From Halanaerobium salsuginis (GTDB lineage Bacteria > Bacillota > Halanaerobiia > Halanaerobiales > Halanaerobiaceae): 58,943 nt of DNA. The stretch is taken from assembly GCF_900114545.1 (NCBI RefSeq), contig NZ_FOTI01000017.1, positions 1-58,943 of the forward strand. The letters are read 5' to 3'. Both the position numbers and the translations under genes were made by a program. The notes under the pieces were generated by a model, which was not told where the DNA came from, made no database searches, and saw only the letters and a list, made by a program, of their open reading frames with translations. Every line of letters begins with the position of its first letter. Position 1 is the stretch's first letter. This document shows, piece after piece, positions 1 through 58,943 of the stretch.

Positions 1-173
1 CCAGTGTTGAGAGAACTTTTTCCAGGCTAAAAGAGCATCTGAATTTAGAGAACTTAACTGTAATGGGAGCCAAAAAAGTTAAAACTCATTTACTGTTAAG
101 CTCAATCAGTTTGATAGCTGCAAGAATTGCAGCAGAGAAAATCAAGCTTCAAAACCAGACTTTAGCTGCTTAA
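1..173 (+). mobile_element. C-terminal fragment of a DDE transposase (insertion sequence tail)
   Basis: An open frame enters from the left edge and ends at TAA 171-173. The 56 visible codons include SVERTFSRLKEHL, which resembles the C-terminal glutamate-containing helix of IS4/IS5-superfamily DDE transposases (the E of the DDE triad followed by RxFSRLK). The end is hydrophobic and then basic, as is common in these proteins. Only the tail lies inside the window, so IS family, inverted repeats and completeness cannot be judged. It is not the same family as the element at the right edge. Confidence 0.75.
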
Positions 174-512
174 AGAGCATTTTAAAACATGATTTTAAGT
201 TACCCAAGCTAAGTGCGTTTAAATTTAGCAGTAAATCTATGGTAAATTTTTAAAATCTACAATTTCAAGTTAAAAGGCTTATTTTTATGATTCACAGACA
301 ATATTTTTTTGAATTAAACTAAATTAAGCGTATTATGAAATTCGCTTATATATTAAATTGCTCTTTTATTGATGAAGAATTAACTTGCTGCTAAAAACTA
401 ATTTTGAGCAACTTCTTGATAAAATTTTTCCCACATATATAGTACCAGCTCTTTTGAATAGTAATTGTCGCCTGCTCTAGAAAGTTCTTTAGCATTTTTA
501 TAATAATCAGGT
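174..512. other. Non-coding stretch between the transposase tail and the first operon terminator
   Basis: No convincing complete gene is visible here. The sequence is very AT-rich and probably contains the outer end of the left insertion sequence, but I could not identify its terminal inverted repeat. A short minus-strand open frame (398-512) is listed separately as a possible gene remnant. Confidence 0.5.
398..512 (-). pseudogene. Possible remnant of a protein gene (about 38 codons, no start)
   Basis: A minus-strand frame ends with TAG at 398-400 and reads LPDYYKNAKELSRAGDNYYS, then KELVLYMWEKFYQEVAQN. The composition looks protein-like (mixed charged, aromatic and helical residues), but there is no start codon or ribosome binding site. 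The frame continues upstream only into the terminator at 513-547. I do not recognise the family. It may be the truncated 3' end of a gene cut by past rearrangement near the insertion sequence, or a chance open frame. Confidence 0.25.
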
Positions 513-547
513 AAAAAAAGCTGTCTCGTTTTAAGACAGCCTTTTTT
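513..547 (-). terminator. Rho-independent terminator of the xylosidase operon (possibly bidirectional)
   Basis: GCTGTCT (520-526) pairs with AGACAGC (534-540) around an 7-nt loop, with an A-run on the left and a T-run on the right. On the minus strand this is a stem followed by seven U residues, about 50 bp after the stop of the GH31 gene. The flanking A and T runs would allow termination from either side. Confidence 0.85.
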
Positions 548-597
548 CTAAATAAAATAATTAATCTAGTTAAATTTTATTTTTTAATATATTTAAA

Positions 598-2952
598 TTA
601 AAAATTGACTATAACTTCTTGCTCAACTGGAGTTAAAACAGCTTCATCTTGAGTAAAATTATAGTTTGCTCCACTTACAGAATTTGCTTTAACAGGATTA
701 TGCAAAATTATTCTTAAGCCGGCCGGCAATTTAGATAAATTAATTTTAATTTGATCAGCAGTTTTTTCAAGCTTAACTTTAAGTCCCAATTCAGCCTGAC
801 TGGTAAATACTTCTGTCTGAATTACACTGCTAGTCAAACTGTATACATTTAAACTAAGGTCAGTTAAATAATCATAATCTGCCTGATTACTTTGCGAGCC
901 AACTGCTAGTACACTATCCTGTCTAATGTAAATAGGTAGAGAAAAATAATCATATTGTTCACTATACCAGCAGCCGCCTTTTTTAATCTCTCCAGTTAAA
1001 TAATGTGTCCAATTACCATCTGGTAAATAATAGTCTACTTTTCCAGCTTTATTAAAGATTGGAGCGACTAAAATTGAGTCTCCTAACATATATTGCTGAT
1101 CAAGATATTTAACAGCTGGATCAGCTGGAAATTCTAAAATCATGGGTCTCAGAACAGGAATTCCAGTCCGGGCAGCTTTAATTGACATTGCATATAAATA
1201 CGGCATTAAACCCAATTTGAGTTTAGTGAACTTTTCCAGAACCTTACTTGACTCTTCATCAAATGACCAGGGAACTCGATAGCTTTGTGAGCCATGCAAA
1301 CGACTATGTGTTGAAAGTAAACCAAATTGCACCCAGCGTTTATAAAGATCAGGTGTAGTAGTCATTTCAAAACCACCAATATCATGTGACCAGAAAGAAA
1401 AACCGGACATGGCAAAAGATAAACCACCTCGTAGAGTTTCAGCCATAGAAGCATAACTGGCTGAACTGTCTCCTCCCCAGTGAACAGGAAACTTCTGGCT
1501 CCCTGCTGTAGCACTTCTAGCAAATAAAACAGCTTCATTCTTACCTTTTTCTTTTTCTAAAAGCTCAAAAACTGTCTTATTATAAAGATAGGTATAATAA
1601 TTATGCATAGCTGCTGGATCAGAGCCATCAAAATATTCAACATCAACTGGAATTCTTTCCCCAAAATCAGTTTTGAAGCAATCAACTCCTAAATCCAGTA
1701 ATTTTTTTAGCTGTTCAGCATACCAATTTGCAGCTGCTGGATTAGTAAAATCAACCAGGGCCATACCAGGCTGCCAATGATCGAGCTGTTTAATCCCTTT
1801 GCCATCTTTTCTTTTAACAAAATAACCATTTGCTAAACCTTCCCGAAAGAATTCAGTTCCTTGAGCTATATAAGGATTTAACCAGACAGATATTTTTAAA
1901 CCTCTTTCATGATAGCGCTTTAACATAGCAGCTGGATCAGGGAAAATACGTTCATCCCAGCTAAAATCTGTCCAGTGAAATTCTTGCATCCAGAAACAAT
2001 CAAAATGGAAAACATCAAGTGGAATATCACGTTCTTCCATTCCCGAAATAAATTTATTAGTTGTTTCTTCATCATAGTCAGTAGTAAAAGAAGTAGAAAG
2101 CCAGAGTCCATAAGACCAGGCAGGTGGCAAAGCAGGCTTACCAGTTAAGTCTGTATAACGACTCAGCACTTCTTTGTTATCTTTTCCATAAATAAAATAA
2201 TAGCTTAATTCCTCACCAGGAACTGAGAAACCAACATATTCAACTTTTTCACTAGCAACTTCAAATGATACATTATCACTATGATCAACAAAAACACCAT
2301 AATTGTGACTTGTCATATAAAATGGAATACTTTTATAAGCAACCTGAGATGCAGTTCCACCATCCTCATTCCATGTTTCAACAACCTGACCATTTTTTAC
2401 GAAAGCAGTAAATCTTTCTCCAAAACCATAGACACACTCCCCCGGAGCAAGCGAAAGCTCTGTTAAAAGATAAGGATCATAGTCTGCTTTTAAATAATCA
2501 TTGCTGGGCAGCATAGAAGCAAAAGATTTGTTATAACGAAAATAACCAAGGTTTCTAAAACCACAGCTTGTCAAAATTTTACCATCTGCCTCAAATTGAT
2601 AACCAAAATTATCTCTATCTACTCTAACTGTAACTTCTCCAGCTGTCATAACTGCTTCTGAGGCAGTTATTTCAACATCTACCGACTGAGGATTAAGGTT
2701 CTTATCAAATCTAATTTTATTATCTTTATATCCCTGATAATGTGAATTTTTTACATTAATAATCCCCGGGCCAACTGCTTTAAATTCAATGGTAATTGTT
2801 CCAACATCAAGAGCATCAGCTCGACTCTCAATTTTATGGCCAGGTGCAATAATTCGCATGCCATTTTCAATTTTCTCAACCTGATAGGCATGCATTGCAT
2901 AAACTGGATTTGCTTTTTCACTTCTAAGCCAGTAACCTTCTGTAAACTTCAT
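598..2952 (-). CDS. yicI: Alpha-xylosidase, glycoside hydrolase family 31 (YicI type)
   Basis: Predicted cytoplasmic retaining alpha-xylosidase that releases xylose from alpha-1,6-xylosylated oligosaccharides such as isoprimeverose. At 784 residues it is close to E. coli YicI (772). The nucleophile is D429 in CFKTDFGERIP and the acid/base D495 in HWGGDS; the 66-residue spacing is the same as D416/D482 of YicI. The order is an N-terminal beta-sandwich (about 1-275), a TIM barrel (about 275-600) and C-terminal beta domains. There is no signal peptide, so the substrate must be imported. It is the last gene of an operon after two ABC permeases and a binding protein, 126 bp behind the latter, and is followed by a terminator. 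Substrate is inferred from the family and was not tested; other alpha-glycosides are possible. Confidence 0.93.
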   Translation of the reverse strand: MKFTEGYWLRSEKANPVYAMHAYQVEKIENGMRIIAPGHKIESRADALDVGTITIEFKAVGPGIINVKNSHYQGYKDNKIRFDKNLNPQSVDVEITASEAVMTAGEVTVRVDRDNFGYQFEADGKILTSCGFRNLGYFRYNKSFASMLPSNDYLKADYDPYLLTELSLAPGECVYGFGERFTAFVKNGQVVETWNEDGGTASQVAYKSIPFYMTSHNYGVFVDHSDNVSFEVASEKVEYVGFSVPGEELSYYFIYGKDNKEVLSRYTDLTGKPALPPAWSYGLWLSTSFTTDYDEETTNKFISGMEERDIPLDVFHFDCFWMQEFHWTDFSWDERIFPDPAAMLKRYHERGLKISVWLNPYIAQGTEFFREGLANGYFVKRKDGKGIKQLDHWQPGMALVDFTNPAAANWYAEQLKKLLDLGVDCFKTDFGERIPVDVEYFDGSDPAAMHNYYTYLYNKTVFELLEKEKGKNEAVLFARSATAGSQKFPVHWGGDSSASYASMAETLRGGLSFAMSGFSFWSHDIGGFEMTTTPDLYKRWVQFGLLSTHSRLHGSQSYRVPWSFDEESSKVLEKFTKLKLGLMPYLYAMSIKAARTGIPVLRPMILEFPADPAVKYLDQQYMLGDSILVAPIFNKAGKVDYYLPDGNWTHYLTGEIKKGGCWYSEQYDYFSLPIYIRQDSVLAVGSQSNQADYDYLTDLSLNVYSLTSSVIQTEVFTSQAELGLKVKLEKTADQIKINLSKLPAGLRIILHNPVKANSVSGANYNFTQDEAVLTPVEQEVIVNF

Positions 2953-3078
2953 TTATTAACCAGTCCTCTCCCTAACAAATAAATTAGAGCAGAAAAAGCA
3001 AACTACTTCCCACAACGAGTTAGCTCTTTCCACTCATTAATTCAGTTGATTTAGTCTAAAAAAGTTTATTTAATAAGT

Positions 3079-4320
3079 CTAATTACTACCATCAACTTTA
3101 ACCCAATTATTTTCAATTAACTTACAAGCCTGATCTTTATCAATAGTATTACCAACATAAGCCTGCATTGCTTCTGCAAAAGCCATATGGAAAGAATCAG
3201 TTGAATAAATAATAGTTAACTGACCTGCTCCTTTAGCAGCAACTGATTGTTTAGCTCCTTTAATTATGTCATAATCAGATTGATAATCCATTTTTACTGG
3301 AGGTACTACTCCAGCAACATTTACAAACCAATTTTGACCGTAATCTGAGGTATACCACCAGTTAACAAAATCTAAGACTGTTTCTAAATTATCTGAATTT
3401 CTACTAATTCTTAAGGCTTGATCTGCACCAGAAATAACTTGTGCTTGAGCTGGATTATCTGAAACAGGATAACCAACAAAACCAATTTTTAAATTAGGGT
3501 CAATTTGATCTAAACTATCTTCCACCCAGGGACCCTGACCAACCATCATTGCTGCTTTACCAGTAGAAAAATTAGCAATTTCAGTATTCAATGTTGCTTC
3601 TAAAGGTTTAGCATCACCATGCTCTGATACTAAATCTACAAAGTGAAAAAAGTTATTATATAAAATAGGATAATCTTTTAAATTCGCTTCACCATTTTCA
3701 AATTTTTTAATTAAAGCAGCTGGATTATTGGTTGTTGCTGCCAAAAAATGCTGAAAAACATGTTTATAAACCCACCATTCACCAAAGCCACTAGTAAAGG
3801 GAGTTATTCCAGCTTCTTCTAATTTTGTAATAGCTGTTTCTAACTCTGACATTGTAGCTGGAGCCTGTTCAATACCTGCCTGAGCAAATAAATCTTTATT
3901 ATAAATCAAACCAAAATAGTTTCCTTTAATTGCTAGTCCATAAACTCCCTCACCACTGCTATCTGCCATAACTTTTTTAATAGCTGGCTGCATAGCATCA
4001 ACTAAAGGTTGACCACTCAAATCATAAGAATATTCTTTATAAAGATCTATTTCTTTACCAGGTGCAGAAGCAAAAATGTCAGGTACATCCCCTGAGTTAA
4101 GTTTAACTTTTAATAGAGTTGGATAATCACTCTGGATAGTCTGATAGTTAATTTTAACATCAGGTTCTATTTTTTGATAAGCATCAATTAATTGATTAAT
4201 CGCTGTTGCATATTCGGGCATCGAAATAAAGATATCAATTGTTTTTTCCTGAGCTGTAATAGTACCAGTTAAGCCAAATAATAAGCCAGTAATTACTAAA
4301 ATTGAAATAATTTTTTTCAT
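3079..4320 (-). CDS. CUT1 ABC transporter sugar-binding protein
   Basis: Extracellular solute-binding protein family 1 (413 residues). The N-terminus (MKKIISILVITGLLFGLTG) is a signal peptide cleaved near TAQEK; no lipobox cysteine is evident. Motifs such as KLNSGDVPDIF and the GKAAMMVGQGPWVEDSL hinge region are typical of MsmE/UgpB-like oligosaccharide binders. ATG start with AAGGAGAG upstream. It lies 44 bp behind its two permeases and ahead of the GH31 alpha-xylosidase, so xylosylated oligosaccharides are the likely cargo. The order permease-permease-binding protein is less usual than binding protein first. No ATPase gene is linked. Confidence 0.92.
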   Translation of the reverse strand: MKKIISILVITGLLFGLTGTITAQEKTIDIFISMPEYATAINQLIDAYQKIEPDVKINYQTIQSDYPTLLKVKLNSGDVPDIFASAPGKEIDLYKEYSYDLSGQPLVDAMQPAIKKVMADSSGEGVYGLAIKGNYFGLIYNKDLFAQAGIEQAPATMSELETAITKLEEAGITPFTSGFGEWWVYKHVFQHFLAATTNNPAALIKKFENGEANLKDYPILYNNFFHFVDLVSEHGDAKPLEATLNTEIANFSTGKAAMMVGQGPWVEDSLDQIDPNLKIGFVGYPVSDNPAQAQVISGADQALRISRNSDNLETVLDFVNWWYTSDYGQNWFVNVAGVVPPVKMDYQSDYDIIKGAKQSVAAKGAGQLTIIYSTDSFHMAFAEAMQAYVGNTIDKDQACKLIENNWVKVDGSN

Positions 4321-4364
4321 TAAAATCTCTCCTTTATAATTTTTAGTTTAATTTAAATACATAA

Positions 4365-5204
4365 TTATCCCTTGACTGAACCAGCTACAACCCCCTTTAC
4401 AATATATTTTTGTAAAAAGATAAAAAATAAAATTGAAGGTACGACAGTTAAAACCATAGCTGTCATAGCATAATGCCATTGAGTATTATATTGGCCAACA
4501 AAATTGTAGGCTGCCAGAACTAATGTCTTGGTTTTTTCACTGCTATTTACCATTAAAAGTGGTAAGAGAAAATCATTCCAAATCCACATTACATCAAGTA
4601 CAATAACTGTAACAGTTACCGGTTTTAATATAGGAAAAATAACATAAATAAAAGTCTTAAAAGTAGAAGCTCCATCTATATAAGCGCTTTCATCTATTTC
4701 CCGGGGAATAGTCTTCATAAAATTAATATAGATAAAAGTTGCCATTGGAATTCCAAATCCCCAATATTGAATTCCAAGTCCAACCCGACTACCAGAAAGA
4801 TGAATTATATTCATTACTTTTAAAAGTGTAATCATGAAAGTTTGAAAAGGAATCAGCATTGGAGTAATTATAAAAAGCTGGGCCAGTCTGGTATATTTAT
4901 TACGCTGACGATCAATAATATAGGCGGCAAGTGAAGATAAAGCAACTATGCCTGCTATACCAATTGCAGTAATTAAAAGATTATTTAAAAATAGCTGGGG
5001 ATAATTCATTTTATCAATTACATACAAGTAATTACTAAAGTTCAATTTTTCTGGTAAAGCAATTACATCAATAATAACTTCTCTAAATGATTTAAAAGAA
5101 TTAATTACCATTAAGAAAACAGGATAAATAAAGACAATAGCAATTAAAATAATAATAAATTCTAAAATAAGGTTTTTAAGTTTATTTTTTTGTGATATTT
5201 TCAT
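4365..5204 (-). CDS. CUT1 ABC transporter permease (MalG/MsmG type)
   Basis: Integral membrane permease of 279 residues with about six transmembrane helices. The EAA-type cytoplasmic loop that docks the ATPase is at IPREIDESAYIDGASTFKTF. The C-terminus (QKYIVKGVVAGSVKG) is characteristic of MalG-like subunits. Its ATG overlaps the stop of the upstream permease by one base (TAATG), implying translational coupling and a 1:1 ratio. It should import a sugar together with the adjacent permease and binding protein. Confidence 0.92.
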   Translation of the reverse strand: MKISQKNKLKNLILEFIIILIAIVFIYPVFLMVINSFKSFREVIIDVIALPEKLNFSNYLYVIDKMNYPQLFLNNLLITAIGIAGIVALSSLAAYIIDRQRNKYTRLAQLFIITPMLIPFQTFMITLLKVMNIIHLSGSRVGLGIQYWGFGIPMATFIYINFMKTIPREIDESAYIDGASTFKTFIYVIFPILKPVTVTVIVLDVMWIWNDFLLPLLMVNSSEKTKTLVLAAYNFVGQYNTQWHYAMTAMVLTVVPSILFFIFLQKYIVKGVVAGSVKG

Positions 5205-6076
5205 TAAACTTCTACCTCATTTCTACGTGATATAGTTAAAACAATTTGTGTCATAATTAAAACAATCAAGAAAAAAACAAGCGCTTTGGCTGATCCTAAC
5301 CCATAATTATTATACTGAAAGGCTTCGCGATAAATATCAAGAGTAGCACTATAAGTAGCTCCACCTGGTCCTCCTTGAGTTAAAGCCAGAATGATATCAA
5401 AAACTTTTAACCCATTAGTTAGTGACATAAAAAGACAAATTGTTATTGAAGGACCAAGAAGCGGCAATTTAACTCTAAAAAATCTGCTTAGAGCACCTGC
5501 TCCATCTACAGTAGCAGCTTCCATAACATCTTCGGGAATAGCCTGCAAACCAGCAATATAGAGTACTATATAAAATCCTAATTGCTGCCATACTCCTACA
5601 AAAACAACTGCGTAAAAGGCCAGATGTGCATTGCCGAGCCAGCTTAAATTAAGAAATCCCCAACCTGTAATTTCAAATAAGCGTGCAAAACCCTGTGAAA
5701 AAATAAATTTCCAGATAAAGCCTACTATAATCATACTCATAATATATGGAACAAAAAATACCCCTCTTAAAATATTTGCTGTCTTAATTTTCTGAACCAG
5801 AAAAGTTGCCAGAATTAATGCCATAACATTACTCAACAGCATAAATAAAAACGTATATTTCCCTGTAAAAATTAGAACATTAAGAAATTGGGAATTATTA
5901 AAAAATAAAGTTTTAAAATTTTGCAATCCAATAAATTTAGCAGATTTAGAAATTCCGTTCCACTCAGTTAAAGAATAATAACTGCTAATTACAAATGGCA
6001 GATAAATAGTTATACTAACCATAATCAATGCCGGTAAGGTAAATAAAATTAGTTCTTTTTTACTTTTATTGCCCAT
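5204..6076 (-). CDS. CUT1 ABC transporter permease (MalF/MsmF type)
   Basis: Membrane permease with about six helices. The EAA loop is at AIPEDVMEAATVDGAGALSR and the conserved ALTQGGPGGAT motif of MalF-like subunits is present. The start is set at the ATG at 6074-6076, which has GAAGGAGG five bases upstream. A longer reading from TTG at 6091 would place that ribosome binding site inside the gene. This is the first gene of the xylosidase operon; the operator at 6143-6160 lies about 65 bp upstream. Confidence 0.92.
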   Translation of the reverse strand: MGNKSKKELILFTLPALIMVSITIYLPFVISSYYSLTEWNGISKSAKFIGLQNFKTLFFNNSQFLNVLIFTGKYTFLFMLLSNVMALILATFLVQKIKTANILRGVFFVPYIMSMIIVGFIWKFIFSQGFARLFEITGWGFLNLSWLGNAHLAFYAVVFVGVWQQLGFYIVLYIAGLQAIPEDVMEAATVDGAGALSRFFRVKLPLLGPSITICLFMSLTNGLKVFDIILALTQGGPGGATYSATLDIYREAFQYNNYGLGSAKALVFFLIVLIMTQIVLTISRRNEVEV

Positions 6077-6142
6077 AATAGCCTCCTTCAATTAAATTTT
6101 TAAAACTACAGCTAATTCTTAATAAAGTTACCTAAATAGTTA

Positions 6143-6160
6143 TTGATACACGTGTCTCAA
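6143..6160 (-). promoter_or_regulatory. LacI-family operator over the xylosidase operon promoter
   Basis: TTGATACACGTGTCTCAA is an 18-bp imperfect palindrome centred on CACGTG. A matching site (TTGAAGTACGTGTGTCAA) lies upstream of the adjacent LacI-type gene at 7262-7279. On the minus strand the right arm reads TTGAGA and could be a -35 box with TATTTA 16 bp on as -10, so a bound repressor would block the operon promoter. Confidence 0.8.
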
Positions 6161-6173
6161 AAAAAGCAAATTT

Positions 6174-7238
6174 TTAACTCAATCCCCGATAGTTATCATA
6201 GTAGCAGAGGTTTTCTTTCATTACTATTTCTAATTTAGTAATATACTCTTCGGTTTGAATATCTTTCTGATCAGCTAGCATTTCAAATAGTAATTTTAAA
6301 GGAAAATAGCCCTGGTTAAAAGGCTGCTGACAAATAACTGCCTGAACTAAATCAGCCTCAATTAATTTGACGGTTCCCTGGTATAAGTCATAGCCAATTA
6401 TTTTCACTTGACTTGCCTTGCCAAGTTTATTTATTGCTTCTGCCACTGCCTTTAAAGTTTGATTAACTACAAAAACTGCTGTCAAGTCTTGATTAACTAA
6501 ACTAATTTCCTCTACTTTTTCAACTACTTCTTTGTTTAAAGAAGCTGTTAAATTAAAATTCTGAGTAATTTCCCAGGGACCAATTAATTTAAAGTCATTA
6601 AGTTTCTGTAAAACATCTTTAAAACCTGTAATTCGTTGAGCAGCAATTCTGTCTTCAGGATCTCCAATAATAGCAATCTTTCCCGGGTCAGCCATTTTGG
6701 CAATGATTTCTCCTGCTAAACGCCCTGATTGATAATAATCACAGCCAAAATAAAAGAGACGATTACTGCCAGGTAAATCACGATTAAAAGTAGCCACTGG
6801 GATTCCTCTTTCAACTAACTCATTAATTAGAGTAATGAGTTCTGGTTTGTCCCAGGCAGATAAAATTAAAGCATCTACTTGTTCAGCCAGTTCTTTAATC
6901 TGAGCTAATTGTTCTTCCCGAGACTGAGCAGCTCGAATAATTATGTTTAATCCATAGTGATTTAGTTCTTCATAAATTTCATCAATACCCTGATTAATCT
7001 TTTCAGCAAACTTGCGTGGAAAATAATATGAGATAGCAATTGTATAATTAGTCATTTTAGCTAGATGTCTGGCTGCCCGATTTGGAGTATAATTTATTTT
7101 TTCAATATACTTTAAAACTTTTTCTTTAGTAGCTGCTGCTACATTACCTCTTTCATTTATTACCCGATCAATTGTACTCCTTGACAAATCAAGCCTCCTG
7201 GCTATTTCTGTTACAGTTATATTCTTATTCTCCCGCAA
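6174..7238 (-). CDS. LacI-family transcriptional regulator, probable repressor of the alpha-xylosidase operon
   Basis: 354 residues. The N-terminal helix-turn-helix (TVTEIARRLDLSRSTIDRVI) and hinge helix (NRAARHLAKM) are typical of LacI, but the effector domain resembles ribose/xylose-type periplasmic binding proteins (Peripla_BP_4), with FGCDYYQSGRLAGE and IIGYDLY. The start is TTG at 7236-7238 behind AAGGGGGG. It sits directly upstream of the ABC/GH31 operon, and both this gene and the operon carry the same CACGTG-centred palindrome. That argues for local control plus autoregulation. The inducer is unknown; a xyloside or xylose is plausible. Confidence 0.88.
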   Translation of the reverse strand: MRENKNITVTEIARRLDLSRSTIDRVINERGNVAAATKEKVLKYIEKINYTPNRAARHLAKMTNYTIAISYYFPRKFAEKINQGIDEIYEELNHYGLNIIIRAAQSREEQLAQIKELAEQVDALILSAWDKPELITLINELVERGIPVATFNRDLPGSNRLFYFGCDYYQSGRLAGEIIAKMADPGKIAIIGDPEDRIAAQRITGFKDVLQKLNDFKLIGPWEITQNFNLTASLNKEVVEKVEEISLVNQDLTAVFVVNQTLKAVAEAINKLGKASQVKIIGYDLYQGTVKLIEADLVQAVICQQPFNQGYFPLKLLFEMLADQKDIQTEEYITKLEIVMKENLCYYDNYRGLS

Positions 7239-7260
7239 TTTTTAACCCCCCTTCCAATTT

Positions 7261-7280
7261 TTTGAAGTACGTGTGTCAAA
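7261..7280 (-). promoter_or_regulatory. Autoregulatory LacI-family operator
   Basis: TTTGAAGTACGTGTGTCAAA is palindromic and shares the pattern TTGA-N3-ACGTGT-N-TCAA with the site at 6143-6160. It lies 23 bp upstream of the TTG start of the regulator gene, in a position to block its transcription. Confidence 0.75.
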
Positions 7281-7391
7281 ATAAATAAATTTAAAAGATA
7301 ATTTAAGTCTTAAATTATCTTACTAATATACTAATTCAAGATTGAAACTAATATTCCTGCTCTAAATTTTAATTTCTTTGCTTATTAAATA

Positions 7392-7433
7392 AATAGTAGA
7401 TAAAAAATAATAATTTTACACTCATCTACTATT
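7392..7433 (-). terminator. Probable terminator behind the MATE gene
   Basis: AATAGTAGAT (7392-7401) pairs with ATCTACTATT (7424-7433) around a 22-nt A/T-rich loop, 10 bp after the stop of the MATE gene. On the minus strand the stem is followed by TATTTAA rather than a pure U-run, so termination may be weak. Confidence 0.5.
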
Positions 7434-7442
7434 AAGTTAAAT

Positions 7443-8831
7443 CTAAATAGCTTTATTCTTTTTCCAACCACCATGCTTAAACCAGACTAAGCCAATAATC
7501 GCACTGATAAAATTAGAAATAAACATTCCCCACCAGATTCCATTTGCTCCCAGAGCAAAATAACCTGATAAAAGTTTAGCTGCTGGAACTCTTAGTCCCC
7601 AGAGAGAAATTAATGCTAAAATCATAGCAGCAATTGTATTACCTGCTCCTCTAAAAGAGCCCCCTATTACAATCCTAATCCCCAGAAAGCCAAAAGAAAG
7701 ACCAACTATTTTAAGAAAAGCAATTCCATAACTGACAACTTCTTCATTATCATTAAATACTTTAATAATCTGACCAGGAAAAATCTGAGTAATTAAAATT
7801 AAAGCTGACATAATAGCAAAAGTTAAAATAACAGCTGTCCAGACAATTTTTTCAGCTCTTTCAACTTTATCAGCACCAATTGTTTGACCAACCATGGTAG
7901 TTGTGGCCATCGATAAACCTCGCATTGGCATCATTACAACTGACATGATTCTATTTCCAATCCCATAGGCTGCTACAACCATTGTGCCAAAATTAGAAAC
8001 GATACCCATTAAAATAGTCATACCTAAAGCAATGATCGATTGCTCAGTAGCAGATGGTACACCTAGCTTAATGATTCCTTTTTGCATTTCAAGATCAGGA
8101 ATTAAGTTTTTAGCATAAAGCTTAATTCCTTTTTCTCCTTTAAAAAGAATATATATACCATAAAGACCAGCAATGGCCCGGGATAAGATAGTTGCAATTG
8201 CAGCACCTCTGACTCCCCAGGCTGGAAAAATCCACCATCCCAGAATTAAAAAAGGATCTAAAATAATATTAAATATTGTTGAAAAAACCATCATTTTCAT
8301 TGGAGTTTTTGTATCTCCTACTCCTCTTAACAGAGCTCGAAAAACAAAAAAAATAAACATAAAAGTTACTCCAGCAAAAATTATATCTAAATAAGCAACT
8401 GCATCACCAATAATTTTTTCTGGTGCTCCAATTAAATATAATATTTTTCGATCAAAAATGAAGCCTAAACTACCACAAAGCAGAGCTAAAAAAATAACTA
8501 GAGTAAAAATTTGTCCAGCTACATGATCAACCATTTTTTGATTATTAGCTCCTGTATATTGAGCAACAAGCGTTGTCCCGGCAACTGTCATTCCACCACC
8601 AATTGAAATCAATAGAAAAACCAGCGGATAACCCAATGAAATAGCTGCAACAGAATCTGCGCCCATTTTACCTACCCAAAAAGTATCAGCTAAATTATAT
8701 AAAACCTGCATTGTGTTTCCCACCATAATTGGCCAGGAAATCTTAAACAATGTTTTAGGAATTGAGCCATTTAAAATTGCTGCCCGATTTTCCGATACAC
8801 TATTATCATTCTTAGTTAAATTTTTTTGCAT
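7443..8831 (-). CDS. MATE-family multidrug/cation antiporter
   Basis: 462 residues with twelve predicted membrane helices in two MATE repeats. LFKISWPIMVGNTMQVLYNLADTFWVG opens repeat one and LGVPSATEQSIIALGMTIL opens repeat two. The family exports drugs or toxic metabolites by Na+ or H+ antiport; the substrate cannot be read from the sequence. The ATG has AGGTGAT seven bases upstream. It follows the MFS gene by 24 bp and likely shares the promoter at 10108-10136. Confidence 0.92.
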   Translation of the reverse strand: MQKNLTKNDNSVSENRAAILNGSIPKTLFKISWPIMVGNTMQVLYNLADTFWVGKMGADSVAAISLGYPLVFLLISIGGGMTVAGTTLVAQYTGANNQKMVDHVAGQIFTLVIFLALLCGSLGFIFDRKILYLIGAPEKIIGDAVAYLDIIFAGVTFMFIFFVFRALLRGVGDTKTPMKMMVFSTIFNIILDPFLILGWWIFPAWGVRGAAIATILSRAIAGLYGIYILFKGEKGIKLYAKNLIPDLEMQKGIIKLGVPSATEQSIIALGMTILMGIVSNFGTMVVAAYGIGNRIMSVVMMPMRGLSMATTTMVGQTIGADKVERAEKIVWTAVILTFAIMSALILITQIFPGQIIKVFNDNEEVVSYGIAFLKIVGLSFGFLGIRIVIGGSFRGAGNTIAAMILALISLWGLRVPAAKLLSGYFALGANGIWWGMFISNFISAIIGLVWFKHGGWKKNKAI

Positions 8832-8855
8832 TTACAATCACCTAGATTACTAATT

Positions 8856-10064
8856 TCAAGTTTGAAATTTTTCTTTTAGAACTACTAACAGCAAAATAAA
8901 AACTGCTGTTGCTGCCATTGAAATACTAACTTTGAACATAATTGCAGTCCCAAAGCCATCGATTAAATAACCTCCTAAAATACTTCCACCAATTCCACTT
9001 ACTCCAAATGCTGCCATCAGAGTAATACTTTGCGCAGTTGTAATTAAATTTTCCGGTGCAACTAATCGAACATAATAACGAACTGCTACTAGAAAAACTC
9101 CATAAGATAGTGACTGCAGCATACCAAAAAAAATAAAATAAACTGGTGAAACAGCCAGAGCCGCAATAATAAATCTCAGCAGATAAAAAAAAGCTGAAAA
9201 AAGAAGTAGAAATTTAGTTTTATACTTGGCCAGAAAAAATTTAGCTGTAAAAAAAATTGGGGCCTCACTTAACGCATTAAAAAATAGAGTATAACCAAGA
9301 TCAGCTGTATTACCACCAACAGATTTAATAATTGGCGCTAAATAAATAAAAATCATCTGATTAGGAATAAAAATAAGCAGACTAATTAATAAAATAAAAA
9401 CATAATCAAAATTCTTAAATAACTCGATTATATGCTCTTCTGGCTGATTTATTTCTGATTTAAGTTTACTAGCTTTTAAACGATCATAACTTTTATCTTC
9501 AGTTTTAAAAGCAACTATTAAAACAGCTAAGATAATAATTCCATAGCTGGAAAAATGAATAGTCCAGCCAAATCTTTCAATTACCTGACCTGCTATAGTA
9601 ACAACAATTGCATAGCCAATAGATCCCCAGGCTCTCATAAAACCATAATTATGGGCTGTATAAGCTGATGTTTCTAAGATCCAACTATCAAGCACGGATT
9701 GCTGTGGTTCCCACAGAAATCCAATTATTCCTATCATTAAAACTAATAAAAAATCCCCGTAAAAAATAGCCGGGGTTGCTACTAAAGCCATCAAAAACAT
9801 CGAAAAAATAAAAATCCATTTTCTAGTCTGCAGACGATCACAAATATAACCAACAATTGGTGGGCCTAAGAGTCCCATAAAAGTTCTTAAAGAAATCATA
9901 CTACCTATTTCTAGATTACTATAGCCAAGATCAGTTAAATAGTAAACTAAATAGGCCCCCAAAATTGCCCAACTGCTCCAGAAAAAAAATTGCAGAACCG
10001 AAAATTTTGTCATAATAAGTTGATCATTATTCTGCTTTACTTTAGCAGCTAAATTTTTCAGCAT
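8856..10064 (-). CDS. MFS transporter (LacY/nucleoside-symporter-like)
   Basis: 402 residues with twelve predicted helices. The opening FSVLQFFFWSSWAILGAYLVYYL and the loop GYICDRLQTRKW match the MFS_1_like/oligosaccharide:H+ symporter group rather than drug exporters. A long cytoplasmic loop with KASKLKSEINQPEEH separates the halves. ATG start with AAGGAG upstream. It lies 145 bp downstream of the glycerate kinase but has its own promoter, so a link to the glycerate operon is possible but not required. The cargo is unknown. Confidence 0.82.
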   Translation of the reverse strand: MLKNLAAKVKQNNDQLIMTKFSVLQFFFWSSWAILGAYLVYYLTDLGYSNLEIGSMISLRTFMGLLGPPIVGYICDRLQTRKWIFIFSMFLMALVATPAIFYGDFLLVLMIGIIGFLWEPQQSVLDSWILETSAYTAHNYGFMRAWGSIGYAIVVTIAGQVIERFGWTIHFSSYGIIILAVLIVAFKTEDKSYDRLKASKLKSEINQPEEHIIELFKNFDYVFILLISLLIFIPNQMIFIYLAPIIKSVGGNTADLGYTLFFNALSEAPIFFTAKFFLAKYKTKFLLLFSAFFYLLRFIIAALAVSPVYFIFFGMLQSLSYGVFLVAVRYYVRLVAPENLITTAQSITLMAAFGVSGIGGSILGGYLIDGFGTAIMFKVSISMAATAVFILLLVVLKEKFQT

Positions 10065-10107
10065 TTTAACTCCTTAATTAACTAATTTAAGATGAATAAC
10101 AGATTTA

Positions 10108-10136
10108 AATATAATTTATTTAACAGACTCAGTCAA
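10108..10136 (-). promoter_or_regulatory. Sigma-A-type promoter of the MFS-MATE unit
   Basis: On the minus strand, TTGACT (10131-10136) and TATATT (10108-10113) are separated by exactly 17 bp, about 45 bp upstream of the MFS start codon. I saw no strong terminator between the glycerate kinase gene and this promoter. Confidence 0.65.
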
Positions 10137-10208
10137 AGTTAAATCTTTTGAGTAGTTAAATTATCTATCTGCTCTATATAATAATACAATAAAATAGTTT
10201 AAAATCCT

Positions 10209-11357
10209 TTAATTTAGCTTAAATTCATTCCTAATATTTATTGTCCGCATAATTTGAGCTGCTAATGATTCAATTAAAGCTGGTGTATATTGCTTAATTT
10301 CTTCAAATTGAGCTGGTTGGTTTATGATACTAAAATAAGCAGTAATTCCAACTTCGAGAACTGCTGCTGCATCTTCAGCAACTGTACCGGCAATAGCAAT
10401 TACCGGGATTTTATGTAGTTTTGCCTGCCGGGCTACTCCAACTGGAGTTTTACCATGAATTGACTGTCCATCAAGCTGACCCTCACCAGTAAATATTAAA
10501 TCTATTTCCTGGAGACGAGACTCAAAATCTATTTGTTCAAAAACAATATCTATTCCCGGTTTTAATTCAGCACCTAAAAAAGCAACCAGACCAGCTCCCA
10601 GACCACCAGCTGCTCCTGCTCCTGCTATTTTATTTAAATCTTTTCCAAATTGTTTCTTAACTAACCTGTTAAAATGGCGTAAATTTTGGTCAAGAATCTT
10701 AACTGCTGCCTGATCTGCCCCCTTCTGCGGCCCATAGACATAAGCAGCTCCTTGCTTACCAAATAGGGGATTATCTACATCACAGGCAACTAAAATTTCG
10801 ACCTCAGCCAAAGCTGGATCCAGACTGCTCAAGTCTATTTCAGCTAACTGATTTAAATTGCCTCCACCAAATCCGATTTCCTCTCCTTTTTTATCCAATA
10901 GCTTTGCCCCCAGAGCTTGAGCCATTCCTGCTCCAGCGTCATTTGTTGCACTGCCACCAATACCAATAATTATTTTTTCTACCTGGTGAGTAAGTGCGGC
11001 TGATATTAATTCACCAGTACCATAAGTTGTAGTCCAGAGAGGATTCTGATCTGATTTAGCAAGCAGAGGTAAACCAGAAGCAGCAGCCATCTCAATTACA
11101 GCAGTTTTATTATCACCTAAAATACCAAATTCAGCTTTAACTTGATTACCTGCTGGCCCAGTTACTTGCTCAGTAATTATTTTACCTTCAGTAGCATCTA
11201 CTAGAGCTTGAACTGTTCCTTCTCCTCCATCAGCCAGCGGTAATAAATCTACATCCTGCTCAGAATTATAAGCTAAAATACCTTTTTTAATATTTTCAGC
11301 AACTTCAAGTGCAGTTAATGATCCTTTAAAAGAATCTGGTGCAACTAATATCTTCAA
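10209..11357 (-). CDS. Glycerate 2-kinase (GarK/GlxK family), glucosylglycerate operon copy
   Basis: ATP-dependent phosphorylation of D-glycerate, by family to 2-phosphoglycerate. Start set at TTG 11355-11357 with AGGAGAG six bases upstream, giving the N-terminus MKILVAPDSFKGSL exactly as in the paralogue at 22035-23162. An in-frame TTG 18 bases earlier would bury the ribosome binding site. Family blocks present: LADGGEGT, MAAASGLPL, IIGIGGSATNDAGAGMAQAL, TGEGQLDGQS and GKTPVGVAR. It is the last gene of the operon with the dehydrogenase and sugar phosphorylase; the latter would release glycerate, which this kinase passes to glycolysis. Confidence 0.93.
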   Translation of the reverse strand: MKILVAPDSFKGSLTALEVAENIKKGILAYNSEQDVDLLPLADGGEGTVQALVDATEGKIITEQVTGPAGNQVKAEFGILGDNKTAVIEMAAASGLPLLAKSDQNPLWTTTYGTGELISAALTHQVEKIIIGIGGSATNDAGAGMAQALGAKLLDKKGEEIGFGGGNLNQLAEIDLSSLDPALAEVEILVACDVDNPLFGKQGAAYVYGPQKGADQAAVKILDQNLRHFNRLVKKQFGKDLNKIAGAGAAGGLGAGLVAFLGAELKPGIDIVFEQIDFESRLQEIDLIFTGEGQLDGQSIHGKTPVGVARQAKLHKIPVIAIAGTVAEDAAAVLEVGITAYFSIINQPAQFEEIKQYTPALIESLAAQIMRTINIRNEFKLN

Positions 11358-11380
11358 TTTCTTCTCTCCTTCCAAATAAA

Positions 11381-12352
11381 TTAATTTATCTGATTAATTG
11401 AGTTTCCTGCCAAAAAAGCAGTTAAATTAGCAACTACTGTTTTTAATAAACGCTGTCTAGATTCATGTGAAGCCCAGGCAATATGTGGGGTAATAATTGT
11501 GTTTTCTGAATTAAGCAGTGGATTATTTGAAGTTGGTGGTTCAGCTGCTAAAACATCAACAGCCGCTCCACTAACCTGGCCAGATTCTAAAGCAGCTGCT
11601 AAATCAGTTTCATTAATCAGTTCTCCGCGGGCAGTATTAATAATTATTACTCCCTCTTTCATCTGAGCAATACTCTGACGATTAATCATATCTCTAGTAG
11701 TTTCTGTTAAAGGGCAGTGCAGACTAATTATATCAGAAGTTTTATATAGATCTGTTAGTGAAAGAAATTTAATATTAGCTGTATTAATTTCTGGATCAGC
11801 CTTTTTTTGCTCTGCGCTTCTATCATAAGCAACAATTTTCATCTTAAATGCACGGGCCAGTTCTGCTGTTCGCTGGCCAATTCTACCATAACCAATCAAA
11901 CCTATTACTTTGTCCTGGAGTTCCACTAAAGGATAATTCCAGAAACAAAAATCATCAGCTCGCTGCCAGGCTCCATCCTTAACAGCATGATTATGCTCAC
12001 CAACATGATGAGCCAATTCTAACAACAGTGCAAACACAAATTGAGCAACTGCATCTGTTCCATAGGCTGGTACATTAGTAACTACTATTCCCTTTTCAGC
12101 CGCTGCTTTTATATCAATTACATTATAGCCTGTTGCCAGTACTCCAATATATTTTAAGTCAGGTAAGTCAGCTATTGTTTCAGCAGTTAAAGGTGTTTTA
12201 TTAGTTAATAAAACTTCTGCTCCCTGAGCTCTTGCCTTGATTTTCTCTTCTGGTGTACGAGGATATACCTGAAGCTCTCCCAAATCAGCCAATCCTTGCC
12301 AGCTTAGATCTCCCGGATTTAGTGCCTGGCCATCTAGAACTACTATTTTCAT
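11381..12352 (-). CDS. D-2-hydroxyacid dehydrogenase (glycerate/hydroxypyruvate dehydrogenase-like)
   Basis: 323 residues. NAD-binding motif GYGRIG at 154-159 with D177 at the end of the second strand (VAYDRS), which favours NAD(H). The catalytic trio is R242 (NTARGE), E271 (AAEPP) and H290 (TPHIAWAS). The family interconverts D-2-hydroxyacids and 2-ketoacids. Lying 23 bp ahead of glycerate kinase and behind the sugar phosphorylase, it probably acts on D-glycerate/hydroxypyruvate. D-lactate or another hydroxyacid cannot be excluded. ATG start behind GGAGGTAAAG. Confidence 0.85.
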   Translation of the reverse strand: MKIVVLDGQALNPGDLSWQGLADLGELQVYPRTPEEKIKARAQGAEVLLTNKTPLTAETIADLPDLKYIGVLATGYNVIDIKAAAEKGIVVTNVPAYGTDAVAQFVFALLLELAHHVGEHNHAVKDGAWQRADDFCFWNYPLVELQDKVIGLIGYGRIGQRTAELARAFKMKIVAYDRSAEQKKADPEINTANIKFLSLTDLYKTSDIISLHCPLTETTRDMINRQSIAQMKEGVIIINTARGELINETDLAAALESGQVSGAAVDVLAAEPPTSNNPLLNSENTIITPHIAWASHESRQRLLKTVVANLTAFLAGNSINQIN

Positions 12353-12430
12353 TATACTTTACCTCCAGCTTAAATAATTTAATAAATGATTTAATTACAT
12401 GATACAGCTAAATAAAGATAAAGTAAAAAA

Positions 12431-14179
12431 TTATTTAAGCCAGCAAATTTGATATGGCTCTAGTTCAATTTCAATTTGATTAGTCAAATAATAAGTTTTA
12501 GCAGTTAATAGATCGGTTATTTTATCTCTTTTTAAGCTACTAAATATCTGAGGTGAAAGACTTAATTTTACTTGCTGTGCTGAAACATTAATTAAACAAC
12601 TAATTTGTTCTCTACCTTGACCTCGCTGCACAGCAAAAATATGCTTATTTAAATCAAGTATTTTTTGAGCTGCCTGGGGATCAAAAGCTGATTCTGATGA
12701 ACGTAATTTTAATAATTCTTTATAACCAGTGAAAACTAAATTGCGAAAACTCCCTTTAGTTTTTAACTCTGTAGTTAAATATTCTATCTGTAATTTTTCC
12801 CGATTAATAGTTCGCTTTTCCCCAGTAGCAGCAACTCCAGCTAAATAATTTTCTGAGCCAAGTAATGAGTGGAGATAGATGCCTGGAATCCCCTGCAAAA
12901 CAAGCATTATTGCCTGAGATGCCAAAAACTGTTCTGCTTGTTCTGCTGTTGATTTAGTCTTATCTCTAATGGCATCAACATATGTTATATTTAGCTCATA
13001 AGGACTTTTTGTGCCATCACTATTTTGTTTATATGAAATCTGACCTGATTTAGCCTGTACAGCTGTTACTATCTTCTCTATTTCTAACTCATTTAAAATA
13101 CCTTCTGCTGGTCGTAAACCAATTCCATCATGGGAAGCCAAAAAATTAAAAAAGTAATTACCTGGAGCTGGTTTTTTTATTTTTTTAGCCCATTTAGTAA
13201 GTTTACGACTATCTGATTCTAAAAAAGTATATAGTACAAGTGGTGGTAGGACAAATTGATAGACAAGATCAGCTTCCTCTACTGCAGAACCGCCAAAATA
13301 GCTAATGTTTTCTGCATGTGGTACATTAGTTTCTGTTAAAATTAGTGTTTTGGGAGCTACAATTTCAAAAATTTCTTTAAAAAGCTGAATTAGCTGATGA
13401 GTTTCTGGTAAATGGATACAGCTGGTACCTATTTCTTTCCAGAGATAAGCAATTGCATCTAATCTAATTATTCTTGCTCCCTGGGCAGCATAAAATAACA
13501 GCACTGTAATAATTTCAAGTAATACAGCTGGCTCTTTGAAATTAAGATCAATCTGATCTGGACTAAAAGTAGTCCAGACATATTTAAGGCCAGCAACTGT
13601 CTCAACCTCTGTTAAAAGTGGTTTAGCACGTGGCCTAGTCACTTCTGATAAATCAAGTTCGGGATCCACTTCAATAAAATATCTGCTGTATTTGCCCTTT
13701 TGGGCTAGATATTTCTGGAACCAGTCACTGGAAGCTGAAATGTGATTTATTACTGCATCAAATAAAAGCGAAAACTCTTTGCGAAAATCATTAATATCTT
13801 TCCAATTACCAAGTTTTTGATCTACCGCTTTATAATTAATAACTGCAAAGCCATCATCTGAAGAGTAAGGGAAAAAAGGCAAGATATGAATAATACTAAT
13901 TACATCAGCTAGATAATTTTCAAAGAATTTACGCAAAGTTTGTAGTGGTTTCTCCTGGCTGCCTTTAAGATGATCACCATAACAAATCACAACATTATCA
14001 GCTGCAGTTAAGTTTTCTGGATCAGATTTATTAGCTCTCAGTTCAGGATGCACATTTGCAAATTCCTGGATAATATTCTCCAGCTTCTGATAAATCAAAT
14101 CAGCTTTTTGTTGACTATAAACTAAAACTAGTTTGTTTTTTAATTTTTGCTTTTGCTTTTCAGATATAGTAAAATTCAT
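12431..14179 (-). CDS. GH13_18 sugar phosphorylase, probable glucosylglycerate phosphorylase
   Basis: 582 residues of the sucrose-phosphorylase subfamily. Catalytic residues are the nucleophile D241 (IIRLDAIAYLWKE), acid/base E283 (LTETNVPH) and stabilising D351 (ASHDGIG). The early block IHILPFFPYSSDDGFAVINY is typical of the subfamily, whose members cleave sucrose, sucrose-6-phosphate, glucosylglycerol or glucosylglycerate with phosphate to give glucose-1-phosphate. The next two genes process glycerate, so glucosylglycerate is the most economical substrate: the products would be glucose-1-phosphate and D-glycerate. No fructokinase is nearby to support sucrose. Specificity is inference from context; the family assignment is secure. 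78 bp downstream of the GT4 gene. Confidence 0.85.
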   Translation of the reverse strand: MNFTISEKQKQKLKNKLVLVYSQQKADLIYQKLENIIQEFANVHPELRANKSDPENLTAADNVVICYGDHLKGSQEKPLQTLRKFFENYLADVISIIHILPFFPYSSDDGFAVINYKAVDQKLGNWKDINDFRKEFSLLFDAVINHISASSDWFQKYLAQKGKYSRYFIEVDPELDLSEVTRPRAKPLLTEVETVAGLKYVWTTFSPDQIDLNFKEPAVLLEIITVLLFYAAQGARIIRLDAIAYLWKEIGTSCIHLPETHQLIQLFKEIFEIVAPKTLILTETNVPHAENISYFGGSAVEEADLVYQFVLPPLVLYTFLESDSRKLTKWAKKIKKPAPGNYFFNFLASHDGIGLRPAEGILNELEIEKIVTAVQAKSGQISYKQNSDGTKSPYELNITYVDAIRDKTKSTAEQAEQFLASQAIMLVLQGIPGIYLHSLLGSENYLAGVAATGEKRTINREKLQIEYLTTELKTKGSFRNLVFTGYKELLKLRSSESAFDPQAAQKILDLNKHIFAVQRGQGREQISCLINVSAQQVKLSLSPQIFSSLKRDKITDLLTAKTYYLTNQIEIELEPYQICWLK

Positions 14180-14257
14180 AAATTATCACTCCAGTTAAAA
14201 AAATTAAGCCCCAAAAATAATATTTAAAGTGACCTAGATTAAACTAATATTTTAAAA

Positions 14258-15601
14258 CTAAGTGACTAAGTCAAATTTAGTCAACAGCTTTTCTAATAAA
14301 TTTTCTAATCTTTGATAAGAAAAATAACATGCCCCAACTGCAAAATTATGTGCTACAACCTCAGATCTATAATTAGTGTCTTTAAGATATTTGATTGCTT
14401 CTTGTATAGCACCTTTAAACTGATCAGCTGGTAATTTGATATAGCCATTCTTCCTTTTTTGATAATCACTACCTAATGAAGCAAGTTTAAGCCCATATGA
14501 ACTGAGATCAGCCCGAAATACCGGATACTCAAAGATAAGCAGAGGTTTTTGAGCAAATAAAGCTTCTAATAATTGATTACCCCAACCTTCTTTAATACTA
14601 GTATAAGTTATTAAATCAGCAATTACATAACTATCCCAAAATGAATAAATCTTTTGTCCTGCTGATTGTTGACGCTGCTGAGCAAATAATTGGTTAGCAA
14701 AAATAAGTTTCAGATTATAATCAGCTGCCATTTGCTTTAAAAATTCTAGATAAGCTGCTTCTGCTTCCGGTAATCCAGGTAAGAGAAAAACTACTTCATT
14801 TTCTGGTCCAAATATTCTGCCATCGTAAAGCTCAAAATTTGTTAATTGCCTAGCCAATTTAGCAGCAGTCTCAATTGCCAGTTCAATAGCTTTTCGTTCT
14901 GCAATTCTGGTTGCATGTAAAATAATAATATCATCAGCTTTGATTCCAAGTTTGCTGCGTAAATCATAGTTATAACTATCTATCTGCCAGGGCTGCTGCT
15001 GGAAATTAAATACATTTGGTACTACTGTTGACTTAAGTCCCTTACGTTTTTTTAGTTCAGCCTGAGCTAGACTGTTAATTACAACCTCTTCTGAATTAGT
15101 AAGAGAAGGAGGAAAATAATCTGCCAGTATTTCAGCTATAAAATTACAGCTGGGTTCACTATAAAGCTCGCGCTCCCAATAAAAATCATGATGATGGCAA
15201 ATAACAGGTAATTCAAATTCACGAATAACTTTTGCTAATGCTAAAGCAGCCGGGATATTCCAGCCTAAAGAAAAAATATTATTAGGAATTAATAGATCAA
15301 ATTTAGCTTTTTTAATTACTTCTTTTAAATGCTGATTCAATTTTTCAACAGCAGTCATGATTTCTGTTTTGAAAGCTGTTTCATTTTGGTAGTCACTTAA
15401 ATGCTGATAAGCATTTCTGACAAATTTTTCATTTTGAGGATTTTTATAATTCAACTCTGGTAAATAAATATCCGCTTCAGGACTCCCCGAAATATATCTT
15501 ACCTGATGACCCATTTTCTCTAAAACAAATCTCCATTTATCCATTTCAAGCGAAACACCATCTGTCTGACCTGTTCTAAAGTGAATTAATGCTATTTTCA
15601 T
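14258..15601 (-). CDS. GT4-type glycosyltransferase, possibly acting on glucosylglycerate
   Basis: 447 residues, GT-B fold. The N-terminal domain opens with KIALIHFRTGQTDGVSLEMD (acceptor-side loop); the C-terminal nucleotide-sugar domain has ILHATRIAERKAIELAI and the E-x7-E motif in KEGWGNQLLEALF. Such retaining enzymes use NDP-sugars. Its place between a sugar importer and a glucosylglycerate-type phosphorylase suggests glucosylglycerate as acceptor, for example a mannosylglucosylglycerate synthase, as this solute is known from Petrotoga. That is a guess from context. ATG start with GGGGAGGAAG upstream, 26 bp after the permease. A synthetic enzyme inside a catabolic operon is unusual. Confidence 0.65.
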   Translation of the reverse strand: MKIALIHFRTGQTDGVSLEMDKWRFVLEKMGHQVRYISGSPEADIYLPELNYKNPQNEKFVRNAYQHLSDYQNETAFKTEIMTAVEKLNQHLKEVIKKAKFDLLIPNNIFSLGWNIPAALALAKVIREFELPVICHHHDFYWERELYSEPSCNFIAEILADYFPPSLTNSEEVVINSLAQAELKKRKGLKSTVVPNVFNFQQQPWQIDSYNYDLRSKLGIKADDIIILHATRIAERKAIELAIETAAKLARQLTNFELYDGRIFGPENEVVFLLPGLPEAEAAYLEFLKQMAADYNLKLIFANQLFAQQRQQSAGQKIYSFWDSYVIADLITYTSIKEGWGNQLLEALFAQKPLLIFEYPVFRADLSSYGLKLASLGSDYQKRKNGYIKLPADQFKGAIQEAIKYLKDTNYRSEVVAHNFAVGACYFSYQRLENLLEKLLTKFDLVT

Positions 15602-15627
15602 AAATAAACTTCCTCCCCAATTTCAAT

Positions 15628-16470
15628 TTATTCTTTAACTCCTCCAAAGGTAAGTCCACCTGTAATAAAACGCTCAATCGAGAGAAAGAGAATAATTACT
15701 GGAATTGCAGTTAAAATAGAAGCTGCCATCATTCTTCCCCAAACATAGTGTTGAGTATAGAATAACTGATTTAAGCCCAGAGGAAGTGTCCTTAGCTGAC
15801 TTGAATTAATAAAAACAGAAGCAAATAAGTATTCATTCCAGGCAATCATAAAGGCATAAATAAAAACAGATACAATTGCTGGAGCTGAAAGAGGAATTAC
15901 AATTCGATAAATCACCTCGAGACGGCTGCAACCATCAATTATTGCAGCCTCTTCTATGCTTTCGGGTACCGTTCTAAAATAATTACCCAACATATATAAA
16001 GATACTGGCAAGGTCTGAACAACATAGGTGACAATTAATGAAGTTCTGGTGTCAAATAAACCCAGTTTAGTAATTAACTGAAAAAGTGGAATTACTAATA
16101 GCACACCACCAAACATATAAACAAGCAAAACTCCTCGTTGAATAGCTGCTCGACCTGTATATTCAAGACGAGCAAAACTATAAGAGCCAAAAATTGAAAT
16201 AACTATACCTATACCGGCTGACAGAAAAGCTACAAGTAGACTATTTTTAAAATAAATTAAGAATGGAAAAATATCAGGATTTAAGACTCCTTTATAATGT
16301 TCCATAGTAGGATTTTCTGGCATAATTTGGGGAGGAAAAGTATTTTGCTCATTATCAGGTTTAAATGATGAACTCAACATTGTAACAAAGGGAAGTAAAA
16401 CAAAAGTTAATAAAATAATTAATAAAACTACAAAAATAATATTTTTTAAAATTGTATTTTTACCTACCAT
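15628..16470 (-). CDS. CUT1 ABC transporter permease (MalG type), glucosylglycerate operon
   Basis: 280 residues with about six helices. The ATPase-docking loop is at TVPESIEEAAIIDGCSRLEV and the C-terminus RFITGGLTFGGVKE is typical of MalG-like subunits. The ATG overlaps the end of the partner permease by 7 bp, so the two are translationally coupled. Cargo is inferred from the downstream phosphorylase: a glucoside of glycerate or a related oligosaccharide. Confidence 0.92.
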   Translation of the reverse strand: MVGKNTILKNIIFVVLLIILLTFVLLPFVTMLSSSFKPDNEQNTFPPQIMPENPTMEHYKGVLNPDIFPFLIYFKNSLLVAFLSAGIGIVISIFGSYSFARLEYTGRAAIQRGVLLVYMFGGVLLVIPLFQLITKLGLFDTRTSLIVTYVVQTLPVSLYMLGNYFRTVPESIEEAAIIDGCSRLEVIYRIVIPLSAPAIVSVFIYAFMIAWNEYLFASVFINSSQLRTLPLGLNQLFYTQHYVWGRMMAASILTAIPVIILFLSIERFITGGLTFGGVKE

Positions 16471-17330
16471 TCTAACACCTTCTTTACATAAAACATAATA
16501 AAACCTAAAACAAAAATAAATAGAATTGCTGAAATAGCTGCTGCCTGTCCAAAATCATAACTGGCAAATGCTTTTTCGTAAATATAAACTGGCAGTACAT
16601 TAACCGAAGCTGAAAGCAAATATACTTCAGAAAATTTATAGAAGTTCCAGATAGTTCTTAAAATCACCAGTGCTCCCAATACAAACTTTAATTCTGGTAA
16701 AGTAATATGTTTAAATTTCTGCCAGGCAGAAGCCCCATCTACTTCAGCTGCTTCATAAAGGCTGGCGGAAATTGACTGCAGCTCTGCTAAAATCATTAAA
16801 AAAGCAAAAGGGAAATTACGCCAAATATTAAATATAATTACAGCATAGATTGCAAAAGCCGGTGATTCAATCCAATTAATATGCTGGGGAAATAAATGTA
16901 ATATATCAACTAAAAAATAATTAGCCTGTCCAAAAACAGGATTAAAAAGATATTTCCAACCAAAAACTGCTGAAATAACTGGGGTTACATAAGGTAGTAA
17001 AATAACTCCTCGAATTACTGAACGACCAGGAAAATCTCTATTTAGTAATAAAGCCACAGCTAGACCAAGTACAGTTGTACCAATAACTGTTGTAATAGTA
17101 AAAATTAGTGAAGTTCGAAAAGAAATCCAGAAATCTAAATCTGTTAATATGTCTATAAAGTGAGCTAAACCAACAAAAGTATTAGGCTGAATCGGATTCA
17201 TATTAACTTCCTGCATACTTAACCAGAGATTATAAAAAACTGGATAAAAAATTAAAGTACTGATAGCAACTACTGTTGGTAAAATAAGCCAATAACCAAG
17301 TTTGGCATCACGATCAGTTTTAAACTTCAT
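16464..17330 (-). CDS. CUT1 ABC transporter permease (MalF type), glucosylglycerate operon
   Basis: About 288 residues and six helices, with the EAA loop at SISASLYEAAEVDGASAWQK. The start is placed at the ATG at 17328-17330 behind GGGAGGT with 7-bp spacing; the upstream in-frame ATG at 17351 would put that ribosome binding site inside the gene. It follows the binding protein across a 13-bp stem-loop (17369-17406). It lacks the longer periplasmic insert of E. coli MalF. Confidence 0.92.
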   Translation of the reverse strand: MKFKTDRDAKLGYWLILPTVVAISTLIFYPVFYNLWLSMQEVNMNPIQPNTFVGLAHFIDILTDLDFWISFRTSLIFTITTVIGTTVLGLAVALLLNRDFPGRSVIRGVILLPYVTPVISAVFGWKYLFNPVFGQANYFLVDILHLFPQHINWIESPAFAIYAVIIFNIWRNFPFAFLMILAELQSISASLYEAAEVDGASAWQKFKHITLPELKFVLGALVILRTIWNFYKFSEVYLLSASVNVLPVYIYEKAFASYDFGQAAAISAILFIFVLGFIMFYVKKVLEW

Positions 17331-17368
17331 ATAAGCTACCTCCCTGTGCATAAGAAAATCTCAGCTAT

Positions 17369-17406
17369 AATTACTCCCGGCAACTTTTAATTAGCCGGGA
17401 GTAATT
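17369..17406 (-). promoter_or_regulatory. Intercistronic stem-loop behind the binding-protein gene
   Basis: AATTACTCCCGGC (17369-17381) pairs perfectly with GCCGGGAGTAATT (17394-17406) around a 12-nt loop, starting 20 bp after the stop of the binding-protein gene. On the minus strand it is followed by TATAGCTGAG, not a U-run. It therefore more likely protects the 3' end of the binding-protein mRNA or partly attenuates the permease genes than ends transcription. Confidence 0.8.
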
Positions 17407-17425
17407 TTTTTAAATTAAATTATAG

Positions 17426-18742
17426 TTATTCAATTGCCTCTTCCATTTCTTTTTGTCCCCATTCAGCTGCTTTTTCAGCTGTCCAGCCATTTTCAGTCAT
17501 TTTCATAATTGTCTGACCGACAATAAATTGGCTGGTAATATTACCTATTTCAGGGAAGACTTTACCGGCAACATAACCAAACTTACCAATACTATCAAGA
17601 CCACCAGCAATTTCTCCAGCTTTTTCGCCCCATACTTCTAAAACATTATTATCAAGATAATGAGAATTTTCTGCAATTGAAGAACGAACTGGGTTCATGC
17701 CACCAGGAGCCATGTGTAAAAAATCAATATAATTATCTCCGCTTAATAAAAATTCAGCAAATAATCTAGCTCCTTCCATCTGATCATCTTTATTACCTTT
17801 TATAAATGTTAATCCCATAATTTGTCCAAAAACTGAATCAGATTTTTGAGTCATTTTATTGGCAAAAGCAGTTTTATCAACTAAGTTGGCTACTATGCTT
17901 CCCTTTTCTCCTTGATATGCTGTAGCTTCCAGCCCAATATCATCCATAATATAAGTAGAATACATCATCATTGGTACTCGACCAGCTAAATAAAGATCTC
18001 TAGCATCACGCCATCCATTTGGTCCAGGAGGGGTAAATTGAGCCAATCTATTATAAAAATCAAGTGTTTCAATCATTGCTGGAGAATTAAATATTATCTT
18101 ACCATCTTCAGAAAAAATACGCGCATTATTAGCAAGTGCATATTGAGTAAAGGTCTGCCTGGTATAAGCATCTTTATTGGTTCCAATTACTATACCATAT
18201 TTTTGCTCAGCTGGATTATTAAAAGTTTCGGCAGCTTTAATAATATTATTCCAATTAGTAGGTGGTTTAAGTCCTTTTTCTTTAAATAAGTCTTCTCGAT
18301 ACCAGATTCCCTGAACCCAGCCATGAAAGGGAACACCATAATAACCACTATCTGGACTAGCCAGCATTTTTAAACTTCCTTTAAAAAAGTCATTCGAACC
18401 AATTTTATCAATTACCGTATTAACATCAGCTTTAGAAATCATTCCTTCTGCACCCATTTTTAAAATAACTTCAGCACCCATCTCAACAATTTCTGGTAAT
18501 CTTCCCGCAGCCATACCAGCTACCAGTTTAGTTGGAATATCATTTTCCTGAACTGTGACCAGATTTATTTCATAATTAGGATTTTCTGCTTCGAAACGAT
18601 CAATCAAATTATTAATAACCTCAACTCGATCTTCTTCAGTCTGAGTTGTCCAATATTCAACCGTAGTTTTTGCTAAAATGGATGTACTTAATCCAACTAA
18701 TAAAAAACTAACTAAAATAAATAAAAATAATTTTTTTCTCAA
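17426..18742 (-). CDS. CUT1 ABC transporter substrate-binding protein, glucosylglycerate operon
   Basis: 438 residues, extracellular solute-binding family 1. A signal peptide (KKLFLFILVSFLLVGLSTS, cleaved near ILAK) precedes TVEYWTTQTEEDR and the block LIDRFEAENPNYEINLV. TTG start at 18740-18742 behind AGGAGGGTG. First gene of the operon running to 10209. An operator-like palindrome (18828-18847) lies about 85 bp upstream and matches one upstream of the adjacent LacI gene. Ligand unknown; a glycerate glycoside is proposed from the downstream enzymes. Confidence 0.92.
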   Translation of the reverse strand: MRKKLFLFILVSFLLVGLSTSILAKTTVEYWTTQTEEDRVEVINNLIDRFEAENPNYEINLVTVQENDIPTKLVAGMAAGRLPEIVEMGAEVILKMGAEGMISKADVNTVIDKIGSNDFFKGSLKMLASPDSGYYGVPFHGWVQGIWYREDLFKEKGLKPPTNWNNIIKAAETFNNPAEQKYGIVIGTNKDAYTRQTFTQYALANNARIFSEDGKIIFNSPAMIETLDFYNRLAQFTPPGPNGWRDARDLYLAGRVPMMMYSTYIMDDIGLEATAYQGEKGSIVANLVDKTAFANKMTQKSDSVFGQIMGLTFIKGNKDDQMEGARLFAEFLLSGDNYIDFLHMAPGGMNPVRSSIAENSHYLDNNVLEVWGEKAGEIAGGLDSIGKFGYVAGKVFPEIGNITSQFIVGQTIMKMTENGWTAEKAAEWGQKEMEEAIE

Positions 18743-18827
18743 TTTTCACCCTCCTAATAATATTAAGATAATTAACGCTAAAAATATTTGCAGCCTTTTA
18801 TATCACCTCCAGACTAATCAGATTAAT

Positions 18828-18847
18828 TTAGTCAATCGTTTGACCAA
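18828..18847 (-). promoter_or_regulatory. LacI-family operator upstream of the glucosylglycerate operon
   Basis: TTAGTCAATCGTTTGACCAA is a 20-bp palindrome with two mismatched pairs, centred on CG as is usual for LacI/GalR operators. A close relative (TTAGTCAAGCGCTTGTCTTA) lies at 20048-20067 upstream of the LacI gene next door. Confidence 0.8.
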
Positions 18848-18924
18848 ATTAACAAAATATTTTCTTCTATTTATAAGCTAATTAATAATTTTGATTAGCT
18901 AAGTCATTACTTTTAAAACTAATT

Positions 18925-19929
18925 TTAAATAATTGACTGAACTGAATTTCTTTTGATTAATTGACAGGGTAAATAAATTTTATGTGCAGTTAAGGGCTGT
19001 TCTTTGATAACTTTATATAGCATTTCCATTGCCTGTTGACCCAATTTTTCTTCTGGTTGAGATATTGTGGTTAGTTCTGGTTCTGAAGCTAAGGAAATAA
19101 TATTATTATCAAAACCAATTACTGAAATATCATGAGGTACTTTTAGACCAGCTTTTTTAATAGCTTTAATAGCACCTACCCCCATTTCATCACTAGCTGC
19201 AAAAACTGCAGTTATATTTTTATTTATTTGTAATAATTTATTCATTGCTCTAATCCCACTGGCTAATTTAAAATTTCCTTCTACTATTAAGTCTTCTTTT
19301 ATTTCTAAATTATTATCATTTAATGCCTTTTTATAACCCTGAATCCGATAGGCACCTGATTCTTTATCAACTGCTGAGCCACTAATCATTGCAATTTTTG
19401 TATGACCTGCTTTAATTAAATATTCGACAGCTCGATAAGATTCTTTAACATTATCTATATGAACTGAAGGCAATTCTTCAGCAACCTCTCTAGCTACAAC
19501 TACTGTTGGAATTTCGCTTTTAATTAATAATTTTCTACAACTTACTGGCATTTTACCACTAGCAAATAATAATCCATCTACCCTTTTTTCCTGTAAAAGA
19601 TTGATATACTTTAATTCTGCATTTTCTTGACCACCTGTTGTAGAAATAACTAAACTATAACCATACTTACTTGCTATTTTTTCAATTCCACTAGCTACTC
19701 TGGCAAAATATGTATTTGCTAGATCACTAATAATTAGACCAATAGTTTTAGTTTCTTTAGTTACCAGACTGCGTGCAATTTGATTTGGATTATACCCTAA
19801 CTCTGCTGCAACTTTAAATATTTTCTTTTGAGTCTTTTCACTTGCTTTTGGTATTCCATTTAATACTCGTGAAACTGTAGATTCTGTTACTCCCACTTTC
19901 TCCGCAATATCTTTTAAAGTTACTGCCAT
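18925..19929 (-). CDS. LacI-family regulator, probable controller of the glucosylglycerate operon
   Basis: 334 residues. The helix-turn-helix VTLKDIAEKVGVTESTVSRVLNG and hinge helix NQIARSLVTKETKTIGLI are classical LacI/GalR. The effector domain carries HIDNVKESYRAVEYLI and SVIGFDNNIIS. The gene immediately precedes the ABC operon. Two similar palindromes, one before this gene and one before the operon, support a local autoregulated repressor. The inducer is unknown. Confidence 0.9.
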   Translation of the reverse strand: MAVTLKDIAEKVGVTESTVSRVLNGIPKASEKTQKKIFKVAAELGYNPNQIARSLVTKETKTIGLIISDLANTYFARVASGIEKIASKYGYSLVISTTGGQENAELKYINLLQEKRVDGLLFASGKMPVSCRKLLIKSEIPTVVVAREVAEELPSVHIDNVKESYRAVEYLIKAGHTKIAMISGSAVDKESGAYRIQGYKKALNDNNLEIKEDLIVEGNFKLASGIRAMNKLLQINKNITAVFAASDEMGVGAIKAIKKAGLKVPHDISVIGFDNNIISLASEPELTTISQPEEKLGQQAMEMLYKVIKEQPLTAHKIYLPCQLIKRNSVQSII

Positions 19930-20047
19930 ATTAATACCTCATTTATTATAAATTTATGTGTTATAAGTTAATAGTTAAATCTAATTAAATATATTTATAA
20001 TTATCTAACTATTTTGATTTAATTTTATTATAATAAAATTTCAAACT

Positions 20048-20067
20048 TTAGTCAAGCGCTTGTCTTA
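20048..20067 (-). promoter_or_regulatory. Autoregulatory LacI-family operator
   Basis: TTAGTCAAGCGCTTGTCTTA, centred on GCGC, matches the site at 18828-18847 in the core GTCAAnCGnTTG. It lies about 120 bp upstream of the regulator start. Confidence 0.72.
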
Positions 20068-20114
20068 AATTAATTTAATCAAATTTTTAAAAATAAATTA
20101 TTAAGATAAATAAA

Positions 20115-20155
20115 AAAGAGCCTTTATAATAGCTGCTAAACTATTTAGGCTCTTT
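20115..20155 (-). terminator. Rho-independent terminator of the glucarate/galactarate operon
   Basis: AAAGAGCCT (20115-20123) pairs with AGGCTCTTT (20147-20155), and an inner AATAG/CTATT pairing extends the stem. On the minus strand it is followed by TTTTTTATTT, about 38 bp after the garR-like stop. Strong terminator. Confidence 0.9.
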
Positions 20156-20192
20156 AATTATTTCTGACTAAAAAATTATAATAAGTTATTAG

Positions 20193-21080
20193 TTAGTTTT
20201 TTAAAGAAATATTATTTAATTTTTCATAAAAAAGACCAAGCCCACCATGATCAACTTCAGTATGACCATCAGAAATTAATTTCTGCATCATTTCCATAAC
20301 TTGAGCTGCCAGGGGCATATAAGTATGGAGTTCTCTACTAGTTTCAAAAGTATTTGTCAGATCTTTAACATGTAATTTCATTTTAAACCCAGGATCATAA
20401 TTACCTGCTAACATTCTAGGTGCCTTATCTTCCATACACTGGCTACCAGCCAGCCCACCTCTAATCGCATTAAATATTTTTTCAGGGTCAACTCCAGCTT
20501 TCTTTCCAAAGCTTAGTCCTTCAGCTACTGCAGCAATGTTAATTCCAACAATAATTTGATTAACTAATTTGGTAGTTTCTCCTGCTCCAATATCTCCAAC
20601 TAGAGTAACACTACCACCCATAACCTCTAGAATTGCTTTATTAGCTTTAAATACTTTCTCATTACCACCTACCATAAAAGCAACTGTACCAGCTTCTGCA
20701 CCTTCCTGACCTCCACTTACTGGTGCATCTAACATTTCTACTCCTTTTTCTAACAGAGCAGCAGCAACTTCCTGAGAAACTAGGGGAGAAATAGAACTCA
20801 TATCAATAAAAACCTGGCCTGATTTAACGCCTTCAATAAGTCCGTTTTCACCTAATGCTACAGCTTTAACGTGAGGAGAGTTAGGCAGCATAGTAATAAT
20901 AACTTCACTATTTTCTGCAATCTCTTTAGCTGTACTTAAACTTGCTGCCCCATAGTCAACTAATTCTTTAACTGATTCTTCATTTAAATCATTAACAATT
21001 AACTCATAACCAGCATCTATTAAATTCTTTGCCATCGGCTTACCCATAATACCCAGACCAATAAATCCTATTTTTTTCAT
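20193..21080 (-). CDS. garR: Tartronate semialdehyde reductase (2-hydroxy-3-oxopropionate reductase)
   Basis: 295 residues of the 3-hydroxyisobutyrate dehydrogenase-related family. Rossmann motif GFIGLGIMGKPMAKNL at the N-terminus, substrate loop DAPVSGGQEGAEAGT (about 118-132) and catalytic K171 in GAGETTKLVNQ. It should reduce tartronate semialdehyde to D-glycerate with NAD(P)H. It is the last gene of an operon with GudD, GarD, a DapA-family lyase and glycerate kinase, which fits the aldarate pathway exactly. Length is the same as the E. coli enzyme within a few residues. Confidence 0.93.
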   Translation of the reverse strand: MKKIGFIGLGIMGKPMAKNLIDAGYELIVNDLNEESVKELVDYGAASLSTAKEIAENSEVIITMLPNSPHVKAVALGENGLIEGVKSGQVFIDMSSISPLVSQEVAAALLEKGVEMLDAPVSGGQEGAEAGTVAFMVGGNEKVFKANKAILEVMGGSVTLVGDIGAGETTKLVNQIIVGINIAAVAEGLSFGKKAGVDPEKIFNAIRGGLAGSQCMEDKAPRMLAGNYDPGFKMKLHVKDLTNTFETSRELHTYMPLAAQVMEMMQKLISDGHTEVDHGGLGLFYEKLNNISLKN

Positions 21081-21120
21081 TAAAATTCACTCCTTAAGTA
21101 ATTTTAAATATTTATTTAAT

Positions 21121-22005
21121 TTAAAGTGCACCAATTTCTTTCAAAACTAGCTTTAGTTTTTCTTTTTTTTCTACAGCTAAATTTTTAATTGGTGCCAGCG
21201 TGTTGCCAGCATTTAATCCTAAAATATTAAGCCCATCTTTAAGTATTACTGGAAAAGAACCTAAGTCATAAGACATTCTAAGCTGTGATAATTTAAATTG
21301 TGCTTTCTTGGCTGCAGCAAGATTACCTTTTTGATATTCATCATAAATTTCAACTAACAATTTAGGTACTAAATTACCTGTTGAAGCAATAGTACCTTTA
21401 GCACCATAAACTAACCCACTCAAAATTAAAGTATCTTTACCAATCAAAACATTAAAATCAGGTTCAGTTTTCCGAATAAATTCACTAACTAAAGTCATAT
21501 CACCACTGCTATCTTTAATTCCAACAATATTATCTATTTTACTTAGCTTAACTAATAAATCAACTTCTATATTTACTCCTGTTCGAGCTGGATTATTATA
21601 AAGAAGAACAGGCAAGTCAACACTTCGAGCTACTGCTTTGAAATGATCATATAATTCTTCATTATTTGGATGAATAAACATTGGTGTAATTACTGAAACA
21701 GCATTAACACCAAGTTCTGCAGCTAATCTAGTCATTTTAATTGTATCTCTTGTTGTAATTAAACCAGTACCAGCATAAACAGGTACACGCCCTCTATTTT
21801 CAGCTAAGACTATCTTTAAAATCTTTTTTTTCTGTTCAAAGTCCAAACCATAACATTCACCGGTACTGCTAACTGCAAATAGTCCATGCACTCCACTTTC
21901 AATAAGAAAGTTAGTTAATTTTTTTAAAATATTTTCATCAATATCACCATATTCATCAAGTGGAGTTAACATAGCAGGTATAATTCCTTTAGCCTCAAAT
22001 TTCAT
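21121..22005 (-). CDS. DapA-family lyase, probable 5-keto-4-deoxy-glucarate aldolase
   Basis: 294 residues, class I pyruvate-dependent aldolase family (DHDPS/NAL). The Schiff-base lysine is K164 (VGIKDSSGD), the tyrosine Y136 in LLYNNPARTG, and the STGE loop is at 47-50. R141 aligns with the DHDPS arginine that binds the carboxylate of the aldehyde substrate. In this operon the missing step is cleavage of 5-keto-4-deoxy-glucarate to pyruvate and tartronate semialdehyde, which E. coli does with the unrelated GarL. A retained arginine suits an acidic aldehyde. The alternative, KdgD-type dehydration to 2-ketoglutarate semialdehyde, would need an aldehyde dehydrogenase that is absent here, while GarR and glycerate kinase are present. 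Activity is inferred. Confidence 0.75.
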   Translation of the reverse strand: MKFEAKGIIPAMLTPLDEYGDIDENILKKLTNFLIESGVHGLFAVSSTGECYGLDFEQKKKILKIVLAENRGRVPVYAGTGLITTRDTIKMTRLAAELGVNAVSVITPMFIHPNNEELYDHFKAVARSVDLPVLLYNNPARTGVNIEVDLLVKLSKIDNIVGIKDSSGDMTLVSEFIRKTEPDFNVLIGKDTLILSGLVYGAKGTIASTGNLVPKLLVEIYDEYQKGNLAAAKKAQFKLSQLRMSYDLGSFPVILKDGLNILGLNAGNTLAPIKNLAVEKKEKLKLVLKEIGAL

Positions 22006-22034
22006 TTTATCACTTCCTAAAATTTTATCTAAAA

Positions 22035-23162
22035 TTAAAAATCCAATTTCACTGTTCTCATTACCTGTTCAGCAATGAACTGCAGCCATTTACAGGTATT
22101 CTTTTCAGCTGCTAATTCTTGATCATAAAGCATATTAAAAACAGCATCAATTCCTTCCTGTAAAATATTTTCTACTCCTTCACCAAAGATTGCTGATATT
22201 CCGATCACTGGAATATTTTTTGCTTTTGCTGCTCTGGCTACTCCAATTGGAGTCTTTCCATTAACACTTTGGCTATCAAGTCGTCCTTCTCCAGTGATTA
22301 CCAGATCTACTCCATCTAATTTTGCTGTTAAATCAACTGCATCTAAAACTATTTCAATTCCTTTTTCTAATTTCGCATCTAAAAAAGCAAGCAAACCTGC
22401 TCCTAAACCACCAGCTGCTCCACTACCTGGAATATTTTGTACATCAATATCAAGTTTTTGTTTTAATAGTTCAGCAAAATAGTATAAATTGCTATCAAGT
22501 TCTTCTATCATTGCTGGAGTTGCACCTTTTTGTGGGCCATAAATAAAAGCAGCACCAGCCGGACCATAAAGTCTATTTGATACGTCACAAGCGACTCTAA
22601 TTTCAGTATCTTTTATCCTGGGATCAAGATTTGATAAATCAAAATCAACTATTTTTTTAAGTTGATTACCTCCAAAAGAAATTTCTTGACCAGTTTTATC
22701 TTTAAAACTGATGCCAAGTGCCTGGGCCATTCCGACACCTGCATCATTTGTAGCACTACCCCCTATGCCAATAATTAGTTTTTCTGATCCCTTATCAAGA
22801 GCAGCTTTAATTAATTCACCGGTTCCATAGGTAGTAGTGTATAAAGGATTTAATTCATTCTCAGGAATTAGAGGCAAACCAGAAGCCAGTGCCATTTCTA
22901 TCACACCAGTCTTACTAGCAGCTAAATAACCAAAATAAGACTTTATCTTGTTACCTAATGGACCTGTTACTTGCTGACTTATTATTTCTCCATTATGTGA
23001 ATCAACTAGAGACTGCATTGTACCTTCTCCGCCATCCGCCATTGGCACTTTTAATATTTCAGTATCTTTAGCAGCTTTTAAAATACCTCTTTCTATCTGA
23101 GTTGCAACTTCAAGTGCTGTTAAACTTCCTTTAAATGAATCTGGTGCAATAAGTATTTTCAT
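22035..23162 (-). CDS. garK: Glycerate 2-kinase, aldarate operon copy
   Basis: 375 residues with all glycerate kinase blocks: APDSFKGSL, MADGGEGTMQ, MALASGLPL, IGIGGSATNDAGVGMAQALG, ITGEGRLDSQS and NGKTPIGVAR. It would phosphorylate the D-glycerate made by the reductase two genes downstream, ending the glucarate/galactarate route at 2-phosphoglycerate. It is a clear paralogue of 10209-11357; two operons in one window keep separate copies. ATG start; the lyase gene follows after 29 bp. Confidence 0.94.
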   Translation of the reverse strand: MKILIAPDSFKGSLTALEVATQIERGILKAAKDTEILKVPMADGGEGTMQSLVDSHNGEIISQQVTGPLGNKIKSYFGYLAASKTGVIEMALASGLPLIPENELNPLYTTTYGTGELIKAALDKGSEKLIIGIGGSATNDAGVGMAQALGISFKDKTGQEISFGGNQLKKIVDFDLSNLDPRIKDTEIRVACDVSNRLYGPAGAAFIYGPQKGATPAMIEELDSNLYYFAELLKQKLDIDVQNIPGSGAAGGLGAGLLAFLDAKLEKGIEIVLDAVDLTAKLDGVDLVITGEGRLDSQSVNGKTPIGVARAAKAKNIPVIGISAIFGEGVENILQEGIDAVFNMLYDQELAAEKNTCKWLQFIAEQVMRTVKLDF

Positions 23163-23309
23163 ATTTCACCCCCAATAAGTGGATAGTTAATTTATAATTT
23201 TAGTCTATTGAAAAAAAACTTATAAAACAATATATAAAGTATTTAAATTAAAATCATCTACTAAACTTTTTTTGGGCAAGTTGACTAAACTATAATTTTA
23301 AAATATATA

Positions 23310-24818
23310 TCAAGTAACTGGAGCAGGATTAAATAAACATAATCTGTTTTCAATTTTCCATTTATCAGCCCAGGTTATTTTTTCTCCACTAGCAACCTCT
23401 ATTACATAATTAAATATTTCTTTTCCAACTTCTTCAATAGTAACTTCTCCATTTATAATTCTACCAGCATTTATATCAATTAGATCTTTCCACTTTTCTT
23501 TTAATTCACTTCTACTTGAAACTTTAATAACTGGAGCAGCTGCTAATCCATAAGGTGTTCCTCTTCCTGTAGTAAATACTTGTAAATTTATACCAGCAGC
23601 TAACTGTAGGGTGCCACAAATAAAATCACTAGCAGGCGTAGCACCAAAATTTAATCCTCTATTATTTAATTTTTCACCAGGACCTAAAACATCAACTATT
23701 TCAAGAGTACCAGATTTTTGTATTGATCCTAATGACTTTTCTACAATATTTACTAGTCCCCCCTTCTTATTACCTGGAGTAGGATTTGCATCTCTATCAA
23801 CATCACCTGAGTTAAGATAATCATCATACCAAGCAATTTCTGATTTTAATTTTTTGGCTACTTTTTTATCTTTAATTCTTGGAGCAATAAGATTTAATCC
23901 ATCCCTAACTTCAGAAACTTCAGAAAAGATAACAGAAGCGCCTGCTTGAACTAAAAGATCTACAGCATAACCTACAGCTGGATTAGCAGTAATACCAGAA
24001 AATGAATCGCTGCCTCCACATTGAACACCAACTACTAGTTCAGATAGAGGAAATTCTTTACGTTTTCGTCTATTTAATTTTTTTAAAGAAGATTTTATCG
24101 CTGAAATGATTGTATCCTGCATTTCTTCAAAACCAGATTCTTTTTGAAGTATAATGGTTTTTTTATCTTCATTTTTAAATAATTTATTTGCTTCTAGTTT
24201 TTCGCAACCTAAACTTAAAACTAAAAGATCACCAAAATTAGGATTTTGACTTAGATTCTTTAAAGTTTGAATTGGTATTTTGGCATCTGGAGAATTTATT
24301 GCAACTCCACAGCCATAGTTATGATTTATTGGTACTATTCCATCCACATTGGGGTAGTTCCTAAGTATATTATTTTTAACTTTTTCAATAGCTTTATTTA
24401 TTACTCCTTCAACACACTGAACACAGGTGAATATTGCTAATAGATTTTTAACTCCAACACTACCATCCTCATTCTTATAACCTTCAAAAGTGTAACCTTC
24501 TAAGGGTTCATATTTTTTAATATTTGTACCAAACTCCAAGTTTTCTAGTTTTGGTGATTCTGGTAATCTCACATTATTTTCATTAATCCATGCTCCTTGA
24601 GTAATATCCTCTGCTGCATAGGCAATAACATTTGCATATCGTATTATTTTATCACCTTTTTTAAAATCTCTTAAAGCTACTTTATGACCTTGAGGAATAT
24701 TCTCTTTTATTATAATACCATCTTCTAGCCTAGTTCCTTGCTTAATTCCATCAGTGTTAACAACAATCTTTACATTATCTTCTGGATGAATTTTTATTAG
24801 TTGAATATTTTTTTTCAT
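23310..24818 (-). CDS. garD: Galactarate dehydratase
   Basis: 502 residues, slightly shorter than E. coli GarD (523). The N-terminal SAF-like domain (about 1-95) contains the block IIKENIPQGHKVALRDF. The UxaA/GarD catalytic domain follows with EGYTFEGYKNEDGSVGVKN, INHNYGCGVAI, LSLGCEKLEANKLF, CGGSDSFSGITANPAVG and TTGRGTPYGLAAAPVIKV. It dehydrates meso-galactarate to 5-keto-4-deoxy-glucarate, using iron in the known enzyme. With GudD in the same operon, both aldarate isomers are covered. ATG start behind AAAGAGGTG. Confidence 0.93.
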   Translation of the reverse strand: MKKNIQLIKIHPEDNVKIVVNTDGIKQGTRLEDGIIIKENIPQGHKVALRDFKKGDKIIRYANVIAYAAEDITQGAWINENNVRLPESPKLENLEFGTNIKKYEPLEGYTFEGYKNEDGSVGVKNLLAIFTCVQCVEGVINKAIEKVKNNILRNYPNVDGIVPINHNYGCGVAINSPDAKIPIQTLKNLSQNPNFGDLLVLSLGCEKLEANKLFKNEDKKTIILQKESGFEEMQDTIISAIKSSLKKLNRRKRKEFPLSELVVGVQCGGSDSFSGITANPAVGYAVDLLVQAGASVIFSEVSEVRDGLNLIAPRIKDKKVAKKLKSEIAWYDDYLNSGDVDRDANPTPGNKKGGLVNIVEKSLGSIQKSGTLEIVDVLGPGEKLNNRGLNFGATPASDFICGTLQLAAGINLQVFTTGRGTPYGLAAAPVIKVSSRSELKEKWKDLIDINAGRIINGEVTIEEVGKEIFNYVIEVASGEKITWADKWKIENRLCLFNPAPVT

Positions 24819-24916
24819 TAATGCACCTCTTTTTCATACTGGGCTTAATATTACCACAAACTAATAGTTGGATTATTAATAAAAATATTTTGTAAGTTTA
24901 AAAATAATACACAGAT

Positions 24917-25366
24917 TTATTTTACAACTAAAACAGAAACTTGTGAATGCCTAACAACTTTTTCTGTAGTGCTACCAAGTAAAACATCTTTCATAGAGCT
25001 ATTTCCTTTATCAGCTAAAACTATTAAATCAAATTTATTTTTTTCAGCATAACTGCAAATATCTCTAGCAGGATTGTTTCCTTTTTTTACTATCCTATTA
25101 GTCTTTAAACCTTTTTTACCAAGAATTAACTCACATTTACCATAAATCATACTGCATGTTTCTAACGCTTCATCTGCAGCTTTTTTTCTTTTTTCCATTT
25201 GTTTATTCTCTCTATTGTAATCATCAATAGATGTTAAAAAATTATAATTATAATTCAGTATTGTTAAAAAAGCAACTTCTCCTTTACATAACAAAGCCAT
25301 TTCTTGAGCTTTTTTAGCAACTTTTGAGCAACTATCAGAACCTTTAATTGCTACCAATATCTTCAT
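24917..25366 (-). CDS. Universal stress protein (UspA family) embedded in the aldarate transport operon
   Basis: 149 residues, single Usp domain: MKILVAIKGSDSCSKVAKKA at the start and the nucleotide-loop region ADKGNSSMKDVLLGSTTEKVVRHSQVSVLVV at the end. Compared with the G-2x-G-9x-G(S/T) ATP motif, the first glycine is replaced by alanine while the second glycine and GS remain, so ATP binding is uncertain. It lies between tctA (34 bp upstream) and garD. By analogy with TeaD, a Usp protein that modulates the TeaABC TRAP transporter in Halomonas, it may regulate the TctABC importer; that is inference. Confidence 0.88.
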   Translation of the reverse strand: MKILVAIKGSDSCSKVAKKAQEMALLCKGEVAFLTILNYNYNFLTSIDDYNRENKQMEKRKKAADEALETCSMIYGKCELILGKKGLKTNRIVKKGNNPARDICSYAEKNKFDLIVLADKGNSSMKDVLLGSTTEKVVRHSQVSVLVVK

Positions 25367-25399
25367 AGAAATAAAATACCTCCTTTATACAAATATAAT

Positions 25400-26884
25400 T
25401 TAATTAAAATTAGTATTTCTGTACAGTCTATATTGACGGAAAATTACTGAAATTACTGAAATAAGAGTAGCAATTAAAAACAATAATGAAATTGGACTGG
25501 TAAATAACGGGGTTAAATCACCTGAGCTAGACATTAAAGCTCTTCTTAAATTACTTTCCGCCATTGGACCTAAAATAAAACCAATAATTAAAGGGGCTAA
25601 CTGTATCCCTACTTTTGAAAGCAAATAGCCAATAATACCAAATGCAATAACTACATAAACACTAAAAATATTATTATTTAAAGCAAAAGCACCTAAAGAA
25701 CAAGTAACAAAAACTATTGGTAAAAGTATTTCTTTAGGAATTTTTAAAATATTAATAAAAATTCTAATTCCATAAAACTCTACTAAAAGCATAATAAAAT
25801 TTGCTATAAGTAAAGCACCAAATATTCCATATATTAATTTAGGATTAGTCTTAAATAGTAATGGGCCTGGCTGTACTCCCTGAATCATTAAAGCACCTAA
25901 CAATACAGCTGTAGTACTATCTCCTGGTATTCCTAAAGCAAGTAAAGGGACTAATGCCCCACCAGTTAGTCCATTGTTTCCTGCCTCACTAGCAACAAGC
26001 CCATCTATAATTCCAGTTCCAAATTTTTCTGGATATTTAGAAGATTTTTTAGCCTGTCCATATGATAAAATTGAAGCTGTACTTCCACCTATACCTGGTA
26101 AAATACCTATCATAGTACCAATTACACCTGATCTTACAACATTAAATATTTGTTCTTTTAACTCTTTAAATGATAATCCAAATCCCTTAACTGTTTTAAC
26201 ATCATATATTTCCTTTTTTACTCCACTTTCTGCTTCTTTAAAAATTTCTGATACAGCAAATAGTCCAATAAGCACTGGTAAAAGTTCAAATCCCTGTTTA
26301 AGTTGAATGAAACCAAAAGTAAAACGATCAACCCCATCTACAGGAGCCATTCCAATTAAAGTAATACTCATACCAATTAATCCACTTATAATTCCCATTA
26401 GAAACGATCCTCTAGTTACAGTAGCAATCATTGTTAAAGCAAAAAATATTAAAGAAAAATATTCGAATGGACCAAATTTTAATGCTACTTTTGCAAGTAA
26501 AGGTGAAGCAAAAATTAAAATCAAAAAACTTATAACACCGCCTAGAAATGAAACCACTACAGCTGTTCCTAATGCTTTACCTGCTTTCCCTTTTTGAGTT
26601 AATGGATAACCATCAAAAGTACTTGCTATAGAAGATGGAGTGCCTGGCATATTTAATAAAACTGCTGGAATCAGTCCACCACTAATGCCACCAACATATA
26701 ATGAAATCATTACTGCCATTCCAGAAATTGGATCCATTGAGAAAGTTACTGGAATAAATAATACAACAGCCATAGTAGCAGTCATACCAGGAATAGATCC
26801 AAATATTATACCAATAATAACTCCAAGAAACATTAATAAAATTGTATGAAAATCTAAAACAGCTATAATTCCTCCTAAAAGCAT
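25400..26884 (-). CDS. tctA: Tripartite tricarboxylate transporter, large membrane subunit TctA
   Basis: 494 residues with about eleven to twelve helices. Signature blocks GIIFGSIPGMTATMAVVLFIP, GGISGGLIPAVLLNMPGTPSSIASTFDGYPL, GILPGIGGSTASILSY and EAGNNGLTGGALVPLLALGIPGDSTTAVLLGAL are diagnostic of TctA. It drives ion-coupled uptake of an organic acid delivered by the TctC protein. Its operon of glucarate and galactarate dehydratases makes an aldarate the likely cargo. ATG start with AAGGGGG upstream; 21 bp behind tctB. Confidence 0.95.
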   Translation of the reverse strand: MLLGGIIAVLDFHTILLMFLGVIIGIIFGSIPGMTATMAVVLFIPVTFSMDPISGMAVMISLYVGGISGGLIPAVLLNMPGTPSSIASTFDGYPLTQKGKAGKALGTAVVVSFLGGVISFLILIFASPLLAKVALKFGPFEYFSLIFFALTMIATVTRGSFLMGIISGLIGMSITLIGMAPVDGVDRFTFGFIQLKQGFELLPVLIGLFAVSEIFKEAESGVKKEIYDVKTVKGFGLSFKELKEQIFNVVRSGVIGTMIGILPGIGGSTASILSYGQAKKSSKYPEKFGTGIIDGLVASEAGNNGLTGGALVPLLALGIPGDSTTAVLLGALMIQGVQPGPLLFKTNPKLIYGIFGALLIANFIMLLVEFYGIRIFINILKIPKEILLPIVFVTCSLGAFALNNNIFSVYVVIAFGIIGYLLSKVGIQLAPLIIGFILGPMAESNLRRALMSSSGDLTPLFTSPISLLFLIATLISVISVIFRQYRLYRNTNFN

Positions 26885-26905
26885 AATTTTAAACCCCCTT
26901 ATACC

Positions 26906-27388
26906 CTATGGTAATGGAACATAAAATATATTTGTAAATAAATAATATAGTACTCCAACAATAAAGATTGATAAACAAAAATATTTAATAATTAGCTTTA
27001 TATTTATTTTTTCTGTCATAATAGTCATCTGTAAAGTAAGAAATAATATAGATATTACTATAAATCCAATTTTATTTAATAAAAATCCATAAGCTAAGCA
27101 ATTTAATAATGATAAAAATAATAATTTAAAATGAATATCTTTCTTTATATTGCATTTTTTATTTTGTGATATTCCCTTTTTTAATTGATAATTTTTATAA
27201 TTAACTAATATAAGAATTATACTAAAAATAGTTAATCCTAAAAAAATTATTCTAGGGAAAAAGGCTGCAGACACTTCTAAATGAGCCCTATTTGATATAT
27301 TATATGTATTTAAATAGCCGAAAAAAGAAAATATTATTAAAAAAATACCAAAGAAAATTTTCTTTTTATAAACTTTATAATCATTCAT
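26906..27388 (-). CDS. tctB: Tripartite tricarboxylate transporter, small membrane subunit TctB
   Basis: 160 residues with four predicted helices, beginning FGIFLIIFSFFGYLNTYNIS and including AFFPRIIFLGLTIFSIILIL, a family-like opening (the PRxxxxxL region). TctB is poorly conserved, so the call rests on size, topology and its place between tctC and tctA. It is separated from tctC by a 19-bp stem-loop. Confidence 0.88.
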   Translation of the reverse strand: MNDYKVYKKKIFFGIFLIIFSFFGYLNTYNISNRAHLEVSAAFFPRIIFLGLTIFSIILILVNYKNYQLKKGISQNKKCNIKKDIHFKLLFLSLLNCLAYGFLLNKIGFIVISILFLTLQMTIMTEKINIKLIIKYFCLSIFIVGVLYYLFTNIFYVPLP

Positions 27389-27407
27389 ATTAATTAATCA
27401 CCTCTTT

Positions 27408-27462
27408 TTTAATGTAAAAGAGAATATTCAAAAGATTTATTATTATTCTCTTTTACATTAAA
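27408..27462 (-). promoter_or_regulatory. Intercistronic stem-loop between tctC and tctB
   Basis: Positions 27408-27426 pair perfectly over 19 bp with 27444-27462, around a 17-nt loop, 23 bp behind the tctC stop. The core is AATGTAAAAGAGAATA against its complement. On the minus strand it is followed by AAAAAAGAGG, the latter being the tctB ribosome binding site, with no U-run of its own; partial termination or mRNA protection is more likely than a full stop. Confidence 0.85.
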
Positions 27463-27485
27463 GTTCTAATATAATTATTAATAAT

Positions 27486-28457
27486 TTAATTTACCTTATC
27501 ATATAACATTTTAAAATAATCTCGTTGATCAATTAAAAATTTTCTAGCAGATTTAGGATTCATATATTTAGGTCTTAACTTTACATTTGCTAAATCTTTC
27601 TCATATCCTGACATCTCTGTAGCCTTTTTTACACCCTCAGTAAAAGTATCAATAATTTCTTTTGGAGTATTTTTAGGAAATAAATAATAATAAGGTTTTG
27701 CAACAACTAGATTAATTCCTTGTTCTTTAAAAGTTGGAATAAAATCATAATCATCTTGACGTTCCTTTGCTGTAATTCCAAGTGAAACCATATCACCTGA
27801 TTTAATATATTGCAATATTGGAGAAACTATACCATATATTGCATCAACATGTCCTCCTAATAAAGAAGCATTTTTGGCAGATTGACCACCTACATCAACA
27901 AGTTTAAGATCTAAACCTGTTGCATCTGCAAATGCAAGTGATAACATATGAGAAGTTCCTCCAATTTCTATTCCCATTTTTAATTCTCCAGGATGCTTTT
28001 TACCATACTCAATAAATTCATCCAAATTACTAAATCTATCATCATCATCTCTTATTGCAAAAGTATTACCAGGTTCAAGTGTAACTATAGGTCCTTGTTT
28101 AAATGCTTCAAAATCATAATCAGTCACACCAAATATTTTAGCAAGATACAAAGAACTATGATAAAACATTACTGTATATCCATCCGGCTTAGACTGCATA
28201 ACATGTTGCGAAGCAATCAAACTACCTGCTCCCTCCATATTAACAACAGCAATATCTGTTCCCAGTGCCTTTTCTAAATATTTGGCAATTATTCTAGCAT
28301 TTGTATCTGTATCTCCACCAGGGCCAGCAGGAATAATTACCTGGATAGGTTTATTAGGATATGTATTAATGTTATTTTCAGCAAAAGAAGTTCCAGATAA
28401 GATTAATAAATTAACTATTAAAAATAAAATTATACTAAATAATTTTTTATTTATCAT
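27486..28457 (-). CDS. tctC: Tripartite tricarboxylate transporter, periplasmic-type binding protein TctC
   Basis: 323 residues. Signal peptide (KKLFSIILFLIVNLLILSG, cleaved after SFA). The family opening YPNKPIQVIIPAGPGGDTDTNAR and the segment VDVGGQSAKNASLLGGHVDAI are diagnostic of the Bug/TctC family, whose pocket closes around a carboxylate. Located directly behind gudD, so D-glucarate or galactarate is the probable ligand. ATG start with AAGGAGCG upstream. No lipobox cysteine was seen, so anchoring to the membrane is unclear. Confidence 0.94.
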   Translation of the reverse strand: MINKKLFSIILFLIVNLLILSGTSFAENNINTYPNKPIQVIIPAGPGGDTDTNARIIAKYLEKALGTDIAVVNMEGAGSLIASQHVMQSKPDGYTVMFYHSSLYLAKIFGVTDYDFEAFKQGPIVTLEPGNTFAIRDDDDRFSNLDEFIEYGKKHPGELKMGIEIGGTSHMLSLAFADATGLDLKLVDVGGQSAKNASLLGGHVDAIYGIVSPILQYIKSGDMVSLGITAKERQDDYDFIPTFKEQGINLVVAKPYYYLFPKNTPKEIIDTFTEGVKKATEMSGYEKDLANVKLRPKYMNPKSARKFLIDQRDYFKMLYDKVN

Positions 28458-28534
28458 TTTGTTCGCTCCTTATTTTTTAATATTTCGAAAATAATTTATT
28501 TAATTATTTGTTTTTTCATATTATTCTTTATTAA

Positions 28535-28560
28535 ATTCTAAATATAGCTATATTTAGAAT
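28535..28560 (-). promoter_or_regulatory. Perfect stem-loop overlapping the gudD stop codon
   Basis: A 26-bp perfect palindrome centred on AGCT: ATTCTAAATATAG (28548-28560 on the minus strand) and its complement. It begins inside the last codons of gudD and ends before tctC. On the minus strand TTTAATAAAG follows, giving at most a weak terminator; it may set the relative levels of the enzyme and the transporter. Confidence 0.75.
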
Positions 28561-29894
28561 TTATATTCTTTCAAGCTAGGCCTCTTACTATCAAATTCCC
28601 ATCCTTCAATTAAATATTGCATAGCAACTGAATCATCTCTTTTACCTAATTTTTTTTCTACATATAAATTATTAGCTTTTAAAAGCGATTGGCGATCTAT
28701 TTCTATTCCAAGTCCAGGTTGATTAGTTACTTTTATAGCTCCATCTTTTATTTGAGGAGGATTTTTTGTTAATCTTTCAGTTCCTTCTTGCCAAATCCAG
28801 TGTGTATCTATAGCAGTTATATCACCGGGAACTGCAGCTGCTACCTGACTAATCATTGCTAAAGATATGTCAAAATGATTATTAGAGTGCATACCCCATG
28901 TAAGGCCAAAAGCATTACATAATTGTCCAACTCTAACTGAGCCAGACATTGTCCAAAAATGGGGATCTGCTAGTGGTATATCAATAGAGTTTAAATAAAT
29001 AGCATGCTGCATTTGTCTCCAGTCTGTTGCAATCATATTAGTTGCTGTAGATAAACCAGTCATTTTTTTGAATTCTGCCATAATTTCTCTACCTGAAAAA
29101 CCTCTTTCTGCTCCACAAGGATCTTCACAATAAGCCAAAATTTCATTTTTATCTTTACACAATTTAACTGCTTCTTCCAAACTCCAGCACCCATTTGGAT
29201 CTATAGTTATTCTTGATTCAGGAAACCTATTTTTTAAAGCTTTAACCGATTCCATTTCAATTTCTCCAGAAAAAACACCTCCTTTAATTTTAAAATCCTT
29301 AAACCCATAAATTTCTTTTGCTGATTCGGCTAATTTCACAATTGCTTTTGGAGTAATAGCTTTTTCTCTTCTCAATCTATACCAATCAAAACTTGAATTT
29401 TTTTCTCTATGATACGGCAAATCAGTTAAATCTGGATCACCAATATAAAATAAATAGCCTAAAACTCTAACTAAATCTCTTTGTTTTCCATTTCCTAATA
29501 AAGATGCAACTGGAACTTTTAGATGTTTCCCCAATAAATCAAGAAAAGCTGTTTCAATAGCTGTTATAGAATGAATTGCTGTCCTTAAATCAAATGTTTG
29601 TAATCCACGACCTTTTTTATCTAGATGGCTAAATTTGTTGTATACTTTATGTATAATATTTTTATATTCACCAAGAGATTCTCCTATAATAAATTTTTTT
29701 GCATTCTCTAAATTTCTTCTAATTAATTCACCTCCTGGTACTTCTCCTAAACCATAATTTCCATTATCATCTGTTAATATTAAAATATTTCTTGTAAAAA
29801 ATGGAGCATGAGCTCCACTTAAATTTAATAACATACTATCTCTACCTGCAACTGGTATTACCTCTAATTCAGTAATCTTGGGAGGATTAAACAA
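28554..29894 (-). CDS. gudD: D-glucarate dehydratase
   Basis: 446 residues, the same length as E. coli GudD, enolase superfamily. The K-x-K pair is K202/K204 (FKIKGG). Metal ligands D232 (TIDPNGCW), E263 (GAERGF) and N286 ([10 protein letters not shown]), and the D310/H336 dyad ([16 protein letters not shown]), each align with the E. coli residues at a constant offset of three. It dehydrates D-glucarate (and usually L-idarate) to 5-keto-4-deoxy-glucarate. The start is TTG at 29892-29894 or a nearby codon behind AAGGAGATGG. First gene of the structural operon, below a promoter with a palindromic operator. Confidence 0.95.
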
Positions 29895-30019
29895 ATCAGA
29901 CCATCTCCTTATTAATATTTATCTAATATATATATTATAGATTTTCACTAATTGTCTTAACTCAATTTAATTGTATTATGCATCCCTAAAATCAACAATA
30001 TACAAAATATTTAAATAAA

Positions 30020-30047
30020 AATATAAATCACAAAGATTTTTGTGCAA
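30020..30047 (-). promoter_or_regulatory. gudD operon promoter with embedded palindromic operator
   Basis: On the minus strand TTGCAC (30042-30047) and TATATT (30020-30025) are 16 bp apart. The perfect palindrome CACAAAGATTTTTGTG (30029-30044 on the plus strand; arms CACAAA/TTTGTG) overlaps the -35 box and spacer, where a regulator would compete with RNA polymerase or activate from it. The neighbouring CdaR-type and IclR-type proteins are the candidates. A second possible -10, TATAAT, occurs nearer gudD. Confidence 0.6.
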
Positions 30048-30060
30048 ACTATCTAGTCAA

Positions 30061-31221
30061 CTATTTATTAAATAAAAAAATATGATATCCAATTAACAAA
30101 GTAAATAAATTAGATAAATTTTTCAAATCATACCCTGTTTCATCTCTAATTTTATTCAACTGATAAAGGAGTGTATTACGGTGAACATATAATTCCTTAG
30201 CAGTTTGACTAATATTTAAGTCATTCTTTATTAAAGCATCTATAATTTTACCCAATTCATATTGATTAAATAACTCATTTATTTTTATCTTATTATTCCC
30301 TCTAAAAAGATTATTCAAAAAATTTTGGGCATGATGATCATCTATAAATGGAATTAAATAATCATAGCCAAATTCACTTATATTATAAATACCATTTTTA
30401 GCAGAAAAATTAAGTTTTTCACCAATTTCAAGTGCAAATTTGGCTTCCTGATAAGATATATGTAAAGCAGACAGTTCATTGACTGTCCTCCCTATGCCAA
30501 TTTTAGGATCAGAAATTTCCTTAGCAATCTTTAAGTTTATATTTTTAGCTAACTCGAGAATTTTTTGCTCTTGAATTTTATTTTTAATAAAATTCACTGA
30601 TTTAATTAAGACAAGATTGTCACCTCTAATTAAAAAAATATCATTTGCCTTAATAAAACTAAGTCTGTTAAGTCTATTAGTTAAATTAGTAACTAGCTTA
30701 CTGTTAAACTCAGTAAATTTAATCAAATAGACAACTCTGTTCAAATTTTTGTTTAATTTAAATAACTTAGCTTTATCAGCTAATAAATTTTGATCTTTAA
30801 TCTCATTATTTAATAGCTGCTGATAAAAGTTTTCTTTAGCTTTTTTATCAAGTTCAATCTCATGCCGCAAAAATTCCTGCTGTAAAATTAACTCAACCAT
30901 ATTTTTTACTATTTTACCATATCCAGCTACTTCGGCTACTTTGCCTGTTATACCAACAACTCCAATTATAGATTTATTAAATAAAATTGGTAAATTTATC
31001 CCTTCTCTAACTCCTTTAAATTCTTTACTTTCTCCAGACTTAATTATAAATTTTTGCTGGGTTTCTATCACCTGGTTAGCTACTTCATGAAAAGTATTGA
31101 GTCTATTTTTATCACCACTGCCTATTATTATTCCCTGACTATTCATTATATTAATATTCTTACCTAAAACATCCATCGTTTTTGTCACTATTTTTTCTGC
31201 TAACTCTCTAGTCAAATTCAC
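30061..31221 (-). CDS. cdaR: CdaR-family sugar diacid regulator
   Basis: 386 residues. The N-terminal diacid-recognition domain (about 1-135: LTRELAEKIVTKTMDVLGKN, GVREGINLPILFNKSIIGVVGITG) precedes a central GGDEF-like linker region and a C-terminal PucR/CdaR helix-turn-helix (LNISQTAKELYVHRNTLLYQLNKI, about 340-365). In E. coli CdaR activates gud/gar genes in response to glucarate, galactarate or glycerate. It is placed directly upstream of gudD, so it is very likely the operon activator. Start is GTG behind AAAGGAG. An IclR gene precedes it by 42 bp, giving the cluster two regulators. Confidence 0.92.
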   Translation of the reverse strand: MNLTRELAEKIVTKTMDVLGKNINIMNSQGIIIGSGDKNRLNTFHEVANQVIETQQKFIIKSGESKEFKGVREGINLPILFNKSIIGVVGITGKVAEVAGYGKIVKNMVELILQQEFLRHEIELDKKAKENFYQQLLNNEIKDQNLLADKAKLFKLNKNLNRVVYLIKFTEFNSKLVTNLTNRLNRLSFIKANDIFLIRGDNLVLIKSVNFIKNKIQEQKILELAKNINLKIAKEISDPKIGIGRTVNELSALHISYQEAKFALEIGEKLNFSAKNGIYNISEFGYDYLIPFIDDHHAQNFLNNLFRGNNKIKINELFNQYELGKIIDALIKNDLNISQTAKELYVHRNTLLYQLNKIRDETGYDLKNLSNLFTLLIGYHIFLFNK

Positions 31222-31263
31222 CTTTTAACTCCTTTCTACAATTTTAAAAAAATATAGCTTATT

Positions 31264-32043
31264 TTAGAGCGGATTATATAGACTATAGCCTAAAATATGA
31301 GATATTTTATTAGCTGTAGTAGATAATTTTTCTAAATTTTCTTCTACTACAATTTTTTGTTCTTTAAATAAACGACGATCGGAAATACTTAATGCCGCCT
31401 CAATCATGCCTTGACTATTCCAGATTGGAACTGCTATACAACGAGTTCCTTTAATATACTCTTCATCATCATTTGCATAACCATTTTTATTAACCTGTTC
31501 CAATTCTCTTTTAAATTCGATCTGACTGGTAATTGTATTTTCTGTTATTTTTTCTAATTTTAAATTACTAATAATTTCTGTTTGTTTTGCTTTAATTTGA
31601 AAAGCAAGCAATATTTTTCCTAAACCAGTTGCATGTAATGGAACTCTACGTCCCACATGATAATAAGTATCAGGAATATTTGGACTGGGTGCTCTTAAAA
31701 TATAGGTAACCTCCTGTTGATCAAGTATACCTAAACTAACATTAACTTCTAAATCAGCAGCTAGTTTATTTACATAAGGTAGAGCAACTCTTCTTACTTC
31801 TAATGAATTCAAAATTATTTTGGCGAAATTTAACCCTTTAAAACCTAAGGAATATTTATCATGATTATTTTTTTTTAAATAACCAAGATATTCTAAACTC
31901 TGCAGTAAACGCCAGACGGAACTGGAACTAAATTCTAACAATTCGGTTATTTCTTGAGCAGTATATTCTAAATTATTTTCATTGAATAGTTCTAGTATCT
32001 TAAATGCATTCGCTAAAGACTGATTTAAATATTCTTTTTCCAT
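31264..32043 (-). CDS. IclR-family transcriptional regulator of the aldarate cluster
   Basis: 259 residues: N-terminal winged helix (about 8-70, SLANAFKILELFNENNLEYTA, EITELLEFSSSSVWRLLQSLEYLGYL) and C-terminal IclR effector domain (VGRRVPLHATGLGKILLAF, RCIAVPIWNSQGMIEAALSISDRR). This family senses small organic acids. Its position at the head of the cluster suggests repression in the absence of substrate, in concert with the CdaR-type activator. ATG start; the promoter lies in the AT-rich stretch behind the terminator at 32206-32237. Confidence 0.88.
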   Translation of the reverse strand: MEKEYLNQSLANAFKILELFNENNLEYTAQEITELLEFSSSSVWRLLQSLEYLGYLKKNNHDKYSLGFKGLNFAKIILNSLEVRRVALPYVNKLAADLEVNVSLGILDQQEVTYILRAPSPNIPDTYYHVGRRVPLHATGLGKILLAFQIKAKQTEIISNLKLEKITENTITSQIEFKRELEQVNKNGYANDDEEYIKGTRCIAVPIWNSQGMIEAALSISDRRLFKEQKIVVEENLEKLSTTANKISHILGYSLYNPL

Positions 32044-32205
32044 TTTAAAAAACCCCTTTTATTTAATAAAATTTATAAAGATTCAGAATAAATTATTTTT
32101 TCATTTTTTATATTAACATATATTTTTTTGAAAATCAATTTTCATTATTTTATTTTTAATTTAAAATATAGAATTATAAATTTTATTTATTTAGTTAAAT
32201 AAAAA

Positions 32206-32237
32206 AATAACCACCTCAAAATACTGAGCTGGTTATT
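32206..32237 (-). terminator. Rho-independent terminator behind the antiporter gene
   Basis: AATAACCA (32206-32213) pairs with TGGTTATT (32230-32237) and an inner CTCA/TGAG extends the stem around AAATAC. On the minus strand a run of seven T follows. It lies 43 bp behind the antiporter stop. Confidence 0.88.
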
Positions 32238-32280
32238 AATTATACTAAATTCAATTTTAATAAGCTAACTATAAATTAAA

Positions 32281-33669
32281 TCAAAATCTTTTTTTCATTT
32301 CTTTTGATTTAATTAATCCATATTCTGTCGCAAGAGGACCAAAAATTTCTGTGAAAAATGAAGTAAATAAAATAATATTCAAAATTAACATTGAAATATT
32401 AGATATATTACCAGGTAAATGAATAAAATCTTTTTGAATAATAAATGCTAAATCAATAGCTATTCCAATTTGGGGAGTTAACCCAAATCCCAAATAATCA
32501 ACAACATGTTTGGGCGCAGACGAAAGTTTAGCTCCAATTCTTGCTCCTCCTACTTTGCCAATAATCCTGGTTAAACTATAAGCAAAAGCTATTAACAGAA
32601 AGTTCCAGTTAAATAAATTAGAAATTTGAATTTTAGTACCTGCTAGAATAAAAAAAGCAGCAAAAAGTGGCACTGTAAGAATATCTATTTTATCTGAAAT
32701 ATCAAGTCGACGTTTAGTAAAATTACGATAAACAAATCCAACCGTTAAATTAGCAAACAACGGTGAAATATGAAGAAAAACTGCCAGAGCACTTGTTCCA
32801 AATACAGTTGCTAAAATCAATAAAACTTTCCGGTCTTCTGATTTACAATTTGCCATTAAATGTTGAGAAAGATAACCAATTGAAAACCCTAAAATTATTG
32901 CCGAAATAATTTTAAATAAAGGAGAAATTAAAATTGCCATAAAAGTAATTTCATGAGCTGGAGTCGCCAGAGCAAGTGAAAGCGGCTCCATAAAAGAAAA
33001 TATTAAAAGTGCTAAAAATTCATCTAAAGCAAGCACTACCATTAAGGTTGCTGAAAGTTCACCTGGTATACTGTATTCTTTTAATACCATAACTGTAGCT
33101 GCTGGTGCAGTTGCAGTTGCTATAGTACCTAATAGAATAGAAACAAAAAGTGATTGATCTAAAAACAACATAACACCTGTTACCAAAATAAAAGCTCCAA
33201 ATGATTCAAATAAAACGATTAAAATTAGCTCTAACTCTAATTGTTTAAATACTTTTATATAAAGAGAAGTCCCTATACTAAAAGAAATAAAAGAGACTGC
33301 CAGCACAGTAATGAAATTAAATGTATTAAGTAAATAATTATACCAGGCAATCGACTCTCTTGATAAAAAAGGAATTCTTTCTACAATACTTTGACTAAAA
33401 ATGGTTCCTAAAATTATGTATCCAACTACACTTGGAATACGAAAACGATCTGTTATTGTTTTCACTATAAATGAAAAAATTAATAGAAGTCCTATTATAT
33501 AAATAAGTTTATGACTTTTATGGTTTAAGAGCATCCAGTGCTGAAGATTATTTAAATTTTGTAATATATTGTAATCCTGTATTGTTAATACCTCCTTTAA
33601 TGTTATATCTAGTAAATTAATGCTTAGTTTATCACTTATTATTTTATAAAATTTTTTGCTGTCAGTCAA
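32281..33669 (-). CDS. CPA2-family cation:proton antiporter
   Basis: Up to 462 residues with about twelve helices and a Na_H_Exchanger domain. Motifs: TDRFRIPSVVGYIILGTIFSQ (helix 1-2) and GTIATATAPAATVMVLKEY followed by LDEFLALLIFSF, the ion-binding region. No TrkA-N or RCK domain follows, so it is a membrane-only antiporter. The annotated TTG start at 33669 has no good ribosome binding site. A perfect AAAGGAGG (33591-33598) lies inside, eight bases before an in-frame ATA (residue 30); the first ATG is residue 46 (33532-33534), just before helix one. The true start is thus probably one of these. It follows the HD-GYP gene by 6 bp in an operon. Confidence 0.85.
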   Translation of the reverse strand: MTDSKKFYKIISDKLSINLLDITLKEVLTIQDYNILQNLNNLQHWMLLNHKSHKLIYIIGLLLIFSFIVKTITDRFRIPSVVGYIILGTIFSQSIVERIPFLSRESIAWYNYLLNTFNFITVLAVSFISFSIGTSLYIKVFKQLELELILIVLFESFGAFILVTGVMLFLDQSLFVSILLGTIATATAPAATVMVLKEYSIPGELSATLMVVLALDEFLALLIFSFMEPLSLALATPAHEITFMAILISPLFKIISAIILGFSIGYLSQHLMANCKSEDRKVLLILATVFGTSALAVFLHISPLFANLTVGFVYRNFTKRRLDISDKIDILTVPLFAAFFILAGTKIQISNLFNWNFLLIAFAYSLTRIIGKVGGARIGAKLSSAPKHVVDYLGFGLTPQIGIAIDLAFIIQKDFIHLPGNISNISMLILNIILFTSFFTEIFGPLATEYGLIKSKEMKKRF

Positions 33670-33675
33670 AACAAG

Positions 33676-35829
33676 TTAATCTAAAATATGAACAATTGAA
33701 TAAAGATATTCATTATTTTCAAATCTAATTGGATGACTATAAACTTCAACCTCTCTAATTTCTCCAGTTGCTAATTTATGTTTAAAGAAAAATCTCTTTT
33801 TATTGCTATTATGAGCTTGCTTCATTTCATTTTTAACTTCTGATTTACTCAAAGTATTTATTTCAAAAATTGTTTTCTGCTGTAATTCTTCTTCTGACCA
33901 ACCATAAAATTTTTCAGCAGCAGGATTTGCCGAAATAATATTGCCATTAGCAGGATCAATTATCATCATTACTACATCATCGTTTCTAAATAATGCCTCA
34001 TACTTATTTTTAGAATTAAGATATTTAGCCTCCAAACTTTTAATTTCAGTAATATCTTGATAGATAATATAATAACCAGGCTCTCCTGCTCTAATTGAAA
34101 TAGAAAATCCCTGAATAGCAACTTCCACCATCTCACCATTATTTTTTTGCCGAAAAGAATGTGAGTTAATCCGTTTATTATTTCTAATCTCTTCCATAAA
34201 CTGATCTGTTTCTGGAAATTTTTCTACAGGCACAATAAGTTTTTTAATATTCTTGCCTATTACCTGATAATTATCTAATTCAAATAGTTTAATAAAATAT
34301 TCATTACATCTAATAATTTTAAAGTCTTTATCTAAAATTACTATTCCAGCTGTAGTTTCTTCAAACAAATATTTAAAATATTGTTCATTAATATTATTAA
34401 AATAAATATTATCAGGTTGAATGTCACTACCAGTTAAAATCCCCTGCTCAACTAACTTTAAAAAATTATCAACTACTTCTGGAGAAAACTGCTTTTCTCG
34501 TCCCTTAACTATCTCTCTAATTGCTTCACTCTCTGTTAAAGAATCTCTATAAGACCTATCTGAGCGCATTGCATCCCAGGCATCTGCTACTGTAATTATC
34601 TGTGAAACAATTGGAATTTGATCTTTCTTAAGACCAGAGGGATACCCTGCTCCATCCCATCTCTCATGATGATGTAAAACATAATTTGAAATATGCTTTA
34701 AAACATTTGAGCCTGCTAAAGCTTCACTTCCCCAGACAGGATGATTTTTTATTAACTCAAATTCTTCTTGATTTAGTTTTGAGTTTTTATTTAAAATATT
34801 TACTGGAACTAAAAGCTTACCAATATCATGCACCATACCTGTCCAATAAGTATCAACTACTATTTTACCTGGAAAATCCATTTTACGAGCAATTTGAGCA
34901 GCTAGCTCAGCCACATTTTCGGAATGGCCTTTTGTATAATTATCATGTATTTCCAAGATTTTTATAATAGAACCGACAAGTTCTTTAGTAAATCTGTTTT
35001 GCAGACTATCATAATGCTTAAAAGCATAAAATGCTGAAGCAAGTATTGCAAATGATTCCAGAATCTTGGGAGAGTTCTCACGAAAATCTTTGCTACTATT
35101 TGCAGCAATATCAAGCGAAATCCTGCCAACTATAATTTCATTTATTGTAATATTTATATAAAGTGATTTTTTAATATTACGAAAAGAATTTAATAATATA
35201 CTGTGAGCTTTTTCAGGTAGAGCTGACAAATTAATTGCATAATCTTCTGAGGTGAAAACAGAAGTTTTGTCATAATATAATATATTTTCTTGAGCTATTT
35301 TTACTTTTTTTAATTGCTCAATATCATGACCAATTGCATCTATAAATTGAATATTATTATTCTTAACAGAAAATATTGTGCCATAATCAGCTTCCGGAAT
35401 AATTCTAACTGCATTTTTGAGCAAATCACCTAAAAATTCATCTTCATTAAATGATGCCTGCTTATCAATTTCAGAAATAAACTTTATCATGGTAACAAAT
35501 TTACTATTCATCTCATTAATTTCATTAAAAGATTGATCCAGTTCTTCATTCATAGCCAGCAGTTCCTCATTATAGGCAGTAAGCTGCTCATTTAAAGCAT
35601 TAACTTCTTCTTTTTGAGCTTGAATATCTTGTAAATAATTTCTAATTAAAAAATATAAAATTATCGCTGTTAAAATAACATAAAAAATGCCTTTTAATGA
35701 TTGAATTTCACTAAAGCTTTCCATACTATCTGTCAACCAAAATGATATTCTATCAGAAAAATAAATCCAGCCAAAACCTATTAATAAATAGATTAAAATT
35801 ATTTTTATTTCTCCTTTAAGGAATTTCAT
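33676..35829 (-). CDS. Membrane-anchored HD-GYP phosphodiesterase with PAS domains
   Basis: 717 residues. Two N-terminal helices (about 8-30, 43-63), a coiled coil (about 66-115), a GAF-like region (about 115-275), an HD-GYP domain (about 283-465) and two PAS domains (about 478-600 and 603-717). The HD-GYP signatures are complete: GHSENVAELA, MVHDIGKLLVP, HHERWDGAGYPSGL and VADAWDAM. Such domains hydrolyse cyclic di-GMP. The order, output domain before the PAS sensors, is less common. It forms an operon with the antiporter, suggesting that the pair responds to redox, energy or ionic cues. ATG start with GAGGAGC upstream. Confidence 0.9.
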   Translation of the reverse strand: MKFLKGEIKIILIYLLIGFGWIYFSDRISFWLTDSMESFSEIQSLKGIFYVILTAIILYFLIRNYLQDIQAQKEEVNALNEQLTAYNEELLAMNEELDQSFNEINEMNSKFVTMIKFISEIDKQASFNEDEFLGDLLKNAVRIIPEADYGTIFSVKNNNIQFIDAIGHDIEQLKKVKIAQENILYYDKTSVFTSEDYAINLSALPEKAHSILLNSFRNIKKSLYINITINEIIVGRISLDIAANSSKDFRENSPKILESFAILASAFYAFKHYDSLQNRFTKELVGSIIKILEIHDNYTKGHSENVAELAAQIARKMDFPGKIVVDTYWTGMVHDIGKLLVPVNILNKNSKLNQEEFELIKNHPVWGSEALAGSNVLKHISNYVLHHHERWDGAGYPSGLKKDQIPIVSQIITVADAWDAMRSDRSYRDSLTESEAIREIVKGREKQFSPEVVDNFLKLVEQGILTGSDIQPDNIYFNNINEQYFKYLFEETTAGIVILDKDFKIIRCNEYFIKLFELDNYQVIGKNIKKLIVPVEKFPETDQFMEEIRNNKRINSHSFRQKNNGEMVEVAIQGFSISIRAGEPGYYIIYQDITEIKSLEAKYLNSKNKYEALFRNDDVVMMIIDPANGNIISANPAAEKFYGWSEEELQQKTIFEINTLSKSEVKNEMKQAHNSNKKRFFFKHKLATGEIREVEVYSHPIRFENNEYLYSIVHILD

Positions 35830-35849
35830 TTTGTTTGCTCCTCATTTTA

Positions 35850-35881
35850 TCCTGTTACCTTATCTGAGTAAGTAATCAGGA
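35850..35881 (-). other. Imperfect stem-loop between the DapA-like gene and the HD-GYP gene
   Basis: TCCTG (35850-35854) pairs with CAGGA (35877-35881), with further TTAC/GTAA and TTA/TAA pairs inside, just behind the stop of the DapA-like gene. The minus strand continues TAAAATGAGGAG, so there is no U-run. Weak terminator or leader structure of the HD-GYP message on the same strand; function unclear. Confidence 0.35.
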
Positions 35882-35887
35882 AAGATT

Positions 35888-36787
35888 TCAGTTAGATAAA
35901 TAATTATTTTCAATCAGAGTAATTTTTTCAGTCAAATTATCAAATTCACTTTTACTTAAATCACTAATTGGTTCTCTACTATAAACTGCTTTAAAACCTC
36001 TAATCTCAATAGCTCTTTTATAATAAGCAAGATTACTACCGCCATTTAAAACTTTACCAGTCAAAGTAATTGCCTCCTGCATTCTCCTTGCTGTTTTTAA
36101 ATCGCTTTGCTGCAAAGCCTGCTTGAGTTTTACAAAAAACTCAGGAAAAACGTTGGCATGACCTGATACAACTGCTTTAGCACCATATAAAAAAGCTGGA
36201 TAAGCTAATAAATCATTACCCATTATCACATCAAATCCAGCTGGACTTTGATCAATTAATGTATATAATCTTTCTAAATCCCCCATACTATTTTTAATTC
36301 CAATAATATTTTTAACTGCTGCTAATTTAGCTACTGAATCTGGTAATAAGTCATTTGTAGTATAGGAAGGTAAGTTATAAAGATAAATATTCAGCTCAGG
36401 AGCTGCCTGCTCTGCTAAATTAAGATAATAATTAATTAACTGCTGTTGAGTAAATTTATAATAAAAAGGAGTTACAGCACCTAAACCAGCTACTCCAATC
36501 TCTTTGGCAAATTCAATCATCTGCTGGGCTAAATCAATTCTTAAATCTCCAATATGTAAAAAAATCGGCACTCTTGCTGCTACAATTTCGATAATTGACC
36601 GGGCCAACTCTTTTCTTTCATTAATATCCAACAAAAATATTTCAGCTGCTGTTCCTAAAATATAAAGCGAATCAACACCACTCTCAATTAGAAAGTTAAT
36701 ATGTTCAGTTAAAAAGTCAAAATCAATTTCACCCGATTTTTTAAAAGGGGTCATTAACGCCGGAGCAATTCCTGTTAATCTTTTCAT
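35888..36787 (-). CDS. DapA-family aldolase, candidate 2-keto-3-deoxygluconate aldolase
   Basis: 299 residues. Schiff-base lysine K165 (IIGIKNSMGD) and Y137 in IYLYNLPSYTT are conserved. The position of the DHDPS carboxylate-binding arginine is tyrosine (Y142), unlike the paralogue at 21121-22005, so a neutral aldehyde such as glyceraldehyde is more likely. It lies behind kduI and kduD, which together make 2-keto-3-deoxygluconate (KDG). No KDG kinase or KDPG aldolase is present, so direct cleavage of KDG to pyruvate and glyceraldehyde is proposed. It has its own extended -10 (36827-36835) after a terminator. N-acetylneuraminate lyase-like or other acids remain possible. Confidence 0.72.
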   Translation of the reverse strand: MKRLTGIAPALMTPFKKSGEIDFDFLTEHINFLIESGVDSLYILGTAAEIFLLDINERKELARSIIEIVAARVPIFLHIGDLRIDLAQQMIEFAKEIGVAGLGAVTPFYYKFTQQQLINYYLNLAEQAAPELNIYLYNLPSYTTNDLLPDSVAKLAAVKNIIGIKNSMGDLERLYTLIDQSPAGFDVIMGNDLLAYPAFLYGAKAVVSGHANVFPEFFVKLKQALQQSDLKTARRMQEAITLTGKVLNGGSNLAYYKRAIEIRGFKAVYSREPISDLSKSEFDNLTEKITLIENNYLSN

Positions 36788-36826
36788 TTAAACACTCCCT
36801 GAATAAATTTTTACAATCTTTACTTC

Positions 36827-36835
36827 ATTATAACA
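36827..36835 (-). promoter_or_regulatory. Extended -10 promoter element for the DapA-like aldolase gene
   Basis: On the minus strand TGTTATAAT matches the extended -10 consensus TGnTATAAT exactly, about 45 bp upstream of the ATG. The upstream -35 region falls in the terminator stem and is poor, as tolerated by extended -10 promoters. Confidence 0.55.
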
Positions 36836-36836
36836 T

Positions 36837-36872
36837 AAAAAAGAAGAAGATTTTATTATCTTCTCCTTTTTT
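36837..36872 (-). terminator. Rho-independent terminator behind kduD
   Basis: Arms at 36837-36851 and 36858-36872 form a 15-bp stem with one mismatch around TTTATT, 22 bp after the kduD stop. A and T runs on both sides form part of the stem. The structure separates the TRAP-kduI-kduD unit from the DapA-like gene, which has its own promoter. Confidence 0.8.
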
Positions 36873-36894
36873 AGAAAAACTTATTAAATTATCC

Positions 36895-37659
36895 TTAACT
36901 TGCCAGCCAACCACCATCAACTGGAATAATTGATCCATGTACATAATCTGCTGCCTGTGATGCTAAAAATATAGCCGCTCCTTTTAAATCATTGTTAGTT
37001 CCCCAGCGTCCAGCTGGAATTCTACTTAAAATACTGCTGCTTCTTGCTTCATCATTTCGTAAAGCAGCAGTGTTATTTGTTGCTATATAACCAGGTGCAA
37101 TCGCATTAACATTGATTTTATGTTGAGCCAATTCATTACAGAATGATTTAGTTATTCCTGCTACAGCATGTTTGCTGGCTGTATAAGAAGGAACAAATTT
37201 GCCACCTTGATAAGATAACATTGATGCTGTATTAATTATTTTACCAGCAATTTTATTTTTAACAAAATAATTAGCTACTTTTTGAGTTAAAATAAATAAA
37301 CTGCGTAAATTAACTGTCAGCACTGCATCCCAATCTTCAATTGGAAATTCAAGAATTGGATTGCGTTTAATCATGCCCGCATTATTTACTAAAATATCTA
37401 TTTTCCCATATTCAGCCAGGGTCTTATCAATTATCTCATCTAAACTCTTTTCTTTTAATAAATCAGCTTTAATTGCTAAAAAATCACGCCCGGTTTTAGC
37501 TGCAATAATCTCTTTTATTTCACTTAAGTCACTCCGGGCCACCCCAGCTATATCAGCACCTGCTTCAGCCAGTCCTTCTGCAATTGCGTAACCAATCCCC
37601 TGCTTACTAGAACAGCCTGTTACTATAGCTACTTTATCTTCTAAATCAAATAGATCCAC
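36895..37659 (-). CDS. kduD: 2-dehydro-3-deoxy-D-gluconate 5-dehydrogenase (KduD), SDR family
   Basis: About 254 residues, short-chain dehydrogenase. Nucleotide motif TGCSSKQGIGYAIAEGLA, NNAGMI, catalytic S (NTASMLSYQGG), YTASK and the GYIATNNT loop. It reduces 2,5-diketo-3-deoxygluconate to 2-keto-3-deoxygluconate. Start is set at GTG 37657-37659, eight bases behind AAGGAG; an earlier GTG (37668) overlaps the ribosome binding site. Preceded by kduI (24 bp) as usual for unsaturated-uronate operons. Gluconate 5-dehydrogenase activity is the alternative. Confidence 0.9.
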   Translation of the reverse strand: MDLFDLEDKVAIVTGCSSKQGIGYAIAEGLAEAGADIAGVARSDLSEIKEIIAAKTGRDFLAIKADLLKEKSLDEIIDKTLAEYGKIDILVNNAGMIKRNPILEFPIEDWDAVLTVNLRSLFILTQKVANYFVKNKIAGKIINTASMLSYQGGKFVPSYTASKHAVAGITKSFCNELAQHKINVNAIAPGYIATNNTAALRNDEARSSSILSRIPAGRWGTNNDLKGAAIFLASQAADYVHGSIIPVDGGWLAS

Positions 37660-37682
37660 GTTGTCCACTCCTTTTAAAAGTA

Positions 37683-38513
37683 CTATTTTAAAGTTTCCAT
37701 TCTTACATGATCCATATCAGTAAAAGTCTGATTTTCTCCTACCATTCCCCAGATAAAAGTGTAGTTAGCAGTTCCAACTCCTGAATGAATTGAATAACTA
37801 GGGCTAATTACAGCTTCTTCATTTCGAACAACTAAATGTCTGCTTTCTGCTGGTTCTCCCATTAAATGCCATACTATATTATCAGATTCAATATCAAAAT
37901 AAAAATAAACTTCCATGCGCCGTTCATGAGTATGACAGGGCATTGTATTCCAGACATTACGCGGCTCTAAAATAGTCATTCCCATTAACAGCTGACAGGT
38001 ATCTAAGACATCTGGATGTAAATATTTATAGATAGTTCTCTTATTTGAGTTTTCTAATGAACCAGCAGCTTCTGGTTTAGCATCTTTAATGTTAATTTTC
38101 TTATTTGGATAACTTTTATGTGCGGGTGCACTATTTAAATAAAATTTAGCTGGTTTATTTTTATCAATACTACTAAAGATTATTTCTTGCTTACCTTTAC
38201 CAATATAAATTCCATCTCTTGAGTTAAGAATATATTCTTCACCATCAACTATAATTTTGCCCTTACCACCGATATTAATAACTCCCATTTCTCGTCTAGC
38301 TAGAAAATATTCAGCTCCTATTTCTTGACCAGCTTCTAATTTAATATCTTGATTAACTGGTTTAATTCCCCCAACAATTATTCGATCAATATGACTATAA
38401 ACTAAATTTTGTTGATCTTGTTTAAATAAGTTTTGAATCAAAAATTCTTTTCTCATTCTAGCTGTATCAAATCTTTTAGCATCAACTGGATGAACACCAT
38501 TTCTAATTTCCAT
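37683..38513 (-). CDS. kduI: 4-deoxy-L-threo-5-hexosulose-uronate ketol-isomerase
   Basis: 276 residues, cupin-fold KduI. Metal ligands H194, H196 and E201 (MPCHTHERRMEVYFYF) and H243 (YSIHSGVGT) align with E. coli H196, H198, E203 and H245. The start MEIRNGVHPVDAKRFDTARM is typical. It isomerises the ring-opened unsaturated galacturonate from pectin (or other glycuronan) to the substrate of KduD. It sits in an operon with the TRAP transporter. ATG start behind GGGAG. Confidence 0.95.
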   Translation of the reverse strand: MEIRNGVHPVDAKRFDTARMRKEFLIQNLFKQDQQNLVYSHIDRIIVGGIKPVNQDIKLEAGQEIGAEYFLARREMGVINIGGKGKIIVDGEEYILNSRDGIYIGKGKQEIIFSSIDKNKPAKFYLNSAPAHKSYPNKKINIKDAKPEAAGSLENSNKRTIYKYLHPDVLDTCQLLMGMTILEPRNVWNTMPCHTHERRMEVYFYFDIESDNIVWHLMGEPAESRHLVVRNEEAVISPSYSIHSGVGTANYTFIWGMVGENQTFTDMDHVRMETLK

Positions 38514-38564
38514 AATAATCTCCCTTTCATTTTTGATATGATTTTTAAAATATATTTAACAAAT

Positions 38565-39842
38565 TTAAAAAAATAAATTAGGTATCCAGAGCGAAATAGA
38601 CGGCACAAATGTAACCAAAATTAAAATCATTATATTGCAGGCAAGAAAAGGTAATGTTTCTTTTGCTATCTCAAGAATTGACATATTCGATATTTTAGCT
38701 GCTGCATTTAAACACATACCAATTGGAGGTGTAGCAAGTCCAATACCAAGTCCAACAATTAAAATGGCTCCTAGCTGAAGTAAATTCATACCTAAAGTTT
38801 CCATTACCGGAACTAAAATTGGACCTAATAATAACAAAGCTGGACTTACATCAATAAACATCCCAACTAATAGAATTAATATATCAAGAAAAACCAGTAT
38901 CCAGAAATAACTAACATTCAAGGATAAAATAAAGTCACCAATCAAATCAGGTATTCTTTCAAAAGCTAAAATCCAGATGAAAATATAAGCAAAGGCTATA
39001 ATGATCATTATTGTACTGGAGGTAAAAATTGTTGCTTTAACTTTTGAAAAAAGCTGACCCCATTTTAATTTTTTATAAATGAAAAATCCAATAATTGCTG
39101 CATATAATACAGCAATTCCGGCAGATTCTGTTGCAGTAGCTACTCCTAAGGAAACAGATAAAACTATAAAAATAGGCATTGAGATGGACAAAAAACCGTC
39201 TCCAGATCGTTTAAGCATTTCTTTAAAAGAGAATTCCCCTTTTTCAATTGGATAATTATTCTTGCGAGAAATTATATAAACTAAAATCAGCTGAGTTAAG
39301 CCAATTAAAATCCCAGGTACTAATCCAGCTAAAAAAAGACCTCCTACTGATTCATTAGAAATTGTTGAATAGATTATCATCGGAATACTAGGTGGAATTA
39401 TCATTCCTACTGTAGAAGAAGCTACTGTTATTCCAGTGGCAAAAGCTTTACTGTAACCACGTTTTTCCATTTCAGGAATTAAAACTGACCCTAAAGCAGA
39501 AGTATCCGAAACTGAAGAACCTGATATTCCACCAAAAATCATGCTTGCAATTACATTAACTTCACCCAGACCACCATTAAATGGCTTGACTAAATAAGAA
39601 CAAAAGTCTATTATTTTTTTAGTAATTCCACTCAAGTTCATCAACATTCCAGCTAGACAAAATAAAGGTAAAGCAACCATTACTGAGCTATTAGCACCGG
39701 CCCACATTCGCTGGGGCAATATTATTAAAAAATCAGGATTGAAAACAAAATAACTTAAACAAGAAATCCCTAATGAAAAACTAATTGGTAAACCTAATAA
39801 AATTAAAAACAATAAAGTTATAATCAAAATTCCAACCGCCAT
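38565..39842 (-). CDS. dctM: TRAP transporter large permease DctM
   Basis: 425 residues, about twelve helices. DctM blocks: GLPISFSLGISCLSYFVF, LPLFCLAGMLMNLSGITKKII, FGGISGSSVSDTSALGSVLIPEM, TVGMIIPPSIPMIIYS and GLGIGLATPPIGMCLNAAAKI. It provides Na+-coupled uptake with DctQ and DctP. Its kduI/kduD neighbours suggest monomeric or dimeric unsaturated uronates as cargo. Starts 5 bp behind the dctQ stop. Confidence 0.95.
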   Translation of the reverse strand: MAVGILIITLLFLILLGLPISFSLGISCLSYFVFNPDFLIILPQRMWAGANSSVMVALPLFCLAGMLMNLSGITKKIIDFCSYLVKPFNGGLGEVNVIASMIFGGISGSSVSDTSALGSVLIPEMEKRGYSKAFATGITVASSTVGMIIPPSIPMIIYSTISNESVGGLFLAGLVPGILIGLTQLILVYIISRKNNYPIEKGEFSFKEMLKRSGDGFLSISMPIFIVLSVSLGVATATESAGIAVLYAAIIGFFIYKKLKWGQLFSKVKATIFTSSTIMIIIAFAYIFIWILAFERIPDLIGDFILSLNVSYFWILVFLDILILLVGMFIDVSPALLLLGPILVPVMETLGMNLLQLGAILIVGLGIGLATPPIGMCLNAAAKISNMSILEIAKETLPFLACNIMILILVTFVPSISLWIPNLFF

Positions 39843-39847
39843 TTAAT

Positions 39848-40324
39848 TCACCCCTTAATTTTAATCTTCTTAAATTTAAGATAGATATTTCCAATTGAAT
39901 AAAGTAGCATCAGGACTGAACTAAGTGGTAATATAATATAAATATATTTCATTGGAATTCTCATCCCAGGGGTGACTACATTGCCCACTTGATTAATCCA
40001 TTTAATGCTTACTCGAATTAATTGTAAATTTAAATATAAAATTAAAAGATCAAAAAATAGTTTTAATTTTATTTGAACTTTTTCCGAAAACTTATTATAT
40101 AAAACATTTATTGCTAAATGTTCTTCTCTAGAATATGCAATTACAGATCCAAAAAAAGTTGTAAAGATGAATAAATAAACTATTAATTCCTGAAACCAGA
40201 CATAAGATATTCCAAAAAAATACCTTAAAAAAACTGCAATAATAACAGCTAATGTCATTAGTGATAAAACCACTACTAAAATCTTTAATAAAAAAATATC
40301 TAGTAAATTTAATATCTTATTCAT
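39848..40324 (-). CDS. dctQ: TRAP transporter small permease DctQ
   Basis: 158 residues with four predicted helices. Typical DctQ features: VIIAVFLRYFFGISYVWFQEL in helix two and SREEHLAINVLYNKF in the loop. It sits between dctP and dctM as usual. A 28-bp perfect palindrome separates it from dctP, probably lowering permease expression relative to the binding protein. Start is ATG behind GAGGTGAG. Confidence 0.93.
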   Translation of the reverse strand: MNKILNLLDIFLLKILVVVLSLMTLAVIIAVFLRYFFGISYVWFQELIVYLFIFTTFFGSVIAYSREEHLAINVLYNKFSEKVQIKLKLFFDLLILYLNLQLIRVSIKWINQVGNVVTPGMRIPMKYIYIILPLSSVLMLLYSIGNIYLKFKKIKIKG

Positions 40325-40341
40325 AACTCACCTCTTTAAGA

Positions 40342-40369
40342 TAGGATCAGCTTAGCTAAGCTGATCCTA
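40342..40369 (-). promoter_or_regulatory. Intercistronic perfect stem-loop behind dctP
   Basis: A 28-bp perfect palindrome (half TAGGATCAGCTTAG), 11 bp behind the dctP stop and 18 bp before the dctQ start. The minus strand continues TCTTAAAGAGGTGAG with no U-run. Placement equals the hairpins at 17369-17406 and 27408-27462. Confidence 0.82.
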
Positions 40370-40380
40370 CAATTTGAAAA

Positions 40381-41379
40381 TTAATTAACAGCATTTCTGA
40401 TTACAGTGATTTCAGATTCCGTAAAAAATCCTCTCTCGATATAATAGTCATAAACTTTCTGGGCCTGTTTAATAAATACTTTTCTTTGCTGATCAGTAAG
40501 TACATTAACTTCCATTTTATCTTTTAAAATAGCAAATGATTCTTCGGTGGCTTCTTTATTTAGTTGGTCATTATAAATCATCATTTTTTTGGCAGATTCA
40601 ACTAGTTTATTTTGTAAATCTTCTGGTAAAGAATTGTACCAGCTTAGGCTAGTGTATAAAGGACTGGGATGAAATTGATAATTAACTACTGTCAGATATT
40701 TCTGAACTTCATATAACTTTTTATCGACCATATTTGTAAAAGGATTTTCCTGTCCATCAGCTACTCCTGTTTTTAGAGCCATATATAATTCTGCATATGG
40801 AACAGAAACAGGATTACCTCCAATTGCTTCAATAGTTTTAATAATACTATCAATTGGTGGGGTTCTCATTTTAAGACCTTTCATATCAGCTGGATTTTTA
40901 ATTGGATGCTGACTATTACTGAAATTTCTTAAGCCCCCTGCAACACCAGTGGCTAATATTTTTATATTATTGTTTTCTGCTGAAGCTGCTATTTGGGCTC
41001 CAATTGGACCCCTAATTATAGTATGAACTTGGTCAATATTTTCAAAAAGAAAAGGCATTGTATAAAGCAAAAGCTTTGGGGAAGCTGCTTCAAATTGACC
41101 ACCTAAAGTAGCCTGAATAGCTCCCATTTTAACACTTTCTAGCATTTCTGCTTCAGTACCAAGTTGATTTGAAGGATAAATTTTAACTTCTATTTGACCA
41201 TTAGTTGATTCTTCAACTAAAGATTTAAAATAAATACAGGCTTGATGACGTGGAGTTTTTATAGACTGACTATGACCTATTTTCATAACATAATCTGCTG
41301 CTCCAACGTTCGTATTTAATATTAAAGCCCCCATGCTTAATATTAAAAAAATTATTAACCCAAGTTTAATCTTTTTCAT
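40381..41379 (-). CDS. dctP: TRAP transporter substrate-binding protein DctP
   Basis: 332 residues from the ATG at 41377-41379, which has GGGGG five to ten bases upstream and opens a signal peptide (KKIKLGLIIFLILSMGALIL, cleaved near VGAADY). An in-frame ATG at 41439 would add 20 residues before the signal. Family features: KIGHSQSIKTPRHQACIYFK, YPSNQLGTEAEMLESVKMG, LKGLKMRTPP-type block (MKGLKMRTPPID, with the arginine that binds substrate carboxylate) and NPFTNMVDKKLYEV. With kduI/kduD downstream, uronate or unsaturated uronide cargo is likely. Confidence 0.94.
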   Translation of the reverse strand: MKKIKLGLIIFLILSMGALILNTNVGAADYVMKIGHSQSIKTPRHQACIYFKSLVEESTNGQIEVKIYPSNQLGTEAEMLESVKMGAIQATLGGQFEAASPKLLLYTMPFLFENIDQVHTIIRGPIGAQIAASAENNNIKILATGVAGGLRNFSNSQHPIKNPADMKGLKMRTPPIDSIIKTIEAIGGNPVSVPYAELYMALKTGVADGQENPFTNMVDKKLYEVQKYLTVVNYQFHPSPLYTSLSWYNSLPEDLQNKLVESAKKMMIYNDQLNKEATEESFAILKDKMEVNVLTDQQRKVFIKQAQKVYDYYIERGFFTESEITVIRNAVN

Positions 41380-41527
41380 ATTTCCCCCTTTTTTATTTTG
41401 ACTTAACAGCGGCCAACAGTATTTAATATTAACCATCACCTCCTTTACTTATAATTTAATAATAACTCTAACAACATACAGCTATATCAAAATTTTCAAA
41501 AAATTAATCTCAAAAATAATTATTTAT

Positions 41528-41541
41528 TTCATATATATGAA
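41528..41541. promoter_or_regulatory. Palindrome in the dctP upstream region, possible IclR site
   Basis: TTCATATATATGAA is a perfect 14-bp palindrome in the AT-rich gap between the IclR gene and the TRAP operon. Similar half sites TTTCATATATAT and TTTTTCATATTT occur just upstream of the IclR gene (around 42368-42399). Two locations with the same element fit local control and autoregulation, but AT-rich sequence makes chance matches easy. Confidence 0.4.
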
Positions 41542-41578
41542 TAATAATTCATTAAAATAGCTAAAAAAAATTGTTTTT

Positions 41579-42373
41579 TTAATTAAGCTGGTAACCAAAC
41601 TTAAAAGATACATTTAAAGCTTCATGCTGTACTATATTAATTAAATTATCCAACTTAGCCTTAACCCGTCTCGTGTCACCAGTAATCCCAAGTGCAGCTA
41701 TAATTTCTTTTTCTGCATTATAGATTGGAGCAGCCAGACAAGTTGTTCCTAAAAAAACTTCTTCTCTATCAACTGCATAGCCTTTTTTTCTAACCTCATC
41801 TAACTCTGTCTTCAGCCTATCTAGACTACTAATAGTATTTAGATTAAAAGAGGGCAGCTCCAGCTTTGCTAACAATTCATTTCTTAAATCAGCTTTTTGA
41901 AAGGCCAGCAATACCTTGCCAGCTGCAGGAGCATGCAGTGGCAAACTCAGTCCGACAGTACCTCTTGTCTTTTTACTTTGCGGGCTTTCAATAATTTCCA
42001 GAAAATACAACTGCTCAGAAAATAATATTCCCAGCTGTGCTGTTTCTCCACTTTCTCTAGTCAATTCTCTTAAATATGGCATAGCTATATTTCTCAAATT
42101 TCTGATAAATTTAACATTATTACCTAACTGAAATAACTTAAAGCCTAAACTATAACGTTTGGTTACTTGATCTCTCTCGATCAAACTATATTTCTCTAAA
42201 GTCTGCAAAATATTATAAGATGTGCCATTTGGAATCTTAAGATCTTTTGCAATTTCAGTCATTGTTTTTTTATCTTGAGCTTCAGCTAAATAATCAAGCA
42301 CTTTAATTGCTCGATCTAAAGTACTTTCTCTTTTTTGATTTGTTGTTGTTATAATTACCACCTCTTTTTTCAT
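41579..42373 (-). CDS. IclR-family regulator (KdgR-like) of the uronate/TRAP operon
   Basis: 264 residues. Winged helix (about 15-75: STLDRAIKVLDYLAEAQDKKTMTEIAKDL, NGTSYNILQTLEKYSLIERD) and effector domain (RGTVGLSLPLHAPAAGKVLLAF, TTCLAAPIYNAEKEIIAALGITGDTRR). It stands directly upstream of dctP-dctQ-dctM-kduI-kduD, so it likely senses 2-keto-3-deoxygluconate or a relative as KdgR does. ATG start with AAAAGAGGTGG upstream. Confidence 0.88.
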   Translation of the reverse strand: MKKEVVIITTTNQKRESTLDRAIKVLDYLAEAQDKKTMTEIAKDLKIPNGTSYNILQTLEKYSLIERDQVTKRYSLGFKLFQLGNNVKFIRNLRNIAMPYLRELTRESGETAQLGILFSEQLYFLEIIESPQSKKTRGTVGLSLPLHAPAAGKVLLAFQKADLRNELLAKLELPSFNLNTISSLDRLKTELDEVRKKGYAVDREEVFLGTTCLAAPIYNAEKEIIAALGITGDTRRVKAKLDNLINIVQHEALNVSFKFGYQLN

Positions 42374-42431
42374 ATATATAAAATATTTTTCATATTTATA
42401 TTTTATAACTAAATAAAGTTATTTGTCAAGT

Positions 42432-42467
42432 AAAAAAGTATCTGTAGCTAAAAACAGATACTTTTTT
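42432..42467 (-). terminator. Rho-independent terminator behind the LacI gene at 42495
   Basis: AAAAAAGTATCTG (42432-42444) pairs with CAGATACTTTTTT (42455-42467) around TAGCTAAAAA. It is 27 bp behind the stop, and flanking A/T runs make it bidirectional in form. Confidence 0.85.
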
Positions 42468-42494
42468 TATTTAATAATAACTATTGTTTAATAA

Positions 42495-43502
42495 TTAAAG
42501 CTTTCTGGTAGAGTTCCTAATTATTAATTCAGTTTCTAAAATAATTGGTTCTACACCTGCTTCAGATTTACTAATCAAATCTAAAATCATATTTGCAGCT
42601 GCACTACCCATCGCTTCTTTTTTCTGGCAAACTGTCGTTAATCCCGGATTTAGATACTGACTAATTTCAATATCATCAAATCCAATTAAAGAAAAATCTG
42701 CTGGAACACTAAGTCCTCTAGCTTCAATTGCCTGCATAGCACCAATAGCAATTTCATCACCTTGACAAAATATAGCTGTTGGCTGTTCGGGCAGCTCTAG
42801 TATCTTCTGCATTGATTCATAGCCACCATTAACACTAAAATGTCCTTCTATAATCCAATCATCTCTAATCTTTAAGTTTTGAGCTGCCATCTCTAATTTA
42901 TAACCAATTAATCTTTCCCGAGTAGGTACTGTAATACTTTCCCCTGTAATAATAGCAATTTTTTGATGCCCCAGCTCTATTAAATGTCTAACAGCTTTAC
43001 GAGCCCCAATCTTATTATCAGAAATAACATAAGAAGAATTTTCTGTTACAATATCTAAATCAATAAAAACAGCTGGAAACTTAGCTTCCAGAAACTCAAC
43101 TAATTTCGGATCATCTTTAGGCATTCCCATTAAAATTGCTCCATCAACATTTCTGAATTCACATTTTTCTAAATAACTAAATTGATCTTCCCAATTAGTT
43201 GAAAATAGGATCATATCATAATTATTTTCTACCAGAGTTGTCTCTAGACCTGAAATTATCCCACGAAAAAAAGGATGTTTTAGTCCACTATCCTGATGAT
43301 CTTTAAAAAATAATCCAACTAAAAAAGATTTATTAGTTCTAAGAGACTGGGCATTTGCATTAGGACGATAATTAGTTTCTTCAATTATTTTTAATACTTT
43401 TGCTTTAGTAACTTCTCCTATATCATCATAACCATTCATTACCTTAGAAACTGTAGCAACAGATACTCCTGCCTTTTTTGCTATATCTTTTATTGTCAAC
43501 AT
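42495..43502 (-). CDS. LacI-family transcriptional regulator, target unknown
   Basis: About 335 residues. Helix-turn-helix LTIKDIAKKAGVSVATVSKVMNG, hinge NANAQSLRTNKSFLVGLFF, then a GalR-like effector domain (VISDNKIGARKAVRHLIELG, SLIGFDDIEISQ). Start taken as the ATG at 43500-43502 because LacI proteins begin just before the first helix and AAGGA lies ten bases upstream; an in-frame ATG at 43520 would add MKDWFK. It forms a single-gene unit closed by a terminator. A TTTAACT-N10-AGTTAAA repeat (43589-43612) upstream may be its operator. LacZ or the uronate genes are conceivable targets, but nothing ties it to either. Confidence 0.87.
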   Translation of the reverse strand: MLTIKDIAKKAGVSVATVSKVMNGYDDIGEVTKAKVLKIIEETNYRPNANAQSLRTNKSFLVGLFFKDHQDSGLKHPFFRGIISGLETTLVENNYDMILFSTNWEDQFSYLEKCEFRNVDGAILMGMPKDDPKLVEFLEAKFPAVFIDLDIVTENSSYVISDNKIGARKAVRHLIELGHQKIAIITGESITVPTRERLIGYKLEMAAQNLKIRDDWIIEGHFSVNGGYESMQKILELPEQPTAIFCQGDEIAIGAMQAIEARGLSVPADFSLIGFDDIEISQYLNPGLTTVCQKKEAMGSAAANMILDLISKSEAGVEPIILETELIIRNSTRKL

Positions 43503-43660
43503 TTTAAACCAGTCCTTCATCTTAATTTCTCATCTAACTTATTTTATCATTAATTTACTGAAAGTTACAACTTTTTCTTGTGTTATGATTTAACTTGCTG
43601 GATCTAGTTAAAGTATAATCAAAAAAGCATCTCTAAAATAATTTTAGAACCTAAAAAAAA

Positions 43661-43690
43661 TCTGCTGGCTAAAAATTTTTAGCCAGCAGA
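43661..43690 (-). terminator. Rho-independent terminator behind the nitroreductase gene
   Basis: A 30-bp perfect palindrome (half TCTGCTGGCTAAAAA), 30 bp behind the stop, followed by eight T on the minus strand. Confidence 0.9.
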
Positions 43691-43720
43691 CTTTAAATTA
43701 AATTAATTCTAACAAAATTA

Positions 43721-44320
43721 TTATTTATAAACTTTAACTCTTTCCTTAAGATCAACAAAATCCTTTGCATCAGGTTCTCCGTCCGGACTACCAAAAGGCA
43801 TCTGAGCTACAAAACGCCAGTTATCAGGAATATCCCATTCTGCTTTTACTTGCTCTTCAATTAATTCTGTATAATGCTGTAGTGATACACCTAGTCCTTC
43901 TGCTTCTAATAATGTCCAGATATTACACTGCAGCATACCACTGGCATGTTCTGACCAGACAGGAAAATTTTCTTTATAAAGTGGAAACTGTTCCTGTAGA
44001 GATTCCACAATAGATTTATCTTCATAAAATAAAATGGTTCCATAGCCACTCCGAAATCCAGCAATTTTCGCCTGACTTTGAGCAAAACTATCTGCTGGAA
44101 CAACTTCTTTTAAAGCAGCTTCTACAATATCCCAAAATTTAATATGCTGGTCACCAAATAATAAAATAATTCTACCAGTCTGGGAGTTAAATGCTGTTGG
44201 ATTATGTTTTACAGCATGATTAATTACCTCTTCTATTTTATCTTCTGAAATAATTTCTTCATCACTAATCTCATAATAACTTCTTCTATCAGCAATTGCT
44301 TGATAAATATCTTTTGCCAT
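43721..44320 (-). CDS. Nitroreductase-family oxidoreductase (Frm2/Hbn1-like)
   Basis: 199 residues, FMN-dependent nitroreductase fold. It opens IYQAIADRRSYYEIS; the HNPTAFNSQTGRIILLFGDQH block and QFPLYKENFPVWSEHASGMLQCNIWTLLEAEGLGVSLQHY are typical of the fatty-acid-repression-mutant-like subgroup. Likely a small NAD(P)H-linked flavoprotein for detoxification of quinones or nitro compounds; the physiological substrate is unknown. It follows wrbA across a GC-rich hairpin, suggesting a shared oxidative or electrophile response. ATG start with AGGAGG upstream. Confidence 0.88.
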   Translation of the reverse strand: MAKDIYQAIADRRSYYEISDEEIISEDKIEEVINHAVKHNPTAFNSQTGRIILLFGDQHIKFWDIVEAALKEVVPADSFAQSQAKIAGFRSGYGTILFYEDKSIVESLQEQFPLYKENFPVWSEHASGMLQCNIWTLLEAEGLGVSLQHYTELIEEQVKAEWDIPDNWRFVAQMPFGSPDGEPDAKDFVDLKERVKVYK

Positions 44321-44341
44321 AATTATTACCTCCTGATTATG

Positions 44342-44374
44342 TAAATCCCCTGCTTTTTATGTGCAGGGGATTTA
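44342..44374 (-). promoter_or_regulatory. Intercistronic stem-loop between wrbA and the nitroreductase gene
   Basis: TAAATCCCCTGC (44342-44353) pairs with GCAGGGGATTTA (44363-44374) over 12 bp. It is unusually GC-rich for this region, and on the minus strand is followed by CATAATCAGGAGG with no U-run. Likely processing, stabilising or attenuating element rather than a full terminator. Confidence 0.7.
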
Positions 44375-44407
44375 ACTGAACTTAATTAATTTATATTTTT
44401 TAATATT

Positions 44408-45034
44408 TTAATCAACATCTTTTAGCCCAGCAGCTACTTTAGCTACTCGAACTGCTAATTTTTTAGCCATTGATAGATCTTCTTCAACTGGAGTCTTACT
44501 ACCATCTGAACCTGCAATAGTTGAAGGTCCATAAGGTGAACCACCATGCAATTTATCAGACATTAACTCAGGGTTTTGTGAATAAGGAGATCCCACAAAA
44601 ATCATTCCAAAATGCAAAAGCGGGATTAGGGAAGCCAAGATAGTAGATTCCTGACCACCATGAACAGTATTACTACTGCTCATAATTCCTGTTGCTTTTC
44701 CCTCCAGAGAACCTCTGGACCATAATCCACCAGCTGTATCCATAAATTGTTTAACTTGAGCAGGCATATTACCAAAACGAGTAGGTATACCCCACACTAT
44801 TCCATCTGCCCATTCTAAGTCATCCAGGGTAACTTCTTTAATTTCTGACTGCTTTTCCTGAGCTGATAAGTAAGCATCCTGGCTAGACATTGCTTCTTTA
44901 GCAGCAGCTAATTCTGGAATTTTTCTTAGTTTAACTTCATAATCATCCATTTCACTAACTGAATCAGCAGCGGTCTGAGCCATTTTATGCATATGTCCAT
45001 ATGAACTATAATAAGTTACTAATAATTTAGTCAT
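44408..45034 (-). CDS. wrbA: WrbA-type NAD(P)H:quinone oxidoreductase
   Basis: 208 residues, flavodoxin-like. FMN-binding features: TYYSSYGHMHKMAQ (phosphate loop), PTRFGNMPAQVKQFMDTAGGLW and SSNTVHGGQESTILASLIPLLHFGM. WrbA performs two-electron reduction of quinones and avoids radical formation. In a probable anaerobe it would protect against redox-cycling compounds. It forms a unit with the nitroreductase gene (88 bp downstream). ATG start behind AGGGGGAAGAT. Confidence 0.93.
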   Translation of the reverse strand: MTKLLVTYYSSYGHMHKMAQTAADSVSEMDDYEVKLRKIPELAAAKEAMSSQDAYLSAQEKQSEIKEVTLDDLEWADGIVWGIPTRFGNMPAQVKQFMDTAGGLWSRGSLEGKATGIMSSSNTVHGGQESTILASLIPLLHFGMIFVGSPYSQNPELMSDKLHGGSPYGPSTIAGSDGSKTPVEEDLSMAKKLAVRVAKVAAGLKDVD

Positions 45035-45124
45035 TACTTATCTTCCCCCTCTAAATAAATTGAAATTTATGTTTAAAATAATTAAAATAGTTTCATAATT
45101 TTTTGAGTTCACTAAGCAAAACAT

Positions 45125-45316
45125 TTATTCTCTTGGGCAGGTATTAATTCCCAAAAATTTATACAGCAGACAGCTGCCTGAAAGACCTGTATAAAGAGGA
45201 ATTAAACCAATCAAGCCAAGGAAACGCCAGTTACTTTCCAAAAAGAAAATCATAGCCAGTAAAATAACCCCAACAACTAAGCGGATAATTCGATCAGTTT
45301 TACCAACATTTTTCAC
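45125..45316 (-). CDS. Small membrane protein, DUF2892 (YgaP transmembrane-like)
   Basis: 63 residues. KNVGKTDRIIRLVVGVILL opens the DUF2892 domain; two helices follow, ending GLSGSCLLYKFLGINTCPRE with two cysteines. The domain is often fused to rhodanese sulfurtransferase modules; here it stands alone. Function unknown. GTG start (45314-45316) behind AAGGGGGAAA. It lies between wrbA and the ABC transporter and is probably a separate small unit. Confidence 0.85.
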   Translation of the reverse strand: MKNVGKTDRIIRLVVGVILLAMIFFLESNWRFLGLIGLIPLYTGLSGSCLLYKFLGINTCPRE

Positions 45317-45418
45317 TTTTATTTCCCCCTTCTGTAAACTCTATTAAATTATTTACTATTTATAAATTATCAATTTAAAAATAAATTTACTGTATAATTC
45401 CTTACATTTAATAAAAAT

Positions 45419-46162
45419 TTAATTTACTTTCTGCCAGCTGCAAAATTTTATTTCTAAAAAATCTATTACTTTAAATAGGAAATAGCCAAGCAAACTAACA
45501 GCAATGATACCACAATACATTTTGGGATAATTAACCATTGACCAACTATTCATAATATAATAACCAATCCCATAATGAACAGCAAAATTTTCAGCAAAAA
45601 ACAGCACAGCTATACTGGTACCAACTGTAATGCGCAAAGCCGTCAAAATACCTGGCAAAATAGCTGGCAAAACAAGTTGAAAATAAATATCTTTACTTCC
45701 CATACCAAGTGAACGAGCAGAAGCAAAGTATTTACTATCTATATTCCTGACCCCATCTCTTGTTGTAACTATAATTTGAAAGATAATAATTGCAATCAAA
45801 ATAATAACTTTTGATAAGTTACCTAAACCAAAAAGCAGCATAAAAACTGGTAAAAAAGCTATTTTAGGAATAGGATAAAGCAAATAAATTAAAGGCGCTA
45901 AATATTTATCAATCCTTGTGTAAAGTCCGGTTAATACTCCTATACTTACTCCTAAAACAAGTGATATAATAACTGCTGATAAAATCCTGAAAATACTAAA
46001 TAAAAGATTGGGCAGCAGTTCTGGAACTAAGATTTTACTAAAAGTTACTGCAACTAATAATGGTGACGCAATAATATTAGAATCAAGCCAGAAATAAAGT
46101 ATAACCCAGCTAAAAAATACAAACACCAGGGCATAAAAAGTACTAAATTTACTTTGTTTCAT
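45419..46162 (-). CDS. ABC transporter permease (SsuC/TauC/ThiX type)
   Basis: About 247 residues, five to six helices, BPD_transp_1 domain. Family features: LLPNLLFSIFRILSAVIISLVLGVSIG and the EAA loop region FASARSLGMGSKDIYFQLVLPAILPGILTALR. Start set at the ATG at 46160-46162 (AGGTGA eight bases upstream), overlapping the ATPase gene by 14 bp; a GTG at 46174 is the alternative. It completes an ATPase/permease/binding protein set of the nitrate-sulfonate-taurine class. No sulfonate, nitrate or thiamine enzyme is linked, so the cargo is open. Confidence 0.9.
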   Translation of the reverse strand: MKQSKFSTFYALVFVFFSWVILYFWLDSNIIASPLLVAVTFSKILVPELLPNLLFSIFRILSAVIISLVLGVSIGVLTGLYTRIDKYLAPLIYLLYPIPKIAFLPVFMLLFGLGNLSKVIILIAIIIFQIIVTTRDGVRNIDSKYFASARSLGMGSKDIYFQLVLPAILPGILTALRITVGTSIAVLFFAENFAVHYGIGYYIMNSWSMVNYPKMYCGIIAVSLLGYFLFKVIDFLEIKFCSWQKVN

Positions 46163-46904
46163 ACGATAAATCACCTGCTGTTTTAAACTGCATTAGCTGT
46201 CTTAACTTTTTTTGAAGTAAGAAAAATTCTGCTTTTTCACGCAATTTTTCTTCACCAAAATACTGGTTATCTATTAATTTAATTACTTTACCAGCCTGCA
46301 TTACCATAATAGTTTGTCCCAAAAAAACAGCTTCTGCAATATCATGAGTTACAATAACAAAACTCAGCTTTTGCTGTTGGTGAATTTTTAAAATAAGATT
46401 TTGCATTTTTTCTCTTGTTAAAGCATCTAGAGCAGAAAAAGGTTCATCCATTAATAATAGATCTGGCTTTAAAACAAGAGCTCTTCCAATAGCTACTCGC
46501 TGTTTTTGTCCCCCACTTAACTCAGCTGGATAGTTATTAGCTAGCTCCTCTATTTTAAGATCTTTTAAAGTTTGTCCTACAATTTTGGTTATTTTATACT
46601 TTTCATAGCCCCTTATTTTAAGACCTAAAGTAAGATTTTTATAAACTGTTTTCCAGGGGAAAAGTCCATAGTCCTGCAAAATAACTCCAGTTTTCTCCCT
46701 AATCTGAGTTAAATTTTTCCCATTAATGGTTACTGCACCACTATCTGGTTTTTGCAAAGCTGCCAATAAATAAAGCAGTGTAGTTTTTCCACATCCAGAA
46801 GGACCAATTATAGCCAGACTTTTGCCCGCATTAAGTTCAAAATTAATTTCTTTAACTACTGTTTCTGCTTGATAGGCAAAAGTTAAATTTTCTACCTTAA
46901 TCAT
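46149..46904 (-). CDS. ABC transporter ATPase (SsuB/TauB type)
   Basis: 251 residues. Walker A GPSGCGKTT, Q-loop VILQDYGLFPWKTV, signature LSGGQKQRVAIGRAL, Walker B LLLMDEPFSALD and switch VTHD are all intact. The Q-loop DYGLFPWKTV and downstream length fit the nitrate/sulfonate/taurine subfamily. The ATG overlaps the stop of the binding-protein gene by four bases (ATGA) and its own 3' end overlaps the permease gene, so the three are tightly coupled. Confidence 0.94.
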   Translation of the reverse strand: MIKVENLTFAYQAETVVKEINFELNAGKSLAIIGPSGCGKTTLLYLLAALQKPDSGAVTINGKNLTQIREKTGVILQDYGLFPWKTVYKNLTLGLKIRGYEKYKITKIVGQTLKDLKIEELANNYPAELSGGQKQRVAIGRALVLKPDLLLMDEPFSALDALTREKMQNLILKIHQQQKLSFVIVTHDIAEAVFLGQTIMVMQAGKVIKLIDNQYFGEEKLREKAEFFLLQKKLRQLMQFKTAGDLSYETK

Positions 46905-47800
46905 TGCTCAAGATACTTCCTTTCAATAAGGTCTTCATAATTAAGTTCAATTTTACTATTATCTGTTTTCTCTATCCAGTTAATGATTTTAGTTAAATAA
47001 GCTTGACTGGGAACCCGGGCCAAATGATACTCAGGTAAAGCAATTAGAGGTTCAATTTTAGCTGGCAGACCCAGTTTTTCTACTAAAATTTTGCTGGCCA
47101 GACTATCATCCTGCTGAATATCTTTAACAGCATGGTTATAGGCTCTGTGAAAAGCTGCAATTGCTTTATCCTTTTTTTCCAGAGCTGTCTTGGTAAAAAT
47201 CATAGCCTCCGGCATATAATCATATTTATTTGCATAAACTCTTTTTTCCAAACCAGCCAGCTGAGCAGTAGAAGCAAGCGGTTCTGGAATAACAGCCATT
47301 TCTAGCTGACCAGACTTAACCATTTCTAAACGAGCCGGGATAGCGGAAATAAAGACTTTATTAAGTTTATATTTGTCAGCTAAAAATTGTTCTGAAAGAA
47401 AGTTAGAAACACTGACTTCCATCATTCCTACTTTAACTTGATCTTTTTCCTGAAATTCTTTACTAACTAAAATAGGAAAACTACCATCAGTACTAGTAGT
47501 TATTTTAACCGGAAAACCATTATTTACATTGTTAACAAAAGCAATTAAATCTGTCATTGCTCCATCAAGCTCATCACTTTGCAGAGCAGTTTGACGATTA
47601 ACAGCATTATTATAAATATCAATTTTAATTTTAAGCCCTTCAGCAGTAAAATACCCTTTTTCTGCTGCCAGCAAAATTGGGGCAGAATCTACAGCAGGCA
47701 TAATTCCTATTTTAAGTTCTAGCGGCTGTTCTGCTCCAGCTGGACTAACCAGAATAAAGATTAAACTTATTAATAATAAAAATACAAATTTTGCTTTCAT
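46901..47800 (-). CDS. ABC transporter substrate-binding protein (NMT1/SsuA-like)
   Basis: 299 residues from the ATG at 47798-47800, with GGAGGAA seven bases upstream; the signal peptide KAKFVFLLLISLIFILVSPAGA follows at once. An ATG at 47848 would add 16 residues in front of the signal. Family features: LKIGIMPAVDSAPILLAAEKGYFTAEGL and LDGAMTDLIAFVNNV. The related proteins bind nitrate, sulfonates, thiamine pyrimidine precursor or aromatic acids. No thiamine riboswitch is visible upstream. Divergent to the prenyltransferase gene, which may hint at a common pathway; cargo unknown. Confidence 0.88.
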   Translation of the reverse strand: MKAKFVFLLLISLIFILVSPAGAEQPLELKIGIMPAVDSAPILLAAEKGYFTAEGLKIKIDIYNNAVNRQTALQSDELDGAMTDLIAFVNNVNNGFPVKITTSTDGSFPILVSKEFQEKDQVKVGMMEVSVSNFLSEQFLADKYKLNKVFISAIPARLEMVKSGQLEMAVIPEPLASTAQLAGLEKRVYANKYDYMPEAMIFTKTALEKKDKAIAAFHRAYNHAVKDIQQDDSLASKILVEKLGLPAKIEPLIALPEYHLARVPSQAYLTKIINWIEKTDNSKIELNYEDLIERKYLEQ

Positions 47801-47852
47801 AAAATTATTCCTCCTTGGATTACTTAAATTACAAGTTATTTTATTCACTTAT

Positions 47853-47880
47853 ATTATATAGCCTTTGACTACTGTTTTAA
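47853..47880 (-). promoter_or_regulatory. Candidate promoter of the ABC operon
   Basis: On the minus strand TTAAAA (47875-47880) and a perfect TATAAT (47853-47858) are 16 bp apart, about 50 bp before the start of the binding-protein gene. The -35 is poor. Confidence 0.5.
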
Positions 47881-47896
47881 AGCTCAACTACTATTT

Positions 47897-47925
47897 TTGC
47901 ATTAAAATAATAAATATGGCATAAT
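47897..47925 (+). promoter_or_regulatory. Promoter of the prenyltransferase gene
   Basis: TTGCAT (47897-47902) and CATAAT (47920-47925) are separated by 17 bp on the plus strand, about 75 bp before the TTG start. Between this and the divergent promoter are two copies of ACTACT followed by a T-run (47868 and 47887), possibly a regulator site. Confidence 0.6.
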
Positions 47926-48003
47926 ATTTATGTTAAAATTAATAATAAAACTAGCTATATAAAAAAATAAGAACCTCGCCACTCTTTAATAAGGAGCATT
48001 AAA

Positions 48004-48900
48004 TTGACAAAATTAAAATTTTTTAAAGAAATTTGGAAAGCTTCGCGTCCACTTTCATTAACCTTAGCTTTTTATTCCACAACACTTGGTATGGCAATTG
48101 CCCATCTGGAAGAAAAACTTTTTACAGGTAGAACATATTTTGATATAAAATTGATTATTTTAGTTACCCTGGCTGGTATATTTGTTCAGACTGCTACTAA
48201 TTTTATTAATGATTATTTTGAATGTGAATATAAAAATTTACATTTCACAGGTAAAAAATATAATTTTTTTGGTCAAAAAAGAAACTATTTTGATATCTTA
48301 ATCTTTAATTTAGGTTTGCTATCTTTTTTAATTACTGCTCTGTTAGGACTCTGGATTATAAATTTATCAACGGGAAAACTCTTTACAATCGGTTTTTTAG
48401 GACTAATTGGAGGTTATGCTTATACAGGAGAGCCAATTGTTTATAAAAAAAGAGGTCTGGGAACCCCACTTTCTTTTGTTTTAATGGGACCCCTAATGAT
48501 AATGGGAACCTATTTAGTTTTTACTCAGCAATATTCGTGGCTACCATTAGTATTAGGACTGCCAATTAGTCTATTAATCCCCGTTCTAATGTTAAGCAAT
48601 GAATTACGTGATTTTGAGCGGGATAAAAGCCTGGGAATTAAGACTTTAACTGTCCGGATTGGTTTTAAAAATGCAAAACTTCTTTATTTAACTTTGCTCA
48701 GTAGTAGTTATCTATTAACTGTTATTTTTGTGCTAACTGGCTATTATCCAATCAGTACACTAAGTGTTGTTATAACTATTCCTCTAGCAGTTAAAGCTTT
48801 TAAAAATGTAGCCCAAGCCAGAAAAACTGGAGTTCCAGTTACTAATCAGCTGCACTTGAGTTTTGGCCTGCTACAATTATTAGCACTTTTTTTAGCATAA
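48004..48900 (+). CDS. UbiA-family prenyltransferase (MenA-like)
   Basis: 298 residues, about eight helices. First Asp-rich motif at about residue 67-75 (NFINDYFECEYKN, variant of NDxxDxxxD) and second at about 199-208 (NELRDFERDKSLGIKTLTVR). It opens with KASRPLSLTLAFYSTTLGMA as in MenA and related membrane prenyltransferases, which attach a polyprenyl chain to an aromatic or other acceptor. TTG start at 48004-48006 with AAGGAG nine bases upstream. It is the only complete plus-strand gene here. No other quinone-synthesis genes are nearby; the acceptor in a fermentative organism is unknown. Confidence 0.87.
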   Translation: MTKLKFFKEIWKASRPLSLTLAFYSTTLGMAIAHLEEKLFTGRTYFDIKLIILVTLAGIFVQTATNFINDYFECEYKNLHFTGKKYNFFGQKRNYFDILIFNLGLLSFLITALLGLWIINLSTGKLFTIGFLGLIGGYAYTGEPIVYKKRGLGTPLSFVLMGPLMIMGTYLVFTQQYSWLPLVLGLPISLLIPVLMLSNELRDFERDKSLGIKTLTVRIGFKNAKLLYLTLLSSSYLLTVIFVLTGYYPISTLSVVITIPLAVKAFKNVAQARKTGVPVTNQLHLSFGLLQLLALFLA

Positions 48901-48926
48901 ATTAAGCTTAGTTATAAGTCAAATTT

Positions 48927-48950
48927 AGTTATTTTACTAATAAAATAACT
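48927..48950. terminator. Stem-loop between the convergent prenyltransferase and DUF362 genes
   Basis: AGTTATTTTA (48927-48936) pairs perfectly with TAAAATAACT (48941-48950) around CTAA, between the two facing stop codons. It could serve both genes; the U-runs are short. Confidence 0.55.
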
Positions 48951-50054
48951 TTAATTAACTAGTTCAGCCTGCAAAAATTCAAGGATATCGCCGGCAGATG
49001 GGGGACAACCTGGCACAAATTTTTCTGCTTTACTGCAGCATGATCCAATTCCCAAGCCAGCTAACTGCTGTTTTTGGTAATCCTGACCTATTTTAATTGG
49101 CTTTCTGAGCTGATCTAATTTACCCTGTTGATCAATTCTTTTTAAAGCATGAATTAAACTACCATAGCAAGCTGAACAAGCAGAACCTGCTTTTACTTTA
49201 GCTGCCAAATTTTTTATTTTACCATCAGCTCGCAATTGAGTACTCTGATGATCTTGATTGAGCTCAATTACTTCAGCCTGCTCAAGCCTATTTGACCCCA
49301 CACCTAGCTTTGCAGCTAAAGTTATGTATTTTATTTCTGCTGGCTGATAGCCAAGCAGTCTAGCTGCATAGCTGTCAATTAAAACTGGATCATTTCCTAA
49401 CAAAATCCTATTCATCTGAACAGGGTTACCGCCTTCTTCAAAATCAAGATCGCCATAAATACCATCTACAATGATTAGATCTTGTTTTAAAACTTTATTT
49501 AAATAAGCTATTGGAGCATGCAGACCTTGCTGATGAAATTTTCTTTTCTCCCGATTTGAAATACAGCCTTTCATATTTTTTAAAGCACAAGTTATTTTAG
49601 TCTGACAATGACCTTTAAGAACAGGAAAATTAATAATATAATCTGCTTTAAGAGCTGTACTGGCTATTTCCATTTCATAATCTGCTATTTTAATTTTTTG
49701 ATAACTATCCTGCTGCAAATTAAAAAGAGGTAGCTGATAATGGTCGGCTAACTTCTGATAACCGCACACTTGAAAAGCTCTTGTCGTGTTAGCTCCTACC
49801 CAGGATCCTTCCATAATCATTAAATTATTAAAACCACGCAGCTGAAAATATTCTATTACACCAGCTACAATTTCTGGATCAGTAGTAGCTCCTTGCTCAG
49901 CTGGAGTAGCATTAATCAAGTTTGGTTTTAAAGCAATTAAATCAGATTTTTTTAATTGCTGTTCAGGTTTAACTGCTGCCAATATTTCTTTAACCAGCTT
50001 CTTGGCTTGATTACCATAACTAAGATAAATCTTATTATTTAAGCTAGTATTCAC
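48951..50054 (-). CDS. DUF362-domain protein with C-terminal cysteine cluster
   Basis: 367 residues. The DUF362 domain spans about 35-250 (SDLIALKPNLINATPAEQGATTDPEIVAGVIEYF, DYIINFPVLKGHCQTKITCALKNMKGCIS, IVDGIYGDLDFEEGGNPVQMNRILLGNDPVLID). The C-terminal part holds six clustered cysteines (CSACYGSL; GSCCSKAEKFVPGCPPS), suggesting a metal or Fe-S site, different from the usual 4Fe-4S ferredoxin appendage. Function of the family is largely unknown. GTG start at 50052-50054, AAAGGAG twelve bases upstream. It converges on the prenyltransferase gene. Confidence 0.85.
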   Translation of the reverse strand: MNTSLNNKIYLSYGNQAKKLVKEILAAVKPEQQLKKSDLIALKPNLINATPAEQGATTDPEIVAGVIEYFQLRGFNNLMIMEGSWVGANTTRAFQVCGYQKLADHYQLPLFNLQQDSYQKIKIADYEMEIASTALKADYIINFPVLKGHCQTKITCALKNMKGCISNREKRKFHQQGLHAPIAYLNKVLKQDLIIVDGIYGDLDFEEGGNPVQMNRILLGNDPVLIDSYAARLLGYQPAEIKYITLAAKLGVGSNRLEQAEVIELNQDHQSTQLRADGKIKNLAAKVKAGSACSACYGSLIHALKRIDQQGKLDQLRKPIKIGQDYQKQQLAGLGIGSCCSKAEKFVPGCPPSAGDILEFLQAELVN

Positions 50055-50160
50055 TTACTAGTCAATCTCCTTTCCTGAAAAAATTATCTTTATCAACCCT
50101 TACTAAATAAAACAAATTTATTTTACTTCTATTTTTTTATCTTTAATTTAACTAATTAAA

Positions 50161-51282
50161 TTATTCTTTATTTTTTTCATGTAAAAATTCTTTTAAAAGT
50201 AACAAGCCTTGTTCTAATTCAGATTGATTACCTGCAAAACCAATTCTTAAAAATCCTTCTTCTCCAAACGCTGACCCAGGTACTACTAAAACTCCTTTTT
50301 GCTTAAATAATTGATCAGCAAATTCTCTAGAACTAATTTCCAGATTATATTTAAGAAAAGCTGTAGTTCCTGCATTTGGTTTTACATATTCAATTAGTTC
50401 TTCTTGTTCTACCCACTGATCAAGAATCTCTAGCTGATTTTCTACTTTAGTTAAATTACGCTGCAAAATTTTGGCTTTATTTTGGAGAGCAATAACTGCC
50501 AGATAATCAGCCAGCATACTATTGCTGATTGTTGTATAATCTCTGTGCAGCTGACAATTTTTTATTATCTCAGCTGGTCCTGCTATCCAACCTATCCTAA
50601 CTCCAGCTAATGAAAAAATTTTTGACATACTCCCAATACTAATTCCTTTTTCGTAAAGATCAACTACAGCAGGTATTTCATTTTCTAAATTAAAGCCCCG
50701 ATAAACTTCATCAGCCAGTAAATAAGCATCCACTGAGCGAGCCAGCTCAACAATTTGATTCAGAATTTCTGCTCCCATTGCTACTCCAGTTGGATTATTC
50801 GGATTATTAATTATAATCAGTTTTGTCTCAGAAGTAAGCAGAGACTTTAACTTTTGTAAATCTGGCAGAAAACCATCCGTATAATTAAGCTGTAATTTTT
50901 TCACTCTGGCCCCCAGAGAAGCAGGGATATCATAGAGTTGTTGATAAGTAGGCACTAGAGAAACTATTTCATCACCTGGTTCAATTAATGAATACAGTAA
51001 TAAAAAGTTAGCTCCAATTGCTCCATGTGATGGTAATATATCTGTTGGAGCAACATTATTATATAAATTACTAACTCCAGTTCTAAACGCTTGTGATCCC
51101 TTAATATCACCATAAGTCAGCTGCATACTTTTGATTTCTTCAATACAGGCAGCTGGATCATCCTCATAAGCCAGTAATTCCTCTATTGTAAGCGATTCAA
51201 CACAAGTTTCAGCAATATTATAATCGGCATCCATTTCATACTCATTCATCCACTCTTCTACTTTAAATGGCGCTATTTTCAT
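50161..51282 (-). CDS. Class I/II PLP-dependent aminotransferase
   Basis: 373 residues from the ATG at 51280-51282 (GGGAGGA six bases upstream); an ATG at 51306 adds eight residues. Fold type I features: LPSHGAIGANFLLLYSLIEPGDEIV, NNPNNPTGV, LADEVYRG and the PLP lysine in SMSKIFSLAGVRIGW. The C-terminal PGSAFGEEGFLRIGFAG is conserved. Amino-acid specificity cannot be deduced. It is close to the aminotransferases annotated near amino-acid or tuberactinomycin-type genes, but no such genes are here. Single-gene unit downstream of the lacZ terminator. Confidence 0.9.
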   Translation of the reverse strand: MKIAPFKVEEWMNEYEMDADYNIAETCVESLTIEELLAYEDDPAACIEEIKSMQLTYGDIKGSQAFRTGVSNLYNNVAPTDILPSHGAIGANFLLLYSLIEPGDEIVSLVPTYQQLYDIPASLGARVKKLQLNYTDGFLPDLQKLKSLLTSETKLIIINNPNNPTGVAMGAEILNQIVELARSVDAYLLADEVYRGFNLENEIPAVVDLYEKGISIGSMSKIFSLAGVRIGWIAGPAEIIKNCQLHRDYTTISNSMLADYLAVIALQNKAKILQRNLTKVENQLEILDQWVEQEELIEYVKPNAGTTAFLKYNLEISSREFADQLFKQKGVLVVPGSAFGEEGFLRIGFAGNQSELEQGLLLLKEFLHEKNKE

Positions 51283-51381
51283 TATTATCCTCCCTTGACA
51301 GATCAAATGAACATTCGTTGTCTCAAATCTGCAAATTAAATTATTATCTTTGATTTTATCATAATATTAAGCAAAAATAAA

Positions 51382-51413
51382 AGCTGTTCTAGTTTTTAAA
51401 AACTAGAACAGCT
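51382..51413 (-). terminator. Rho-independent terminator behind lacZ
   Basis: A 32-bp perfect palindrome (half AGCTGTTCTAGTTTTT), 34 bp behind the lacZ stop, followed by TTTTATTTTT on the minus strand. Confidence 0.9.
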
Positions 51414-51446
51414 AAAATAATTATTTGATATTTTTTTAATATATAA

Positions 51447-54581
<3,135 letters not shown>

Positions 54582-54657
54582 TCATTTAAATTAAGCTGTT
54601 TAACTACTCTAGCCACCGAAATAATTAAGCAAATTTCCAGTACATAATTATATTTGT

Positions 54658-54686
54658 AGTTTAGCATAAAGTTTTTAGCTTTGCAA
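54658..54686 (-). promoter_or_regulatory. lacZ promoter
   Basis: On the minus strand TTGCAA (54681-54686) and TAAACT (54658-54663) are 17 bp apart, the -10 being preceded by TG as an extended element (ATGC-TAAACT). Predicted transcription start near 54650 gives a leader of about 130 nt. Confidence 0.65.
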
Positions 54687-54739
54687 TAATAATTTTGATT
54701 TTTTTCTAAAATCTGAAAATTATCGCAAAATAGCTCTTT

Positions 54740-54792
54740 TTACTGCTCAGTCACATTTTTAAGACAACTAAATAATTTAAACTGAGCAGTAA
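54740..54792 (-). other. Long-loop inverted repeat behind the Gfo/Idh/MocA gene
   Basis: TTACTGCTCAGT (54740-54751) and ACTGAGCAGTAA (54781-54792) are perfect complements 29 nt apart, about 40 bp behind the oxidoreductase stop. On the minus strand AAAGAGC follows, so no U-run is present. Together with 54528-54739 (the lacZ leader and promoter) it fills the 312-bp gap between genes. Possibly a mRNA 3'-end structure. Confidence 0.5.
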
Positions 54793-54830
54793 TTAATATT
54801 TGAACTCCAATAGTAAAAATAAGTTGAATC

Positions 54831-55889
54831 TTAAAATTTAACTGCTTCACCACTGGCAGCTGAGCGATAAATTGCCGCTAAAATTTGTGCTACTACTAAA
54901 GCCTGTTTAGCTTCAACTGGAGGTTTTGTTTCCTGCTGTAGCGACTCAATCCAGAGTCTCATTTCTTTATCACCAGAACTCTCTAAATTAGCCTGCTCAG
55001 TCTTTAAATTTTCCCGATATAGATAACCATCTTTTTCCCCATTAATTCTTAAACCAGTTATGTTATCTCCTCCAGCCTTTTGTCCACTTAAAATAGTTTT
55101 AATATTATATTCTTCTGGTATATTTAAGGCCCAGCTTGTTTCTAAAATAATTGAAGCACCATTTTCCATAATTAAATGAGCAAAAGCAGAATCTTCTACT
55201 TCAAAATCTTCTTGCTGCCAGTTGCCAAAATAATTAGCAGCACTGCTTTGATCTGCCATTTTATGAAAAGTATTTGCTAAAACAATTTTAGGCTGATAAT
55301 TATCCATTAACCAGAGCGTTAGATCAAGGGCATGAGTTCCAATATCAATTAAAGGTCCCCCACCCTGAATTTCTTGATTCAAAAAATAGCCCCAGGTTGG
55401 TACACCTCTTCTCCGCAGAGCAAGACTCTTGGCAAAATAGATATCCCCTAATTTGCCTGCTTGAATCATTTGTTTAAATAATTGATTTTCTGCTCTAAAA
55501 CGATTTTGATAGCTAACTGAAAGCTGACAATTATTATTCTGAGCAGCTTGATACATGTTTTCTGCCTGTTCTGCATCGATTGCCATTGGTTTTTCACACA
55601 TAACATCTTTACCAGCTTCTAAAGCGGCAATTGCAATTTCAGAATGACTATTATTGGGGGTGCAAATATGAACTAAATTCACTTTTTTGTTAGTCAGTAA
55701 TTTTTGATAATCTTGATAAACTAAGGCATCTTTACTGCCGAACTCTGCTGCCGCTCGTTCTGCTTTTTCACGACTGCGATTACAGAAAGCAATTAATTCT
55801 ACACCAGGCAATTTTGCTAAACCAGGCATATGTTTAGCAAAAGCAATTTCTCCACAGCCAATAATTCCAACTTTAATTTTTTTTGTCAT
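54831..55889 (-). CDS. Gfo/Idh/MocA-family NAD(P)-dependent oxidoreductase
   Basis: 352 residues. Rossmann domain (KVGIIGCGEIAFAKHMPGL, about 1-125) with the EKPMAID catalytic lysine motif (about 94-100), then the alpha/beta substrate domain with GGGPLIDIGTHALDLTLWLM, containing the conserved D and H. Members oxidise or reduce sugars, inositol and sugar derivatives. Substrate unknown. It is oriented with lacZ but separated by 312 bp with its own probable 3' structure, so a shared pathway (for example 3-keto glycoside handling) is only a possibility. ATG start. Confidence 0.92.
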   Translation of the reverse strand: MTKKIKVGIIGCGEIAFAKHMPGLAKLPGVELIAFCNRSREKAERAAAEFGSKDALVYQDYQKLLTNKKVNLVHICTPNNSHSEIAIAALEAGKDVMCEKPMAIDAEQAENMYQAAQNNNCQLSVSYQNRFRAENQLFKQMIQAGKLGDIYFAKSLALRRRGVPTWGYFLNQEIQGGGPLIDIGTHALDLTLWLMDNYQPKIVLANTFHKMADQSSAANYFGNWQQEDFEVEDSAFAHLIMENGASIILETSWALNIPEEYNIKTILSGQKAGGDNITGLRINGEKDGYLYRENLKTEQANLESSGDKEMRLWIESLQQETKPPVEAKQALVVAQILAAIYRSAASGEAVKF

Positions 55890-55907
55890 TTATATTAACC
55901 CACTTTC

Positions 55908-57365
55908 TTAAAATTTATTTTTTATTCTCTGCCAGCTCTGGCTGGCGCTATTTATTATTTGCTTACTTAAACTATGATTACTATAACTGCTCTCTACAAA
56001 TAAAGTAGTTAATAATTTAATCTCCTGCAAAATTGAATTGTCAACTTCTAACTGTTCACTAAATTCATAAGGGGTGAGTGTATTATCTTTTTTAATTCCT
56101 TGCCAGGCCAGCAATTTTAGCAGAGCAAAATATATCTGACTAATAACAGAACTATCACCAGCTTTAATTTGTTCAAACTGTAATTCTTTTATTTCTTGAT
56201 TATTTAGCTGACGAGTCTTTAATTGTTTTTGCTTTTGCTGCCAGGTAGCTTTAATTTTAAAGTTAATTTTTTTCAGAGATAAACTAACAAGCTGAATTAT
56301 ATTTTTTATAAAAGCTAAAAAAGCCCGAGTAAACTGGCTTAAATTTTTAAACTTACTTAATTCAGACTTAAATAAGAATATTATTAATAGTAAAATAAGC
56401 AGTCCAACTAAAAATACTAGTAAAATCTCGATAGCTAAATAAAATAAAATTAGCAAAGAACTAGGCTTTTTTGCTGCTTGCTTTACCTGAGAAGAAAAAT
56501 TATTAGTTAACTTGGGAGAAGTTCTATTTGGAGCGAGGTTAGACTTAAATTCCAGATTACTGTTTAGCCAACCCCCTATCTTATTCATAGGCAGTAGTTG
56601 ATAATTTGCTGGCATCAGTGCTGAAAATAAAAAGGCTATGCTAATTAGCAATATTAAAAATTTTATCCAGCCTTGTTTAATTGTAGAAAATTCTTTAATT
56701 CCATTAACCTGCCAGTCGATAGTTTTTTTAGTAAAATAGGCTGAAGCCAGTAAAAATATTTCTGTAATCAAAAAACTAATTGTTAATAAAATAATAGTTG
56801 GCTGTAGAGTTTCTACTAGCGCCCAGGAGATTAATAATCCTAAATTAAGCAAAGTAATTTTATGCTTAATTTTAGGCCAGATTAATGGATAATCTAGCAA
56901 TCTTCTAAATTCATCTAAATTATTTACTGAGTCTGAATGGTCAAATATTTTAACACAATCCTGATTAAAAATAAAAAAGAAAGCTGTTAATTCATTTAAC
57001 TGCAGCCAGATAAAAATACTTAATAGAGTAAACAGATAAAGCTCAACTAATTTAATAGATAAAAGACTGTTTAGCCCTTGATATTGCCCATTCAAAAATA
57101 ATAATAAAAGAAAATACAGCAGGACTTCACCCAGAAAAATCAGACGGGGAATTTCTATACTTAAAGCGGCATTAAAACGAATAACTGCCTCTGCTAAAAA
57201 TATAAACAGTAAAAAATAGCTGCTCAGTTTAAGATTAAAAAAAGCAAACTTAAGCTGCAGGCTATATATCAACAATAAAGCAAATTGAAAATAAAGTAAT
57301 AATGCTAATAAAGGATATAGATATCTATAATTAAATTTATATTTATCGAGCTGCATAGAGATCAC
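55908..57365 (-). CDS. Membrane protein with DUF4129-like C-terminus
   Basis: 485 residues. An N-terminal half of many helices (about 10-240), a periplasmic stretch (about 255-305, NYQLLPMNKIGGWLN), one more helix (about 310-335), and a basic then acidic cytoplasmic tail ending YFALLKLLAWQGIKKDNTLTPYEFSEQL, which resembles DUF4129. In many bacteria moxR-DUF58-DUF4129/transglutaminase genes form one operon; here no transglutaminase core (Cys-His-Asp) is seen. GTG at 57365 or ATG at 57354-57356; the gene overlaps the DUF58 gene by up to 23 bp. Function unknown. Confidence 0.75.
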   Translation of the reverse strand: MISMQLDKYKFNYRYLYPLLALLLYFQFALLLIYSLQLKFAFFNLKLSSYFLLFIFLAEAVIRFNAALSIEIPRLIFLGEVLLYFLLLLFLNGQYQGLNSLLSIKLVELYLFTLLSIFIWLQLNELTAFFFIFNQDCVKIFDHSDSVNNLDEFRRLLDYPLIWPKIKHKITLLNLGLLISWALVETLQPTIILLTISFLITEIFLLASAYFTKKTIDWQVNGIKEFSTIKQGWIKFLILLISIAFLFSALMPANYQLLPMNKIGGWLNSNLEFKSNLAPNRTSPKLTNNFSSQVKQAAKKPSSLLILFYLAIEILLVFLVGLLILLLIIFLFKSELSKFKNLSQFTRAFLAFIKNIIQLVSLSLKKINFKIKATWQQKQKQLKTRQLNNQEIKELQFEQIKAGDSSVISQIYFALLKLLAWQGIKKDNTLTPYEFSEQLEVDNSILQEIKLLTTLFVESSYSNHSLSKQIINSASQSWQRIKNKF

Positions 57366-58554
57366 TTTCCCTGGTCAGATATTGAATAACAAGAGGTGCT
57401 GTTAAAGGCAAATTTTGATATTGAGGATTTTTTATCTCGTTCCCAAGCAAGAAAATTATAATTTGATATCCTCTTTGTTTTAATTGTTCACAGACCTGCA
57501 TTAACTCTAGGTCATCTTTATCACTGAAGATAATTAAAGTCCCACCCCAACTCAACTCAACTTTTTCTAATAAAAGCTCATTAAAATTATTAGCTTGAGT
57601 AGTTTTAACCCGAGCTAAAATTTCCAGAAGTTGTTGCAGCTGGGCATTTCCACTACCAGCTGGCAATTGAAGTGCTTGATAATTTTTACTGTCAGATTTA
57701 TATTCTCCGATTTCTGGCTCAGTCTCACCTGCCAGTTCAGCATTTGTTATAAATTTATATCTATAGCCTAACTGCTCAAAATGATAAGCCAGTGAAGCAA
57801 CTGCAGTTACAGCCAGCTCAGTTTTCTTTTCTAGAAATTTAAGGCCATAATCTGCTGCAGAAAAATTTAAAACCAGCGCAAGCTCAGGGGCAACAGTTGA
57901 CTCATTTTCTCTAGTCTTTAACTGTCCAGTTCGCGCAGTTGCTTTCCAATGAATTTTATTTAACTGATCGCTCGGTTGATAATCACGAACTCCTTTTACT
58001 TGATAGGGATCTTTATAAATAGGTTGAGGCCACTTTGCTTTACCAAATGGCAGTCTGGATGGCAGGCCAAATTCAGTTAATTCTAAAATTTCTGGGTAAA
58101 CATATAGCTCTAACTCTGCTAACTCTCCTTTTAGTAAATTATAGGCTAATAAATCACTACTTTCCCATTTTAAAGGGCCAATTTTATAAAGCCCTCGCTG
58201 CCTTGCTTTAAGTTTAAATTTCCATTCGAGTTTTGACTTAGGTTTAAAATAGCTTAAATACTGTTTTCTCAACCTAGTTAATTTAATTGGTAAGAGTTCT
58301 TCTACTTTAAACCAGAGAATAGGCAGCCAACTTTCATTTTTCGCTGTAATTTTAACTTGTAATTCTTCATTGCAAAACAAATGATTTGTTAATAATTCGT
58401 GCTGTAATTTAAAATTATGGGCCAGATTAATTTGATAATATTTAAGAGCTATATGTAAGAAAAAGAAAAAATAAGCCAGTTTAAAGAGCAGCTGTCTGCT
58501 TAAAACTGCTCCTCCTAAATAGCTTAAAATAGCAAAGAATAAAAAATTAATCAA
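57343..58554 (-). CDS. DUF58-domain protein (MoxR-associated)
   Basis: 403 residues. Two N-terminal helices (about 1-40), a beta-rich part (about 50-165) and the DUF58/vWA-like domain with the signature VKGVRDYQPSDQLNKIHWKATARTGQLKTRENE (about 187-220). The C-terminal half contains TLIIFSDKDDLELM. These proteins act with MoxR AAA+ ATPases, perhaps as chaperones of secreted or metal-bound proteins. TTG start (58552-58554) behind GAGGTG, overlapping the 3' end of a truncated moxR reading frame by eight bases. Confidence 0.88.
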   Translation of the reverse strand: MINFLFFAILSYLGGAVLSRQLLFKLAYFFFFLHIALKYYQINLAHNFKLQHELLTNHLFCNEELQVKITAKNESWLPILWFKVEELLPIKLTRLRKQYLSYFKPKSKLEWKFKLKARQRGLYKIGPLKWESSDLLAYNLLKGELAELELYVYPEILELTEFGLPSRLPFGKAKWPQPIYKDPYQVKGVRDYQPSDQLNKIHWKATARTGQLKTRENESTVAPELALVLNFSAADYGLKFLEKKTELAVTAVASLAYHFEQLGYRYKFITNAELAGETEPEIGEYKSDSKNYQALQLPAGSGNAQLQQLLEILARVKTTQANNFNELLLEKVELSWGGTLIIFSDKDDLELMQVCEQLKQRGYQIIIFLLGNEIKNPQYQNLPLTAPLVIQYLTRESDLYAAR

Positions 58555-58596
58555 CTAAAGGCACCTCGATTTCATTAATTATTTGTTTAATTATTC
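58547..58596 (-). pseudogene. moxR: 3' remnant of a moxR-family AAA+ ATPase gene cut by an ISL3 element
   Basis: A minus-strand frame open from the insertion-sequence boundary reads IIKQIINEIEVPLVD and stops at 58547-58549, overlapping the DUF58 start (TTGATTAA). MoxR proteins typically end with a helix followed by a VP motif and are encoded directly upstream of DUF58 with such overlaps. Only about 15 codons remain; the rest would lie beyond the insertion sequence. The identification rests on context and a short match. Confidence 0.55.
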
Positions 58597-58943
58597 GGTT
58601 CTTTGACAAATGTTGTGAAATCTAAATAGCACCGTTTGAATCATGTTATCTCTTTGTTTTTTTGAATTACTCTTAAATACTTAGCAATGATAAAAATACT
58701 CGGCGTTTTAAGTTTTCAACTTTGGGAACACCGTAGCCAATTCTTTTGATTAATTTGATTTTGTTGTTTAATCCTTCAGCAAATCCGTTGGTTATTCTAG
58801 TTTTAAAATAGTTAATAATGTGTTGTTCCCAGCGTTTTACTGTTCCTTTAGCTCTATAGAAAAGATTTAATTTAGACTGACTAACATTTTCATACCAGTT
58901 ATTTAAAGCTTGAATAGACTCTTTAACATCAGGAATCTGTAGT
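58597..58943 (-). mobile_element. ISL3-family insertion sequence, right part of window (incomplete)
   Basis: The element boundary is placed at 58597, where GGTTCTTTGACAAATGTTGTG begins; ISL3-family ends usually start GGxTCTTTGACA. The transposase frame runs inward from the right edge. The other end lies outside the window. The boundary coincides with loss of the moxR frame. Confidence 0.75.
58673..58943 (-). CDS. ISL3-family transposase, C-terminal part (DDE_Tnp_ISL3)
   Basis: Ninety codons enter from the right edge and stop at 58673-58675. The segments IQALNNWYENV, then TVKRWEQHIINYFKTRITNG and FAEGLNNKIKLIKRIGYG, end with the pattern N-G-x-x-E-G-x-N-x-x-I-K-x-I-K-R that contains the catalytic glutamate of ISL3 transposases. 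No frameshift is visible in this part, so the element may be intact and active. Confidence 0.88.
   Translation of the reverse strand, partial: LQIPDVKESIQALNNWYENVSQSKLNLFYRAKGTVKRWEQHIINYFKTRITNGFAEGLNNKIKLIKRIGYGVPKVENLKRRVFLSLLSI

What the first reader, a model, noticed from the sequence alone, without database searches (positions are those of the whole stretch)
21121..22005. DapA-family lyase as a non-orthologous replacement for GarL in the aldarate pathway
The operon has GudD, GarD, GarR and glycerate kinase but no GarL and no 2-ketoglutarate semialdehyde dehydrogenase. The only candidate for splitting 5-keto-4-deoxy-glucarate is this DapA-family protein. It keeps K164, Y136 and R141, the last aligning with the DHDPS arginine that holds the aldehyde's carboxylate. 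Tartronate semialdehyde carries such a carboxylate. Together these argue for an aldolase rather than a KdgD-type dehydratase.
Basis: partly seen in the sequence, partly recalled or inferred. Interest (0 to 1): 0.72.

Follow-up and report, generated by a model that had tools for sequence, protein, structure and literature searches.

The report
GudL-type aldolase in a glucarate/galactarate operon
The gene very probably encodes GudL, a DapA-like enzyme that splits the common breakdown intermediate of the sugar acids glucarate and galactarate; such a stand-in for E. coli's GarL was published in 2025 from other bacteria, so this is a further example in a new lineage, not a new kind of enzyme.

Summary
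On the minus strand at 21121-22005 an intact 294-aa DHDPS/NAL-superfamily protein sits 29 bp after glycerate kinase and 40 bp before GarR, in an operon with GudD, GarD, TctABC and CdaR. The whole genome shows no GarL (the only HpcH/HpaI hit is pyruvate kinase) and no aldehyde dehydrogenase suited to the KdgD route; its lysine-pathway dapA is elsewhere. The aldolase reading is supported, but already known: Levy et al. 2025 (PMC11775122) named GudL, a DapA-like putative 5-KDG aldolase that complements E. coli ΔgarL. The window protein carries the published signature (M109, K164, K190 = M110, K167, K194) and falls in one clade with 13 homologs encoded beside GarR, GarD or GudD elsewhere, apart from KdgD, DHDPS, NAL and YagE. 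None of those neighbourhoods has an aldehyde dehydrogenase; all have GarR. Small addition: M109 is kept in all 13 operon-linked relatives, but K190, called universal in the paper, is not (3 of 13). I found no published product identification for any GudL. New member of a known kind; interest low.

The parts
21121..22005 (-). gudL: DapA-like (DHDPS/NAL superfamily) putative 5-keto-4-deoxyglucarate aldolase, 294 aa; Schiff-base K164, Y136, R141, GudL-signature M109 and K190
20193..21080 (-). garR: tartronate semialdehyde reductase (NF008592 415 bits, cut-off 397; TIGR01505 369, cut-off 341)
22035..23162 (-). garK/glxK: glycerate kinase (TIGR00045 477 bits, cut-off 168); 53% identical to E. coli GarK over 245 aa
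23310..24818 (-). garD: galactarate dehydratase (TIGR03248 772 bits, cut-off 731)
24917..25366 (-). universal stress protein family gene inside the operon
   Evidence: PF00582
25400..26884 (-). tctA: tripartite tricarboxylate transporter large membrane subunit; likely sugar-diacid uptake (inferred)
   Evidence: PF01970
26906..27388 (-). tctB-like small membrane subunit (by position and size)
   Evidence: inference from position
27486..28457 (-). tctC: substrate-binding receptor of the same transporter
   Evidence: PF03401
28554..29894 (-). gudD: glucarate dehydratase (TIGR03247 743 bits, cut-off 829; 70% identical to the gudD next to gudL in L018)
30061..31221 (-). cdaR-like sugar-diacid regulator (PF05651 Diacid_rec, PucR-type HTH)
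31264..32043 (-). IclR-family regulator, likely the first gene of the cluster; a 64% identical one heads the gudL cluster in L018

Best explanation
The gene is gudL. Its product is a class I (Schiff-base) aldolase of the DHDPS/NAL superfamily. GudD and GarD dehydrate D-glucarate and galactarate to 5-keto-4-deoxyglucarate (5-KDG); K164 forms a Schiff base with its keto group, Y136 with S47/T48 shuttles the proton, and the C-C bond breaks to pyruvate and tartronate semialdehyde; GarR reduces the latter to glycerate and the kinase phosphorylates it to 2-phosphoglycerate. M109 and K190 shape the GudL pocket and, with R141, may hold the distal carboxylate. Shown here: gene, operon, residue identities, clade membership, absence of alternatives. 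Taken from the paper: complementation of ΔgarL by homologs, and its loss on mutating M110 or K167 (reduced for K194A). Inferred: the reaction of this particular protein, the proton relay, and the role of R141.
For: Operon with GudD, GarD, GarR and glycerate kinase, gudL 29 and 40 bp from its neighbours. No GarL or suitable aldehyde dehydrogenase in the genome; the lysine dapA is a separate gene in lysA-dapA-dapB-dapH. Published signature M110/K167/K194 aligns to M109/K164/K190; the 57/27 spacing of the published residues is reproduced exactly in A. provencensis L024, one of the clusters drawn in that paper. Tree: window plus all 13 gar-linked homologs and three others form one clade, 98/97, KdgD apart at 100/100; window-with-KdgD rejected, p-AU 0.018. 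GarR in 13 of 13 linked loci, no aldehyde dehydrogenase in any. M109 in 13/13 linked and 1/13 unlinked homologs, p 2.7e-6. In 38 genomes of the order, GudD and GudL with the M/K signature occur in the same two.
Against: I found no product identification for any GudL: complementation in E. coli is indirect, and the paper itself says 'putative'. The clade's support drops to 89/94 when long-branch paralogs are left out. The protein passes the NCBIfam cut-off for dapA (231 against 206), so automatic annotation would call it DHDPS. K190 is not universal among operon-linked relatives. The linked/unlinked comparison is small, and its rows share ancestry, so the p-value overstates independence.
Confidence: 0.9

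Rival explanations
1. It is a KdgD-type 5-KDG dehydratase/decarboxylase feeding 2-ketoglutarate semialdehyde to a dehydrogenase encoded elsewhere.
For: KdgD belongs to the same superfamily and acts on the same substrate; one KdgD operon (L072) also carries a glxR gene beside kdgD, so GarR alone does not exclude the route.
Against: 128 bits against a KdgD cut-off of 374; about 25% identity to four KdgD proteins, separate branch at 100/100, window-with-KdgD rejected p-AU 0.018; no KGSADH-like aldehyde dehydrogenase in the operon, the genome or any of 13 linked loci; GarR and the glycerate kinase would be idle.
Confidence: 0.05
2. It is an ordinary DHDPS (lysine synthesis) that happens to lie in the operon.
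For: Passes the TIGR00674 dapA cut-off; best PDB matches are DHDPS.
Against: A true dapA lies in lysA-dapA-dapB-dapH. The DHDPS triad tyrosine Y107 is F110 here and Y106 is M109. It groups with gar-linked proteins, not with EcDapA/L001.
Confidence: 0.02
3. It is a 2-keto-3-deoxy-sugar-acid aldolase (YagE/YjhH or KDG type) with another main substrate, recruited secondarily.
For: Same chemistry; many DHDPS-superfamily aldolases are promiscuous (general knowledge). A second DapA-like protein in the window sits with kduD/kduI.
Against: YagE and YjhH branch elsewhere; the operon makes only 5-KDG, and GarR and the kinase match its aldol products.
Confidence: 0.03

Closest known systems
GudL of Enterocloster clostridioformis and Fusobacterium nucleatum (Levy et al. 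2025, PMC11775122)
   Same: DapA-like protein in an operon with garR and other gud/gar genes, no GarL; M110, K167, K194 present at the aligned positions; E. coli ΔgarL complemented by both homologs (partially by the F. nucleatum one).
   Different: Window protein is in a sister branch (about 44% identical to the A. provencensis GudL), M-K-K spacing 55/26 instead of 57/27; the operon uses a TctABC-type transporter rather than the GarABC ABC transporter; not itself tested.
GarL (E. coli 5-KDG aldolase, HpcH/HpaI family)
   Same: Same expected reaction and pathway position.
   Different: Unrelated family (metal-dependent class II type, general knowledge); absent from this genome.
KdgD (5-dehydro-4-deoxyglucarate dehydratase)
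   Same: Same superfamily, Schiff-base lysine and tyrosine, same substrate.
   Different: Dehydrates and decarboxylates; about 25% identity, separate clade, shorter loop after Y-N, needs KGSADH.
DHDPS (DapA) and N-acetylneuraminate lyase
   Same: Superfamily and Schiff-base chemistry; R141 aligns with DapA R138.
   Different: DapA Y106/Y107 are M109/F110 here; separate clades.

Membership tests
GudL (DapA-like 5-KDG aldolase) | DHDPS/NAL superfamily protein with Schiff-base lysine (K167) | tested here: met
   PF00701 264 bits, K164 aligned to EcDapA K161; AlphaFold2 model pLDDT 86.7, alternating strand/helix pattern
GudL (DapA-like 5-KDG aldolase) | M110 and K194 in place of ancestral Y and N | tested here: met
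   M109 and K190
GudL (DapA-like 5-KDG aldolase) | Groups with known GudL in a tree, apart from other DapA-like families | tested here: met
   17-row clade 98/97 including A. provencensis L024; 89/94 without long-branch paralogs. The E. clostridioformis sequence itself was not in hand
GudL (DapA-like 5-KDG aldolase) | Minimum pathway GudD or GarD plus GarR in the genome, GarL missing | tested here: met
GudL (DapA-like 5-KDG aldolase) | Replaces GarL (complementation) and yields pyruvate plus tartronate semialdehyde | not testable with these tools
   complementation shown for two homologs in PMC11775122; no product identification found in the sections read
KdgD | Score above the curated KdgD cut-off / grouping with KdgD | tested here: not met
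   127.8 against 373.95 bits; p-AU 0.018 against the grouping
KdgD | KGSA dehydrogenase in operon or genome | tested here: not met
DHDPS (DapA) | Curated score and the T44-Y107-Y133 triad | tested here: not met
   score met (231 against 206) but Y107 is F110 and T44 is S47; lysine dapA is elsewhere
GarL (HpcH/HpaI) | PF03328 / TIGR03239 match | tested here: not met
   only PF00701 matches; genome hit is pyruvate kinase

The most novel reading that the evidence does not exclude
GudL is a broader family than published: all gar-operon-linked DapA-like aldolases share M109 and Y-N-N (N138), while position 190 (K in the window and in published GudL, but R, S, T, Q or I in relatives beside garR/garD/gudD) and position 141 (R or K) vary, so the distal carboxylate would be held in several ways and K194 would not define the family.
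Probability: 0.55. Interest if true: 0.25.

Novelty: new member of a known kind. Interest (0 to 1): 0.17.

Why it matters
It adds a GudL case from an order where the pathway is rare (2 of 38 genomes), with a different transporter, and shows that annotation pipelines would mislabel it as lysine-pathway DapA. It also suggests that the residue rule given for GudL (K194) misses many operon-linked relatives. The central idea is already published.

Tried and rejected
Genome-contig scan with A2 used weak peptide patterns and gave only three loci, though one was A. provencensis; the E. clostridioformis protein could not be fetched by name. No solved structure of a GudL turned up; nearest are DHDPS. 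A structure comparison was not run, since sequence already fixes the fold. Promoter and terminator scans found no more than shuffled sequence. Literature searches beyond PMC11775122 found no earlier or later GudL paper in the held library.

Full report
What is there. The finding's coordinates hold an intact gene on the minus strand, 21121-22005, 294 aa; the plus strand is closed by many stops. The protein matches Pfam DHDPS with 264 bits. In transcription order the cluster reads IclR regulator, CdaR-like regulator, GudD, TctC, TctB, TctA, a universal stress protein, GarD, glycerate kinase, the DapA-like gene, GarR, all on the minus strand, with gaps of 21 to 166 bp (identities).

Absence of the usual enzymes. 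The genome (99.9% complete) has no GarL: PF03328 and TIGR03239 hit only a 594-aa protein below cut-off, which reads as pyruvate kinase next to a phosphofructokinase-like gene. Aldehyde dehydrogenase superfamily members are three: an acetaldehyde-dehydrogenase-like protein, an 864-aa AdhE-sized protein and ProA beside ProB; these identities come from reading the sequences and neighbours, not from a family scan. None is a credible KGSA dehydrogenase. Five PF00701 proteins exist: the lysine-pathway DapA in lysA-dapA-dapB-dapH, this one, one with kduD/kduI in the same window, one beside a mandelate-racemase-family protein and one beside a GntP-like transporter.

Already described. Levy et al. 2025 (PMC11775122) found that Enterocloster clostridioformis lacks GarL and uses a DapA-like protein, GudL, in the garR operon. 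It restored glucarate and galactarate fermentation to E. coli ΔgarL as strongly as garL itself; the F. nucleatum protein did so partially. K167A, M110A and M110Y abolished it, K194A reduced it. The authors call it a putative aldolase; no product identification was found in the sections read.

Is this protein a GudL? In my alignment M109, K164 and K190 sit at the published positions. The spacing of the three published residues (57, 27) is exactly that of the A. provencensis protein in L024, a species whose gar cluster appears in the paper's Fig. 1B; the window protein has 55, 26 through short gaps. In a maximum-likelihood tree of 41 proteins the window protein lies in a 17-row clade (98/97) with all 13 homologs that are encoded beside GarR, GarD or GudD, while four KdgD proteins form a separate branch (100/100), and DHDPS, NAL and YagE/YjhH lie elsewhere. 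Without long-branch paralogs the clade stays, with 89/94, and joining the window to KdgD is rejected (p-AU 0.018).

Aldolase or dehydratase. All 13 linked loci carry GarR; none carries an aldehyde dehydrogenase, while the kdgD operon used as a control does. GudD and GudL with the M/K signature occur in the same two of 38 genomes of the order; the other GarD-like hits there are 33-40% identical and probably altronate dehydratases (inference). This, with the published complementation, favours the aldolase at about 0.9.

The residue argument. So R141 is compatible with carboxylate binding but does not argue for aldolase over dehydratase. M109 does track the operon: 13/13 linked against 1/13 unlinked. 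K190 does not: K in only 3 of 13 linked homologs (window not counted), with R, S, T, Q or I in the rest. The published statement that K194 is universal in GudL may hold for the authors' clade but not for this wider operon-linked set; whether those relatives have the same activity is untested.

Model. AlphaFold2 on four sequences gives mean pLDDT 86.7 and an alternation of strands and helices as expected for a TIM barrel, with low confidence at 48-51. Pocket geometry was not measured.

Verdict. New member of a known kind.

Noticed in passing
35888-36787 (-), with 36895-37668 and 37683-38513: A second DapA-family protein (28% identical to GudL by alignment) directly after KduD and KduI and a TRAP transporter; perhaps a KDG aldolase finishing the uronate route without KDG kinase. 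It is below every NCBIfam cut-off and has Y at the position of R141.
   Followed up: partly
10209-11375 (-): A second glycerate kinase (55% identical to E. coli GarK over 244 aa) beside a D-2-hydroxyacid-dehydrogenase-like gene at 11381-12352, in a different gene group.
   Followed up: no
L058 5114-5818, L059 11456-12223, L019 12341-13099: Three GudL-clade proteins without a full gar operon nearby have a GarL-like (HpcH/HpaI, 28-32% identical) gene within about 5 kb; their role is unclear.
   Followed up: no
24917-25366 (-): A universal stress protein gene sits inside the operon between tctA and garD.
   Followed up: no
window 20193-32043: None of the 11 other sampled genomes of the genus has gudD or a gudL-like protein at the thresholds used, which suggests gain of the cluster by transfer.
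   Followed up: partly

Follow-up and report, generated by a model that had tools for sequence, protein, structure and literature searches.

A UbiA-family prenyltransferase of Halanaerobium salsuginis stands back to back with an ABC importer that, judging from sequence and gene context, probably takes up a soluble quinone head group of the naphthoate type, which the adjacent enzyme would prenylate. The ring is probably imported from neighbours, since the head-group genes tested are missing, the importer lies beside a tail-adding enzyme and related importers lie beside quinone-finishing genes, notably in operons with MqnL, MqnP and UbiX. The import and prenylation of an aromatic acceptor, proposed in a first-pass annotation of this DNA, is thus largely supported by markers absent from the genome, by a pairing kept across distant bacteria and by related operons, with the exception of a DUF362 protein that falls outside the unit. 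The link of the importer family to quinone-finishing genes refines the earlier reading of an importer with unspecified cargo.

Five genes (UbiA, substrate-binding protein or SBP, ATPase, permease and DUF362) are intact open reading frames at the positions first assigned to them (Table 1). UbiA is indeed the sole plus-strand gene among the 48 non-overlapping ORFs of at least 100 aa in the window, i.e., the whole analysed stretch of 58,943 nucleotides, and coordinates and strands agree with its being divergent from the importer and convergent with DUF362. SBP, ATPase and permease form a single operon of overlapping genes with conserved order, all assigned to their Pfam families. The SBP was listed as an ORF at 46901-47848 on the minus strand, and its true start is probably the ATG at 47800, just after a Shine-Dalgarno sequence (AAGGAGG), according to sequence and alignment. 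The gap of about 203 bp between UbiA and SBP carries promoter-like matches on both strands, but such matches exceed shuffled sequences all over the AT-rich stretch (41 found versus a shuffle mean of 22.4), so that shared regulation is unproven. An upstream riboswitch was rejected as Rfam had no match anywhere in the window, and a defence role was rejected as PADLOC had no match for UbiA or DUF362.

Table 1. Features of the importer and UbiA locus.
Feature	Positions	Strand	Evidence and remarks
Nitroreductase-family protein	43721..44320	-	Pfam Nitroreductase 63.7 bits
WrbA NAD(P)H:quinone oxidoreductase	44408..45034	-	NF002999 211 bits (cut-off 141); TIGR01755 194.6 (cut-off 132.5)
ABC permease of importer	45419..46174	-	Pfam BPD_transp_1 78.1 bits
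ABC ATPase of importer	46149..46904	-	Pfam ABC_tran 121.7 bits; overlaps SBP and permease genes
SBP (NMT1/SsuA-like), predicted exported	46901..47800	-	Pfam NMT1_2 40.8 bits
Shared upstream region of UbiA and importer operon	47801..48003	.	Tentative promoter-like matches on each strand
UbiA-family membrane prenyltransferase, 298 aa, MenA/UBIAD1-like	48004..48900	+	TTG start; Pfam UbiA 87.7 bits
DUF362 protein, Cys-rich C-terminus	48951..50054	-	Pfam DUF362 187 bits; genus-level neighbour

The neighbourhood is kept in relatives, as the first-pass annotation had asked to be checked. Importer and UbiA occur together in 7/12 genomes of the genus, in two of the five genomes of family f7, where UbiA lies on the other side, and also in Ca. 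Petromonas, a Clostridia MAG and Natronobacillus; gene order varies between these lineages and the pairing persists. Some importers are devoid of an adjacent UbiA (L057/G021, L064 and G022). Linkage to DUF362 is limited to the genus, being absent at G014 and in family f7, Petromonas, the Clostridia MAG and Natronobacillus, which rules this protein out as a core member. By synteny, WrbA adjoins the importer in all seven genus copies and the nitroreductase neighbours it in six of them, making both possible accessories of the unit.

The absence of quinone genes first noticed holds in the window; genome-wide, it holds for those head-group genes that were searched. Neither MqnA/MqnD (PF02621), MqnC nor MenD had a match in the genome, and MenB exceeded its cut-off in none of the 38 genomes of the order (best score in H. 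salsuginis, 133.9 of 342.7). An ordinary MenA serving a complete menaquinone pathway is rejected, the tested early markers (MqnA/MqnD, MqnC, MenD and true MenB) being absent. The genome does encode a second UbiA, which passes the cut-off for 1,4-dihydroxy-2-naphthoate (DHNA) prenyltransferases (322 vs 289) when the window UbiA is below all of them, and a HepT-like polyprenyl synthase adjacent to ApbE and NDH-2 (locus G000:C62). Genus members without importer and UbiA still have this NDH-2/ApbE/synthase locus (G011), and genes of HepT-like synthase, ApbE or NDH-2 type lie within 8 ORFs of 12/100 importer loci. Respiratory use through cytochrome bd was rejected, CydA being absent from all 38 genomes of the order that were searched.

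The prenyltransferase exceeds the PF01040 gathering score (87.7 vs 34.2 bits), and its fold was confirmed by an AF2 model (pLDDT 79) matching UBIAD1 (TM 0.74/0.78, E 1.9e-8), of which structure 8djk is the nearest PDB entry by both sequence and fold. Its best-scoring NCBIfam families are of the MenA type, yet every MenA cut-off is missed (TIGR00751, 77.3 of 102.15; NF004749, 122.6 of 277). The first Asp-rich motif of MenA enzymes is NDxxDxxxGxD; it reads NDYFECEYK in 10/10 aligned members of the window clade, whereas the other MenA-like proteins compared mostly keep the aspartates. The second motif, NELRDxxRD, is present. It is rather unlikely, though conceivable, that the cargo is another aromatic compound or quinone (menadione, 4-hydroxybenzoate or another phenol) and that UbiA makes a different lipid: the scores below every NCBIfam MenA/UbiA cut-off, the altered motif, UBIAD1 as nearest solved structure and the separate MenA-like enzyme in the genome all agree with it, but the top-scoring families are MenA-type and related importers pair with the menaquinone-specific MqnL.

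The importer belongs to the broad NMT1/SsuA/Tau class of ABC systems. It misses the equivalog cut-offs for taurine, sulfonate and nitrate permeases (TauC, 94 of 342; SsuC, 86.9 of 347; NtrB, 83.4 of 209), that of SsuA_fam for the SBP (46 of 163.5) and those of the Sao importer (SaoP, 122.5 of 295, the best NCBIfam score of the permease; SaoA, 178 of 360). D100 and R173 are invariant in 112/112 SBP rows; a role of R173 in binding a carboxylate is purely conjectural, and the AF2 model of the SBP was poor (pLDDT 54) and set aside.

The SBP family was found in 107/398 genomes of the phylum Bacillota, and 100 loci entered the neighbour scan. Of the seven remaining genomes, five (G066, G186, G358, G361 and G374) were covered only by the short match locus at the SBP and two (G180 and G259) gave no SBP ORF upon ORF calling. 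With profile seeds partly drawn from these same loci, a quinone-finishing gene (UbiA, MqnP, UbiD or UbiX) was detected within 5 ORFs of the SBP in 41/100 loci. The commonest linked arrangement is the operon UbiD(MqnL)-UbiA(MqnP)-(UbiX)-SBP-ATPase-permease, and 25 same-strand runs with gaps below 120 bp join SBP importers to menaquinone-finishing genes in many families. All 11 UbiD proteins scanned exceeded the cut-off of the menaquinone decarboxylase TIGR03701. Per ORF, quinone-finishing genes amounted to 77/576 at distances 1-3 versus 3/486 beyond 5. That the cargo is an unrelated nutrient (taurine, a sulfonate or a thiamine precursor) and the adjacency to UbiA inherited synteny would fit the broad class of SBP, permease and ATPase and the 59/100 family loci with no quinone gene nearby; this appears improbable given a pairing that holds despite changed gene order, the steep drop of enrichment with distance, the compact operons shared with menaquinone genes across many families and the missed tauC/ssuC/ntrB equivalog cut-offs.

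Linkage varied with genome type: 29/50 without early-pathway marker, 12/32 with a single PF02621 (MqnA/D), 0/14 with two and 0/5 with MenD, G413 being counted in both the single-PF02621 and MenD groups. Taken together, this gives 41/82 with no marker or a single PF02621 versus 0/19 with two PF02621 or MenD (Fisher p = 1.4e-5). Correction for the tree removed the significance (median p 0.25 over 7 independent pairs, of which 2.6 pointed the expected way and none the opposite way). On the SBP tree, which omits L040 (G019), the linkage label must have changed at least 10 times. PF02621 genomes numbered 103 rather than 106 after dropping the weak-only G139, G144 and G408; G117 and G370, with fragments, and G136, with a weak further match, were not credited with a second copy, and MenD was counted only above its cut-off (34/88 listed). 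The SBP is not supported as a simple substitute for MqnD. Its association with PF02621 across the phylum is positive rather than negative (50/107 with SBP vs 53/291 without), a point against the salvage reading. Co-occurrence of SBP and UbiA in the 398 genomes (E 1e-20) lends no support by itself (30/107 vs 71/291, p 0.52), in a test that is weak because the UbiA profile misses MqnP-type enzymes.

MqnA and MqnD themselves have a periplasmic-binding fold. A reading in which the SBP-like protein acts in quinone synthesis, as an enzyme or a sensor, and the ABC parts have another function is very improbable: many single-PF02621 genomes have no second copy and 12/32 of their loci are linked, but such genomes are equally common without SBP (40/75), a lipobox-like motif occurs in 73/112 SBP rows, Halanaerobial SBPs show a plain signal peptide by eye, and ATPase and permease follow the SBP in most loci.

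Returning to quinone salvage, SBP-dependent ABC systems are importers, from which we infer the direction of transport, as we do the ligand, product and use from gene context. SBP, ATPase and permease would import a precursor released by neighbouring microbes; the best candidate is a naphthoate, for instance 1,4-dihydroxy-2-naphthoate, and WrbA or the nitroreductase may hold the imported ring reduced. The divergent UbiA would attach a polyprenyl tail from the HepT-like synthase, and the resulting (demethyl)menaquinone-like quinone would serve the NDH-2/ApbE locus beside that synthase. More broadly, the chances seem about even that these importers form a widespread, unnamed Bacillota family dedicated to soluble head-group precursors, namely 1,4-dihydroxy-2-naphthoate where paired with a MenA-like UbiA and 1,4-dihydroxy-6-naphthoate where paired with MqnP/MqnL/UbiX. 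A long branch of 1.57 changes per column separates the window SBP clade from the operon-type SBPs, with identity of about 30-35%, which makes ligand transfer from the latter uncertain.

Many anaerobes have kept just the final part of quinone synthesis. Ravcheev and Thiele (2016; PMC4746308) stated that there should be importers for soluble quinone precursors, which await annotation, with prediction and then validation needed; our searches of open-access papers showed no description of such a transporter, and the present family is a specific, testable candidate. If confirmed, it would provide the missing transporters of quinone-precursor cross-feeding, explain quinone auxotrophy in fermenters, many of which would be quinone users by salvage, and offer a genomic marker of salvage, and the fermenting, salt-loving Halanaerobium would gain an unrecognised quinone-linked redox route.

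Among known systems, Tau/Ssu/Nrt (taurine/aliphatic sulfonate/nitrate) and Sao importers are of the same ABC class, but their equivalog cut-offs are all missed and the neighbours here are quinone genes. The window UbiA resembles MenA (1,4-dihydroxy-2-naphthoate polyprenyltransferase) and UBIAD1 by fold, NELRDxxRD and best scores, and differs from MenA by its position below the cut-offs, its NDYFECEYK motif and an importer as neighbour instead of men genes. Ravcheev and Thiele (2016) predicted mqnP/mqnL/mqnM as genes of the late futalosine pathway, with no transporter named in the sections consulted; such genes share operons with related importers in many Bacillota, whereas the window lineage has a lone MenA-like enzyme without linked UbiD/UbiX. 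Adjacent NDH-2, ApbE and polyprenyl synthase recall the FLEET locus (flavin-based extracellular electron transfer), as described in the portion of PMC8837199 used, but no EetA/EetB/PplA-like gene was seen within 18 kb around the H. salsuginis locus (L252), and importer and UbiA sit elsewhere in the genome. Similarly, Lactiplantibacillus plantarum combines head-group auxotrophy with a MenA-type enzyme, polyprenyl synthase and NDH-2, and uses exogenous DHNA through an uptake route stated, in the part of PMC10746273 consulted, as not yet identified; for H. salsuginis we propose an ABC importer.

The taurine/nitrate-type importer of the window and its adjoining UbiA gene form a conserved pair. The five genes named in the first-pass annotation (see table) are all intact and were correctly identified, as judged from ORFs, Pfam and NCBIfam, in a genome (2.99 Mb, completeness 99.9%) of which the window is contig C26. 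The importer genes overlap one another, and UbiA, the sole plus-strand gene among 48 window ORFs of at least 100 aa, lies 203 bp from the SBP if the latter starts, as is probable, at 47800 rather than 47848.

Features of the window locus and of related loci
Feature	Location	Strand	Remark
Permease	window 45419-46174	-	importer
ATPase	window 46149-46904	-	importer
SBP	window 46901-47800	-	importer
UbiA	window 48004-48900	+	MenA-like
DUF362 protein	window 48951-50054		Cys-rich C-terminus
Second UbiA	own genome C36:6611-7561 (= L002:1432-2382)		between coaD-like and patatin-like genes (by eye)
HepT-like polyprenyl synthase, ApbE, NDH-2	L252 (own genome C62:28001-46000), locus positions 8500-12556		adjacent
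UbiA of G019	L040:5824-6634		two ORFs near contig end
UbiA of Natronobacillus	L256:2288-3247		in FLEET-type locus

Close relatives of the window UbiA (68-78% identity) occur in six more genomes of the genus (7/12 altogether) and in 2/5 genomes of family f7, and the importer adjoins UbiA in all nine. In the genus, UbiA and the SBP gene diverge; in f7, UbiA sits on the opposite side of the importer and converges with the permease, so the link is more than an inherited gene order. Scanning the genome collection (13 loci) brought in Ca. Petromonas tenebris, Natronobacillus azotifigens and two copies in a Clostridia MAG, each accompanied by a divergent UbiA, as well as two Halanaerobiales MAG loci (L057 and L064) where the importer stands without UbiA; G022 also has the importer with no UbiA beside it. 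Of the cluster described earlier, DUF362 is missing from these loci outside the genus; within it, DUF362 is found in five copies, is absent in G014 and was not seen on the cut contig of G019. At genus level this protein is a stable neighbour of UbiA, and another DUF362 lies downstream of the permease in G319 (L165). WrbA adjoins the importer in 7/7 genus copies and a nitroreductase in 6/7, and in each of the two Clostridia MAG copies the gene after the permease is a different nitroreductase (confirmed by Pfam for one). The broken UbiA of G019 reflects a frameshift or a sequencing error.

The SBP profile matched 107 of 398 genomes of the phylum (E 1e-20), and the surroundings were analysed in 100 of them. 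A homologue of UbiA, MqnP, UbiD or UbiX lay within 5 ORFs of the SBP at 41 of these 100 loci (prenyltransferase at 37, UbiD at 28); as an internal control, such genes made up 77/576 ORFs at distance 1-3 versus 3/486 beyond 5. At 25 loci, the SBP and UbiD, MqnP or UbiX share a single same-strand run with gaps below 120 bp, usually ordered UbiD-MqnP-UbiX-SBP-ATPase-permease. All 11 UbiD scanned, of 28, passed the TIGR03701 menaquinone-decarboxylase cut-off. The single MqnP-like protein scanned exceeded the general UbiA-like TIGR01475 cut-off and missed all three MqnP cut-offs, so that "MqnP" is a label based on position and best match. In Clostridia copies L127, L129, L130, L132 and L142, the ATPase or UbiD gene is immediately preceded by a TetR-like regulator (by eye) that may respond to quinones.

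Linkage to these quinone-finishing genes was counted by early-pathway marker: it was seen in 29/50 loci of genomes without MqnA/D and MenD, 12/32 with a single PF02621 (the MqnA/MqnD profile), 0/14 with two and 0/5 with MenD, groups that overlap in one genome (G413). The resulting contrast, 41/82 versus 0/19, gives a Fisher p of 1.4e-5 that is inflated by shared ancestry; on the SBP tree, the contrast reduces to seven independent pairs, of which a mean of 2.6 go the expected way and none the opposite way (median p 0.25). MqnC exceeded its cut-off in none of the no-marker genomes searched (G403 fell just short, with 414 versus 428 bits) and was present in 6/8 single-PF02621 and 6/6 two-PF02621 genomes searched. 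However, phylum-wide, genomes with the SBP have PF02621 more often (50/107) than those without it (53/291), which counts against a pure salvage reading and implies that some family members act beside the futalosine pathway or transport something else. Among the 103 genomes of the phylum whose PF02621 matches are strong, 75 have a single copy; in six of these (G050, G134, G168, G247, G157 and G207) it is flanked by MqnE- and MqnC-like genes, so that MqnD seems to be missing or replaced in many Bacillota.

In a quick tree of 112 SBPs, the linked label is scattered, and the starred branches require it to have changed at least 10 times. The clade of the window SBP (16 members, 12 with UbiA) is strongly supported but set apart by a long branch. 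Finishing enzymes vary: UbiA with NDYFECEYK in the window clade, MenA-like UbiA with NDVFDxxKGxD in other families, and MqnP plus MqnL in others. An old functional tie, retained with differing finishing enzymes, fits this tree.

The earlier remark that no quinone pathway is visible was borne out for the early markers tested in the organism's own genome, where PF02621 had no match, hence neither MqnA nor MqnD, and profile searches returned neither MqnC nor MenD. The best MenB match there reached 133.9 bits versus a cut-off of 342.7, which none of the 38 genomes of the order passed, and cytochrome bd was found in 0/38. The search for polyprenyl synthases proposed at the same time yielded two. 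Of the two UbiA-family genes, that of contig C36 exceeds the NF004752 cut-off (DHNA polyprenyltransferase subfamily). The window UbiA is MenA-like, yet below the curated MenA cut-offs, with a first metal-binding motif altered to NDYFECEYK in 10/10 aligned relatives and a predicted model fitting UBIAD1 best; the two enzymes may use different acceptors or donors, or act at different times. The Natronobacillus FLEET-type locus holds a UbiA that looks similar to that of C36.

SBP-dependent systems are importers, and MenA decarboxylates 1,4-dihydroxy-2-naphthoate in the course of prenylation. Most likely, a soluble head group would be captured in the periplasm by the SBP and joined to a polyprenyl tail by UbiA, and the quinone would then be reduced by NDH-2. 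The window lineage has no linked UbiD, in keeping with loss of CO2 from the substrate at the prenylation step; by analogy with MenA, this substrate may be of the 1,4-dihydroxy-2-naphthoate type. The MqnL decarboxylase of the operon type suggests that those importers carry 1,4-dihydroxy-6-naphthoate.

Ravcheev and Thiele (2016; PMC4746308) proposed that precursors are exchanged, noted that the genes for their transport "remain to be annotated" and asked for the transporters to be predicted; quinone uptake by L. plantarum is expected via yet unidentified pathways (PMC10746273). Searches of open-access papers turned up no ABC importer known to carry quinone precursors and no measurement of quinones in Halanaerobium, though a description may exist elsewhere.

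One of the two polyprenyl synthases, on contig C62, is HepT-like and adjoins ApbE and a 586-aa NDH-2-like protein. The three genes also occur together in both importer-bearing f7 genomes, Ca. Petromonas and Natronobacillus, and NDH-2, ApbE, a polyprenyl synthase or NusG_II lies within 8 ORFs at 12/100 importer loci. A locus of the C62 type is retained in G011, an importer-less member of the genus (L254). The C62 arrangement resembles part of the FLEET (flavin-based extracellular electron transfer) loci of Listeria and lactic acid bacteria (PMC8837199), and in this fermentative Halanaerobium relative the trio is likely a partial flavin-based electron-transfer locus.
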